DNA from: Leucosporidium creatinivorum
Lineage: Eukaryota; Basidiomycota; Microbotryomycetes; Leucosporidiales; Leucosporidiaceae
NCBI GenBank assembly: GCA_001600635.1
Contig: BCKL01000045.1
Location: 1-64,000, forward strand
Direction: 5' to 3'
Length of the DNA: 64,000 bases
Shown: positions 1 to 64,000 of the stretch, one piece after another
Layout of the letters: every line of letters starts with the position of its first letter
Numbering within the stretch: position 1 is the stretch's first letter
Program-made: the position numbers and the translations under genes
The notes under the pieces: generated by a model
What the model saw: the letters and a program-made list of their open reading frames with translations, nothing else
Told to the model about the DNA's origin: nothing
Database searches by the model: none

Positions 1-103
1 GTTGTAGCAAAGTGGTTACTGCGTTAGCCTCGAATTGCTTACTACAAGTAACAAGTTCAGCTAATCCTCTCTGAGGGCGTAGGTTCGAGTCCTGCCAACG
101 TCG
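1..103 (+). tRNA. tRNA-Ser(CGA), intron-containing, 5' end cut by window
   Basis: The first three bases of the acceptor stem lie outside the window. What remains folds as a class II tRNA: acceptor GTTG pairing with CAAC near 96-99, a D arm with GTGG, anticodon stem TTAGC (24-28) with GCTAA (60-64), anticodon CGA at 31-33 after U33, a 24-nt intron at 35-58, variable arm CCTC/GAGG, and a T arm with GGTTCGAGTCC. The long variable arm and CGA anticodon give serine (codon UCG). A Pol III terminator TTTT follows near 116-119. The body is almost identical to the two AGA isoacceptors in this window, but the anticodon stem has a compensated T-A in place of their C-G pair. Confidence 0.9.
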
Positions 104-1524
104 CATTTACTTCTCTTTTGCTGCTGGGCAAGCCCAGCACACTCATTTTTTGCACCCTGTACCTCCCTGGCCCGCCACAAGACCCACAGAGGGCGCTCCG
201 CGCCCTCGCAGCCCGGCGCCGAGCACGGTAGCCTTCCGCTCCTGCCCTTTGACCTTCTTTGACCTCTACCTCTACCGTAGCCTGGTCAAGGTACAGTACA
301 CTTAAGAGGTGCTCATCATCCTGCAAGGGCTGTCGTACCTAGCTGTCATGCAAGCAGGAGGACTGCGCTTGACATCTGCTCGGCGCTTGGGAAGGCGGCT
401 TCCCTACCGGCCCAATGTCCATCTTTACCTGACTTTGTAAAGTACAGAACGGTGTAGAAAGCGCCTGCAAACACGGCAAGACTCCACTGGAATGTAGCCA
501 TCAAGGAGATGAGAAGCTGACCTGAGGTTGGGAGTGCCGGTGAAGAGCGACAAGCTTCGCAAGTCACCTCTCGGCAGGGCCAGGGAACGGCCTGCTCACT
601 GAATGGGATGTCTGACAGATCACACCAAAGTCAATTGAATGCAGTACACACCCTCTGACAAACCTGACTGAGCTCGTGCAGAAGTACGTCAGCCAAGTGA
701 GAGCGCTCACCCCGGCCGGCTCGTCGTGAGCCGTTTTGACATGCACGGGCCAGCTTCAAGAGGACACACTCAAAAGCGACTAAGCTAAAGAAGCTGAAGC
801 TACCCTCCAAGCCATTAAAGTGTGCTTCATTCAGGAGAGGACAGCTGCTCGGACAGCTGCTCGGCGCAGACCGTGACAGTTGGCCTTGCTCTGCGACAGC
901 TGCAACGGCTCAGTGGGGTTCTTACCGCCCACCTCCACAGAAGTCATCCAAATGACAGAAGACCAACCAGGCATTCGTTTTCTGACATCTCGGAGAAGTG
1001 AGCCAAGAAAATGTCGGAACAGCGAGCCGAAGCCCTCGCTCCTCGACCTCGGTGGGAGCATAAGGAAGGCCAACGTCTGAGCAGCTCGGCGGAGGACGTA
1101 AACGAGTTTACTGAGAGATTGCAAGCAGCGTTAACGCCATCATCACACTGCAGGGTAGATGGTAAACTGCTCACCCTGCTACTATAGCTCGGAGCACTCG
1201 CCTGGACCTACAGGCCGAGTTCTTGCATTTCGGTGATTTGGCAAAGCTGCTCGCCTCCTTTTCTTCTTGCTCTCAGGGGCTTCCTCTTGCTACCTCACTC
1301 TCGGGGAACCCTGCTTACAACTCCCTTGGCCATTGCAATTCACCTTTGTCAACTTGGAGAGCCGTGCTCGAACGGAAGCCCGGCTGGGAGCCAGCAGTTT
1401 TACGTCGGCGGCTCAGCTCTGCCGCTTCTGAAGGGCTCTAGAGAGGGCAAACTGGGCTCGCGCTTTCTCTCTCCTCACTCGCGCGTCACAAGAGCAACAC
1501 TCACCCAAACTGTCATCCAACAAG
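104..1524. other. Intergenic, no gene recognised
   Basis: Short overlapping reading frames on both strands lack matching splice signals or recognisable motifs. I see no gene, tRNA or clear repeat in this stretch. Confidence 0.5.
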
Positions 1525-1932
1525 ATGGACCCTTCTGCGTCAGGCAGCAGCGCATCCTTGGCCACCGCCGGTGATGCAGAGCAGCCATTCCCGCACGAGC
1601 AGGTCCACGACCTCACTCACACCTTCACTCGCCAATCCCAGCGCTCAGCAAGCAAGGGTGAAGGTCCCAAAACCCCCTTCGACCACGCCGAAGGATCTCA
1701 CCTCGACCCAGCTTCACCGAACTTCAGCGCTCGCGCTTGGAGCAAGTTGATGCTTCCAATGCAGTTGGAGGACCCCAACAACCCTGCCAGGAGGGCTGGA
1801 ATTGCCTTCAGGGATTTGTCGGCCTACGGCTACGGATCCTCGACGGATTACCAGACTACAGTGTCGTCGGCGGCGCTGCTTCAGCTTCAAGGCCTGGTCA
1901 GTCGCTTGGTATGGTGTCCCTGGGTGAAGTAG
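1525..1932 (+). pseudogene. Severed N-terminus of a PDR-type ABC transporter
   Basis: The reading frame starts with an ATG and has the layout of the N-terminal extension of fungal pleiotropic-drug-resistance ABC transporters (ABC_trans_N family): a charged leader, then a DPASPNFSARAW segment at about residues 61-72 and FRDLSAYGYGSSTDYQ at about residues 94-109. These match the conserved 'P-x-F-x-A-x-x-W' and 'F-x-x-L-x-V-x-G-x-G-x-x-T-D-Y-Q' blocks of the family. Full-length members have about 1,400-1,500 residues with two nucleotide-binding and two membrane domains. None of that follows: similarity stops near position 1890 and the frame ends at 1932. It is read as a gene fragment stranded by rearrangement. 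A truncated transcript could still exist. Confidence 0.7.
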
Positions 1933-2880
1933 CGAGACCGGTGCTGCCTTGGCTGAGGCAGGGATGAGCTGGCGGGAGGCGAGCTGAGGGGTTCAGCAAT
2001 GGTTTGCCGGCTTGCTGGCACAAAGAGTGGGTCTAAGTGAGGGAGAGAGTAGTACTAGAGTGGAAGAGCTAATCAAGAGGAAACTATTGAGAGTGCTAAA
2101 CTAGGAGAGAGTGAGACTAGGGAAGGAGCGGGGCAAAGTTTGGGGGAGAGGCGAGGTTTGGCAAAGAGGGGTAGGAGGTGAAGGAAGACAGGTAGAGCAA
2201 AAGTGAGGGGACGGGAAGTTAGATGAGATAGAGGAACCTTGTCGACTTCTCAACAAAGGGAGACATTGAAGGAGTAGGAGTGAAGTTGGGAGAGATGGGA
2301 GATGAGGGAGCACTAGGAGCTCGCGGAAAGTCTAGAAGCACAAGAACATGGGTGGATCTGAGAGCTTGCAGGGTTGTCAAGGGCAAGAGAGAAAGAGAAA
2401 AACGGCCTTTAAGAGGCATTGCCCAGCACCCTCAAATCTGTGCCCTAAAAAGTCCTGCCTAAAAATCCTCTTCTCTCAAGAAGGGACTTTTGCAGAGGAC
2501 CAGCAAGCAGTGAATAAATGATGAGCCTTGAAGGAGAAAAGGCTCGAAGCTGCTCGCCCTCAAAGTCCATCCCTCGGACACAGCCACCGCTCCCTCATCC
2601 CTCCCTCACCCTCGTTGCTCCCATCACATCTCCAGATCCCTCCTTCTCACACTGTCCCTCTGCATCCCACGGCTCTTCCCTACTCCCCTTTTCCTTCACC
2701 CGTTTTCTTTCTGCTGCGCTCCCTCAATTCCTCTCTCCGTTCCTTCTCGGCAATCACTCCCCTCAGCCTCAATCCTTCTTCCTCCCACTCCTCTGAGTCT
2801 CTCACCCGCCGCCTCCGCCAAGCTTGGCGCCTTGTTCCTCCCACCATCTCCTCTTGACCACTCTCTTTACTCCCCACCAC
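1933..2880. other. Purine/pyrimidine-skewed spacer, no gene recognised
   Basis: 2030-2420 is strongly purine-rich on the + strand and 2570-2870 is strongly pyrimidine-rich. The open frames here are low-complexity Ser/Pro/Leu or Arg/Glu products of that skew. No motif or splice pattern supports a gene. Confidence 0.5.
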
Positions 2881-2886
2881 ACCATG

Positions 2887-3172
2887 CTCCATCTTCACCA
2901 GCGTGCGCAACAAGGTGGGCGTTAATGAAAGGAGCACGGGGTTTCTAGTGCTCCTCACTGGGACCGCGAGATAACAGGACTGTAGTGTGTATAACAAGCT
3001 AAAGAGAAAAGGATCTTCCCTCAAATGCCCGCACGTCTTTAAGTCCAAAGTTGAGGGAAGCGTCGCAAGGCGCCGCCGCGCCTTGCCAAGTTGCAGTTGA
3101 GGGAGTTGCGGAGTTGATTATTGGGGCGTGGAAGGGTGCTACTGGTGGGAAGAAGTAGAGTGATGGAAATGT
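2887..3172 (+). pseudogene. Duplicated 3' end of ureG, interrupted
   Basis: Positions about 2887-2925 read FTSVRN-VGV and 3095-3159 read [17 protein letters not shown] followed by a stop. Together they match the last ~32 codons of the intact ureG gene at 12822-12995, but on the opposite strand. About 170 bp of unrelated sequence separates the two pieces. The second piece is part of the inverted repeat that also carries tRNA-Ser(AGA). The copy has no upstream exons, so it cannot make UreG. Because the complete gene lies at the right arm, the right arm is the likely source. Confidence 0.85.
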
Positions 3173-3933
3173 CTTGAATGCTCTTCTCTTGGTGTTGAGG
3201 TTGCGGAGAGCGCAGAAAGAGGCCTGAGAGGAGAGCTCAAGGAAGGCAGAGCTGAGCAGGTGGAGACAAGCAAGCAGGCAGCTGTAAGGAAGCTTGAAGC
3301 CCTGAGAATACTGTCAAGGCTGATCAGTGAGAGGAGGGAATGCAGAACGGTACAGCTTGACATGTGAGGAGCTTGCCGCCCGCAACACCAAAGCTAGTGT
3401 GAACGAGGCTGACCTCCAACTGAGGCAAGGCAACCTGTGGGTAGCTCGACAGGTAGACAGACTGCAATTGCACCGCTGGTGTACTCGACTGAAGCCAGGA
3501 ACCGGCAGCAATTGGGAAAGGCAAGCAAAGTGAGGAGAAGTGATCTTTGCAGCACCGAGGGTGCTCCGAGAAGCCCCTGGAGCCAGCCAGCTGCGCCATA
3601 GCAATGTCCTACAGCTTAAGGGTGACTGAAAATAAAAAGTAGCCTCCTGGGTGTGGCAGGAGGCAAAAGAATGATTCGTAGCGACGTTGGCAGGACTCGA
3701 ACCTACGCCCTCAGAGAGGATCAGCTAATCGGTAATACCAATTCTAGGCTGACGCAGTAACCACTTTGCTACAACGCCTTTGCTTGTTGTAAAAAGCTTG
3801 CCTTTAGCCATCCTTATTCTCACCGGCTGAAGCAAGAGAGATCAGCTCTGGCGTGAGGGCCGAGGAGGATCTCCGGGGAGGCTGAACATGATCTTGTGCA
3901 CCTACATCAACAATCTCAGCCTGTAGTGTGGTA
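3095..3933. repeat. Left arm of 839-bp inverted repeat
   Basis: The sequence is the reverse complement of 12047-12885. Paired positions sum to 15980 from end to end, so there is no net insertion or deletion; I count only a few mismatches, all in the inner ~150 bp, for example in the flank just upstream of the tRNA. The arm carries, from outside in, the ureG 3' end, a spacer, tRNA-Ser(AGA) and 155 bp of tRNA 5' flank. Its inner end abuts the tyrosine-recombinase reading frame. Confidence 0.93.
3682..3778 (-). tRNA. tRNA-Ser(AGA), intron-containing (left copy)
   Basis: On the minus strand the sequence folds as GGCGTTG acceptor with CAACGTC, D arm GCA/TGC, anticodon stem TCAGC/GCTGA, anticodon AGA after U33, a 15-nt intron, a four-pair variable arm CCTC/GAGG and a T arm GTAGG/CCTGC. 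It reads serine codon UCU (and UCC through inosine). A TTTT Pol III stop lies about 15 nt past its 3' end. It is identical to the copy at 12202-12298. tRNA-Leu was considered, but the nearly invariant U33 places AGA as the anticodon. Confidence 0.92.
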
Positions 3934-4740
3934 CAGGTGAAGGGGTTGGGTCGGGTTAGGGATATCTTGGCGCTCAAGAAGTGGCACAAGATCAACCACG
4001 TCGCATGGCCGATAGCTGAAGAGGGTGAGTTTGACTGGCTCGAGGTGCTCAGAGGCGCTGCCAAGAGGAAAGGGTCAGACTACCAGAAGCCCCCTTGCCC
4101 GCCCGTCACCCTCGCCATGCTCGGTGCTCTCCACAAGAACCTCGGAAGATCGTCGCTCGATGTAGCCGTCAAAGCTTGCGCCTTCCTTGCCTTCCACGGT
4201 GTCTGCCAACTAGGAGAAATTACGGTCGAGACGCAGAAGTTGTTCAACCCCAAGAAGACGTCAAGTGCAGCGATGTAACCTCGTTCACATCGCCGAAGGG
4301 ACGAAAGATGATGGAGATCGAGCTCCCGTGGACCAAGACCAAGAAGCCTAACAAGAAGCAGATTGTCGCACTTATCGACCACTCAATGTGCAACCCAAAA
4401 CGAGCTCTCCTACAGCAGATGGTCTTCAAGTCAGCGCCCGCCGACGCCCACCTCTTCTTGTACTTCAACGCAAAGAACAAGCTTGTCCCAATGACTCGCA
4501 ACGTCTCCCTCAGGCGCGTCAATCAGATTTGGCAGACGGAAGGCCTACAGCGATTTACCGGACACAGCTTCCGCATCGGAGGAACGAACTTCTTGCTCAA
4601 CCAAGGCGTGCCCGAGGAGGTGGTCAAGCTTGCCGGGCAATGGAAGAGCAACAAGTGGGAGTTGTATGTGCGTAGTAGGAGAGGATATGTAGGAGATGCG
4701 CTATGGAACCAAGGACAAGGACGTCATGATGCAGGATGAT
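3928..4740 (+). mobile_element. Degraded tyrosine-recombinase gene of a Crypton-like or related element
   Basis: Two overlapping frames (3928-4278 and 4095-4739) cover a phage-integrase-type tyrosine recombinase: an N-terminal helical core-binding region (about 3960-4150), then a catalytic domain ending in a conserved GHSFRIGGTNFLL block (H-x-x-R-x-G-G, near 4560-4600), a following GVPEEVVKLAGQW helix, and a terminal Tyr region. No reverse transcriptase, capsid or protease gene is seen nearby, which favours a Crypton-type DNA transposon or a Starship-like 'captain' over a DIRS/Ngaro retroelement. The gene looks broken, with at least one or two breaks. It starts directly at the inner end of the tRNA-Ser repeat arm, so it is the first gene of the accessory block. 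Confidence 0.75.
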
Positions 4741-6032
4741 ACGAACTCGGTCGGGTGAGCTGCTGCTCTCTCTTCCTTCCTCGACTCTTGAGCTAACTTC
4801 TTTCCCCTCCTAAACAGGCCTTCACACCGTCGCAAGTCTGCGGGTGAGTGGGGCCCTCAGCTCAGACTCTGCCGTGCCCGACATAGCTAATCTTGCTGTG
4901 TGAATAGCTGCACCAACATCGGACTTCTCCTTCTCGTCGACTCGTCTCCCCCTGCAGACCCTCGCCTCGAGGTAGGCCTTGGTCGCAAGCTTTGCTGAAC
5001 GACTCCCGCTGAGTGTTTCTCTCCATTTGCAGTCAAGGAGGGACCCCGTCCTCTCCTCCTCCAAGGGCGAGATCTTCTCGCTCCAAGCACCCTCGTTTGG
5101 CCGTCCACAAGGACTCGCTCGCGTCGCTCGCTCCCTTCAATTTGTCTCCTCCCGATGCCCTCCTTCCTCCTGGTCCGGCCCCTCCTCCGGCCCCTCCTCC
5201 GATCTCTGACCTGCCTCCTCCTAAGAGGCAGAAGAAGAGGAAGCGTGCTACCGAGGCGCACGACGAGCCCTTCAAACCTGATCCTCCTGCACCGGCGGGA
5301 CCGAGCGGCTCGGCGGGCAAGAAGCCCAAGGCCAAGAAGGAGACAAGGAAGAGGAAGGAGAAGAAGGCCCAGGAGTTTGAGGCTCGACCGCGTGCCACCA
5401 CATCGACGGCTCAGTACAAGCAGAGGCGGACCCAGGAGGAGCGCGTCGAGTCAGGACGTCAGCGTCAAGTTGTATTCGAGAAGAGGATGGACGTCATTGC
5501 CCAGATGTCCATGAAGCGCCGGGAACAGCAGCAGGAGCTCGACAAGCTCATTCAGAACCTGCCGCCCGACATCTCTTCCCTTGAGCATCTACTCCTCATC
5601 CTCGACGCCCGCAACTCGCACCTCAGCCGCTCCCCCTTCCCCCGCTCCGGTCCTTTCTACGACTACCTCAGCTGCCATCTTGATCTAGTCGAGCTTTGCC
5701 TCAACCTCGCCCGAGACCCGCACTCGTTCGACCCCTCGTCTTCGCCGTTGCTGCAGCTCGTCACCAGCAAAGGAGTTCGGGTGGGGGAGGATGTTGAAGT
5801 AGGGGAGGGGGTAGCGATGGTCGGAGAGGAGGAGCTGCAATGGAAGAGTCGCTTTGGGGCGGAGGAGAGTGAGGTTACGGATGAGAACGGGGAGGGAGAG
5901 TGGGAGACTTTGGCGTCGACCGAGCAGAAGGAGGAGGAGAAGGTCGAGAGCAAGGGGGCGACCACAACGGATGAGGCCGACGTATTCACCAGCAACTCCC
6001 CATCCTCCTCCCCCGCCACTCTACTCCTCTAG
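4740..6032 (+). CDS. Basic, Lys/Arg-rich protein downstream of the recombinase
   Basis: The main open frame is 5013-6032 (339 aa). Upstream, short exon-like pieces joined by GTGAGC...CAG, GTGAGT...TAG and GTAGGC...CAG introns (4755-5035) suggest that transcription runs in from the recombinase gene, so this may be its C-terminal extension and not a separate gene. The protein has a Pro-rich segment, a nuclear-localisation-like KRQKKRKR run, a second basic stretch (KKPKAKKETRKRKEKK), a helical Arg/Gln-rich part, and an acidic C-terminus. No catalytic motif is visible. A DNA-binding or accessory role for the element is inferred from charge and position only. Confidence 0.45.
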
Positions 6033-6124
6033 CTACGGGTACTCCTCGGCACCGTCACCGACTCTCGTCGACAAGTCGAGACCCTCCTCTCTGATACGAA
6101 AGACAAGGATTCGCTGGGTTCAAT

Positions 6125-6211
6125 GAGTCTTAGTACGGTGCGAGAAGTACCAAGTTGCATGAACTACACACCTGGGTCCGACGAGTCTTAGTACGGTGCG
6201 AGAAGTACGAA
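6125..6211. repeat. Short direct repeat pair
   Basis: A 26-nt unit beginning GAGTCTTAGTACGGTGCGAG occurs at about 6125-6150 and again at about 6185-6210, spaced by 34 nt. It lies in the spacer between two accessory-block genes. Both copies are perfect or nearly so. Function unknown; a binding site or the footprint of a small insertion are both possible. Confidence 0.75.
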
Positions 6212-6291
6212 GACAAGAGACGAAAAACCCAGTCCATTGATGACTTCCGAACGAGAGCGAGAGAAGGCGAAGGGAATGATGCTATGCGAAG

Positions 6292-8219
6292 ATGTGCGAG
6301 GGGATAAATCACTCCGAAACCCATGACCACCAAAATCCCCTTATTCCCCGCTTCCCCAGCTTCCTGCGCCGAAGCCTGAGCTGCGTCGACCTTCTCGGCG
6401 ACACTCTCCAGCCACCCGCCTACTCCCTCAACCAAAGTCCCTACCTCTCCACCCTCAACAATCGGGACGACCAAGACCCAGCTACTCGCATCTACGCTGG
6501 TATCCTCGGACGAGATGGCTGCATCGGGCAGGACCGTCAAGACGAGGACGTGGTTGGCGCCGATACCACCTCCTTCAAGGCGTTCATCAAGACAAACGGC
6601 CTACAGGACGACTTTGATGTCTACCACCTCCACCTCAACAATGCAGAGGGTCTCTGGTCGCTTGATCCCTCCCTCCCAACCTCCGCCGCCCTTCGCTGCC
6701 ACCCCGCGACGGACCTTCTTGAGTCAATGATGGTCACCTGCATGGGTCTCGCGGGCTTCAATACGGCAGCCGGAGGTTTGAGGGAGCCCATGCTCCCCGG
6801 TCCTCACCTTCTCGCCCTCCGCGACTCCGTCAAACAGCTCGACCTTCGCTCGGATCCTCGCTTCTCGCAAGAACTCGCCAACGCTCAAGCCACGGTCACT
6901 TGCCGTCCCATCCAGCGCTCCCTCTCTGCCCACATCCCGACCACCCCCACAACCTTCTCCTCCCCCTCGTCACCATCTCTCTCCCCTCCTTCTCCATCCC
7001 TCGCCTGCGCCCACACAGATGACCGCCAACCGCTGAGCAATCGGGAGCAGCGAAAGCCCCAGGACGAGGTGCAGGACGCGATCAAGAAACGCTTCAAGTT
7101 GCTGGATGAGATGTGGAAGGGGCGAGGAGATGGAGGGCCAACGATCGATCGGGGGAGATTGGACAATGTCGCTCGACGCTCGACGCTCGGCGGCGGTGAG
7201 GATTTCCAACAACGGCTACGTCAAGCGGATCACGCTTCTCAAGGACATCACCGTCGAAGAGCATGCGCACCCTAGGATTCGCTTCTGGGCCAACACCGCT
7301 GGTCCAGCCCCCAACCTCCTCCACCGACTGCTCGTCTTCGCCCGAGGACTCGCCAAGGACCACCTCGATGGACCGCGGCCGGAGGAGATGGACTATGATG
7401 AGATCACCGAAGCGTTCGGCGCACTCATTGATCTATGGGATATCATCCTTCGCCACCGCGAGCTTCGCCTCGTCCTTGTCCTCCTCGTCCTCGGGCTTCT
7501 GCAACTATGGAATGCTCGTGGCTTCGTGGTCCATTCTGCCAAGGTATGTCTCTTTCTCTATTGATCTTCATCTCTCAGCCTTCCTTCTCTCTGTATCCGT
7601 TCTACACTCTCCCGCCGAGTGGTTCGCTGATCCGCCTCCTTCGCAGCTCGCCCAACTCCTCACCTCCGGCATCCTCCCCTCACTCTTCTGCAGCAACATT
7701 GGCCCAGATGATTGGGAAGCTGTTGTCGTCCGTCAAGACTTCAGTTGCCTCCACCTCCTCATCGCCGACATCAACCTCCCATCCTGGCACGACGTCCCTC
7801 TTTGGGACTTCTCCCACCACGTCGGCCGTATCATCACCATCGAGCTCGCCGTCGGCCACTTCCGCAACGTTATCCTCTCCTTCCGTGGCGGAGCGGCTCC
7901 ATACGACACGGTCTCCACCCTCGCTAACCGCAACATGCTCTCCCTCGCCACGCTCAAGGGCAAGATCCTCCTCTCCGTTGTCAACGCACTCCGGCCGACG
8001 GACGACAAGGACTCCAGCATTGCCGTTCGCGTCATGGTCGAGGACGTGGCCGCAGCCGTGGGATTGAGCGAGGCAATGGAGGAGGAGAGGAGTTGGTTGG
8101 TCGAGCATGTGGGCGCGTTGCGGAGTGTTCGAGTGATGAGTGGAGAGGATAGGAAAGTGCAGGCATTGGGGGGGAGAGGATGGGAGAAGGAGCTGAGGGG
8201 AAACGGTGGGAGGAAGTAG
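6292..8219 (+). CDS. Unrecognised accessory-block gene, probably degraded
   Basis: The coding signal runs through 6292-7275, continues in another frame at about 7160-7542, then after a clear intron (GTATGTCTC to TTCGCAG, about 7543-7647) through LAQLLTSGILPSLF to a stop at 8219. Because the first two parts do not share a frame and no good splice pair joins them, at least one break or an unseen intron is likely. The C-terminal part is rich in Leu, Asp and His and looks like a folded globular domain. I recognise no family. Transcription direction is the same as the recombinase and the gene downstream. Confidence 0.45.
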
Positions 8220-8359
8220 AGGAGGAGATTAGGGGCGAGCGAGCCGAAGCTCGAGGTGTCAGGTTCTCGACTGTCGTTCAAGAGTGAGTCTCTCCTGCTT
8301 CTTCTCCTACTCCCACTATTCTCGGTGTTGCGTTAGGGCCTGCTAGCTAACCTACTCCC

Positions 8360-9934
8360 TCTGCAGTTGGAACGACGCAGCCGAGAAGGCGGAGGGACAC
8401 CCAGCTATCAGTGCCAGTCCCGCCATGGGCTCCCCTCCTCCCTCATCGCCGTTTCCTCGCCCGCTTCAACCGTCGTGGGGAGCTCGGGCTGGAAGGACTA
8501 GCTGCTCTCGCGCAAGGAGAGCACCAACCTCTTCCGCTCAGCCCTCACCTACGGACGCCGCCCGCTCCTCCACCTCTCTGAGAGGGATCTGCTTGCCTTC
8601 CAGGAGGTCCGCAAGCGTGTAGGATTCGACCTTCGCGGGCAGTGGACGTCAACCATGACCTACGAGCAGGCGTTGACTCGTTTGGACGATTACGAGCGGG
8701 CAAGGATGACTGTTGGGGATGGAGTCATCCTCCTCACCTGCCTTGATTGCGGTGAGGAGGTCATCGGCGGGGAGAATTCGGGCCATCGCTGTCCCTGTCT
8801 CTCCGCCGCCCCTCCTCCTCAGCTCCCCTCCTCGAGCCCCTTTGCCACCACCAAAGCCCCCTCCTCCCGCCTTTCCACCTACCAACGGCGGCGTCACCCA
8901 TCCAGCTCCCACCGCCCCTGCACGCTTGCCTCAATGGAGAAGGTGTACATCTTCTACCCGTTTCAGCTCGATGAGCTCATCGGTGCGGAGCTGCCCACAG
9001 GCTGGCAGGAAGCTTGAACGGTCAACATCATCCGGGAGGCAACACCGGAAGCCCTCTTCGCTTCTTTCTCCGACGCAGAGCGGAGCCACCTCAGCGACCT
9101 CGAGGCCATCGACGAGGACCTCGGCGCAATCTACTTCGCTGTTCTCCCTCCAACGGCGACCAGCGAGGAGTCAGATCAGCAGCGTCAATGGCTTGAGCAC
9201 CAAGCTTTTGCTCGCATCCTCCTCCACCTCGCCAGCTTCACCCCTACCCCTCTCATCACCGCTCGAGACGGCTCGGCAGTGGGAGCCGAGATGATCTCTC
9301 GTTGCCTGGCTCCCCTGTGGTCAACCGGCCCAGCGGCGAGCTCGATCCTCAAGCTTGCACAAGACGCCCAGCAGCCAAGCACCACGAGCGCCACCAAGGG
9401 GACCACGAGGAAGGCAGCAACAGCTCGGCTTTGGACGTGCAAACCCTCGGATGTCTGCACAGGCTACTCCTTCACCGCTACGTCCGAGTTCCCAAGGCAT
9501 GACAACAACCACGCCGAGAAGAGGAAGGAGTTTGCCTTCTTATCCGCCGACTTTACCTCCTTCCTCTCCCTCCCCGCCACCCTCATTCTTCGCACCCACC
9601 TCGCCACCTGGAGGTTCACCACGGGCAAGTCGGATCCAGCAAAGGCAGTCTTTGAGAGGAGTCGTGTCAGGCCGGAGGCTTGGAGGTAGAGGAGGATGAC
9701 GAGGGCGCGGCCGAGTGGGAGGGGGAGGAGCTCGGCGCCGGCGCCAGGGCGATGGAGTGCGGGTCGGGGGAGGAAGGAGGAGCTGTTGATGTTGTGGTGG
9801 GAGGTGAGGAGCTTCCTGCTGAGGATGCGGTAGAGGCCTTGGGCGAGTTGAAGAGGAGGGAGAAGGAGTTGGAGAAGAGGGTCGCTCTTGAACTGCGTCG
9901 GCTTGCGAGAGAACTACAAGGGTTGTACAGTTGA
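8360..9934 (+). pseudogene. Unrecognised accessory-block gene, broken
   Basis: Protein-like sequence is spread over several frames: a stretch near 8500-9017 including a single C-x-x-C-type site (LLTCLDCG) and HRCPC, a continuation in the same frame past one stop to 9689, and a C-terminal acidic helical tail in a shifted frame ending at 9934 (VEALGELKRREKELEKRV). The breaks are not matched by splice signals, so this is read as a decayed gene with about three breaks. No family is recognised. It is the last gene of the + strand series that starts with the recombinase. Confidence 0.45.
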
Positions 9935-11716
9935 GTAACACGGTCTATCACTGCCCATCTTGATTTGCCAGTGAGAGATCTGAACAGCTCAAGTAGGCGA
10001 CCGAGAGCGAGCCCTTTGCCCGCCTTCAAGCTTCAAGTCCGAAAGTCGAGCTGACACCGCTCTTCTTCCTATCATCTCAAGCGGCTTAAATGCCCTCAGC
10101 TGCGCCTTCCGTCGAGGGCAGCTCTCTTCGACAATGCGGGCGAGCTGGAGACTACTTGGCTACAGCAACCTGGAGCCAGAGCCAGCTCGAACGACTGGAA
10201 CTTTCATCACAACACTTGCTCACAGGGCAGGACAACTCAGGAGGACAACGTACGGGAGCAGGTTGTCAGCCACGATCAGAGAGCTACGCTGTAGATTATA
10301 CGTGGGAAGCGCATGGTGAGCTACAGCCCTCGGTTCGAGCCTTGAGTTGCTGAAGGTCAGCGCGCTGCCCCGCAGAGGCGTACAAGGGCAGCTAGCTGAT
10401 TGCATCTACTACAGACGTACACGTGCTCCACCTGCCAGCCTGCCTGCGCTTGCAGTTCCCTCGCCTGCTTATCACAAAGGTGTGCTCGACGGTTGGACCT
10501 TGGAGCTCGATAGGCGGCTACTCGGACCATGGCAACGAAACAAGCACGGCTGTAGATTCTGCCTGCTTTGAGCTGATATTGATAAGCTGTGTTGAGCGGA
10601 GTTGATGATGTTAGTCTCGAGGTGTGTGCTCATCGTCTCCGGCTTGCTCGCGAGTAGGAGGGGATCAGAGAGCTGACTCCAGCCGCCGTCTCGCTACAGC
10701 ATTCCCCACGTACGCCACCCTGTCAATCCATTGCCAAGCTCCCCCTCGCCTCGGCCTTCTGCTTCTCGCACCTTGGCACCTCTTCTTTCACGCCTTTCCA
10801 GCCCGCCTAGCTGTACCCCGACTGCACTTACAGCTCCTTCCTCGTCTTATCTGTACCTCAATCTGTTATCGTTGCCAGTGGGATGGTGTACCTTTAACCA
10901 ACTCTCTGCAAGTGAGACAATGCTCAGTGTTGTTGGGCTCGCCGCTAATTAGCGCTCACTCGGTGGCGCATAGGCTTCCTCGGTGGAGCGGGCCATCACT
11001 TGCTGGTATTGAGGGGGCTGTCGCATACGTCTTGGGGCAAGAAGGGAAGCCCAAGGGCTGTTCAGCAGAGGAGGGCACAGCTCCCTGGGACAGCTGAGAC
11101 AATGCGAGACGATGTTGGCGCATTACGGCCGAGGACTGAGTGTGAGTGACGCTTGTCTCTTTTTTGAGGAGCGGCAACTCATCCTTGCTTCGCGCCATAC
11201 ATCCTTCGCTCAAAGCCAGCCTTTCCCTCTGGTGGCCGTCTCGTGCTGGGCGGTCGATGGTGTGTTCGGACGAAGGTGCGGTTCTTGCTCATAGCTTCTT
11301 GCTTTACATTGCTCACTCTTCTCTCGTACAGCGCCAATGACGAGCTACCTGCCGTCGACGGCATCGGTATTCAGCTTGGAGAGGGAGCTGAGGCGTTGGG
11401 TCAACGGTCTCCGGTGAGCTCTTGCCTTGTTTGCGCTGCATGAGCACAAGGTGTCCAGAACAAATCCGCTGACCTGCGCTCTCTTGCGTCTGCATCTGTA
11501 GGAGCTCAAGACGTCAATGAAGAGTAGCTCTGTATGAGGCTTACTGCCCTGCTCTGGGAGAGCCAGGCCTTTTGTTTAGGCTGCATGCAAAGGCGAGACG
11601 GGAGGAGCTTACTCAAGTCGAGTGGATTGAAGCAAGCAGCAAACGAGAGATCACCGAGCTCGTTCCCTTGGGAACCTCGTGAGCGGTCCTGTAGGGGTAA
11701 AGAGCGTCGGAGAACG
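9935..11716. other. Right flank of accessory block, no gene recognised
   Basis: Only short frames without shared splice logic are present. The region contains many CAG/CTG-bearing words but no tRNA, no recognisable domain and no clear repeat until the direct repeat that starts near 11717. Confidence 0.5.
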
Positions 11717-11946
11717 GCAACACTGTAGCAGTATTGAGCAAATCCACCTTCCCCTTTTACCACACTACAGGCTGAGATTGTTGATTTAGGTGCACAAAAT
11801 CATGTTCAGCCTTCACGGGGATCCTGCTCGGCCCTCGACACAGAGCTGATCTCTCTTGCTTCAGCCGGTGAGAATGGGGATGGCTGCAGGCGAGCTTTTT
11901 ACAACAAGCAAAGGCGTTGTAGCAAAGTGGTTACTGCGTCCCCTAG
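11717..11946 (+). repeat. Direct partial copy of the tRNA-Ser(AGA) 5' flank with a truncated tRNA
   Basis: This segment matches 12006-12235 at a constant offset of 289 bp, with about ten percent differences. It ends in the first 28 nt of a tRNA-Ser gene (11913-11940: acceptor 5' strand, D arm, start of the anticodon stem) and similarity fades at the anticodon position. No anticodon stem closure, variable arm or T arm follows, so the tRNA piece is non-functional. Confidence 0.88.
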
Positions 11947-12046
11947 AGCTATGCACCAGAAGAAGGTGCCTCCCGAGTCCCCGGTGCTGGCAGGGAAGAG
12001 CAAGAGCGACACTGTAGCAGCATTGAGCAGATCCACCTTCCCCTTT

Positions 12047-12885
12047 TACCACACTACAGGCTGAGATTGTTGATTTAGGTGCACAAGATCATGTTCAGCC
12101 TCCCCGGAGATCCTCCTCGGCCCTCACGCCAGAACTGATCTCTCTTGCTTCAGCCAGTGAGAATAAGGATGGCTACAGGCAAGCTTTTTACAACAAGCAA
12201 AGGCGTTGTAGCAAAGTGGTTACTGCGTCAGCCTAGAATTGGTATTACCGATTAGCTGATCCTCTCTGAGGGCGTAGGTTCGAGTCCTGCCAACGTCGCT
12301 ACGAATCATTCTTTTGCCTCCTGCCACACCCAGGAGGCTACTTTTTATTTTCAGTCACCCTTAAGCTGTAGGACATTGCTATGGCGCAGCTGGCTGGCTC
12401 CAGGGGCTTCTCGGAGCACCCTCGGTGCTGCAAAGATCACTTCTCCTCACTTTGCTTGCCTTTCCCAATTGCTGCCGGTTCCTGGCTTCAGTCGAGTACA
12501 CCAGCGGTGCAATTGCAGTCTGTCTACCTGTCGAGCTACCCACAGGTTGCCTTGCCTCAGTTGGAGGTCAGCCTCGTTCACACTAGCTTTGGTGTTGCGG
12601 GCGGCAAGCTCCTCACATGTCAAGCTGTACCGTTCTGCATTCCCTCCTCTCACTGATCAGCCTTGACAGTATTCTCAGGGCTTCAAGCTTCCTTACAGCT
12701 GCCTGCTTGCTTGTCTCCACCTGCTCAGCTCTGCCTTCCTTGAGCTCTCCTCTCAGGCCTCTTTCTGCGCTCTCCGCAACCTCAACACCAAGAGAAGAGC
12801 ATTCAAGACATTTCCATCACTCTACTTCTTCCCACCAGTAGCACCCTTCCACGCCCCAATAATCAACTCCGCAACTCCCTCAACT
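12047..12885. repeat. Right arm of 839-bp inverted repeat
   Basis: Reverse complement of 3095-3933. This arm is continuous with the body of ureG, so it is the likely original; the left arm is the duplicate. The two arms enclose 8.1 kb. Confidence 0.93.
12202..12298 (+). tRNA. tRNA-Ser(AGA), intron-containing (right copy)
   Basis: Same sequence as the minus-strand copy at 3682-3778. Anticodon AGA lies at 12235-12237 and the 15-nt intron at 12239-12253. The variable arm CCTC/GAGG and the T arm GTAGG/CCTGC are intact, and TTTT follows at about 12312. The gene ends about 520 bp from the ureG stop codon, in convergent orientation. Confidence 0.93.
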
Positions 12886-15800
12886 CCCACCTCGTTCCGC
12901 ACGCTGGTGAAGAGGGTGGGTCCTCCATCGCGCATCTTGTCGGCGTCGCGGCGCATGACTTCGAGGGAGGCGCCGACGTAGGGGGCGAGGTCGATCTGAG
13001 GGAAAGGAGGGTGGAGGGGGCAGACGAGGGGGACGAAGGAGAGCGGGAGAGAGCGATGGCAGCGAGAAGACAATCGGGTGCGGTCGGCGACAAGGTTGGG
13101 AGTGATGGGCGAGCAGAGTCAGGATGTGATAAGATGAGTCGGGGGGTTCGGCGAGCGGAGAGGATGGAGGAGCAAGGAGCGGAAGGTCAGCTCTCGTATC
13201 CTACTCCTCGGCCGAGTCGGAAGAGCGTACCTTGTTGACGATGAGCAGATCACTCTGCGAGATTCCTGGTCCTCCCTTGCGAGGGATCTTGTCGCCACCG
13301 GAGACGTCAATCTGCGCGGTTGAGGAGGGATTCGGCGAAAGAGGTCAGCGCCGAGCGAGGAGAAGGGGAGGAAGGGGCAGAACGTACAACGTAGATTATC
13401 TGTAGGTGTGAATGGTGAGGAAGTCAGCGACGAACGAGGGTGGAGCGCGACGAGAGCGGAGCAGCGAGCGACTCACGTAGTCGGCCAACTCGCGCGAGTA
13501 ATTGGCTGTCGGCGGGAAGAAGCGTCAGCACGAGCTTCTGCGAGTGCGACTCGAGTCGATAGGGGAGGCAACTCACCAGCCAAGTTATCTCCACCTGACT
13601 CGACGAGCTGCTCCCAGATAAAAGGGTCAGCGAGCAGCTTCAGCCGAAGCGAGCGCCGAGACCTACCAGGAACTCGCACCCGTAGGCCGCCTGCAGCTCC
13701 TCGAGCGCTCCTACATTGGCCGAGATGTCCTCGCTGTGGTTGACGAGGCGGTTGTGTCGAGTCGGAGACGGAGGGAAGGCGAGAGGAAGGCGACGAGGGA
13801 GCGACGGAGGAAGACGATCAGCTCTCACCGTCTCACCCCAACGTACTACGAGATTCAAAAAAGAGCACCACTCACCGAATAGCAGCATGCGGGCATCCTC
13901 CCGTCTCGATGGCGCGGATGCGGCCCTTGTCCGCGAGCGCCTCGTTGCGGATGAGAAACTCTTGGTCCTCCTTGGTAAAGATGTCGTTGGTGACGACGCC
14001 TATCGGGGAGTAAGTGGAGGGCGAGGGCGAGGAGAGAGGGGTGGCGGAGGCGGAGGAGGGAGGGAGAGCGAGCGGGAAGGGAAGCGTGAGGAAAGTCAGC
14101 GTTCTGTTCCAGACTAGCTTGCACATGGCACGACACAGCTGCTAATACGAAGGTCTCCGGGGGAAGCGCTGCACGATGGCGCGAAGAGCAGCAAGCCGCG
14201 AAGCCACGCTTCAAAGCCCACCTGCTCGGCGCCGCTCCTCCGTCACCCGGCGGGGTGATCATAATGCCCCGCCACTCGATCAGCAGCTAGCCGAGAGCGT
14301 TAGTAGTCGCGACCGAGCGTACAGGCAACGTCGCCGACTCGTCAATCGAGCAAAACAGCACCCACTGAGGGCGAGCTGACGCCGCTCGCGAGGTACGCTG
14401 TACCACACGCCGGACCTCCAGTCTCTGTTCGAGGATTCAAACAAGCTGAAAAAGCTTGGAGAAGCACGCAGACCTCAAGCTAAGGCAGCCGACGCCCACT
14501 CCGCCAGCAAAGTGAGCGCCGAGCTGCCTGCCGAGGTCGCGCCGCTCCTCTGCCACGGCTGGACTTCTTCATTGCACAGACTGATACCGGAGCGAAGCAG
14601 GCGTTCATCCGCCTCAAGCAACTGCCCGAGAACGCCCCTCGGCACTCTCGGCGCAACCTCAAGCGAGTCGACCTGTCTCCGCTGGCCGGGTTTCCGTGCG
14701 AGATGCAAGGTGGCACAGGACACGAGAGGACGGCTCGACCAGAGACAGACCCCGCGACAGGTGTCCCATCGCAAAGTCCAGCTCACTAGCCCTCGTCACT
14801 CGCTGCTCGGCGAGTGACCTCCGCGCGGGTTTCTCGAGCGAGAAGATCAGAGCCGAGACGTTGAGACGGCGTTAGTGGGCTCGCAGTTGCTAGCAGTAGG
14901 GCGTGAGTCCACCAGAGAACCTCTGACAAACAGCCGCTCAGTCAACGCCATTGCTCGACCCTCGGCGCCCAGCTCGGCGTGCTGTCCGTTTGCGCTGAGC
15001 GGCAAGTCCGCGCACAGCTCGGCCCAAGCTCCACAAAAGCAAGAATGTGGGCCATCTTCATCGAGGACCCCTTCCGTCTCACACAAAGACGAAGTGGATC
15101 TCGAAGTCGAACCCAGCGCTGTCCATGCCGACGCTGCTCGCCTCGCGAAGTGCGCCCCCGTTTACAATGGCAACAGCGGTTGAGGTAGTGCAGTGCAAAG
15201 GAACTTCTGCGTCCATGCACGAAACCCACGCCGCCTCCCTCGAGGAAGCAGCAGCGAGCCTAGAAGCGAGAGCGATCCCTCGGCCGTCGCGACTCTGCAC
15301 CAGCGTGACCGACTGCGCCACAGGGGCAGCATAGAGAGAGCTCATACAGCGCGGCACAGAGTGTCCACCCTCGTCGAGGACTCGACGAGAAGCGGACCTC
15401 TGAGCGGAATGGGCTGCTCCGAGCCAAGCTGAGACGCGTACGAGAGCTGAGATCTGCGCCTGCGAGGTGAGAGCAGAGACCGCGACGGAACAAGCACAGA
15501 GCACCGACCCGCAAAGCTTCTGCCTCACGAATCATCTGCTCAGCTCGCCGACCGTCAGGTCAGGCTCGGCTCGTGCTCAACTCGGCCGCACAGACAGCGC
15601 CTTGTCCTGCTGAAAGGCAAGCTGGAAGCGCGCAGACCACGCAGGGAAGAGACACGCCTATCCTCGTACGAAGACGCCTCATGTCCGTTGAACGAGCACG
15701 AGACAGCCACCGAGAGCGAGCGAAGTCCCCTCCTTGCCTGATACTGCTCCGCTGCGCCTCGACCTCTCAGACTGGACGAGTCACGTCCGTCAAGAGAGCA

Positions 15801-17494
15801 CTCGCATCCTGCGCTCGTCCACGAAGGCAGCACCAGCTCCCTCCTTGAGAGCCGGCACCTTCGAGCGAGGAGGACGAATCGAAGCGCTAATCTTACGGCT
15901 GATCCTCCCCTTTGCCAATAGAGGGAGGTGACCAGTTTTGCATCATGCGGCACAGCTAGTCTACGTCCGATCCAGAAGCCTGGTCCACGACCCTCAGGTC
16001 GCCGACCGAGACCTCAGCTGAGCGCGAGCAGCCGCCCTCCGTGCTCATCTACTCATCTGCTCAATCCTTGAGCTCCTGTGAACTGTAGCGAGTCCGAACT
16101 GGACTATAGACCAGCTCCACGCCGCCTCAAGACAGCGAACAGCTACTCAACCCGGTGCTCTCGCTCCCCGCCTTCCCATTGGGTCTTGCAGCCCCATACG
16201 CTTTACCACCCGAACGAGCAGGCAGGCAAAGATCAAAAGCACCTGTCACCTCCGGCTTGGAGAAGCTCGACCCGTACTGCCAGCAGCGCGAATCGCAATC
16301 TCAGCCGAGCGTCAGCAGCTCTTTGCCCAGCATCTCCGAGCCGAGATTGCCGAGCTGCACGAGCAGCACCAGAACGTCGAGAAGGATGGCCGCGTATAGA
16401 GCAGCGTCCCCGCCACTGTGCGGCGGCAAAGAGCTGCTCAGACTCCCCTTCCTCCGAGAAGCTCTCAGCTCCCCCGTGCTTCGGCGAGCTCTGATGCTCC
16501 ATCGCGCAGCCAGCGCCAGACTATCACAAAGAGTACCCACCTCCAACATGAAGAGGCCCGGTCCACACTACTCGGTAGTGCCGACCGAAGACCTCAGCCG
16601 AGAGCGAGCAACTCCTCGAAGCCCTCTGCTCCTTCGGAGAGCTGGCAGCTCGACTCTGCACAAGGTTCGGCGATGACCTCATCAAGCAGCTCCCCACCGT
16701 CTCTCAACGATGAGCAGCCGCTTGACCTGTCCTGCCTTCCCTGGTGCCCTACTACTCCCTCAGTTCCAACTCAATTCCAGCTCCAGCCCGACCATCCCAG
16801 CCCACCAGCACAAGAGAATGAATAGGATAGACACACCAATGTTGTACTCATCCCTGAACCTCTTGCAGAGCGCCAAAGTGAGGGCCGTCTTGCCTGATCC
16901 GACGGGTCTGGTCGTGGTGGAGCGAGTGAAGCGAGCATGTGTCGATCGGCGAGCGAGTGGGTGAGGTAGGGAGCAGTGAGGGGGAGCAGGGAGCGAAGGA
17001 AGTGATGTAAGAGATTCAGATCAGCTAGCGCCCAAGCCCAGCTCAGAGAGAGCGCCAGAGGGAAAGGGAGACGCGAGAGAGAGAGAGATGAGCTGGCAAC
17101 GTACCCTCCAATACCGATAGTGAACCCCCTCTCCTGCCAATTCCTGCCCGTGAAATCAGGAAGATCCCGCTCGGCGAACTTGCCTGTAGTTGCAGCAGCT
17201 CCGGTGGTCAGCTTGAGGTCGAGAGAGGTGCGACCCCCACTGTAGGCGAGACGAGAAGGCTACAGAGAGAAGAGAAAGGGACTGACCGACGAATTCCATG
17301 CCACTATGATCATGACCATGTTCCTTGATCAAACGCTCCCTCTCTGTCAAGCCCTCCCCATCGTCTCCCTCCGCGGTTGAAGGAGCGTGTTGATGGTCGT
17401 GGGAATGGTGCGAGTGGTCGTGGTCGTGGTCGTGTTGATGAGGTACAGCAGAAGCAGAGGAGGAGAGTGAAGGTGGTGGAAGGAAGGTAACCAT
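12822..17494 (-). CDS. ureG: Urease accessory GTPase UreG, ten exons
   Basis: UreG is the SIMIBI-class GTPase that delivers nickel to apo-urease with UreD/UreF. Exons on the minus strand: 17494-17287, 17183-17105, 16907-16837, 13999-13876, 13733-13667, 13607-13577, 13505-13477, 13399-13388, 13311-13231, 12995-12822; they sum to 876 nt in frame (291 aa). Residues 15-35 are a His/Asp-rich stretch typical of plant and fungal UreG and likely to hold nickel. Then come the P-loop [10 protein letters not shown], the metal-binding [13 protein letters not shown] block, [23 protein letters not shown] and the base-specificity motif NKIDLAP. Exon 8 is a 12-nt microexon coding IIYV. Intron 3 is 2,837 nt because of a repeat insertion, while the other introns are about 50-140 nt. 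All key motifs are intact, so the gene looks functional if the giant intron is spliced. Confidence 0.95.
14000..16836 (-). other. Giant ureG intron 3 with degenerate repeat
   Basis: Donor GTGTGT at 16836 and acceptor TAG at 14000 join NI and GVVTNDIF in frame. About 1.27 kb of the intron (roughly 15650-16830) is a degenerate repeat also found at 53745-54985. On the + strand, antisense to ureG, it has residual coding character, for example SDWTSH and a coiled-coil-like [21 protein letters not shown] stretch near 16300. The class of the repeat is not recognised. It looks old and broken in many places. Confidence 0.8.
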
Positions 17495-18329
17495 CGCGCT
17501 GGGTTGAGGTCGAGCCAAAGACGAGAAGAGATGAGGGAGAGAGGCCAAGGAGCGGAGGAGGCGGAGCTGGGTTGGAGCGGCTGGGAGAGGGGGCAGATGC
17601 ATCATGGACAAGGAGTACCAGAGCTCGAACCATAGTACTCAGTCTACTACAGCCCAAGCTCACCCTGCTGATGAGCTGCACCTCATTCTCACCACGAGCT
17701 TATCTCGCGCCGAGCGAGCAGGCTAGCTGACGGCTGAGCTACAGACAAAGCTAGGACTCGTTCTGCAGCTTTACAAGAATGATATACCCTGCTTCAGTTG
17801 TATGCTATCAGCCCAGCCCTCCGCTCGCTCGCCGCGCAGGAGATCAGCGCCGAGCAGAGCGAATGAGAGGCAGGCTGCAGTAGAGCTGAAGCGGCGAAGG
17901 CAGACCTACCTTCACGCAGTAGACCGAGAGCGCTACCCGTGTGTATCGCAGAGCTGGACAGTAAGCTCGAGCGAAACAACTCGCTGCGAGCGAGACGGAG
18001 AGAGCAAGAGAGCTGCTCGGTGCCCTCCTCTCGCCTTGTCGCCTTCTCATCTCCCTCGCGCTCTCCTCTTCTCCGCCACTCTCGGATCACCGCGAGAGTA
18101 AGTAAGAAATCCAATACCGCGATCCATTCATCACAAGTTCATCATCGTCAATCCGAGTTTAACGTAAGGTCGTGTCCCCCTGCTCCGCTCCCCCTTCGCC
18201 TTCTCCCACCTGTTGCCTCCTCCCCTCCTCTACCGTCTCAGCAGCCCTCCGACTCCCTCCACCTGCCATCGCCGCTTCCTCGATCCTCCACAACGCCAAC
18301 CGAGTGAGTCAAGCCCCAAGTCGAGCTCG

Positions 18330-20968
18330 TTACAGCCCGACCGAAGCCTTAAAGTGCGCGATATAGCCCGCCATGACCTCCTGGATGATCGTATCACCCC
18401 CCATATCGTCGCATTGGATGTTCGATGAGCGTTCGGCAGGGGGAAGGGAGGAGAGAGGGGAGGGGAGGGGAAAGAAGTGCGTCAGCGCCGAACACCGCTA
18501 GTCTGAAGAGCCAGGAAGCAGAGCAGGGGTAGAAAGAGGAGCGGGCGGGGAAGGTGGGAGAAAAAAGAAAACGTACAGGAGGCGTCTTGAACACGACCAA
18601 ACCCGCGAGGGCGACCGAGTAGCCGAACATCTGCGATTTGGCGGGCGGGCGAGCGTAGCGAGCCAGGAGAGGGAGGAGCGAGGCGACGGCGGGGTGTAGG
18701 GGTGAGAGAGGAAGGAGGGAGTCAGTGCGATGAAAAGCAAGAGGAGATGGGGAGCAAGAGCTCGGCGCACCTGAGTGAAGGTGACGGGCGAGCCAAAGAG
18801 GACGACCGAGCCGGCGACGAGGAGGATGTCCTTGAGGACGCCTGATTGATGGCAGTGAGCGATAGCGAGTGCAGTGATTGAGTGCAGGGGTTTTGGGGGG
18901 GTTAGCTCGGCTCGGTCTCAACTCGGAGAGCGCTCAATCTCACCTGACAGCGTCAAAACCAAACTACTCGCACACCCAATCAAAAAGACAACACTAACAT
19001 TCAACAGCAGCGCGACGTTGCAGTTGATGAAGAGGGTGACTGGGCCTACTCGTTCGAGGACGAGGTGGAAGGGTGTCGAGCCTTCGAAGAGGGGGATTAG
19101 GAGGGCGTTGAGGGTGGCGCAGACCTATGAGCGTGGGAGGGAGGGTTCGAATGGTGGTTGGAGAGAGGAAGGAGCAGCGGTGGAGTGAAGAACGGAAGAG
19201 GCGAGTCAGCGTCGGGCCCCTTTGCGCCTTCCTCGTCCTGGCGATTCTTAACGACCCCGATAGCGCAAACTCACGGGAGCGTAGTAGTACAGCGACACGA
19301 GCGGGTCCATCCTCATCCCTTGGAGGAGCTTCTGGATGGCGCTGTGTGTGGTCGAGCGAGCGGTTCGGCATTGAGGGCAAGAGGATGATGAGAGGAGTGA
19401 GCAGGAGAACGAGGGAAGCAACAGGACAGGAATGAAACGTACACCAATCGAGTAGCCTCGAACATGATGCCCAAGCATTGGAAGACGAAGCCGCCGAAGA
19501 CGCTGTTCGTCGGGAGTCGAGCGGGGATGGTCAGTATTCGGTTCAGTTCGGCTTCGCTGCCGGCCTTGCCCCTTTCTGTGGGTCATCCCTCCTCATGTCT
19601 CCTCTTCCTCGCTCAGCTCTCCTCCGTTTCTCCCTTCACCTCTCCCTCGACGCCCCCTGCCCTCTCACTCCCCTCACACCCCCTCCCTCTCTGCCCTTCC
19701 TACCCCTCTCCCACCCCCCGCCAACTCAAGCGAATCACACCACTCACAAGTTCAACTCCCCATAACTCGCCATCGCAACACCAAAGCTGATCGCCACGAC
19801 GACCACGGCGGTGCGTTTGTTGAACTGGTCGAGGCCCATGAGGACTGACATGGTGAGGACGGCGACAGAACTATTGGAGAGCGAGGATTCGAGCGACGTA
19901 GTGGGAGAGGGGGATTTGAGCGGGTGAGGGAAAGAGGGAGGAAGGGGAGGCGGGAGGGATGGAGGGGAGCGCCGAAGCCAGGACGGGGGAAGAAGAGGGA
20001 CAGCAAGGTCAGCTCGCTCTCCTTTGGACGTTCCATAGACGTCTACAAAGTGCAACGCACGTGAAAGCTTTGAGCATCTGGATGAAGGGCACCGAGAGGG
20101 TCAAGTAGGCGAGGTTGGAGAAAATGAGCGAGGCGGAGAAGAGGGCGCCGATGGGGACAATCTGTGGTACCAGAGCATATTGATTAGCTTCACTGAGAAG
20201 GAGGAGCAGAGAGCGAGAGAGAAGAGACCCACGTTCTTCAACCACCTGCTCGGCGAGGATTCCAGATTGGTCGGTGGTCAGCTTCGGCGCTTCCACCGTC
20301 GGGGAGCATCCGCAGAGAGAGCAAGACAGTACAACCCACCGATCCCAGCTCATCTCGACATTGTTCAACCCGTCCAGCAAGTGCGTGAACCTCAACATCA
20401 ACCGCGTGCCGATCGTCGCGTAAACTAAATGGACGGTCGTGAGGAAGATGGGGCTGTACTCCTAAAGGTTAGCTTGATCCTGCTGTACGATATAGTAAGA
20501 GACTCACTAGGGGAAGTTGAGATCGCCCGCATCGTCTCCCCTGCGCGTCGTTGTCGTGGTTAGCTGCGCACGAGCTGCCCGGGAGAGGCAAAGCCGTACA
20601 GGATCCAAGCGTTCATGAGGATAACAGAGGAGGAGAGGAAGATCCAAATGCAGATAATTGGCGCAGGGTGGATCTTCTTGACCTACAGGGCCAGCAAGCA
20701 GCGAGCAGCGCATTCCGTCCAGGGTCAGCTCTCTCGCTTCGAGCTGTAGGGGATCAGATCAGAGCTGCAGACTCACAGCACTAGTAGCCTGCACCGGTGG
20801 TGGTAGACTCTCACTCGCTTCCAGCTCTTCCAAATCATTCTTGAACTGCGCTTCGTCCGAGCTGTTGTGCTGTGCGCCAGAGCCAGAGCGCTCGTCCTCT
20901 TCGCGCAAGAGAGCGTCCGCTTCCGCTTCGGCGCTGAGGTCCTGTAGGGCAATCTTGTCCGGCGCCAT
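18330..20968 (-). CDS. Triose-phosphate/nucleotide-sugar-type transporter (DMT superfamily)
   Basis: A membrane transporter of the TPT/SLC35 group that would exchange sugar phosphates or nucleotide sugars in the Golgi or ER. The start at 20968 opens an acidic cytosolic N-terminus of 64 aa (exon 20968-20777). Later exons give VKKIHPAPIICIWIFLSSS, PIFLTTVHLVYATIGTRLM, FTHLLDGLNNVEMSWDRW, IVPIGALFSASLIFSNLAYL, SVPFIQMLKAFT, AVVVVAISFGVAMASYGEL, GFVFQCLGIMFEATRL, MDPLVSLYYYAPV and a final hydrophobic block with FGYSVALAGLVVFKTPP. These are the conserved helices of the fungal DUF250/TPT family. About ten introns of 60-130 nt. The last acceptor is uncertain; the most consistent ending is EVMAGYIAHF... 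with the stop at 18330-18332. Substrate cannot be deduced. Confidence 0.88.
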
Positions 20969-21579
20969 TTCGAGTCGAGGTGAAGAGGCGGTGATTTGCG
21001 AGAGGGAGAGATGTGGAAGAGGCCCCGCGCGGCGTTCTGAAGGCTTGAGCTTAGACTACATCTCGCTCGACTTCTTTACTCCGCTCCAACTCGAAGAGTG
21101 CTTCTCTACTGGACTACAGCTCGCCCTACTCAGCCTGCACCCTTCTCGATGTTCTTACAACCGCTCGACGCGTCTCGAGCGGAGCTGGAATTGGAACGAG
21201 CCGACTTGAGCGCCTCGTAGGGAGTCTGAGCAAGGTGAGTAGCTCTCTTGATCTACTGAAGAGTATATCCTTCGCCCTGCTGGCTCGAAAGCGGTCTTGG
21301 AAGCTGATCTCGGCGTTCGTCGGGCTGCAGAGTAGTGAGGCTCTGTAGCCCGCCGAGAGGCTCTCACCGTTCTCGAATGGAGACCCAATCAACTTTCCAA
21401 GGCTTCAGAAGCTCCCGCTGACCCACTCTCTCTTCCCCACTCTTGCAGTTTCTCTCAACTCGACGAACCGGACGTGGGAGGAGCGCCGAGCTGCTCTCCT
21501 TCGCAGGGAAGCTCGACTCGACCATCTTGACCAGCATCGAAGCCCTCGACTAGGATCATTGAATTCCCAACCTCCACCT

Positions 21580-22436
21580 CTACTCGTCACCCCTTGCCCT
21601 CGGCCAAAAGACCCCTCCCGCCTGCTCAGCTCGGTCGAGCGCCAACTGCTGTCGCGAGCGGGCCGAGGTGTGATGAGCGCCGAGGCTGTGCGCCTGAAGA
21701 GGAGATCAAAGGTTCAGCTCGTCCTCGAGAGAAAGACTGAAGTGCAGAAGAGAATGCACCCCCTCATGGCCACTGCTTTCGGCCTGTCCTGCGACGTGAG
21801 CCGACTCAACCCGACGGCGAGTCATGCGCTTCCGAGCATATCCAGTAAGTTTGTTGATGGTGTTCAGGGCCTTCCAGTGGTGGTAAGGTCAAAGGTCAGC
21901 TTCTTCTTGCCTTGCTCTGGCTCCAGATAATGCTCGACTAGCCTCGGGCTCGTCGCGCAGAGCTTGAGTGAGCCTGCGAGTGATCTCCATGGCTGACAAC
22001 ACCCCCGCTTCAGGGATAAAGCTGAAACGAATGGCGAGCTCATAGCGATTGGCGTCGTAGAGCTTCCTCGAGGCTCGTCAGCATGCACGTCGAGCTCCGG
22101 GGCGATGGTCTAAGGACTCACATTGGCGAGGGCGCGACCCTTCATATGCACATTCTCATAGCGCTTCAACTCTTTCTTCACCTCAACTTGGTGCCCTGCG
22201 ACCCACCCCGCATTGATGTTCGCCGAGTGAACGAGCAGCATGGCCAATACCTTCTCACTGATCTCGGCAGCCAGACTCTGCGAGTCCGTCTCTTTCTGGT
22301 GTTTGGCTTTTGGTATGATGAGGTTTTTCTCAATCTCGGGAGGGTTGGAGAGCCACAGGTCGTGGAGGATGTCGAGCACCGCGTCGAGGATGTTTCGGTG
22401 GTGCTCGAGCGAGGCGAGAGTAGGTGCGGGGGCCAT
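21580..22436 (-). CDS. Four-copy family protein, copy C
   Basis: Member of an unrecognised family with four copies in this window. Exon 1 (22436-22122) codes MAPAPTLASLEHHRNIL...DLWLSNPPEI...ETDS...LKRYENVHMKGRALAN. Exon 2 begins LYDANRYELAIRFSFIP and ends near LTQALRDE; its donor is not a normal GT site, unlike the other copies, so splicing here may be altered. Exon 3 (ALNTINKLTGYARKRM) and exon 4 (QLALDRAEQAGGVFWPR then ARGDE stop at 21580) follow. About 220 aa, soluble, mostly helical, no signal peptide or catalytic motif. The start was chosen because the paralogs share the same MAP(A/S) start and the box upstream. Confidence 0.75.
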
Positions 22437-22536
22437 CAAGAGGGAGGGTTGCAGAAAAAACAAAGAGCAAGAGAAGAAAGGGAAAGAGGAAAGGAGAGGG
22501 CGAGAGGAGTGACCAAGGAAAGCGAGGGTGGAGGCC

Positions 22537-22577
22537 CGTCGCCGAACCCCGGGGAAGCCAGACCGAGGCGATGAAAC
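22537..22577 (-). promoter_or_regulatory. Conserved box upstream of family copy C
   Basis: On the minus strand the segment reads TTTCATCGCCTCGGTCTGGC, a short spacer, then GTTCGGCGACGGG. The same two-part block lies upstream of copies A and B, 80-101 bp before their start codons, while the surrounding 5' sequence has diverged and the reading frame through it is not conserved. A promoter or 5'-UTR element is inferred. Confidence 0.6.
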
Positions 22578-22820
22578 GTGAGGCTCTGCTGCATGCGCCA
22601 AGGCACAGGCGCAGGGACGAGGGAAAGCAGGGAAAGTAAAGAACCAGAGGCAATGTCCATGTCGAGACGTGACCAGCAGAAAGCGTGAGATCGGCGCTCG
22701 GACTTGGCCCGATGAGCGCCGAGCCGTTCTCGCCCTCTCTTTGGTTAAGCAGCATATTTGTTAGTTCAACTGCAGCGGAACACATTCTGTCGCCTCCGCT
22801 TAGCATCCCAACCTCCACCT

Positions 22821-23727
22821 CTACGCATCACCCCTCGCCCTCGGCCAAAAGATCCCTCCCGCCCGCTCGGCTCGGTCGAGCGCAAGCTGCCTCCTCGTTT
22901 GCGTCGAGGTTTGATGAGCGCCGAGGCTGTGCTCTACCTAGCGTCACAGAGAAGTCAGATTAGCTAAGACCCTGCAAGACGAGCAGACTGAGAGGAAGAA
23001 CTTGGCTCACCTGGCTGCCCGTCAAAGCATGATGCTGGGCGCCTCGAGCCGGAGACTGAGTCCTCTTCTTGAACTGCCTAGGCTCTCGTCCTGGCACAAT
23101 ACTAACGAGCCTCTGTAAGCGTGCAGATGCGGGATGCGAGAGTTCAGCGTCGCGAGCAGAGGGCGAGCGTTCGAACTCGACGCCGAACTCACCTCCTCGT
23201 ACAGAGCCAGGTAGATGCGCCGAGTGACTTCTAGCTTCCCTAGAAGTCACTCGCAGGACGGGGAGGTCTTCGTCGACGGGGATGTTGAACCTCGCTGTAA
23301 GCTGCTGGGCGTTGGCTCTGTAGAGCTGTGCGAAAGACAGGGTCAGCGCAGCGCTGCGCTGAACGCCGAGGTCAAGCCCGATAGCAAGAAGGAGGCAGCT
23401 CACCAACAGAAGCGGTCTCTCAGGTGCAAATACGTTGTTGTACGCTCGCAACGCCGCCGTCGCGTCCTTCTTCTGGCTGACAATCCAACTCTCCGAAGCA
23501 GCCTGCCCGTCAGTGACTGTCTCCAAAAGCGCCTGCACGCTTTTGTAGAGTTTACGAGCAACAAGCTCCGAGGGAACGGAGGTCTTCTCCCGGTGTACTA
23601 GAGCTTCTGGGTCCATGTCTGGGTGAGGGTTGAGCCAGAGAAGATCGAGGATGCTGAGAACGCCGAGCAGGTGGCGCCGGCCTTGACGCAGGGTTGCGGA
23701 GGTGACTAGCACCGGTGTTGAGACCAT
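22821..23727 (-). CDS. Four-copy family protein, copy D (divergent, possibly inactive)
   Basis: The most divergent copy. Exon 1 (start 23727) codes MVSTPVLVTSATLRQG...SILDLLWLNPHPDM...AYNNVFAPERPLLL, aligned with the SLEH...DDLWLSNP...RYENVHLKG pattern of its paralogs. Exon 2 begins LYRANAQQLTARFNIP; inside it a 14-bp perfect hairpin (23221-23253) shifts the frame before the expected LEVTRRIYLALYEE. Exon 3 (RLVSIVPGREPRQF) and exon 4 (QLALDRAERAGGIFWPR then ARGDA stop) are recognisable. The frame break suggests a pseudogene unless a splice variant skips it. The upstream box of the other copies is only weakly present. Confidence 0.6.
23221..23253. repeat. Perfect 14-bp hairpin inside family copy D
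   Basis: CGAGTGACTTCTAG, a 5-nt loop CTTCC, then CTAGAAGTCACTCG. The right half is the expected coding sequence (LEVT on the minus strand), so the left half looks like a templated inverted copy made by replication strand switching. Confidence 0.9.
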
Positions 23728-24357
23728 TGCGTGATGAGTAATGGAAGAAAGAGAGATCCAAGCAGGAAAATGGGCTGCAGAAGGAGCAGACAAGCTCAGG
23801 AGCGCCCCTCGGAAACGAACACTGAAGGATCGCCGAACTGCACTGCCGTGGCTCGGAGCTGCCGTAGGGCTGAGGAAACAAGACTTGCAGCTATGCTGCA
23901 GCTCAAAGGTATAGAGGCTTCCAGATGTTGCTGAAGAGGAGAGGAGCTGCAGAAGTGACTGGGACAGGGCAAAGAGCGAGCGCCGAGCAAAGTCCACGCT
24001 TCGGCCTGCAGTCGGACTTTCGGTCAGCTGCGACGTCAGCTACGAATAGTCTCCCCTATGAATGTTTCTTCTGTGACGGCTGGTGCTCCGTCTATGTTTA
24101 TGACATCTACTGAAGGAGGATAGGGAGGACGTTCACGCCCCGACATTTTGGCCCCGTGCAGACTTGGGGTACTAGTGGAGTCGGGACGAGGTCAAATCAT
24201 GTCTGTGGTACTACTGCAAACTGTCCGCTCACTAGACTCTTGATAAGTAATATCGGCGACCGGCACTTCGGCGATCCGCTCGGCCGGCTCCTTCTCCACC
24301 TGCTCGACTTCCTCTCTCGCTCTCTCCCCAGAGCACTTCGTATCGTTTCCCGACAAC

Positions 24358-25651
24358 ATGTCTACCGATAATTGGACTCGACCTATTAATCTCGCTAAGC
24401 GCCCAGTCGCCATCATCGGCGGCGGGTTTCAGGGGAGGCGAATTGCCTACATGTGGGCGACGCAAGGACGTCCTGTGATTGTGTTTGACACCGTTGAAGG
24501 GTCTTTGAAGCAGACAGCCGACTACTTGGCTGAATGCAGGGAGATGAACTCGGTGAGTCGAGCTTTGGCGAGAGAGCCGAAGCCGAGCTGAGAGCTTACC
24601 ATCTCGCTTCTCTCTCTCAGAATCTGGGCCCCCTTACGACCACGTCTGATCTCGCCACCGCCGTCAAGGATGCTTGGCTTGTTCTGGAGGCGGTCTCCGA
24701 GGTGCTGAATCTCAAGGGCGAGGTTTTCAGCCGGCTAGAGCAGCTCACGAAGCCCGACGCCGTGCTCGCGACCAACTCGTCCTCGTACCGCTCCTCAGAG
24801 ATCGCTGGGCACACCAAAGTGCTTCATCGAGGTGAGCTTTGTCTTGAGAGTGTGTCGAGATTCCCCTACTGACCGCATGCCCTCTTCTAGTCTGCAACAT
24901 CCACTACTTTCGCCCGCCCGAGATGTAAGCGCTTCAGCGGAACCTCAAGCATGCAGCTCGAACTGATTCTGAGCTCATACCCAGCATCGCATGCGAGGTC
25001 ATGACCTCGGGCAAGACAAGCGTGACGCTTCTCGATGTGGTTGTCGAGCAACTCGAGCTTCACGGTCACCAGCCTTTCCGGGTTCGAGCCGAGTCGACCG
25101 GTTTCATCCAGAATCGGATCTGGGCTGGTGAGTTATGTAGGGGGGTATGTCACGGTGTATCTTCTCGGGCGCTGGCTGCCTTGCTCTGCTGCAGCCATCA
25201 AGCGCGAAGCTCTCCAGGTCGTCGCCGAGGGAATTGCCGAGCCAATAGACGTGGAAGCCCTCTTCCGCGCTCGGTTCAAGACGCCCCAGGGACCCTTTGA
25301 GATTATGGATGGAGTCGGACTAGATGTTGTGGTACGTCTCTTTCTCCATGCTTAGCCGTTCAGACCAGCATTGACGCCTCTTCCCTCGCTTTCCCTTCAG
25401 CTCGACATCGGTAGGTCGCCTAGGGGTTTCACTTGATTCCGCACGCTGACCGGCCCTCCTCTCGACCAGAACACCACTACGCAAAGGAGCGAGTCGGCCT
25501 ACCTCAATCGCCTCGAGACCTGCTGCAGCTGTACCGCGAGGCTGGTGAGCTCGGCACGAAGACTGGCTCGGGCTTCTATGATTGGACAACAGGCAAGCCT
25601 CAACCATTACCAGTCAAAAAGCTTGCAGTAATGCTTGACCCAGGTCTGTAA
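24358..25651 (+). CDS. 3-hydroxyacyl-CoA dehydrogenase family protein
   Basis: NAD-dependent oxidation of a 3-hydroxyacyl (or similar 3-hydroxy acid) substrate. Exons 24358-24552, 24621-24831, 24891-24924, 24985-25127, 25195-25331, 25401-25410, 25470-25651 sum to 912 nt (303 aa), a usual single-domain length. The N-terminal Rossmann fold shows VAIIGGGFQGRRIAYMWATQG (first ~20 residues of the motif, near residue 17) with Asp after the second strand. NSSSYRSSEIA and IHYFRPPEI correspond to the family's NTS and H-F-F-N-P-P blocks; the catalytic His is in the latter. The C-terminal helical domain has GFIQNRIWAA and ends TGSGFYDW. Exon 6 is a 10-nt microexon. No clear C-terminal peroxisomal SKL signal. 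Whether it acts in fatty-acid oxidation or on another hydroxy acid cannot be told. Confidence 0.9.
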
Positions 25652-25901
25652 TCGAGTACCGTCTTCCCAGCGATTCAGCCGATAACCCTCGGCGAGAAAT
25701 CATTCCTCCGTTCTGCCGACTTGGGTCTGCCGCTTCTCGAGCCTCGTCTTTTTTTGACCTTACGGCGGCGTCCACTGCCGCTTCGGGGACTTGTCGCCTT
25801 ACGTAGAGAGAGGCTCGGGCACTTGTCGGCGATTTCTCCCCCACTCAAAAGAGGCGCCTCCCAGGCTTTCCATCCTTTCTCTTCCCTTCATCTCGCTTCA
25901 C

Positions 25902-27892
25902 ATGCTCTCCCAGCGCCTTCAAAACACCTCTTGCTCACTCTCCAAGTCCAACACACTACTTCGCTCCATCTCCACCTTTGCACCCTCGCTCGCGCGCGCC
26001 ATGCCGGAAAAGCAGAAGAAGGAGGGAACAATCGCCTCTGTATTCGCCTCTCTCTCGAACACTAGCGAGAGTGCTCTTCCCTCCCGCTTCCGCGACCTCA
26101 AGCGCGACATGGTCGGATCCGAGCTGCACGGCGACTCGATGCTCCGAGCCTGGCGTCAAGTGCTCAAGGACCTGCAGCCCGAAATCAACAGCATCGTATC
26201 GAAGGGACCCGAGGTCATCCCGACTGTGCAGTACCCCGACGAGGCGACCGCGAGGAGGCCCCTCAGCGAGTGGATGAGCGCCGAAACCCTCGCCGAGATT
26301 CGTCGACGAGGAGTGGTGAGGATCAAGGGTGTCGTCTCCAAAGACCAAGCTCTCGAGTGGAAGGAAAGTGTCAAGAGCTACGTCAAGGCCAACCCCCAAG
26401 TTCGAGGTGAGTTCAGAGAACGCCGGAGCTCGAAGTTCGCAGGGTCGGCGCGAGCTGTCCTCGAGTCCTGGTCGGCGCCTGCTGCTCCGCTACACTGTGA
26501 TCAGACGCTGATCGCGTACCTCAATAATCTACAGGCTTCCCGGAAGATGACAAGCAAGTGTTCGAGCTGTACTGGTCCAAAGCTCAAGTCGCCGCCCGAG
26601 GTAAGCTTTCGGCTCTCTGCCCTCCCTCTTCCCTACGCTGACCACCCCCTCCATTCACCCACAAAGCCCACCTCAATCTTCTAAATGTGCAACGTACCTT
26701 CCTCAACGGCCTCTTCCGAGCTCCCCACCTCGAGTCCATCGACCCCTCCTCGACCGAGCGCGCCATTTCCCTTTCCAACGTCGTCTCCTACGCCGATCGC
26801 CTTCGCATCCGTCATCCAGGAGACTCAAAGTTCGCTCTTGGACCCCACATTGACGGCGGAGGAGTGGAGCGCTGGTGAGTGGTCCGAGTCGCCGGTCTCG
26901 GAGATGGAAGCGCTAGCGGAGCTCGCTGACTCGGTTCCCTCCGTTCAACAGGGAGGATCCCGAGTTCCGCTCGTACTGGAGGTCAATCTTGGAGGGTACG
27001 TGCGACTGGCGAGAGCACGACGCTTGGTCATTCGGACGAGATGGACAGAAGCTCGTTGCCAAGGGCGACCTTTGCGAAGCGCCGGGAGGGGTGAGCCGAC
27101 TTCGACATTGCTCCTCAACAGTCGAGCAGAAGCTGAACGAACCTGCTACAGTGCTCCGTATTCCGACCCTTCCAAGGATGGCTCTCGATGAGCGAGACGG
27201 GCCCGAACGAGGGCACTCTCCGAGTCCTCCCCCTCCTCAAGGAAGCGACCGCCTACATCGTTCTTCGCCCCTTCTTCCGTCCTCTTATCGCCGCCAGCCA
27301 ACTCCCCGACGGCACCTACCCTCCCGAGTATCTCCACGCCGACAACTGGGTCGTAAGCCCTCTCTTTCCAATCGCCGCCCCATCTTCGGCGCTCGCTGAC
27401 CCTTCCGTCTAGCTCGACACCGACACCTCCTCCTTCCCCGGCTGTTCCCTTGGCCACTCGCTCGAGCTCTCCCCTCTCACCCATCCCCATCTCTCCCTCC
27501 CCACGGCCATGACCTCCATCCCCCAAGTCTCGCCCGGCGACATGGTCCTTTGGCACGACTCGATCGTCCACGCCGTTGAAGCCCATCATCAGGGAAAGGG
27601 CGATAGCTCCGTCATGTACATCCCTGCCATCCCTTTGACGCAGAACAATTTCAACTATTTACTGCAGCAGAGGAAGGCTTTCCTCGCCGGCCGGGTGCCC
27701 TCGGACTTTCCTGGAGGCGAGGGGGAGGCGAGATTCGTAGGTCGGGCTACTGAGAAGGATGTGGGGAGTGTGGAGGCAAGGAGGGCGATGGGTTTGGAGG
27801 AGTTTGAGGTGAGGGAGGGGATGACGGAGGCGGAGAGAAAGTTGATTGAGGAGTGTAATGCGAGGTTGGCGGAGCTCGGGGCCGAGGCGTGA
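25902..27892 (+). CDS. DUF1479 (YbiU-like) putative dioxygenase
   Basis: Exons 25902-26406, 26535-26600, 26667-26874, 26952-27090, 27152-27352 and 27413-27892 sum to 1,599 nt (532 aa). The first ~35 residues (MLSQRLQNTSCSL...LRSISTFAPSLARAM) are basic and Ser-rich without acids, consistent with mitochondrial import. Conserved DUF1479 blocks follow: RRRGVVRIKGVV, GPHIDGGGVERWEDPEF, FRPFQGWLSMSE, GTLRVLPLLKEATAY, GDMVLWHDSIVHAVE. The H-x-D and distal His fit an Fe(II)/2-oxoglutarate dioxygenase fold, which is the expected structural class; the substrate is unknown. An upstream in-frame start at 25791 exists but would extend into non-conserved sequence. Confidence 0.88.
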
Positions 27893-28376
27893 GCTGGGCT
27901 TCGGCGCTGAAGCTTAGTAGATAGCATCTCGTTTGTACCTTATCTGTGTACCTTCTCAACTTTGTCATCTAGGTCAGTGGAAAATGGAAGGCGAAGCTGC
28001 AGCGATCCAGCGCCGGCGAAATGGCTCAGGAGACAGCGCCGAACTCGCCCTCTCCTCGCTTCTTCCCTCCTCTCATCTCACCGCGGACTCCGAGAAGGAT
28101 CAAAAAGAAAGCAAGATTGCACAGCGTAGCGTATCGAGAGAACTGAACTCAAAGGGGGAAGACGAGAGAAGCGAGTCGGGGGTGTAGAGGAGAACGAGAG
28201 GCGAGGGGCGGGTTTTAGGGGAGGGGAGGGGGAGGGGGAACGAGTCGAGGCAAGGGGAGACGAAACGAGGTCGATATAAACGGAGAGAAAGGAAGGGGAG
28301 TTACTGATGGGGTTATGAGAGCCGGAAGCGGAGGAAGGGATTTTAGAAGAGGGCCCTGTTCGCGGTCGAGTGTGCG
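27893..28376. other. Convergent intergenic spacer, no gene recognised
   Basis: The spacer lies between the stop of the DUF1479 gene and the stop of the minus-strand VAP gene. The right half is purine-rich on the + strand. It probably holds both 3' ends. Confidence 0.5.
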
Positions 28377-30026
28377 TCAGCTATCGTAGCTCGCTAGCGC
28401 AGGAGAACGAGGGAGAAGAATAACCCACCAAGTCACCACAAACACGGCCACCGCGATTCCAACAACAATCTGTACCGGCACCCCATCGCTTCCCTTCTCC
28501 ATAACCACCGCCTGCGCCGTCCCCGGCACCGCTCCTCCACTGCTAACCGGCGTCTTCTCACTCACACCACGACTCCTCAGTCCCGCGGCGGTCGATTCCG
28601 AGGCAGCGAGCTGCTTGCGAAGCGAGGCGATCTCCAACCGAGCGGCGGCGAGTTCGGTGCGGAGGGAAGAGTCGTCGGTGGGGAACTCCTTGCTGACCGC
28701 CGCGGAGGCGGAGGGAGGGACCTCAGCACCACTCTTCTCTGCCACTGCGCTGGCTACTCCAGTGAGCCCAACCGCCGCGGCAGCTCCAGCGATCGCTCCT
28801 CCCGCCGCGACGGCAGCTTGAGAAAGGCCGGATTGGGCTTGGTCGAGGAGAGGGGAGGTGGAGGAGTGGGCTGGGGAGGGGGAGTCGGGCGCTTTGTCTG
28901 CGCCGGCGGAGGGGGAAGAAGAGGAAGGAGGAGTGCCGAGGGTCGAAGCGAAGGATTGGTCGGCGAGGTTGGAGACGGAGTTACCATTGGTGGGAGTGCC
29001 GGAGGAGGAGGTGGAACGGACGGTGTTGAAGTTGGAGGAGGGGGTGGACTGTAGTGTCGTAGAGCAGAGAGGAGAGTCAGCGATCCCGCTCGACTAGCGA
29101 GCGAGGAGCTCCACACGGCGCGTCTCAGAGGCTTTAGCAGAGAGCAACAGGCAACTCACCTCCTCTTCGTGAATCGTTCCATTGGCTCCATTGGTTCCAT
29201 CCTCGGCAGCAGGCAAGTACGCGCACCGGATCTTCTGCTCGTGAATCAACGACGGCTTGTCGGACGAGGCTTTATCCTCCTTCTCCACGGCGGCCCACTA
29301 TTCGCGCGTCCACCATCATCAGCGTCTGCAGGTAGCGAGAGGAGGAAGGAATGAGACGAGAGACGAACCAGCTCGGCCAAGGAGGACGACTCGCGGTCCA
29401 GGGTCACGACGACGGATTGGACGAGGAACTTGTCGCGGCATTTAGCGCCGGGGGCGGGGTCCTCCTTCATCGGTTGGAGGAGCACTGTAGTATGGTAGCA
29501 TTGGCGGAAAGGTGGAGACGAGAGGGAGAGGGCCCGGGCGAGAGCGATATCGGTCAGCATTGGAAATGACGAAAGGTGCTTGGGTGGAGGAGGCTTCGGA
29601 GGGAGAACGGGACAGGGATCCGATGTGCTACATGCAGTAGAGCTAATCCAGCTTCCTCCCGTCACCTCTGTGCAGCTGTACATGGCCCTCCGCTTCAAGA
29701 GCGCTGGCAGCGCGTCGCCTGTCCTCCCACTTGTTCTGTAAGTGAGCAAAGACTGACCCTGCACCTCGACCGTCTCTCCCGGTTCGATCCTCCCCGAATT
29801 AGGCCTGACGCAGTACTGTTTCGGCGCAGTTGTCTTGACCTTGTAGACGATGGGTTGCGAGTTGTGGTTGGAGACGCTCAGCGTTCGCTTGACCAGCTGG
29901 GTGAGAGGGCCTGTTCGAGATGTATAGAAAGGGGTTAGCTGGGCTACAAGGGTACAGAGTAAGAGAGAGAGCGGTGAACGTACGCTGGAAGGCGAGCTGA
30001 GAGGAAGGGGAGAGGGTAACGCTCAT
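28377..30026 (-). CDS. SCS2: VAMP-associated protein (VAP/Scs2-like), ER membrane tether
   Basis: Exons 30026-29984, 29910-29758, 29485-29370, 29297-29160 and 29048-28377 sum to 1,122 nt (373 aa). Residues 1-125 are an MSP domain: LTQLVKRTLSVSNHNSQPIVYKVKTT, APKQYCVRPNSG, IEPGETVEV, LLQPMKED and CRDKFLVQS match the VAP signature that binds FFAT motifs. A Ser/Ala-rich linker, a heptad-like helix (LRTELAAARLEIASLRKQLAAS) and one C-terminal membrane span (IVVGIAVAVFVVTWWVILL) follow, as expected of a tail-anchored ER protein that recruits lipid-transfer proteins to contact sites. All splice phases close. Confidence 0.92.
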
Positions 30027-30674
30027 AGTGACTGAGCGAGGGCTGGCGCTGAGAGTGACGGCGGGGCTGAGTAGGGTACAGTGAGAGGAAGCTGTAGAAC
30101 GGTAGGGCTAGCTGGCTGAGAGACGAGACGAGACGAGCGAGGATGAGGTAGGAGCGAAAGAGACTTGGGAAGCTCAGCCTCTCGACTTGGCCCCGTCAGA
30201 GCGAGAGCGAGACACCCGGCTTCCTGTAGGGGACCAGAGCGGTCTCTCGGAGTGCTACAAGACTGTAGCCGATCAAAGCTAGATTACTACAGTCGATTCT
30301 AATTATCGCCGAGCCTCTTCTATCGAGCTACAGCTCGTTCTCAACTGATTTCTTGGCCGCTTCTGCAACACACTGAGGTCTCTTGAAGCTTCTACTCGCT
30401 TCGCTTCCAGCATGCTCAATCGACTGCTCTGCAACTTTGCTCACTTACGGCTAGCCCGCAGCTCTCGGACTGACCTGTTCTCGGCGCTCGGCGAAGGCTT
30501 GACCCCTTCTTTCTGCTTCTCTCTGGAGGCCGCGGCTCGCAGATTACGCCGTAGCAGGTTCTAAGTACTCTGCTACACCAATCACTCCTCCCCCTCACTC
30601 ATTCACCACTTCGGCCCACAGAGCGGTGCAGGGCCGCCCCTTGCTTTCCTGCTTCTTCGTCCTGCTCGCCTGTG

Positions 30675-33291
30675 ATGCCACCAGATCAACCTCCAAAGCA
30701 CAAGAAGCTGCCCGCATGCGATAGATGCAAAGTAGGTCCTGCTGCTCTGCTCCCAGGCGATCCTGTAGCTGACGCGGCGATTCCTGTTGCTCGCCTATAG
30801 GCGAAACGCGTCGTTTGCTATCCTCAGCTGCTGGGAGGGAGCTGTCCGCGATGTGTGGAGGGTGGGATTGAGTGAGTCTCTGCTCTTGCTGCTGGTGCTG
30901 TAGGGCAAGCCCGAGCCGAGGCAATGAAAGGCGAGGGCGACGGGCGCTGGCGACTTATCGGACTCGCCGAGCTGTCATGAAGCAGACAAAAGCAATCGCT
31001 GACCAGCTCTCAAACATCTGCTGAACAGATGTACCACCACGCCCGTCACTCGACGACCGCGCGGCTCTGTCCCGCTCGAAGAGAAGCAACCTCGCCGACA
31101 GCAGAAACGCTCCCCTTCGGTTCACTTGCAGAACAACCCTTCAGGCAGCAATACACCACTAGGTTCATCTCCCTTGGATGTGGCCACCTCGGCTGCTGCA
31201 CACGCTACTGCCGTAGCTCCAATGCAGGACCTCTCGCCCGACCTCGTTCAGCACCTCCTCGACGGTTCGTCCAGCTCTGCCGCTGGCTCGTTCGCTGAGA
31301 GCTAACAGCCTCAACACACAGTCTTCGACCACCTCCCCCTGCGAGCGCACCCCGGCCTGCCTCTCTCCTCCCTCCGCTCCTCGCTCCACTCCCTTAATTA
31401 TCGGACCTCGCTCCTCCCTCTCCCCTCCCGAGCTTTCGCCTACGCAATATGCGCCTGCTCCGCTTTGATCGCTATGCATCCTTCGATCCTCGGACCGGGC
31501 TACCTCCCGAGTTGGGAGGAGCTAGACCGAGGCGTCGTCGATTGGAGAGAGTTCGGTCGACGGAGGGAAGGAGCTTGCAGGGCTTTGAGGGAGGAGGCGT
31601 TTAGGTTGGCGAGGGAGGCGGATGTAGTCGCCGAGTGGACGGATGCGACGAATGCGGCTTGCTGCTTTTTATTAGACTACCTCGATAACGGTGAGTCAAT
31701 CCTCACCGCGCCGACAGTCATCGCCGAAGCTTACTCTCCCGCGTTACAGGTCGACCCTGCACCGGCAAGATCTCGAGACCTTATGCTGTTGCACTTCTGG
31801 CTCATGCTCGAACGCTGGCAGAGGTGTCGGAAGAGCCCTCTTTCGCTCACGGCATGGGCTGGTCCGCTTTCTTGGTGAGTTCGGCTCGCGGCGTTCTCCA
31901 AACACACTCCAACTCCCCTCTGCCCACCCAAAAGGCTACACAAGCTCTCAACTCCATCTCCCTCGGCTTGCCTATCATCTTGTTCGTCCCGGCTCTCGTT
32001 CTCCTCCACCGCCGAGCTCAGGCTGACCTTCCTCGCTCGTTCAGCACCCCGGGCGACCAACGCACACTCTACGGCGCCAATCTCCTCACTCTCGACCAGA
32101 TGACGATTAAGCTGAGGGATGCAAGCACGACACATGATCTGCAGGTCGTGCTGCAGTGTGTGAGGCCTTGTGAGTCGTTTCGTTGATCTCTCGGCGCTCG
32201 GCGCTTTGAATTGACATCGCCTCGTGAGGTCTCGCAGACACCTCGCAGGTCATCGACCTAGCACGCCAAATTGACGAGAACGTGACTGGTGGTGTGTTCT
32301 CTCTCTCTCTCTCTCCCTCTCGTGCGAGCCCCGAAAGGCTTCGGCTGACCCTCGTCCCACGAACAGCCTACCCTCGCCGTCGGCCCCTCTCCTCCCAACA
32401 CCTCCTCAGCACCCTCACCTCCCTCAAATCCCTCGACGTAGTCCACTCCCTCCTCCTTGAACGGCTCTCCATCCTCCACCCTACGCCTACCCCGTTCCTC
32501 TTTCCCTCCCCGTCTCGCCCATCAAGCCGAGGTCCAGGAGATCCCCTCTTCCTCCAATCCGTCATGCAGGCGGTCAAACTCGTCACCAGCACATGCTACA
32601 CGACTCTCGTGCTCGCCCTATACCAAGAAGTGCAGCGGCGCGCTCTCGACGACGGAGAAGGAGTCGGGCTCGGGGCGGAGAAGGAGAGGCAAAGGCTGAG
32701 TGGGTTGAGGAGAGAGGTGCAGGCGTTGGCGAGGGACGCGGCGAGGGAGTTTGCAGAGGGGTGTGGGGATTGGCCCGGGTGGGGTTATGGGATGTACTTT
32801 TGTGATGGTGGGGGGAGTGGGAGGAGGTTGGAGGGGTGGGCGCGGGTTTTGCTGCTGGAGGGTGAGGAGGGCGAGGGGGAGGGAGGGGAGAAGGAGGGAG
32901 AGACGAGAAGGGCGCTGAGCACGTGAGTCGAGGTTGTGGCTCTGATTCGAGGGGGACGAGCGCTGGAACCGAGGAGCTGACGCCCAACCCGAGCAGCATC
33001 CTCAACGTGCTCAAGCTCTCGCAATTCTCCTGCAATGACCCTTCCATCGACTCCGCCATCGTATCCATTGGGTCTCATCTCCAAGACCTTCCAGCACCAC
33101 ACGGCCACCTCCTCAACGCCGGCGCGCCTGCACCTTATCTCGAACCCCCAGGCCACTCCCTCGGCCTCCACGATCCTCAACTGAATCTCATGCTGACAGA
33201 GGATATCAATCTTGGTGGATGGTCCCCCATGTCGTCTCTTGGCGGTGTGAGCTTGCCTACGGTGGAAGGAGGGCAGCCTTGGGGATATTAG
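30675..33291 (+). CDS. Zn(II)2Cys6 fungal transcription factor
   Basis: Exons 30675-30731, 30801-30871, 31029-31264, 31322-31690, 31750-31874, 31935-32169, 32238-32288, 32367-32922 and 32997-33291 sum to 1,995 nt (664 aa). The zinc cluster CDRCKAKRVVCYPQLLGGSCPRCVEGGIEC spans exons 1-3 (only its spacing matters: C-x2-C-x6-C-x9-C-x2-C-x6-C) and begins at residue 15. A basic linker and Ser-rich stretch precede DLVQHLLDVFDHLP, a typical start of the 'fungal-specific transcription factor' middle region, followed by helical sequence with SALIAMHPSIL and AHARTLAEVSEE. It is nuclear by class. Target genes are unknown. It is divergent from the VAP gene with about 650 bp between the starts. Confidence 0.93.
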
Positions 33292-33689
33292 AGCGGCTCG
33301 GCGATGGAGTGAGGGGTCCGGTCGAGAGGAGTCGGATTTTGCTCGGCTTTTGAAGCGTGGTAGATAAGCTCGCTATGTCTGTATGAATGTACCATTGAGC
33401 ATGCTTTCGACTGGATAGAAGTGAAAGGCCTGGGTCCCGCTGAGCAAACCCGGCTGTAAATGAGCTGGCTTCGAGGCCTTTTGTGTAAGGGAGGGTGAGG
33501 ATGCGGCTCGCTGCTCTGCTTCTCCCAACACCTTGCTCCTCTTAATCGTTACCTCGCCTACCGACTTAATCGACTCGACTGTACCTTGATAGTCCCCTCC
33601 AAGGACTCGTCTCGCTCTTCCTCTCAGCTCTCCCCGCCTCTCTCTCTCTCCCCTTCTCTTTCGCGCGCTCAGCTTGCTCGTTAGCAGCC

Positions 33690-35777
33690 ATGGGACAAAC
33701 CCTCTCGGAACCCGTCTGCGAGAAGCATACAGCTTTCGCAGAGGATGATCGGTAGGTCCTCCTCCTCTCTGCTAGGCTACAGCTCTTCAGCAGCAGCAGC
33801 GAGGCAGATTGCGCCCACCCGCAACGCACGAGACTGACCTTAGGCTTCTCCTCTTCTCTTCCGACGTATAGACTCGCATGGGGTGTATCAGAGATGCAAG
33901 GATGGCGTTTGAGTGAGTCTCTCCCCTTCTTCCTGCTGTCCTACAGCTCCTCCGTCTCCTCAAACGGCGGGGACAGCGACAGCACCTGCCACCGCAAAGC
34001 TGACGCGTTATCGCCCTTTGCCTTGCCTTTGCAGCCATGGAGGATGCTCACGCTCATGAGCTCTCGTTGGGAGAGGAAATCAACGGAAAGAAGACTTCCT
34101 TCTTTGCCGTCTACGATGGTCATGGAGGTAGGTCGGCTCAAGGCTTGAAAGGGAGGGAGGAGCAGTCGGGCTTCATGCTGGGCCTGCTCCGCTTTCCGTA
34201 CATCTCGCTCAGCATGCTCACAACCCTCCCTCTACGCGTATAGGATCCACCGTCGCCCGCTTCGCAGGAGATACCGTCCACTCGCGACTCGCCGCCAACG
34301 ACGCTTTCAAGAGGCGTGATTTCGAGGCGGCGCTCAAGCGCGCCTTCTTGGAGACGGATGAGGATCTTCGTGCCAGTGCGTTTCAGGTTCTACTGCTGCG
34401 TGGATCGGGTCCGGCGGAGGCGCGGGCAGGGAGGAGGATGAGCAAGCGAGGAGGGATCGCCGATGCGTTGCTGAAGGGAGGGAGCAGAGCAGGGAGCAGA
34501 GGGAGGGAGATGACACAGCAGGAAGAGTAGGACTGACTCTGTTCGACTTCACGCAGACCCCGACTTCCGTGGCGACCCTTCGGGATGTACCGCCGTCTCG
34601 GCCATCTTCACCGAAGACCTCAAGATCATCTGCGTGCGTTCGACGCTCTCCCTGTACTGCCTGCGGCTTCACACACGCTGATCCCGCTCGTCCGTCTCAT
34701 ACAGGCCAACGCTGGAGATTCTCGAGCCGTCATGTCCCTCGGAGGAGAGGCCAAGCCACTGTCGTTCGACCACAAGCCTACCAATAAGAGCGAGACGAGC
34801 CGCATCGTCGCCGCTGGTGGATTCGTCGAGTTTGGTCGTGTCAACGGTGGGTCTCCCATCGCCTTCTCGACTTTTCGCCGAATCGACTTCGGTCGAGGGT
34901 CGAGCGAGACCGAGCTCTTCGCTGACCTCCTGCGCTTGCACACAGGCAACCTCGCACTATCGCGCGCCCTCGGAGACTTTGAGTTCAAGCAGAGCACAAC
35001 CCTCGAGCCCGAGCACCAGATCGTCACCGCCGACCCCGACATCACCATCCACGAGCACACGAGCGAGGATGAGTTCCTTGTCATCGCTTGCGATGGTGCG
35101 TTGCGATTTCGCTGGCTACTGAGATGTATAGAGTAGGATTGCAGCTGACTCTCGTTCTACTCGCTACCCCTCGCCGCTTTCGCCACCATTCAGGAATCTG
35201 GGACGTCCTCACCTCGCAACAAGTCATCGACTTCGTGCGCCGCTCCATCGCCCTCGGCAAGCCCCTGCACACCATCTCGGAAGACCTGATGGACCGCTGC
35301 CTCGCTCCCGATTCCGATTGGGGAGGAGTAGGATGCGACAACATGACGGCCATGATTATCGCCATCAAGGATCAGAGGACCACCGCAGAGTGGTACGAGT
35401 GGGTCAAGGGGCGTGTAGAGGGTGGTGTGGGGTACAACACCCCGACGGAGATGGTCGACCCGTTTAGCCAGGGACAGGGACCTAGGGGCGCGCTCTCGGC
35501 GCCGGGTGGAGGAAGGGGCGCGGGAGGACCACCAGGGAGCCTTTCGATGGCGCTCGGTGGTGGAGGGGAGGAAGAGGAGGATGACCAGGATGATGATGGC
35601 GAGGAGTTGGACCTGCCGGCGATTCAGAAGGCGTTGCAGGCGAGGATGGCCGAGCTGGCCAGGGAGGAGGGGATCGAGGAGGGTAGTGCGGTCGGCGTCT
35701 TGGCTGAGGGGAGTAAAGAGGGTGCGGAGGAGGCGGGCAAGCTGAAGACGAGTATGAGCCCGCCGACGACTATCTAG
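33690..35777 (+). CDS. PP2C-type Ser/Thr protein phosphatase (Ptc2/Ptc3-like)
   Basis: Exons 33690-33751, 33872-33912, 34035-34127, 34244-34375, 34557-34633, 34705-34846, 34946-35095 and 35194-35777 sum to 1,281 nt (426 aa). It starts MGQTLSEPV, the layout of Ptc2/3 (Gly2 could be myristoylated). PP2C motifs in order: [27 protein letters not shown] (metal Asp), [35 protein letters not shown] and GCDNMTAMI. Metal-binding aspartates are all present. The C-terminal ~110 residues are Gly-rich then strongly acidic and end with a helical stretch. The family turns off stress MAP kinases and checkpoint kinases; that role is inferred from class. Confidence 0.94.
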
Positions 35778-36218
35778 TCGGTTCGGTCGCTCGGTCTTCT
35801 CGGTTCCCTCTCCGTTCTCGCTTCCCTTCTGTGTACCCCCTCCTCGTCCCTCCCGTTCTGTTTGACGATACCCCCCTTCAACTACCCTTCCTGCCTCTCC
35901 CATCCCTCGACCTCTCATCCACGCCCCCTTTCATCCTCCGAGCCATCCCTCGCCCGACTTCATCCCTCCTACTACCCCTCAACTACGTCGAGCCAGAGCA
36001 GAATGTACAACACACTTATGGTGAACATTTGCGCGCTTGAGAACGGAGAGACAGCGAAGAAGAGGACGCGAGCTGACTTCTTGGGCTTGGCTCGGCGATG
36101 ACTGCTCGGCCTTCTTCTCGTCGTCTTCTCGCGACGCAATAACGAAAGGGATGCTACCCTGCTTCTTATCAAATAACTCTTCCCTCTGACTAATGCAGAA
36201 GAAGGGGCGAGCATCGCG

Positions 36219-36260
36219 GTTCATCGCCTCGTCCTGGTACGCTGGGAGTTCGGCGACGGG
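36219..36260 (+). promoter_or_regulatory. Conserved box upstream of family copy A
   Basis: GTTCATCGCCTCGTCCTGG, spacer, GAGTTCGGCGACGGG; it ends 91 bp before the copy A start. Same block as upstream of copies B and C. Confidence 0.6.
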
Positions 36261-36350
36261 AGTCAAGACTCGCCCTCCTCGGACTTTGTGCAGCGAACTG
36301 ATTTCTGGACTCTGCTCTTTCACTCCGCTTCCCTGGCGACTCTCTCCTCG

Positions 36351-37238
36351 ATGGCTCCCTCGCCGTCTCTGGCAAACCTCGAGAACAACCGAAAGATTCT
36401 CAAGGCCGTGCTGACCATCCTCGACGACCTGTGGCTCTCCAATCCTCCCGATATCGAGAATATCGTCGTCCCCGCTAGTAAACCACCCAGCAGATGCTAC
36501 AGGGAGACGGACTCCCACGCCCTGGCTGCTGGGATTAAGGAGAGCATTCTCGCCTTGCTGAGTGCTCACCCGGCCGAAGTCGGTGCAGAGTGGGTTGCAC
36601 AGCATCCGGATGAGGTCAAGAAGGAGTTGAAGCGCTACGAAAATGTGCACTTGAAGGGGTGCCCACTCTCTCGAGTGAGTCCTTGGCGCGAGGGATGAGG
36701 AGTCGGCCGAAGCTCGGCGCTGACAAGACTCTACACAGCTCTACGACGCCAACCGCTTCGAGCTCGCGGCACGCTTCACGAACATACCCAAAGGTCAGGT
36801 GCTCTCAGCGCTGGAGATCACGCGTACGATCTATCGAGCCTTGCACGGCGATGTGAGTCGAGGCTGAGTCGAGCTTCCCCGTAGAGGCTGAAGCAAGAGA
36901 TTGGCGACACCTCAGACCCTGACCTTTGACATTACCACCACTACAAGATACTTCACGCTCGGACTCCAAACGGACATGCTAGGAAGCGCACTCACCGTGT
37001 GGCTCCTCTTGAGCCAGCGCACGCGGGACAGGCCGAAGGGACTCGCTCGAGTCATGAGCAGGTTTGGTTGCTCCTAGGTTGTTCAGTACGCCGATAAGAG
37101 CTAAAGCTTTGATCTCCTCTGCAGACGCACAGCCTCGGCACTCGTCACACCTCAGCCCGCTCGCAACAGCAGTTGGCGCTCGACCGAGCCGAGCAGGCGG
37201 GAGGGGTCTTTTGGCCGAGGGCGAAGGGTGACGAGTAG
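36351..37238 (+). CDS. Four-copy family protein, copy A
   Basis: Exons 36351-36674, 36739-36852, 36948-37061 and 37125-37238 sum to 666 nt (221 aa), all phase 0. Exon 1 codes MAPSPSLANLENNRKILKAV, LTILDDLWLSNPPDIE, RETDSHALAAGIKE and VKKELKRYENVHLKG. Exon 2 codes LYDANRFELAARFTNIPKG through ALEITRTIYRALHGD. Exon 3 is basic and fast-evolving. Exon 4 ends QLALDRAEQAGGVFWPR, AKGDE, stop. No signal peptide, membrane span, zinc motif or known active site. Conservation of exons 1, 2 and 4 with loss only in exon 3 argues for a real protein. Family not recognised; a short helical scaffold or binding protein would fit but this is a guess. Confidence 0.8.
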
Positions 37239-37796
37239 ACGTTGAGGTTGGGCTTGCAGCCGTGCTAGGTGGTGTTTTGCCATGCAAGCCACATGCCTTT
37301 AAGCCAACCTTGCCGGCTAGGAAGAGAGTGAGAACAGCTCAGCACTCTTTCCGCCGACTCGCCGAGTCCAAGCGCCGAGCGCCGATCTCGCACTGCCCGC
37401 TGCTTGAGCTACAAGGATAGGCTTTCTCATAAGAGTGCTTTACCGGTTTCTTGTCCTCCCATCCAATGTTGAGGCCAAGAAATCGAGGCTGAGAGAGGCG
37501 AAGAGCGAGCTCGATCTCGGTCGTGTCGTTAGGGCAAAGGGGTTTGCTGTGAAGAGAAGTGAAGGGGGTCATTTCACAGCATCTATGTGTAAAGATGAAA
37601 TGAAGAGCCTACGCTGTCCCGCTGAACACCCAAGGTGCGGAAGTAGCCGCTCAAGAGCGTTCGCCGAGCACCGCTGATATCTTGCTTTCGCACCTTGCGG
37701 CCTGCGGCCGCCGGTGCTCACGATGACACTCTGGTTTGCTCTCTTTCTCCACACTTTCAGTTCTTCTCTCTCTGTGCGAGACAGCAGAGCACCGCG

Positions 37797-37836
37797 TTTC
37801 ATCGCCTCGGTCTGGCTTCCTCGGAGTTGGGCGATC
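37797..37836 (+). promoter_or_regulatory. Conserved box upstream of family copy B
   Basis: GTTTCATCGCCTCGGTCTGGC, one base trimmed from quotation limits aside, then GAGTTGGGCGAT. It ends 81 bp before the copy B start and matches the boxes of copies A and C. Confidence 0.6.
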
Positions 37837-37916
37837 GAAATCCAAACCCCTCTCCTCGCCCCCTTTCCTGCGCCGTCTTCCCTTGCTCTCTCCGTCTCTT
37901 GCGACCCTCTCTCGCG

Positions 37917-38791
37917 ATGGCTCCCGCAAGGACTTTGGCCTCCCTCGAGCACCAGCGCAAGATCCTCGAAGCGGTACGAGACATTCTTGACGATCTGTGG
38001 CTTACAAAACCACGCGAAATCAAGGACAACATCATAATACCAGCCACCCGACGTCACCGCACGATGGACTCGCGGGGCTTGGCGTCTGAAGTCAAGGAGG
38101 AGATTACCAACTTGCTGAGCGTTCACTCGGACGACATCAACCCGGGCTGGGTTGCAGCTAACCCGGAGGAGGTTGGGAAGGAGCTGAAGCGCTATGAGAA
38201 TGTGCACCTCAAGGGTCGCACCCTTGCCAGTGTGAGTCTTTGGTGACTCGACCAAAGGCTCGGCGCACGTGGCACGCGGCGCTGACGACTCTTGACACCA
38301 CTTACTTAGCTCTATGCGGCCAACCGCTATGAGCTCTCCATCCGTTTTTCCAGTATCCCCAAGGACGAGCCGTTCTCGGCTCTGGAGATCACGCGCCGTA
38401 TCAATGAAGCGCTGCACGGCGAGGTAAGTCGGCGAGTTCGGCTCGGCATGCGCCTTGCAGCAAGCAGGAGCCACTAAAGGGAGCTGACCTCTGATGTGAA
38501 AAGGCCTTGGAAGCCTTGAATGGACGTACTAGGAGGCGTCAAACTCGCCTGCTTCCTCCTAAGCCCGCTCACGAAGAAGAGGCCGATGGCAGCGATCACG
38601 AAAAGGTGCAGTTGCTCCTACCCAACATTCTTTCTGTCTCGGTATTGTATTGAGCTGATGTCTATCTGCAGCATGTTGTGCAGAGTCTCGGCATTTGTCA
38701 GACCTCGGCTCACTCGCGCAGGCAGTTGGCGCTCGACCGAGCCGAGCAGGCGGGAGGGGTCTTCTGGCCGAGGGCGAGGGGTGATGAGTAG
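37917..38791 (+). CDS. Four-copy family protein, copy B
   Basis: Exons 37917-38231, 38310-38423, 38504-38605 and 38672-38791 sum to 651 nt (216 aa), all phase 0. Exon 1 codes MAPARTLASLEHQRKILEAV, DILDDLWLTKPREIKDNII, SEVKEEITNLLSVHSDDIN and GKELKRYENVHLKGR. Exon 2 codes LYAANRYELSIRFSSIPKD and ALEITRRINEALHGE. Exon 3 is Arg/Glu-rich (NGRTRRRQTRLLPPK). Exon 4 ends QLALDRAEQAGGVFWPR, ARGDE, stop. This copy has no visible defect. It lies 680 bp downstream of copy A in the same direction. Confidence 0.8.
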
Positions 38792-39085
38792 ACTTTAAGA
38801 TTAGGATCGCAGCTGTGATCAATGATGTCTGGGTGCCAGTCAAGACGGTCGAATCCGAACCGGGCAGCTCCTTGTAACCTCTGCTCTCGACTCGGCGTTC
38901 GCTTCTGCCTCTCAGCTGGCTCGTGGTCTCGTTATCCAACAGCGAAGGGCGCTCGTAAGCGCCTTCGATGGATGTATTCCTTGTCGCTCGGTTGTACTCC
39001 AGTCTTTCCTGTATTCCCTTCGCCCAGCTTCTTCCCATGCTCGACCTTCTCGACTCGCCAGTCTCGGCCCAACCGCAAGTCTCGC

Positions 39086-41023
39086 TCAGACGTCCCACTC
39101 CTTCGCCATACCATCCAGCGCCTCCCTTCCCCGTTGCAGGAGATGTCGAATACCTGTCGTGCGTGATGCATGTCGGAAAGAGAGGATCAGTCCTCGGACC
39201 GACCGAACAAAGCTCGCTGCCGAGTTTCGGCGGAAGAATGGCGAGAAAAGAGAAACGTACCGTCCCTCTCCTCCTCCTCCAAGAACATGCGACACATATC
39301 GAACCTCTGCACTCCTGTTAACGCGCGGAGGAAGGGGAGTGTGAAATCGAGGAGGACTAGCTCCTCCTCCTTCGGGGCAGGCGAGGACGATGCGGGAGAG
39401 TGGTAGGAGAGGAGGACGGAGAGGATTAGGGAGAGTAAGTCGGGAGTGAGGGATGCGGCGAAGAAGGTGGGGAGGGTCCGAAGGGGGAGGCTCTAGATAT
39501 TGAGGAGGAGGAGGAGCGGTTAGCGCCTAGAAGAGCAAGGGAAGGGCGAGACTGAGTTGACGCATGACTGACCTGGAGGAGAGCCATTTTCTCGATCTGG
39601 GTGGTAGAGGAAGAGGCGGAGAGGAGCAGCTCGAGGGAGGTTACTGTGGTGGCTGTTGTCGGTGGAGGAGGGGTTGGCGAGGGAGCGGCGAGAGGAGCGG
39701 CGGGTGTTGGTGCCGCGGGTGCGGGAGACGAGGAAGTGGGCGAAGGAGGCTGCTCCTTCATCTGCAAGACCTTGGTTTCCTGTGTGTTCTCCTCTGCTGC
39801 TGCTACAGCTTTCTCTCCCCCTGCCTCAGCCTTCTCCTCCTTATCCTCCCGCTTGCCCGGCGCCGCGAAGCCCACCCTCTTCTTCTCCTCCCTCTCCCTC
39901 TTCAACTTCTCGAAGGCGTTCTCCTTCTTCTCTGCTCCTCCGTCGAGAGTAGGAGAAGATGAGTAAGAGGGGGAGGGCTTGGTAAGTCGCCGAGTAGAGA
40001 CCGCTTGCATCAGGTCGCCGCTTGCTCCTCCTGCTGGCTTTGACGTTGGGGCGGTAGAAGGGGGCGTTGATATTGTTGCTGAAGTCGGCTTAGAGGGCGC
40101 TGCTTTTGATGTTGGTGCAGCGAGTGAGGTAGGAGTGAGAGCCGAGAGAAGGCGGGAGCGATCAGTCTTGGGTTTCGGTTCGGGCTGTGAGGGGGATGAT
40201 GGAGTGGGTGCTGGAGGGGCGGAGGGCTTGGTGATGGAGGGTGGAGGAGACAGTTTCGATGTTGGTGTTGTGGATGAAGGGGGAGCAGGGGAGGGCTGTA
40301 GAGCGGGAGAAGGGGGGTTCAGTAAGTTCGGCGGAGCCAAGGAGGGTAGAAGCGGGGAACGAGGGGGATGGGTGATAGGGGGAGGTTGTCGCGGAAAAAA
40401 GAAACAATGGGGGTGAATGTCAGAAGATGTAAAGACTCACCTTAACTCCCTCCTTCTCCTTCTTCCCATCGCCGAGCCCCAACTCTTTCAGCTCCTTGTC
40501 CACCTCGTCGCCCGCGCCATACTTCTTCGCTTCTTCAAAGTCTGTATAAGAGCATTCTGATTATTCTCTTCCCTCCAGCACATCAAGTAAGATCAACGCG
40601 AACTCACCCTCCTTCGCGCCCTTGAGCTCCCCTCTACCCTTCCTCGCCAATCCTCGGCGAAAGAGCGCCTTGGGATGATTCGGCATGAGCTTGAGCGTGG
40701 TGGTAGCGTCCTTCTCTGCTTCTTTCCATCTGTATCTCATCAAAGCTTGATCAGCCTACGCTCGGAGGAAGGAGCGCGAAAGGAGAGCTTGAAGGACTCA
40801 CTGCTCCAGCTTGAGATAGACTAAAGCACGGTTGAGAGCGTAGGTGAACTCGGAGGGATCTTGCTGGAGGGCGGTGGTGTAGTGTGCTAGGGCGAGAGGG
40901 TAGTTGGCCGCTTTGAAGGCGGCATTGCCCTGCGCGTGAGATTCAAGCTGTGTGAGCGAGCGAGAGATGTAGGAGAGCAGAAGAGGGACGTACGGCTGCT
41001 TTAGAGGCGGAGGCGGAGGACAT
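39086..41023 (-). CDS. RPAP3-like TPR protein
   Basis: RPAP3/Tah1-type proteins link HSP90 to the R2TP complex for assembly of RNA polymerase II and other machines. The start at 41023 codes MSSASASKAA in a short first exon. The second exon gives LESHAQGNAAFKAANYPLALAHYTTAL and FTYALNRALVYLKLEQ (TPR 1-2), the next WKEAEKDATTTLKLMPNHPKALFRRGLA (TPR 3), with the Lys/Asn positions of a carboxylate clamp. A long disordered Ser/Pro/Thr-rich linker follows (40340-39577). The C-terminal exons, TFFAASLTPDLLSLILSVLL, LVLLDFTLPFLRALTGVQRFDMCRMFLEEERD and a last exon ending EALDGMAKEWDV, match the RPAP3 C-terminal helical domain that contacts RUVBL proteins. Stop at 39086. Confidence 0.85.
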
Positions 41024-41172
41024 TGGTACAGGATCGGAGCAGAGCAGAGAGCAGCAAGCAGGCAGGAGACGGTCGGGCGGAAGCTAAGAGAGGGCGCGCC
41101 CAAGTTGGCTGCTTCTCCTCCTACCGCTCTCGTCGCTCGGATTCTACCAGGCTACAGACGACTCGTACAGCT
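41024..41172. promoter_or_regulatory. 149-bp bidirectional promoter
   Basis: The start codons of the minus-strand RPAP3-like gene (41023) and the plus-strand CET1-like gene (41173) are separated by only 149 bp, so both promoters and 5' leaders must lie in or overlap this spacer. Confidence 0.7.
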
Positions 41173-44100
41173 ATGGCGCACCCCTCGGACTCGCCTTCGC
41201 TGTCTCCCCCTGCAGGATCGCGCCCTTTACCTTCCCCTTCCCTCTCCCCTTCCATTACTTCGCTGTTAAACCCCCTCTCAGCGCCAGATTTGTACCACGA
41301 TTACTTTGGAGCACCGACAGCTTATGGAGGAGATCAGAAGGTTACAGAAGAGGAATATTTCGCCCCTCCCGCTCCAAACAACTCAGCCGCGTCCAAGAAG
41401 CGACAGCGCTCCTCCTCTCGCTCCCCGCCGCCTTCGATGCCCCCACCAGCAGCGCGGAGGACTTCCTCTTCTTCTTCCTCCGCAGCCTCCCGCCCAACTT
41501 CCTCCTCCGGCCCACTCCCGCCTCCGACAGCTCCAGCGGCTCCGACACCCCAGCAGCCGACTTCAAGGCTCGAACCCTCAATCTTCAACGTAGAGCCCAT
41601 CGATGAGTTTACTAGAGAAGTCGCAGATTGGTTGTGGGGGTTTAGTAAAGGGCTGGGGTGGGAGGAGGGGTATGTCGAGGTGAGTGCGAGGAGGAGCGGA
41701 GCTACTTTGGCCGGTGAGGGGAGGGGAGGGAGAGCTGCATTGCTGCAGAGGGATAGTTGAAGAGTTAGGAGAAGGATGCAGGATGCAGGACGACGAGCGA
41801 GGTAGCTCGAGGCCGGGATGAGCAGCTCGGACTCGGCGCTCGGCGAACGAACGAGGGACTGACTCCCCTCTTCTTCTCTTTGCCCGCTCCTTCCTGTACG
41901 CCTCGTCGCCTCTCCCTTTCCTTAACCTCTTCCTCCTCACCACAAACGCATCACAGATCGAAGCCAAGATTGGCGTGCTCATGGACACGCGCGCCCGAGG
42001 AGGGAATCAGCGCTATAGCCTGCCGATTCCTTGTGAAAGTAGTGAGTTGATGTTTGAGTCTCTTTTCTGGGTGTGGAGGACGTAGTGAAGGGGGAGAGTG
42101 GTGGCCTGGGGAAGGCGGACGGGAGGAGCCAGTGAGAAGGAGGGAGGGAGGGAGCGCCGAGCTGTGGTTTGCAGAGGGTGAGGAAGGGTCGAGGTTAGCG
42201 AAGGAGGTTGAGGAGGATTGCAGAGTAGAGCGTGAACAGGGGCTAAGGCTTGAGACGCACGAGAAGCACAGCAGCGACTCGACGACGACGACGGGACTCG
42301 GCGCTGACCCCCTGTCCTCCCAACAGTCATCACCGACGATTCGGGCTTCCGGTTCCAGAGCAATATGACGATCGTTTGTCCTCTTTTCTTTTTTACCTCT
42401 CTCGCTGGTCTGCCGCCGACTTTTCTGCTCGCTCCCCCTCCTTCAACCTCGCTCGGCCACTCCCCATCTCCGCCGTCGCCCTGCTCTCTACTCTCACTTT
42501 CTTTTCTCCTCGCGCCCTCACCCTCTTCTCGTCTCTCCTCACCCCTCCACCCTCGCCCCTTCCACTCGCTCGCCTCGCCTCGCCTCGCCCTCTCCCTTGC
42601 CTCCCGCCCTCGCTCCTCCTCCTCCCTCGCCGCTCTCCTCTCTCCGCCCTCGACTCACTCCTCCAACTCGACTCTTCACGTCGGTCGCCCAACTCCTCTC
42701 TTTCGACGCCTCACATCCCCCCTCGCCCGAGCAGAACCAGCACAAATCCTTCAACCTCCTCCTCAACTCGCGCGTCGAAGAGGCCGCGCACCCCGAGTAT
42801 AGGGATGCAGTCGTTAGGTATATGCATACGAGGGAGGTGGATAGGTGCGTTTCTGGCTTTGCACTTCGCTAGGGGTGGTGTGGTGTGCTGTGCTGGGATG
42901 GGGTGGTGAGGGCGAGGCAGAAGGGGCAGGGAGGGGGGAGGGCAGGATGAGGAGCAAGAGGCCTCGCTGGCAGGTCGACTGCCAGCGAGGCTGTTGCTGA
43001 TCCTTCTTGGCCATCTCTCTGCTACCTTGGGCGCCGAGCAGGAGGCGGGGGTGTCGCTCGCTCGCTCGCTCGCCTCGCAGGTTAACCGGATGAGGTGTCC
43101 GCTTGGCTTCGGAGCTAATACCGAGCGAAGGCGTCCTCTCACTGGCGTCGCTGTGCTCTCGAGCTCTCGACCTTCTGTTCCAAGTCGGGCAGCTCAGCGC
43201 TCGTTGGCGTTGATCTCGACGGAGACGCGAGGAGGAGGAGGCGTGCAGGTTGCCGGCGGGAGTCTGCTGGCGGCTCGCTCGCTCTTGACCACCTTATACA
43301 ACTTCCGCTGCCGCCTATCGGTTTCGCCCTGAGGGCAAGCTGGGAGGCCGTGGCCGCTCCCTTGCTTCGCCGGTCGACTGGATCGGGAATCTGGTCGTCT
43401 TGGGAGCTATTCGCGGTAGCAGATGGCTTCTCCTGCTGCGCTCTGGATCGCGGGCTTCGTGCCCAGGCGAGCCGATTGACGCTCGGCGCTGATCGAATCG
43501 GCCTCGATGGAGTCGTGAGGAAGCGGAGCGTGCAGGTCATCAGCGGGAGTCTGACGGCTTGCTCGCTCGTTCTTCATCGCCTTCGACTCCGCTGCCTGCT
43601 CCCTCTCGAGATGCGCTGTGAGGAGGTCGTCGCTCGCTCGCTTGCTTCGCAGGTCGACTGGACGGGGCGTCTGGTCGGCCTCGTAGCTTGATTAAGGAGG
43701 AAGCTCTGCTCTCACTCTCACAGCTATGCTCTTGGGCTCTCGACACAGCGTTGAGAATGAGGCGTAGCTCGGCGCCCCTTCGACTCGGCGCTCGTCAAGT
43801 TGCCTCGACGGAGGCCGAAGCAGAGCGGAGCGTGCAGCTTGTTAGCGGGAGTCTGCTGGCGGCTTGTTCGCTGGCCCTCGTCTTTCTCGCGTCTTCCGCT
43901 GCCTGTTGCACCTCCAGCTGGGCTCTGAGGGCAAGTTGGGAGGCCGCCGCCGCTCGCTCGCTTCGCGGGTTGATCAGCTGGAGCATCTGGTCGACTTCGG
44001 AGCTGATACGGAGCCAAGCATTGCTCTCACTCTCGCTGCTGTGCTTTCGCGTTCCGACACAGCGTGGAGAAGGAGGCGTAGGCTAGGCTTAGCGCTCTTC

Positions 44101-45840
44101 GACTCGGCGCTCGTCAGTTTGAAGACGAGGGGAGAAGGCAACGAGGCAGCTCGGTAGCAGGAGACTGCTGCTGGGCTGCTCGCTGGGGTCCCCCTTCCTT
44201 GTCTTCTCCGTACAGTGCAGGTTAGCCGGGAAGGCTGAGGCGAGGGCGGGACGAGGTGCTTTGCCGTGCTTCCCGGGCTGGCGAGGTCTAGTCGGAGTAG
44301 ACGGCTTAATCAGCTCGACTAGCTACCGCTCTCAACTCTGTGCACATGAGCACGCGACTCGAGCGCTCCCCGTCAGGCTTCGCGATCGTTGACCCGGGGC
44401 TGTCGTCGTGGGCATACGATGGCATTGCGGTGGTACCAGGCTGTATGGAGGCTCTGCTCGCAGTAGCTGCAGCTCACTAGGGTCGCACAAGATTGATGTA
44501 CCTTCTCTGCGGTCAGAGCATCCGAGTCGGGAACTCCCTTCGCTGTTCCTCTTCTCTGTGTCCCTCCGGTCGGAGGTCTGCAGTGAGCGAGTGTGCAGGG
44601 AAGTCGTCAGTCTCGTTCGTCTCGTACCGCGAGGTTAGCGGTGAACGCCCTGATGAGCGCAGAGGCGGCTTGCTCACTCGGTCGCCGGCTTCGCTTTGGT
44701 TTCATCGCGCTCGGAAGGTGCGGTTGTCACAAGCCTGGCGTTCGGGATTGATGATGCGAGCCGCACGGAGCATAGGCCTTGCAAGAGCGCACTCTCACCG
44801 AGGGAGGACTGGAAGAGCACCAATGCAGTCTTGGCGGTCGCTGCTGCTGCTGGTGACGGTCGACTGTGTTGCAGGCGCTCCATCCGAGCGTCCTCAGTGC
44901 TTCACATGCCTCCAGCACGCCTCTCTCTCTCTGCAATCGATTAGTATGCTGACCTCACACTACCTTCCTCTCTCCCAAACACCTCTCTCCTTGGGCCTTC
45001 CCTCCCCTCCTCTCGGCGCCATTCCCATCCTTCTCCTCCAACCTCAACAACAGCTTCCACGACGTACCCTCGCCCACCGGCTCTGGTCCCAAGCGCAAGG
45101 TCCGCGTCACTCGCGACCAAAAGGATCCGAACAAGGTGCTCCGCGTCGTCGAGAAGACGAGGATCGCAGACATGAACATCTTCAGCCCCAAGCGGCTGTT
45201 TGATTGGCGGATTAGCGTTAGTGTGGAAATGCCTGGTGAGTTCGGGCTGCAGATGAGGGGAAGGAGGCCACCGAGCTGACTTTCGGACTTCGCCTTTCCT
45301 CCTCACTCTCCTCGTCCATCAACCTTTCTCCCTCTCTTCCGCTCCCTTCTCACATCCTCCGCCCCTCGCCACGACTCGTCCTCTCTCGCAGAACCCTCTC
45401 TCCCATCAACCCCCTCCACCCTCACTCGCTCCAAAGACCGCATCTCCTACTCCCACCAACTCCTCACCGTCGACCTCACGCAAGTTTCCCAACCCGCTAC
45501 CGCCGACCAGCAGGGCAAGCCCACGCTGCATGAGTTGGAGATCGAGTTCAAGGATGCGAGGGTCTTGTTCGCCGAGGCGGCAAAGGAGGAGCGAGGGGAG
45601 GAGAATCAGTACCTCGAGATGGTGCAGGTGTTTTTGAACAATGTTCGTGAGTCGGGGTGTCCTTGTTGCTGTCTCTCTCATCGGGTTCGACGAACGAAGA
45701 TGAGCGGCTGCTGACCGTCCTCCCTTCCATCCCTCCCTCTTCTTCACCGACCCGCTCCCCTACCTCCTGCCACCCTCTTCGCCTCGACCTTGATCTCTCT
45801 CGCTACAGGCATGCTCATCCGGAACGCCAGCGATCCGTGA
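41173..45840 (+). CDS. CET1: mRNA 5'-triphosphatase (capping enzyme beta subunit, Cet1-like)
   Basis: Removes the gamma phosphate from nascent Pol II transcripts, the first capping step. Exons 41173-41679, 41957-42041, 42327-42373, 42735-42844, 45054-45235, 45392-45646 and 45809-45840 sum to 1,218 nt (405 aa). After a disordered Ser/Pro-rich N-terminus come the tunnel-family motifs: IEAKIGVLMD (metal-binding Glu), QHKSFNLLLNSRV, YMHTREVD, VRVTRDQKDP, EKTRIADMNIFSPK, DWRISVSVEMP, SKDRISYSHQLLTVDLTQV and HELEIEFKD (second metal-binding Glu pair). Intron 4 is 2,209 nt and filled with tandem repeats while the others are 80-360 nt. The exon junction across it (EVD-S-FHDVP) is in frame. The last exon adds only ten residues. 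Confidence 0.92.
42845..45053 (+). other. Giant CET1 intron 4
   Basis: Donor GTGCGT at 42845 and acceptor CAACAG at 45053, with a CTGAC branch site near 44951. It contains the tandem array at about 43010-44150 plus further degenerate related sequence to about 44900. Confidence 0.8.
43010..44160. repeat. Degenerate ~300-bp tandem repeat array in CET1 intron
   Basis: Two anchors recur: CTTCGCAGGTCGACTGGA-like at 43074, 43364, 43648 and 43960, and GCGTGCAGGT...GCGGGAGTCTG-like at 43241, 43526 and 43827. Spacing is about 284-312 bp, giving four units of roughly 70-80% similarity. On the minus strand the units read as Ala/Gln/Arg-rich coiled-coil-like protein (for example SERAAAASQLALRAQLEVQQ), so they may derive from a repeat-bearing gene or element lying antisense to CET1. 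Confidence 0.8.
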
Positions 45841-46295
45841 TGTGCGAGGCGACCAGTCGACTGTCGAGAGTCGAAGGAGAGAGAGGGGGACGAGGCAGGC
45901 AGGGATTTATAGCGGCGGGGAGCTCGGAGATGTAGCTTAGCTACATATTTGCCTAACCTCCGAAACGGTATGGTGCGACTTAAGAGAGCTACAGACGCTG
46001 TGAAGCAGAGGGGAGCTGTCGAGACGAGAGACCGAGTTAGGCAAAGCCGAGCTGCCGATTGCGAGACGAGTGCAAGGCTCGCTCTGAGCGAAGGAAGCTG
46101 AGAAAGTCTGAGTGAGCTACAGCGGGCAAGAGCTTCCGCGCGCGTTCCAAATTTCGCTTGACTTGGAGCGATGCAGCGCATCGTCAACCGTCCGCCTTCT
46201 CGCTTTCTCTCCCGCCCTCGCCTCGTTCTATCGTCTCGGCGCTCGCATCGGCCACAGCAGCTTTTCCGACTTGCCACAGTCACTCCGTGGGTAGC
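45841..46295. other. Intergenic, no gene recognised
   Basis: 3' end of the CET1-like gene and leader of the next gene. An out-of-frame ATG at 46171 precedes the chosen start of the next gene and could open an upstream ORF. Confidence 0.5.
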
Positions 46296-49200
46296 ATGGG
46301 CTACCGGAGACAGATGTACAGCGTCTTTCGCCGTCCCCCGTCGCCCTCAGCTCGCGCACCACCACCTGCTCCAGCCAACCACCACTCCCTCCCACCAGTT
46401 CAGCTCCTCGATCATCTCACTTCACTCTCAAAACTTCCACAACACCTCTCTTCGCCCCCTTCCCCTCATCTGGTGGACGAGCTCAAGCGGCAGAAGCCCT
46501 TCCGATTCCTTCTTGCTCCTCTTACGGTCAAATACGAGAGCGTGAACCCTGTAGGAGGATGGAGGTATGCTTGTGATTGGGAGCGATTCAGTAAGGGGCT
46601 GGTGAGGGAGTGGGAAGCTACAGAGGATCGAGATTTAGGGGAAATAATCAGGTGAGTCCGGCTGTGAGCTGAGGCGAGGAAGCTGGAGCAGATCTGAGAG
46701 TTCGGGGCTACTCCCTACAGCTGCCTACACGCCATTAGAGACGCTCAGCTACAAGAAGCTCTCACCTCCCCACGCAACATCCCTCTCGCCGCTGCCGACA
46801 CCTCCCTCCCAGTTCTGCGCCGCCTCCTCACCACCGCGACATTCTCCTACCCACAAAGAATGAGTTGGTTTGTGCAAAGTTTCTTTGATAGGTTGTTGGA
46901 GCCGTTTGGAGTTAGCTTGCTGCAGGGGGGGTGAGTAAAGAGCCCATCGTCTCGCCTCGGCATTCGGGAGAGGATCGAGAGCTGACTTCGAGCTTCGATG
47001 CATGGCATACGACAGAATTGATCGAGATCGTCTAGTGGAGTGGCGTCTTGTTGGGTACCTGCATGGTCCCTCGCTCGCTATCGAAGTCTTTAACCTGGTT
47101 CGTCGTTGCGCCGTCGCGCTGGCGACGAAAGCTGATGTACTCCGCTGCAGATCCTCCGCTACACTTTGAACCAAATCCCACTCGGTCGGCTGGACACCCT
47201 TGGTATCCCAGTTCACCTCTCCCTCCCGCGCCGCCTCCATCTCGGCCTCACCCTCGCCGTCGAAATCGCCCACCTTGCCTCCCAAGACCTCACCTGCCAG
47301 CCTACACCCGCTCATTTCAGTACCAGCCCTCCACTCCAAACTCTCGTCCAATCTCACCTCCAAACCAACCCCAGGTTCGAACTCGTTGTCGGCGATGGAG
47401 ACCGAGCTCGGGGGAGCTTTTATTGGGCGGATAGAAAGTCTATGATGCTGCAGGCTCTGAGAGGGTCGGTTGAAGGGGGGGAGATGGGGATCCCGAATGG
47501 GGAGTATCCTTCATCCCAGTATGTTCCCGATAATGCGACTTCCTCGCCCCAATCTCTTCCCTCTTTCCTCGACAACCTCTCCTCTCTCCTCACTCGCATC
47601 GCCAAGATTCGCGTCTCCGCTACCACACTCGCTCGACGCTACTCCTACACGAAAGTCGACGCCGCTCGCCGCGAGTTCGTCACTCAAAAGGCCGCTCCCA
47701 ACCGCTCCTCTTCCTCCTCACCTCCGAAGCCGTCGCCTCTCCGCTTCCAATTCGCCTCCTCCTCCACCTCCCACCATATCCAGTTCGAGGGACATACTCC
47801 CGACGTAGTCCATCAGCCTCGACCTCTCCCTATCGACCCGCTCAGCTTAAGGCGCCGACGAAGGATGAAGGAGTGGAATTGGGAGAATGCGGAGCTATCG
47901 GAGGATGAGGAGGGTCTGGAGGCGGTGTTGGTTCGCAAGGCGGTAGTAGAGCAGGGTACCAAGAGACGGAAGACTGCGGCTTATGGTCCTCGTAAGCCTG
48001 ATCCCCCCTTCTCGAAGGTCTCGGCGAAGAAGGAGCTTGCGCTGATTCGCGTTTCTCCGCTTGTACGCTACAGCTACCGCCTCCAAGTCCTCCCACACCC
48101 CCCTTACCAACTCTCCGACTCCCCCCGCATCACTTCCTCCCTCCTCAGCTCCACCCTTTCTTCCCGCACCCTGCGTCGCTTCCGCCGAACCATCAGCAGA
48201 CGACATCCGACCATCTCGCAACACGGCGAGCGAGGATGCGTTGAAGTTTGTTGAGGGGGAGCGGATGAGCGAGTGTGCGTTGGACGTCACGTCGAAGCTG
48301 GAGCACCGCCCGGTCGGCGTGACTGCCTCGGTCGCGGCGCGGCTCCCTTCCCTCTTCCTTCCCATCACTTCCGGCGGTCAGGCGGCCCTCTCTCCACACC
48401 CTCTCGACCCTCAAACTCTCTACGATCAAGTCGTCTCCCCCTCCTACGTCTTCAGCGACCCTCTCCTCAATCGCAATCCGGAAGCAAGGCGCCGCTACCT
48501 CGCTCTTCGCAAGTCGATGCATAAAGGCGGCGCGGTGACGGATCAGAGTCACTTGGACGAGATGTTGAGGGCGCTGGAGAGTCGTCGCAGCGATCTACCA
48601 CCAGAGTATCGCTCGTCGGTCGGTCACCCCGACGTCGATTACTGCTTCGGCTCGCTCGACGCCGAGACGACTCGCTCGCTCGCGCTCGGTTTGAAGCAGC
48701 TCGTCTTCTTCGGTTACACCTTCCCCGTCTCTACCAATGGGCATATGTTTGGGCGTCGATTATACATCGCTATAGCTAGGAAGGCAGTAGCGGCGATTGC
48801 GGAGAGGAGGAGATGGAGCGAGGGGGAGAGAGAGATTGAGGGGGAGGCAGATAAGGCGGGGGCGGAGGGGATTGAGAGTATGAGTGTGGATGAGGATATG
48901 GAAAAGGCTACGGGGGTTGGTGATGTTGAGATGGAGAATGTTAGTGGGGTGGGATCCGAGGCTGAAGATACGCAGTCGGCGCCGAGTGAGTTGGCTGCTC
49001 TTACTTCTCAACCATATCGCCTTCTTGCTGCGATACTGACTAACCTAGTCACACACAACTCGACATTCACCACCGCTCTCAACCTGACCCTCCCGCCCAA
49101 CTCCTTTGTTCGAACCCTCGGCGCAGCCACCTTCCCACTCCCCTCTCCCTTATGCCACACCGGCCTCGTACAGCAGCGGCGCGAGTCGCCGCTCCCCTCC

Positions 49201-50748
49201 TCCATCAAAGAAGCCATCTTCCGCTGCGATACCTGTCCCCAGAGTCGCCCCGCCAGCGACCGGACTCGCCGAGACTCGATCTCGCAACACACCCAATTCC
49301 AACTCTCTCATCGAGTACTCATGGCGTCGGCGGCTCCCCTCATCGTACTCTCACAAGCAACCAACCGGGATTGGATGATTGAGAGTATGGGTCCGTCGAT
49401 GATTAGGGAGAGCGAGGATGGGAGGAAGGAGTTCAGGTGGGATAGCGAGGAGAAGGAGGGGTGTGTCGTGAGGGCGATTACGGAGGAGGAGGGTGAGGAG
49501 TGGTGGAACGGGCACGTTTTCGAGCTGAGGAAGGATGGGTTAGGGGGGTTGCTGTTGGTGTTTGTGCTGGATTTTTTGGGGAGGGAGGGACTCGACCGCT
49601 TCGTCGGTTTCGAGGGACACCCATGCGGAGTCGACCACTTCCGCCGATCCCCCAAAGAGTACATCTCCAACGTGCGCAACCAGGAGGCGACGATGGTCAC
49701 CATCACCATCCTCGGCCCTCCCTCCCCCGAATCGTCCTCCTTCCTCGCCGATTACCACACCGCTCGCTCCAACAATGCGACCACCTACCTCGAGCAACTC
49801 TCCAACCCCTCTTACATGTCATCCGACACCTCCCTCCTCTACCTCGATCCTGCAGCGCCCTGGAAATCCATCCGCGCTCACCGCTCGACCGAGATCACGA
49901 CCAAGCAGCCCTACAACCTCCTCCACCGCGCCTCCCCTCTCCTTCGCTCCCTCCTCGACACCCTCCTCCTACACCCTCTCGACGAGCCGCCTCGCAGAGA
50001 CACCCATCTCGCCGATCTGCTGAGCATTCGCAGCAAGCAGCGGCTCGTCTGCCTCGCCGCGACCGAACGAGCCCTCGAGCGTGGGGAGGTCGTCGATGAG
50101 GACGATGTCGCGCTGCTGTTGAGAGCAAAAGATTCGGAGACGTTCAGGGATAAGATGACGGAAGCCGGAGTGAGCAGGAGAGATCTCGAGCATCCCATGG
50201 CCTTCAACCAAGCGGTTCAACTCGCCGTCTCCGCTCGCCGTCGGGACAAGGCTCACCGGCATCGCGCCATGGAGCTCTCCATGGACCAGTCGACAAGGAT
50301 CGCCGGCACCAACTCCATCCACGTCTCGACCCCCCACTTCGCCGCCTCCGCCGACCAAACCGCGACCTACGTCAATCTCCGAGCCTGCACAGGCTGTTGG
50401 ATCACACCGGACAGCTCTGGAACGTTCCAAGTCGAGCTCAATGGGTTCAGGAGGGTCGGGGAGCGACAGCAGGTCCGGCTCAAGCTGGGAGAGAGGGCGC
50501 CGGGCTGCACCTTCGGGTGTCGCGCCGAGGACGGCGGATGCCTTCGGAAGTGGGCGGTCGACCTCCCTCGGTTGATAGAGCTGTATGGAGAGGATGAGAT
50601 GGGGTGGATCGCGAGTGGGTGGGCTAGTCGGGGGAGGACGAAGAGGGGGACGTTGGAGGCGGGGTCGGCGGAGGACGAGAAGTGGAAGGACGTCGTTGCG
50701 GCGTACGAGAAGAAGGCGCAGGCGTTAGAGGGGGGAGAAGCGGTGTAG
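46296..50748 (+). CDS. Large unrecognised protein, 1,387 aa
   Basis: Exons 46296-46651, 46721-46930, 47016-47097, 47151-47991 and 48074-50748 sum to 4,164 nt in frame. The joins are good GTGAGT/GTTCGT/GTAAGC donors with CAG acceptors, so the long frame from 48061 is the last exon and not a separate gene. The N-terminal ~300 residues are dense in Leu/Trp and look folded (PFRFLLAPLTVKYESVN, WRYACDWERFSKGLVREWE, RMSWFVQSFFDRLL, LILRYTLNQIPLGRL). A charged hinge with KRRKTAAYGP and an acidic segment near 48880-48980 separate this from a C-terminal half with HPDVDYCFGSLDAETTRSLAL and a Cys-bearing end (ACTGCWITPD, CTFGCRAEDGGCLRKW). No family is recognised. ATG 46296 was chosen because upstream in-frame sequence has no ATG. 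Confidence 0.75.
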
Positions 50749-50939
50749 GGCTTTGGTGAAAGATGTGGCTAGGTCCAGCATTGCCCCCATCAACGTTCGA
50801 GCGAGGATTGGAAACGTCGGCGATCGAGGCCACTATACTTCACCGCCCTACTCCACCGCTGCGGCCATCCTCGAAGTCGCTTTCAGCACGAGATGCACAC
50901 TCTAGCAAGTCGGCTCGGCGCTGAGCCGTCTACCAGTCA

Positions 50940-52860
50940 TCTGAAGTGTAGCAGAGCCGCTCCTTGGGGCACGTCCGAGCCCTCGACGTCGCTCGCCTCT
51001 CCCCCGGCGGCGTGCTCTCGAGCGAACCGACGACCGATGACGGGTAACGTATGGGAACTGTTGCAGGAAAGGGCTACTCCATCGTCCAGCTCTTTTCGGG
51101 CGACAGCGAGACATTGGTAAGAGGGGAAGGTGAAGTGAAGGGAAGACAGGTTCGGAGAAGGCGAGAGCGGTCAGCTCGGGTAATCGCACGACGAGCCGGA
51201 GAGTAGAAGAAGGACAGGCAAGCTCACATGTGTGTTATCGTCCAAGATCTGAGCTCTGCGAAAGAGCAAGCCAGTCTGCCGGGCTCGTTGGAAAGCCATT
51301 ACGAGCCGAGCGTTGCCCGTCCGCTAAAGGAAAACAACGAGTCAGCTGCTGCTCGTCGGCATCAGTCCGGAGGAGACGAAGAAGCAGCTCGACGGCTCAC
51401 ACTACTAGTGCATACTTAACAAGCACGCTGGTGACTCCCTCAGAGCAGCAGAAACTGACACGGCGCTGCCGACGAGTCGAATAGAACACCGAGGTTGACG
51501 GCGTTGGATCCACCTTCCGCTTGTTCTCGTGATCGTACACGCCACAGTAGCTCCTTCTTTGGTGGTGAAGAACCAGGTTAGCCCCCATCGCTCGACCGAC
51601 TCGCTCGCTCTCGGGTCTTAGCTCACCTTGCTCACTCCGCTGCAGCTGCCACCCTCGAGAACGGGTGTGAGCTCTCCAAGCAAATAGACGGTGAAGTTGT
51701 TGGCGTCCATGCTGTCAGTGTAAAACAGCAAGTCAGCGCCGAGGTAGTCGGCGAGGAAAGGCGCGCAGAGCTCACTCCTGGCAGAACTGTGGGGCGAGAA
51801 GCTCGGTCAGTGTCCTGTGCGCCGAGATCTAGCCTGAGTATGCACGCACGTAGCGGGCTCGGCGAACGAGAGCAGCGGCGTCGTTCACGATAGCGCCTGC
51901 GAGTGCGGGGGGGGAGGGTCAGCCTCAGCGTCACTGCTCGGTCGGGTCGACGTACGGAAGACGGTGTAGCTAGATTCGAGTCCCCTTGCAGACGTGCTAG
52001 GGTTCGCCTCATCGGCGAGCAGACCCGGGAAGACTGAGTTGCGAGGAAGGGAGGTCAGCGAACGCCGGCGCCGAGCATCGAGGGCGACTCACGCGCCAGC
52101 TTTTTGATGTGAGATTAGGCCTGCTGGCGATGCCGTCAATCTCGGGATCCAAGTCCCACTCGAGCGAGCTGATGGGGATGAGACGAGCAGAAGGGAGCCG
52201 CGGAGAGAGCACCAAGGAGGGGGAAGGGGGGACGGAAGCGAGTCAGCGAGAGCTGCACGACTCGATCGCGGGGGAGGACGCCTCACTCTTGAGCTCGGTG
52301 AACTGCTTGAGGCCGAGAGAAACTTGCGGAGCTGGTTGAGGGAGCAGGCGTCCTAAGTTGAGCGAGCGGCGGTGATGTCGATGATGCGCACGGCCGAGGG
52401 AGAGCCTGTAGCGAGTACAGATTATGAGTCAGCAGGTTCGAGCGGCGCCAAATAGTGTAGAGCAACTTACCACCAGCGCCGAGAGCCGGTTCAGCGGCCA
52501 GCGACAGCAGCGGAGGAGGGAAGACCTGAGGCGAGCGCAGAGCATCAGCGAGCTGTAGCCTAATAGAGCAGAGCTCTGTAGGCCGAGCTCACCTGGGCTG
52601 GCTGCTCCAGTGCTAAGGCTGGGAGTGACTGCCCGGGTCTCCGCCGCTAGGATGAGCTGCTACGATGGTCTTGTTGACAGCGGACCGCCCTTCAGTGAGG
52701 GAGCGCGTTGTGTGTAGCCATACAAGTCGGAGTCGATCGGAGAGTCTTGTAGCTGATCCGGCAGCTCCAAGGCGAAGCGCGAAGCGAGACGAACAGCGGT
52801 AAAAGAGCAACCTTCGACTTTGCGGCGAGCAAGGATGTCCACTTGTATTGGAGTACAGCT
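50940..52860 (-). CDS. Unrecognised multi-exon protein, probably secreted or lumenal
   Basis: A string of short exons is visible on the minus strand: LPALALEQPAQVFPPPLLSL with AAEPALGAGG (about 52610-52480), GSPSAVRIIDITAARS (52407), SSLEWDLDPEIDGIASRPNL (52180), VFPGLLADEANPSTSARGLESS (52030), AIVNDAAALVRRARY (51899), SMDANNFTVYLLGELTPVLEGGSCSG (51715; quoted part only), SYCGVYDHENKRK (51560) and a tail ending ERLCYTSDDW (about 50950). GTGAGC/GTGCGT donors and CAG acceptors separate them. The start and several joins are not fixed. Cys content and a hydrophobic leader suggest the secretory pathway. The order of blocks loosely recalls nicastrin-type proteins, but I cannot support that assignment. 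Confidence 0.45.
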
Positions 52861-53291
52861 CAAATTCCCAACCCCGAGATTTTCCCTGCTCTACTGTACA
52901 GCAGAATACAAGCGAACGTCGCAGCTGTACCGTACCAGGCCAGTCGCCCGGGACCTCGGCGCTTTCGAACTGACCCCTCTCCCAGCCCCCGACCACTCTG
53001 CGCTGCTCTGCGCTGCTTGCCCTCCTCCAACTCAGTCGACGTCGCTTCTTCCCTCCTCCGCCCGCTGTACTTCGTTACATCTCAGCGGACCGCGCTATAC
53101 TTCTTCCTCGCTTCACCTCAGCCCAGCAGCTCATCCTCTCCCCCGAGTAAAGGAAACTCACGACTTCCCGTTGAAAGTAGCCCGCGGAGCTGGTGCGGAC
53201 ATCGAGGGCAAAAGGAAAGATCGCTGCAGCATGCTACCAGCCGATACGCAGTTCAATGGGCGAGAGTGTGAGCCGAGGCCCACCAAAAAAG

Positions 53292-53376
53292 AGTGCCGAT
53301 CCGGGTTTGAACCGGAGACCTGACGATGTACAGGAAAGAACTGCAGTCGACCGCTCTACCACTGAGCTATCGGCAC
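53292..53376 (-). tRNA. tRNA-Cys(GCA), intron-containing
   Basis: On the minus strand: acceptor GTGCCGA with TCGGCAC, D arm GCTC/GAGC with GTGGTA, anticodon GCA after C32-U33, a ~13-nt intron, variable loop AGGTC, T arm TCCGG-TTCAAAC-CCGGA and discriminator U73, which is a cysteine identity base. The anticodon stem (GTCGA/TCGTC) has one U-U mismatch. A T6 Pol III terminator follows directly (rc of 53284-53290). Confidence 0.9.
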
Positions 53377-53744
53377 AAGTTCCTTTTTTTTTCTGCTTCG
53401 TGAATTTGGATTATATGAAAACCCAAATCTGACAAGCCGAGTTCGGCAGAAAGCAGCGGCGGAGAGGCGACCGCAGCTCGTCCTGAACAAGATACCACGG
53501 ATGGGCTGCAGCAGAAACCTGTCCAGGAGACAGACTCCGATGACAGAGAGAACGGAGCACAGACCTGCGAAGCCTCCGCCTCGCGACCAGCTGCTGCTGC
53601 TGTTCGGCTCAGCGAGTCCGACCACCGTCTCCGAAACTCGGCTCGGATCAAGCACGACTCCGCCGCTCAATTAGCCCACAGAATGTCCCTAGCCAAGCGG
53701 CGACAAGGAGTAGGGTCAGGCAATACCCAACCCACCCACGAGGT

Positions 53745-54985
53745 CGTCTCATGCCCGCACAACGAGCACAAGACCGCCTCCGAGAGCGAGGGAAGTGCCT
53801 CTCCTCGTCCGATACTGCTCCGCTGAGCCTCGAGGTCTCAGACTGGACAAGTCACATCCTTCAGAAGAGCATCCACATTGTAAGCTCCTCCACGAAGCCA
53901 GTGCCAGCTCCCTCCTGGAAAGCCAGCGCAGAAGCGTCGAGCGAGACAGCCGAGGCAAATACTCTCGAAGCTGCTCGTCAGTCCCCCAGCAAAGCGACGT
54001 GGCAAAGATCACTTAGAGGGCAGCCTTTCAAAAGCACCGACTCCAGACGCCCAGCCTACGACCCTTAAGGCCTAAAACGTGACCTCAGCAGAGCGCGAGC
54101 AGCCGCCCTCCGAGTCCGCTGTCTGACTCTCGTGTGCACAGCAGCTTGACCGTGGAGTTGAGAGCCGCTAGAGTGGCTGACCCCCGCCTCTTTGACAGCG
54201 AATAGCTGCTCAGCCCGGCTTGCCCACTCCCCACCGGCGGATTGCTCACGTTGTGGTAGATCCTCCACCGCTAGCTCGGCGAGGCGACAGAGTCCGCAAG
54301 GAGAACAAAAGAAAGAGCGGGTCGGTTTTACCCTAGAGGCTCAACTCGTACTGCCCGGCAGCGCGAACCGAAGCCTCAGCCAGCCGAGCGCCATCAGCTC
54401 CCTCCCTCCTTGCCCGGCAGCTCCGAGCGAATCGCGCGGAGCTGCACGAAGAGCAGTAGAACATCTACACGGAGGGTCGGGTAGAGCAGCGTCCCGACCA
54501 CCCTGCGATGGCGCAGTGCTGCTAAGACTGCCCTTCCTCCGAGACGCTCTCGTGTCCCCCCTGCTTCGGCGAGCTCTGTTCCTACCCGCGCGGAGTGCGA
54601 GACGTCCCACGAGTGTACACCCTCTACATCACTAAGAGCCCCGGCTCGCATCACTCCGTAGCGTTGAGCAAAGACCTTAGTTGAGGATGAGTAGCTCCTC
54701 GAAGCCCTCTGCTCCTCCCGAGAGCCAGCAGCTCGACGGAGCAGCGAGGAGCATGCGGAAGAGCTTGAGAGCAGCTCCCCATCGCCTTGGAGACGACGGG
54801 CAGCTATCAGCCCATCCTCGCGCCTCCCTGCCGTTCCCCCTCCCTCCCGGCTCCGACTCAATCCAGCTCCAGCCCAACCATCCCAGCCCACCAGCACAAC
54901 GGAATGAGAAGGATAGACGCACCAATGTTCCCTGAACCGCTTGCAGAGCGCCAAAGTGAGGGCCGTCTTGCCTGATCCGACCCTT
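53745..54985. repeat. Second copy of the ureG-intron repeat, with captured ureG exon piece
   Basis: The stretch aligns over about 1.25 kb with roughly 15650-16910 in the ureG intron, at an estimated 70-75% identity with small gaps. Shared landmarks are CTCGAGGTCTCAGACTGGAC near 53830, GAGCGCGAGCAGCCGCCCTCC near 54090 (part quoted), GCTTCGGCGAGCTCTG near 54565 and CCATCCCAGCCCACCAGCAC near 54880. Its right end (54928-54981) is an altered part of ureG exon 3, including [11 protein letters not shown] on the minus strand, and its intron donor. The captured exon has lost bases and is not part of any gene here. Confidence 0.85.
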
Positions 54986-55452
54986 GCGCCGAGCCAAGAG
55001 TCAAAGGGGGGAGGAGATCATGGCGAGAGTCGAATGGGAGAGGCAGAGAGGAGAGTGTGAGGTGATAAGAAAAGACCGAGCGAGTCTGTAGTGTAGCAGG
55101 GACGTACGTCAGCTCTCAGCGTCCAACAACGTTCAGCTCAGGCTCGGCGAGCGCACCCTTCAACGAGAAGTCCTGTATCGTAGTCTAGGCTAGCAGTCTT
55201 GCACAGCGATCAGGTCGATATATCTATAGTCGAGCAGCCCCACTCAGTCAGCTCTGGCCTTTGATCTCGCTCGAAGGAGCCCCGCTCAATTCGAGAGGCT
55301 GGAGAGCTGTAGACTTACAGAGAGCACAGCAGACAGGGAGCAAGCACAGAAGCTGTAGTTGAGTAGAAACCAGACGAGACCAAACAGCAAGAAACAGCAG
55401 GAGCGAGAGAAGCGATTGAAGCTGCTCGGCGAGGTTGAGCTCTTCCCGCATC
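54986..55452. other. Intergenic, no gene recognised
   Basis: The spacer lies between the repeat copy and the start of the histidine-phosphatase gene. No coding or RNA signal is seen. Confidence 0.5.
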
Positions 55453-56507
55453 ATGGTCAAGACTATCTATTTCACACGACACGCTCAGGCGACCCACAAG
55501 TGAGCTACAGAGCCACACAGTCTATTCCTAAGCTGACCCTGCTCTTCAGCGTCGACCCTGTATTCGAATCGGCCTCCCAGAGTGAGTCAATCAGCCCTCA
55601 CAGAGGAGCAGAAAGCTGACCTAGCCTACAGGACGAGATGCACCTCTCACGGACGTAGGACGGGAACAAGCAGCTGCTCTGCATCAGGACACCAAGGCGT
55701 CGCCGGTCCAGCTCGAAGCGGAGCTGCTTGTAGCGAGTCCTGTGCGTGATCGCACACGTCGACCCGTCACCGAGCAGCACAGAGCTGACCTGCACCTTAC
55801 TACAGCTCCGTCGACCTCTTCAAACGATGCTCATCGGGTGCGCAAGGCCTCACCCCTTCTCGCCAGCCCACCCTGCTCGCTGACCCCCTCCGCTCTTCAC
55901 ACAGCTACCCCGACCTCGTCAAGCGCCTAGGCAGCGAAATCCTCCTCCTCCCCGAACTACAAGAGATCACCAACCTCCCCTGCGATACCGGCCTCGAGCG
56001 GCACGAGCTGGAAGCCGATCCCGAGCTCGCTGGATTGGACTTCTCGGTCTTGGATCAGACGGTGGAGCGGCATGGAGTATCGTGGACGAGTAAGAAGGGG
56101 TTCTTTGACGCGGCAAATGTGGAGAAGAGGGCGGTGTGGGTCAAGAAGTGGCTGAGGGCCAGGCCGGAGGAGGTCATCGTCGGTGAGCTCGCTTGGAGAC
56201 GAAGGCTGCAGTCGTACAGAGCTGACGAAGCTACCCCTCGCACAGTCGTTGCACATGGAGATATCCTTCGGATCATGGCCGGCGACCATGGACAAGCAGT
56301 GAGTCCTTCAAGTCGTCTGCCTCAACTCGGCGCTGACTGACCTGTCCACCACCTCACTTTCTCCTCATTGAACAGCACTGGGCCAATGCCGAAGTACGAG
56401 CCTACACCTTCGTATCAGAGGACGACGAGCTCGCCGCCATGAAGCCGATCCGGTCGTCAGCGATAGTGACCGAGGGCGACGACGAGCCGACTACCAGCGA
56501 GAAGTAG
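55453..56507 (+). CDS. Histidine-phosphatase (phosphoglycerate-mutase-like) protein
   Basis: Exons 55453-55499, 55550-55581, 55632-55741, 55806-55837, 55905-56182, 56246-56298 and 56376-56507 sum to 684 nt (227 aa). The catalytic pocket is complete: TRHAQATHN (the phospho-accepting RH-x-x-x-x-N), DAPLTDVGREQA, SPLRRPLQTM (second Arg), LPELQEITNLPCDTG (the E-L-Q-E-x...C-D-T-G block of the fungal PGM-like branch) and VVAHGDILRIM (second catalytic His). The block pattern is that of small cytosolic phosphatases of fungi and not of glycolytic phosphoglycerate mutase. Substrate unknown. Confidence 0.9.
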
Positions 56508-56851
56508 ACAACAAGCAGGTACAGCTGCATGTAACGCATCATAACTTATCTCTCGATTGCGCTGTCCCTCGACCGAGCAAGGCAGAGCAATCCTGGATGA
56601 TGTTACAACAACGCTGCTTCAAGTCGTCCTGCCTGCAGGACTTCAAACCGCGCCCACCACCTTTCGTATATACAAGGCAGAAGCTTCAACCCCACCCTCC
56701 ACCGACTCGGCTTACTTCTTCCTCCTCTTCCCACTCTGCTCCTTCCCTATCCGCCTTGCCTTCTCGGCTCCCCTCCCCTTCGCCATCAACTCCCTCGTGT
56801 CCAGCGGCACGGCCTCCATCCTCAGCAGCTTGAGCGTGCTCAGACAGTCGC

Positions 56852-57206
56852 TCATCGCTTCTGAGCATGCGGATTCGGTGCGGTGGAAGAGGAGGAGGAG
56901 CGCCGTTCGGCGAGGGAGAGGGAGGGGGATTGAACGGGTGGGAGGGGAGGGAGGGGACGGTTGCGGGAGGTCTTGGAGGGTGGGGAGGTGGAGGTGGACT
57001 CCTTTGTACCTGTGTTATGAGAAGAAGAGGTGAATAAGGCTCACGCCGAAGTGACAAGAGGAAGACAGCTCACGAGATCGCGAAGGCGACGGAGCGGCCT
57101 GTACGAGCTCAAAGACGACGGGCGGGCAGCACTTGCTCAGCCTACGAAGGCGGGATGTAGAGTTCAAGACAAGCTGCTGCGGCTGTGACTCGGAAGAGGA
57201 CGACAT
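56852..57206 (-). CDS. Small Ser-rich protein with PVVFELVQ motif
   Basis: Exons 57206-57074 and 57009-56852 sum to 291 nt (96 aa): MSSSSESQPQQLVLNSTSRL, CCPPVVFELVQAAPSPSRSR, intron GTGAGC...CACAG, then a Ser/Pro-rich tail with AERRSSSSSTAP. It shares PVVFE(L/V)VQ, the intron position right after it, and a following RRSS cluster with the gene at 58360-59241, so the two are probably diverged relatives. No known family. Confidence 0.55.
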
Positions 57207-58359
57207 GGGTGAACGCGAATGAGGTAGCGTCTGCGAAAGGAAACGCCGAGATGAGCTCGAGATGTCAAGAATTCAGGGTGAAGAGCAGCAACTGACTGTA
57301 GATGTGTTGAAGCCGAGCGTTTAGATATTGGAGAGGCGAATGAACGCGATTCAAGCCAGAGGAGCGCGTCGAGAGAGCTGCTTGCCGAGAGAAGTGTCAG
57401 CGCCGAACGCCGAGCCTGCTCGAGCTGCTGAGGCGCGACTCACTGAGAGGGAGGAGGAAGAAGGAAGTGGAAGAGCAAAGAGAGAAGAGCACGCACTTTG
57501 AGAAGGGACAAAGCAGCCCTCAGGCATGATTGCTCGACTTAACCTTTTGTGCGGAGCTGAGCGAGCAGGCGAAGGAGGAAGCTCGGACCTGAGGCTCCAG
57601 AAACCGCGCTGGGGTCGGTCGCCCACCGGGATGACCCTCGCGTCGGGTCGCTACATCGCCAAGAGCTTTTAACTCGATCTCGACGAAGCAGCAGCAGAGC
57701 GGTGGTGATGAGGAGGAATGAGAGAGCGAAGAGGGGGAACAGATCTGCTCGGCGGCGCACGCTGCTCGCAGAAAGTCGAAAGGCAGATCTGTTCATCAGC
57801 ACCATAGATGGCTTAGTCTGTTATCTCCCCGGATCTGCTCGCAACACGCGGAGAGCGTGGCATCGCCCTGGAGCGGCCGGTCGGTCTTGGTCGCTTCGAG
57901 CCCTGCGCCGAGCGTAGGGCAGCTGGCTTCACGAGGGAGGAAGCTTTCGACATGGAAGCGCACACGGGAGAGGCTCCGGGTTCGAGAAGAGCAACGTGCA
58001 GAACCCTTCGTGACTCCGTCGTACGATGGTCGGGAGCTGGGCGGGCTCGAGATTGTGAGCTTGAGGCAGTCGAGCTGCTTCTCACTCGGACTTACAGTCG
58101 CCGAGGCAGATCAGCAGCACCATGTAGCGGCTCAGTGAAGGCCCTAGCTGTTCAGGATATCGCAGGTTTGGCGTCAGGCAGCGAAGAGAGGGAGGAGCCA
58201 GGCTAGCAAGTCTTCGCCGAGCAGCGCCGAGCTCACACTTTCGCTCGAACGCGGCGTCTCACCGGGTCAGAGTTCGTTTGTGATACTACTTGTGACATAC
58301 TATATGTACTGAACATGGTATGTGACTACATAAATGGCTACAGGCCTTGACGAGACGTC
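57207..58359. other. Intergenic, no firm gene
   Basis: A minus-strand frame at 57539-57805 has one membrane-like segment (LFALSFLLITTALLLL), but no supporting splice pattern or paralog was found. The rest is short frames only. Confidence 0.4.
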
Positions 58360-59241
58360 TCAAACGTTCGGCGCCGAGGTTGACGAGGGGATTGCTGATG
58401 CTGTAAGAGACGAGTTGCGTGGTGCTACACTAAAGCAAAGAAAGGGTGAGCCACAGTGGTATTCTGCTGGCGAGACCGTGAACTCACCAAGATTAGACGC
58501 TCCCTTCCCCCGCCGACTCACTCCACTGTCGGCGCTCGACTCAGACTCGGTCCCTATCCTACTCGTCCGCGACTGCCCGCTGAACCAGATCTTTCCACCT
58601 CCTCTTGACACTCTTCCACCCTCGTACTTCCCTGCAGCAATCTCCGATATGCCCAGCTCCCCCGTCGGTTCAGCGACATGCGAAGGCCATGGGTCGAGGT
58701 TGGAAAAGGGAGCAGGCTCGGTGAGCTCCCTCCTCGATGGGAAAGCAGCACCGACGGGTACAGTGCTATCTCCGCCTTCCGAGATGAAGTCAAGGAGGTA
58801 GAGGCACTCGCGCCGACTGTCGCTGGAGGTGCAGGTCGGGGTTGAGGACCGGCGACGACTGACCGAGCCGGAGCATGAGGAGGAAGAGGTTGTTGGTGAG
58901 GAGGTGGACGGGAAGGGTGGCGCGAAGGGTCGAGAAAAGCCGACGAGGGGGTCGCGAGGTGCTGTAGCATCACCGGAAAGTGTCAGCAACGGCGAGGGAG
59001 GGAGGGGAGGCTGGAGCAGCGCACCTCGGTAGACTGGCTGCACCACCTCGAACACGACGGGCTCTTGTTGTGCTTTGTTGGACTTGCGAAAGCGTGAGAA
59101 GAAGCCCGACGAGCTTGGGCTGGACCCCGAGGAGGTCATGATGCTGCTCGACGAGCGCGAGGAGCTCGAGGGCATGGTCTGCGAAGGATGGAAGGGGATC
59201 AGCTTCAAGTACACGCAATCTGAGGCCTCAAGTACACGCAC
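58360..59241 (-). CDS. Disordered Ser-rich protein with PVVFEVVQ motif
   Basis: One uninterrupted frame of 293 codons, but an obvious 63-nt intron (GTGCGC...GCTGAC...CTACAG) lies inside it directly after PVVFEVVQPVYRG, and its removal keeps frame, giving about 270 aa. The start may be 59241 or the MPSSSSRSSSS methionine at 59175, which resembles the MSSSSES start of the relative at 57206. The protein has a basic FFSRFRKSNKAQQ patch, long Ser/Pro stretches, RRRSSTP and no enzyme motif. It could be a phospho-regulated adaptor; function not known. Confidence 0.55.
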   Translation of the reverse strand: MRVLEASDCVYLKLIPFHPSQTMPSSSSRSSSSIMTSSGSSPSSSGFFSRFRKSNKAQQEPVVFEVVQPVYRGALLQPPLPPSPLLTLSGDATAPRDPLVGFSRPFAPPFPSTSSPTTSSSSCSGSVSRRRSSTPTCTSSDSRRECLYLLDFISEGGDSTVPVGAAFPSRRELTEPAPFSNLDPWPSHVAEPTGELGISEIAAGKYEGGRVSRGGGKIWFSGQSRTSRIGTESESSADSGVSRRGKGASNLGEFTVSPAEYHCGSPFLCFSVAPRNSSLTASAIPSSTSAPNV

Positions 59242-59598
59242 AGAAAGTCTTGAATGCTTATACTTCGCGCAAGAGCTTTAAAGTGGCACGAGAGGCGCTA
59301 CAAAGGCGCTGCGAAGCAAAGGATGAGATCCGAGACGAGCAGCGCCGAACTGAGGCGCTCGGCGGTCGAGTGGTCGTCGAGTCTTGTAGGAGAAGGCGAG
59401 GAGATGAGTGGGAAGAGGAAGAAGGGAGAAGCGGTGGATCCCAACACTGTCATCACTGCCTAGAGGAGGGCTGAATGGTCCCTTCCTCGCTGAAAGAGTG
59501 AAGCTTCGGGAGCGTGGCAAGGCGGGAGCAAATGCGAGTTAGGCACGACTGGTCTCGACAGGCTGCATGGAGGTGGTCGAATGCAGCCCTGATGCCGG

Positions 59599-60036
59599 AT
59601 GACAGCCTGCAGACGAGGCAGCCCCGCACTCGTCAGCAACGATTGGAGATCCGAACTCTGTTGGTGTGCAGCTGCTCGGCCGAGGGCGAAGGAGCCTGCT
59701 CCCGTCGCCGCGACCCTCCTCACGAAGGGCTGGACAGAGCAAGCTTGTGCTCTGGCACGGGAGATGATACAACACAGCTCCACCACCAGCTGGACGGGAG
59801 AGGCAGCTGCCCTTCCGCGACAAGAGGCCGTCTCCTTCGCACTCGACCGCCATCGCCGAAGCTCGCTCAACCGACTTGCGAAAGCCACTAGCGACATGCA
59901 TCGACGAGAGGAAATGTATCGACATAGTAGAGAGGGCTGCTACGCTTCACCTAGTCGACAGTCAACACTACCGCCCCTTCAAAAGCTGAAACAGCGAGAG
60001 GAGAGGGCTCGGCGAAGGCTGAGCTGTAGCTTGTGA
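59599..60036 (+). CDS. Possible small gene, weak
   Basis: A 145-codon frame whose second half (CALAREMIQHSSTT, DRHRRSSLNRLAKATSDMHRREEMYRH) has protein-like composition. No motif, paralog or splice support; the overlapping minus frames are equally long. It is listed so that it is not lost. Confidence 0.2.
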   Translation: MTACRRGSPALVSNDWRSELCWCAAARPRAKEPAPVAATLLTKGWTEQACALAREMIQHSSTTSWTGEAAALPRQEAVSFALDRHRRSSLNRLAKATSDMHRREEMYRHSREGCYASPSRQSTLPPLQKLKQREERARRRLSCSL

Positions 60037-61314
60037 GCTCAAGGTCGAGCAGAGAGGCTTGAGACCCATTGAACACAGGCTTGCTAGCTGTCTGAGCCCC
60101 TAACGAGCCCCTGTACTACTCTGCAGCTCTCCGTGAACGTCGGAGAACGTCGAGAGGAAAAGCTGCCTTGGCGAAAGGATTTCTTGGAGTGGACAGATGA
60201 TGTTGGGCGGTCAGGAAAAGCTGTAGCAAAGTACAAAGAAGCGATTCGCCCGCTTGCTACCCCCCTACAGCCAGCAGACGACTCAACCACAGCTCTGGAA
60301 GCCAGCGAGCAGACGGTGGCCGTCGTCCACTTCGCACGGCCCCGAAGCCGAATTGCTACTTGACGAGCGAGCGGCGCTTCNGCTCTTTTCTTCAGACCAA
60401 CTCGTGCGTTTGACCTCAGGGTTACTATTCGACTATACCTTTCGACTACAGGCAGCTGACTCTACTCTCCTACTTTCCTCCTCCTCACTCTACCCTCACC
60501 CTCTCCTCACCTCGGCGCTCGACCCTCTCCCCTTCGTTCCCACCGCCCACAGAGTCAGGATCTGTTTACAGTTCCTTTCCGTTTTGTCTTGCTGACTCGA
60601 AAGAGCCACAACGTTTGCGGGTCATGATGTACAGACGGTCGTAGCCCCTTCGAGCGAGAAGCTTTTTTTCGTCGTCTTTCTTCCGTCCTCGCAAGGGGAT
60701 GGGGAGGCGACGCTCGATGACCTCGGCGTGCTCGCGCCTGCCCTCCGTCTGGAGTGGCTGTCGGGCTTCTCGAGCTGCTGTTCTGCAGTATGCCTTCGAG
60801 AAGCTGTGCGGCGCGCCTGGTGGCTGCGAGCCTTTCTGAACTCGTCCCATTAGCATTCGTTGTTTGTTGTAGCTTGATTAGACGATGCAACTTCTTCACT
60901 CCCACATCATCTCATTGCTGCCTTGCGAATTCGAGAGCCTTGGGCAAACCACCCTTCGCCGAAGAGAAGCACTGTAGCGAAGCAGCTCAGCCTTGCTTGC
61001 TCGCCAACAAGCCGTCGAGTTGACAGCCTACAGCAGCAGCGGCTTCCAGCGGTAACTGAGAATCGACTGCTTCAAGCCCGACCTGCTCTGGTGCAGAAGT
61101 CGCCGTCCCCGGAAGGCCTCGACCCAAAGCTGCTCCCGTCGCGAAGGGGCGAGCGCGAGGGTTGCCTTCTTGCAACTCGCTCCTTTTTCGTTCGCTTCTC
61201 GCTTGACTCTGCTACAGCGCTACAGGACGCGCTTTCTCACCCGCCCCGGCTGCTGCAAGCGCCTACTCACCATCATCAAGGTCGCCGCGCCCTTCGTCGG
61301 ACCCCAGAGCCCGC
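60037..61314. other. Intergenic, no gene recognised; contains one unresolved base
   Basis: Position 60381 is N. A + frame at 60133-60363 (LPWRKDFLEWTDDVGRSGKAV) may be an exon of something, but no partner exon was found. Confidence 0.4.
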
Positions 61315-64000
61315 ATGGCTCGCTTCCATCGCCTCTCGCTCTTCTCGCTCGCCGCTGTCCTTCTCCTCGTCGACGGAGTGCACTCTCAAGCACTGCCAAA
61401 GCGCGAGCGTGCTCGCCAGGACCACCAATTCGACCTCAGCGCTGGCCAGGCCGGTGAGGCAGCACAACAAAGCTCGCTCGGCGCGATCTGGGCGGCAGAA
61501 GGGTTCGAGCTCGAGGCGGGTCAGCCTGGGGGGCTGAGCGGAATTGCTGGATGGACCGGGGAGGATGTTGACGACGAGGAGGAGGGAGTAGCTGCTAGGC
61601 CAACTTCGCTCAGGCTGGAGAGGAGGATCAATTCGAAACGAGGTGAGAGCCGAATCGGGACTGGTCTCTGCCCGCGAGCTGACGCGTTGCCAAGTCCTAG
61701 CTACTACTACCATCAGAAGGGCCACTTCTAGTGAGCAGTCATCGTCCTCTGCAACCTCTCTCGGCCACTCGCATGCTGATTTCGGCTGCGCATGCCTCTC
61801 CCTCCTTCGCAGCAAGCACGAGGCGGTCGACTACAACGACCAAAAGGAGCAGTGCGTACTGTGAACGATGTTGATTTGTGTGAGAGGCTGACCGATCTCG
61901 ATACGCCTGCAGCTTCAGCACCACGGAGCGAGTCTTGACCCGCTCGCCCTCCGCTCGGCGATTCGACTGACCCATCGACTCTTCAGCGTTACCAGCCACG
62001 ACCACGTCGAGGAGGGGTGAGTGTTGAATTTCGTCGCCCTGACTAGCCCAGCTGAACTTGACTTGCCTTATCAGCGACCACGACAACGAAAACGAGTGAG
62101 TCGTGAGCTCGGCGCTCGTCTCGAACTATCGCTAATCCTCGCCCTGAGCAGCGACCTCCGTCAAGACTACGTCGAAAACGACCACCAAGGCCAGCACTAC
62201 TTCTGCTAAGGGTGAGCAGGTCACCTTGCTCGACTTCGACTACTCGCCGCTGACCGCTTCGCTCTTCCCCCGTCTCGTCGCCCTCTTCCACAGGTACAAC
62301 AACGTCTTCCAAGTCCACCGCCGCGGCCGCCGCATCAACAACAAGATCTACCACGCCGGTTGCGCAGACTTGTACGTCTGGGGTTGGCGAGCTGCCGTGC
62401 GCTAGCAAGATCTCGGCGCTGATCCTGCTGGTTCCCTTATTTTCTCCCTCGAAGCTTCCACCGCCATCAAGAGTGAGGCGATCTCTCTTATCGTCGTCTC
62501 GCGGTACTTATCGCGCTGCTATACGCCCGCTGACTCTCCCTTCGCCCTTTCCCACTCCTTTCGGTCTCTCGGCGCGCGCAGTCGGGACTCCTCGCACAAC
62601 TCCCGCCGCCTCGACGACATCCAAGACGTCGACCACAACATCGACTACCTCCAGCAGTATCGCAACCACCATAACAACACCCGCAAGCCCCACCACGACC
62701 TCCCAATCAGTCGTTTCGTCGAGTTCGAACTCGAGCTCGACGAGCACGACGTCCTCGGCAAGCACGTCAAGTGGCATTTGCGCGCCAGTATACACCGCCA
62801 GTCAGATGATCACGGGTACTGGGACTCTCCCTAAGCCGACTTCTTTCGTCAAGCGAGCCACAACGGGTCAAGGGCTCGCGCTCGATGGCTCGGCGTTCAG
62901 GGTCGTCGGCGCCAGTGAGTCAAATCCCGCCGATGCTTGACTTCGCTTGCTGACCTTCTCTAATTTCTCGACAGATATATACTGTGAGCTTCGCTCGCTT
63001 ACATAGGCTTCTCGCCCTCTTCGGCGATTCGAGCTACTCGCTGACCTCCGCTGCTTCGCTCGCAGGGATCTGCAACAACGAGGACACCGTTCCCAAAGGA
63101 CAGTACACCGACAAGGGAAGGGTTCGCGAGGCGCTCGCCATCGCCGTTGCCATGGGAGGTAACACTGTGCGTTTCGATCTCTCCCCGCCTTCGCTTCCGC
63201 CGAGCTGACCTTTCGCTCGCATCGCAGGTCCGCCTCACTTCCTGCGGCGTCAGCGTCGGATCACAGTACTCGACCGAGACTGCCCTCGGAGTCTTCGCCA
63301 CTGGAGCACATGTGAGGAGCCCTCGTCGACGGTCGACTTGCTGCTTCAGCCGAGTGAGAGCTCGGGCTGACCTCTCTCGTGTGCAGTGGGACATCTACGA
63401 CTACGTGATCTACGCCGCTGGACAGTATGGACTCAGGGTCATCCTCCCGCTCACAGATGACTACGACTTGTGAGTTCGACTCGCCTTCGACCGGCGGCGA
63501 CGAGTCTGAATCCCGCCCTTCACAGCTACCACGGCGGCAAGTACACCTTCCTGCGTTGGCTCGGACCCAACACGGGCAACTGGGGATCCCTCTTCTACAG
63601 CAACGCTCAAGCTGTCTCAGCCTACAAGGTGAGGCTTGCTTTCTCAACTCTGTTCGGCTCATCGACATCGCCGAGCATCGTTCTGACACCTTCTCGCTTC
63701 CACAGCAATACATCTACGTCTGTACGCTACTCTGCCTCGCCGACTCCCCCTCGATGCTCGTCACCTCCTCCACCGTCGACTGACCTCCCGCCCCGTCTCG
63801 CCTTTACAGACCTCAAGCATCAAAACGCCTACAACGGGCTCACCTACGCTCAAGACCCCACCATAATGATGTGGGAGACTGGAAACGAACTCGGAGCGTA
63901 CATTGGGAAGGAGGGGTACGTTCTCGCTGATCTGCCTACAACTCCAGCTTCCGCCGAGCTGACCTCGGCCTATCTCTCATCTCGCAGCTACCCTCCGGCC
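61315..64000 (+). CDS. Secreted GH5 endo-beta-mannanase-like enzyme with Ser/Thr linker, 3' end outside window
   Basis: It starts MARFHRLSLFSLAAVLLLVDG, a clear signal peptide cut near VHSQA, followed by a propeptide-like acidic region. From about 61740 to 62780 there is a Thr/Ser-rich mucin-like linker coded by many short exons (for example ATTTTKT, SVKTTSKTTTKAS, TTSKTSTTTSTTSSS) separated by ~60-nt introns. The catalytic domain begins near 62860 (GSAFRVVGANIYW) and continues CNNEDTVPKGQYTDKGRVREAL, AMGGNTVRLTSCGVS, WDIYDYVIYAAGQYGLRVIL, PLTDDYDYYHGGKYTFLRWLG, YIYVYLKHQNAYNGLTYAQD and MMWETGNELGAYIGKEG. GNEL holds the general acid/base Glu of clan GH-A. The nucleophile Glu must lie past the window. 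The enzyme likely cuts mannan outside the cell or in the wall. Confidence 0.88.

Follow-up and report, generated by a model that had tools for sequence, protein, structure and literature searches.

A four-gene cluster in Leucosporidium creatinivorum belongs to a protein family of at least eleven genes that share a head, a linker and a tail

Fungal orphan gene families have no relative in sequence libraries, spread by local duplication, change fast and include decayed copies, and the genes reported here do likewise. They differ from such families in that eleven genes follow a fixed head-linker-tail plan, with the head doubled in two of them, and in that the tail is alike at silent sites within clusters. 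The wtf killer genes of Schizosaccharomyces pombe are also multi-copy and fast-changing, with decayed copies and, as is likely here, gene conversion; conversion of the non-allelic kind is a theme of the literature on them. The wtf proteins are multi-pass membrane proteins. The HD1/HD2 mating-type proteins of basidiomycetes have a helical N-terminus followed by a basic region, an arrangement also predicted for the present family. Unlike them, the family gives no homeodomain match (a Pfam scan of A, B and the head units found no homeodomain), and the homeodomain locus of this genome lies on contig C24, with STE3 on C25. A mating-type link was rejected on the positions of STE3 and of the homeodomain gene pair. 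Homeobox_KN is found at one place in the genome, on C24, and C24:375000-383000 carries a divergent, HD1/HD2-like pair of homeodomain genes.

The window, that is, the whole stretch of 64,000 nucleotides that was analysed, carries four genes, A to D, at the coordinates and with the four exons each that a sequence-only reading had claimed. Exon boundaries were placed by hand on the sequence, as follows.

36351 to 37238, plus strand: gene A, intact, 221 aa; exons 36351-36674, 36739-36852, 36948-37061 and 37125-37238
37917 to 38791, plus strand: gene B, intact, 216 aa; exons 37917-38231, 38310-38423, 38504-38605 and 38672-38791
21580 to 22436, minus strand: gene C; exons, 5' to 3', 22436-22122, 22062-21949, 21870-21760 and 21693-21580; intron 2 without a GT donor
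22821 to 23727, minus strand: gene D, the most diverged; exons, 5' to 3', 23727-23404, 23325-23193, 23112-23011 and 22937-22821

All exons of A-D are in phase 0 and divisible by three, with the sole exception of exon 2 of D (133 nt), and each intron of A and B runs from GT to AG. A CTRAY-like branch motif lies within the final 50 nt of nine of the twelve introns. The likeness between the four genes is far above chance: exon 1 of B, searched against the whole genome, gives E 1.6e-35 for C and E 8.7e-29 for A, and repeats of up to 203 nt connect the copies. Exon 1 of D has 25% identity to that of B. The conserved blocks named in the earlier reading are all present in A, B and C. In D, LYRAN and the block of the last exon are kept, but exon 1 ends differently, with LRAYNNVFAPE at the position of LKRYENVHLKG/VHMKG. 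Two blocks 5' of the genes are also alike.

37782 to 37834, plus strand: upstream block of B, 89% identical to that of C
22539 to 22591, minus strand: upstream block of C, 89% identical to that of B

Used as a genome-wide DNA query, the upstream block of B found no place beyond B, C and the copies on a duplicate contig. The block at 36209-36282, upstream of A, shows likeness to the blocks 5' of B and C.

The duplicate contig, C46 (60264 bases), is identical in reverse complement to bases 1-60264 of C45, the contig of the window (window 1-60264), wherever the two were compared, namely through mirrored match coordinates, four loci, and the first 9990 and last 10000 bases of C46. It is either an assembly duplicate or a true large duplication, and its copies were excluded from all counts as duplicates.

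Three copies had been read as keeping phase-0 frames and one as damaged. Phase-0 exons are indeed found in A, B and C, but the damage was undercounted, with intact genes in A and B only and the following lesions in C and D.

21943 to 21948, minus strand: lost donor of intron 2 of C, reading CCCGAG
23221 to 23253, minus strand: perfect fold-back hairpin of 33 nt (14-nt arms, 5-nt loop) in exon 2 of D, an exon of 133 nt

Intron 2 starts with GTGAGT in A, GTAAGT in B and GTGAGT in D, against CCCGAG in C. The single GT of this intron in C, at offset 10, breaks the frame if used; the four exons of C have no internal stop. In D, the hairpin shifts the frame of exon 2, and is likely a fold-back copying error or a template-switch insertion. 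No stop interrupts the reading frame of D between exon 2 and exon 3, intron 2 included, so the gene is perhaps only altered, not dead.

The family had been described as four-copy, but seven further genes lie on contigs C2 and C9, so that A-D make up a single cluster of a protein family that counts eleven genes or more, at three places in the genome. The number is a lower bound, because the genome search scores its best candidates only.

C2:290497-289396: gene E, found by exon 1 of D (E 7.5e-6)
C2:312620-311626: gene F, found by the E query
C2:281806-282882: gene G, found by the last exon of E (E 1.1e-4)
C9:307691-309623: gene H, 435 aa, found weakly by the E query (E 0.03)
C9:447777-449728: gene I, 432 aa, found by the H and G queries
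C9:451897-452900: gene J, found by the H and G queries
C9:316472-315493: gene K, found by the H and G queries

With E as a genome query, F is found at E 1.2e-6 and D at E 3.5e-6, and the last exon of E reads HSLG...LGRAEQAYGV. Genome searches with the joined motifs, with exon 1 of B and with exon 2 of B returned only the window copies and their C46 duplicates, plus a match at C40:98498 (E 0.106, exon 1 of B) that was rejected as chance, there being no other family exon beside it; a match of E at C13:593158 (E 0.55) was set aside on the same grounds. E-K were modelled by hand from sequence alone. These models have no internal stop, and their introns are GT-AG except for one in J, where an exon ends at 452579 without GT; J may be damaged or mis-modelled.

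All members can be described as head, linker and tail. The N-terminal head unit, exons 1 and 2 in A-D, spans about 130-170 residues, with an invariant Trp and, further on, the motifs LYxANR..L..RF and AL.IT..IY; in an alignment of 13 head units (exon 1 only for D), a Trp and an Ala are invariant. In H and I, the head unit stands in duplicate before a single tail. The linker, exon 3 in A-D, has a basic stretch in most members: 4-6 K/R per 8 residues in exon 3 of A-D and 3-5 K/R in E, F, G and K; J shows it only weakly, as do the final linkers of H and I. The linker of K (C9:315350-316800, minus strand) contains four [VILMF]KxE motifs, FKRE, IKKE, IKRE and IKRE, which we take to resemble SUMO acceptor sites. 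The tail is the last exon, about 37-46 residues with the pattern SLGR ... RAEQAYG..V(F/Y).P..R, and L, R, A, G and P are invariant in its alignment in all eleven genes. A maximum-likelihood tree groups the C45 members (81/86) and the C2 members (92/91); in the best tree, the C9 members are not a single group.

Intron positions differ among members. An intron within the LYxANR block is present in E-K and absent from A-D, another in the first part of the head is found in H-K, and exons 2 and 3 of K read as one. The family is thus old enough for introns to have been gained or lost, and this age makes relatives elsewhere likely, which speaks for a divergent branch of a described family that lies beyond the narrow reach of the libraries used. 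One head unit matches Mis12 at E 0.0018, a coiled-coil-type match that could be read the same way and that we took as chance likeness of helical sequence. Against such a branch, Pfam gave nothing above its curated cut-off for six whole proteins (A, B, E, G, H and K) or for any of nine head units, F being covered through its head, NCBIfam had no match for A and B, and PDB sequences yielded a best single match at E 0.1 and profile matches at 0.65, 0.32 and 0.69, none of them convincing. We consider a divergent branch somewhat unlikely. The earlier statement that the genes have no recognised relative therefore holds for Pfam, NCBIfam and PDB, but not within their own genome, where the seven further genes are found. 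A match to fused RecA repeat chains in PDB (E 0.0019) was discarded as chance, as no single stretch passes on its own. Exon 1 was modelled as helical at low confidence (pLDDT 59.6, pTM 0.37; a second structure model was poorer, at 46.9), and Foldseek gave no match to this model at E <=0.001, the best being 2.1. There were 66 pattern matches to the head among prokaryote contigs and 38 to the tail among viral contigs, with no relative in either set, and a prokaryote origin was rejected on the former. Three motif strings of the family were not found in the papers searched. The family is apparently undescribed, in the sense of being absent from Pfam, NCBIfam, PDB and the literature motif search.

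We analysed selection by Nei-Gojobori counts per exon. Exons 1 and 2 of A, B and C are under purifying selection: in pairwise comparison, omega is 0.26-0.35 in exon 1 and 0.19-0.41 in exon 2, whole-gene values are 0.31, 0.38 and 0.43, and the excess of pS over pN in exons 1-2 has p 2e-11 for A-B, 8e-7 for A-C and 2e-6 for B-C. The selection on protein proposed from the sequence is borne out by these two exons (omega 0.19-0.41), and so is the drift of exon 3, with omega of 0.38-1.02 among pairs of A-D. These values bear on the possibility that the window holds a decaying, lineage-specific duplicate cluster, in which A-D are relics, E-K the working members and the likeness of the tails a by-product of chance gene conversion. 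The missing donor of C, the shifted exon of D and the exon 3 omega, which reaches 0.86 in B-C and 1.02 in B-D, would fit such decay, but A and B are intact and omega stays at 0.19-0.41 in exons 1-2 among A, B and C; we regard decay as unlikely.

A different picture is given by the last exon. The tail block of A, used as a DNA query, finds those of the other three genes.

37170 to 37252, plus strand: tail block of A, 94% identical to C, 92% to B and 89% to D
38723 to 38805, plus strand: tail block of B, found with that of A
21566 to 21648, minus strand: tail block of C, found with that of A
22807 to 22889, minus strand: tail block of D, found with that of A

A mobile-element gene would be expected in dispersed near-identical copies, but near-identical tail DNA was found only at these four places and in the C46 copies, the other seven genes being strongly diverged. 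The strong conservation at the C-terminus had been offered as proof of selection on the protein, but silent sites are alike as well and the likeness continues 3' of the stop codon. Among the six A-D pairs, last-exon omega is 0.36-0.80 and dS 0.12-0.37, against at least 0.82 in exon 1, with no significant difference between pS and pN (p 0.07-0.78). The last-exon pS of 0.11-0.29 is lower than that of exon 1 by Fisher tests at p 0.0014 to 7e-6 in five of the six pairs, and at p 0.07 in B-C. The first 15 nt after the stop codon are the same in C and D, and in A and C the likeness takes in 27 nt of intron 3 and 14 nt 3' of the stop. Since silent sites are alike, the likeness of the A-D tails points to homogenisation or to a constraint on nucleotides, and is by itself no sign of protein selection; C-terminal likeness judged without silent sites is a misleading sign of selection.

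The low silent divergence of the tail recurs within the other clusters. In every within-cluster pair (six on C45, three on C2 and six on C9), the last exon has less silent change than exon 1; at uncorrected p<0.05, this holds for 5 pairs on C45, 2 on C2 and 4 on C9 (15 pairs compared), and at uncorrected p<0.01 for 5/6, 2/3 and 2/6, respectively. In H-K and I-K the drop in the tail is practically absent. Between clusters, the tail pS is 0.48-0.77 (ten pairs) and the motif is nonetheless kept. Together, the silent likeness within clusters and the silent difference between them, with the motif kept, suggest two layers, an old protein motif and a younger homogenisation within each cluster. Selection is better documented by exons 1-2 and by the conservation of the tail motif across the seven genes that have diverged much further.

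The tails could also be kept alike at the level of DNA or RNA, for instance by a structured 3' end, rather than by conversion or selection on protein; such a constraint would account for the conserved silent sites and for the likeness beyond the stop codon. Against shuffled sequences, the RNA of A shows better folding at z -3.86, but those of B, C and D reach only -0.55, -1.21 and -1.56, covariation is unfavourable at +0.56, with compensation in 2 of 43 pairs, and between clusters a pS of 0.48-0.77 in ten pairs goes with an unchanged protein motif. RNA structure of the last exon was rejected as weak on the fold scores and the covariation, and we hold a nucleotide constraint to be decidedly unlikely.

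Gene conversion may be the cause of the likeness of the tails, and the run test for conversion tracts was mixed. It gave p 0.05 for A-C, at the end of intron 3, p 0.002 for B-C, upstream of the gene, and p 0.0016 for B-D, at the end of exon 2; A-B, A-D and C-D were not significant, and no clean tract was found within the last exon.

Clusters with diverging heads, homogenised ends and decayed beside intact copies could also reflect an arms race, with duplication, decay and conversion of the ends as in wtf genes, in a selfish or self-recognition family such as a spore killer or an allorecognition system. However, the eleven members are old and mostly intact, there is purifying selection, and most of nine proteins inspected have no strongly hydrophobic segment, in contrast to the membrane-spanning wtf products. 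Their highest 19-residue hydropathy is 0.16-1.24 in eight and 1.65 in H, and no clear wtf-like membrane-spanning segment was seen in any of the nine. An arms race of this kind seems to us most improbable.

The reading that we tentatively put forward, giving it somewhat less than an even chance, is that of a family of soluble helical adaptors whose heads change while a single docking tail is common to all. The proteins would be soluble, because the 19-residue hydropathy peak is low (0.16-1.65 in nine proteins), intracellular, and perhaps nuclear, because the linker has a basic stretch; the head would be helical, as the weak model of exon 1 is. The fast-changing head might bind differing partners or pair with other heads, and the shared tail might dock on one common partner. 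Duplication within clusters would be the source of new heads, and the tail would stay alike through homogenisation of the last exon inside each cluster. We counted against this adaptor reading that two of the four window copies are damaged or altered, that the structure models are weak and the run test for conversion mixed, that the silent drop in the tail is practically absent in H-K and I-K, and that J and the final linkers of H and I show little of the basic stretch. A bolder form of it, which we find highly doubtful, is a modular recognition family of constant tail and changing head: active homogenisation of the last exon per cluster would keep every member docking on one common partner, duplicated or doubled heads would become diverse, and self-recognition or drive would be possible roles. 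Should the family be new, it provides a head-linker-tail plan and two profiles with which fungal proteomes can be searched, as well as a natural test of whether concerted evolution can affect a terminal exon and leave out the remaining gene.

Between the C/D and A/B pairs (six frames, 24001-36002) lie genes for a 3-hydroxyacyl-CoA dehydrogenase, a Gig2-like protein, an MSP-domain protein and PP2C. These neighbours have ordinary domains and, within 24001-36002, give no hint of a common task. C45 seems, by eye, to start with a tRNA-like sequence. The 9-mer TCGGCGCTC occurs at 22 places in the window, genic and intergenic (for example 21675-21683 and 22691-22699), against 1.79 expected from shuffles.
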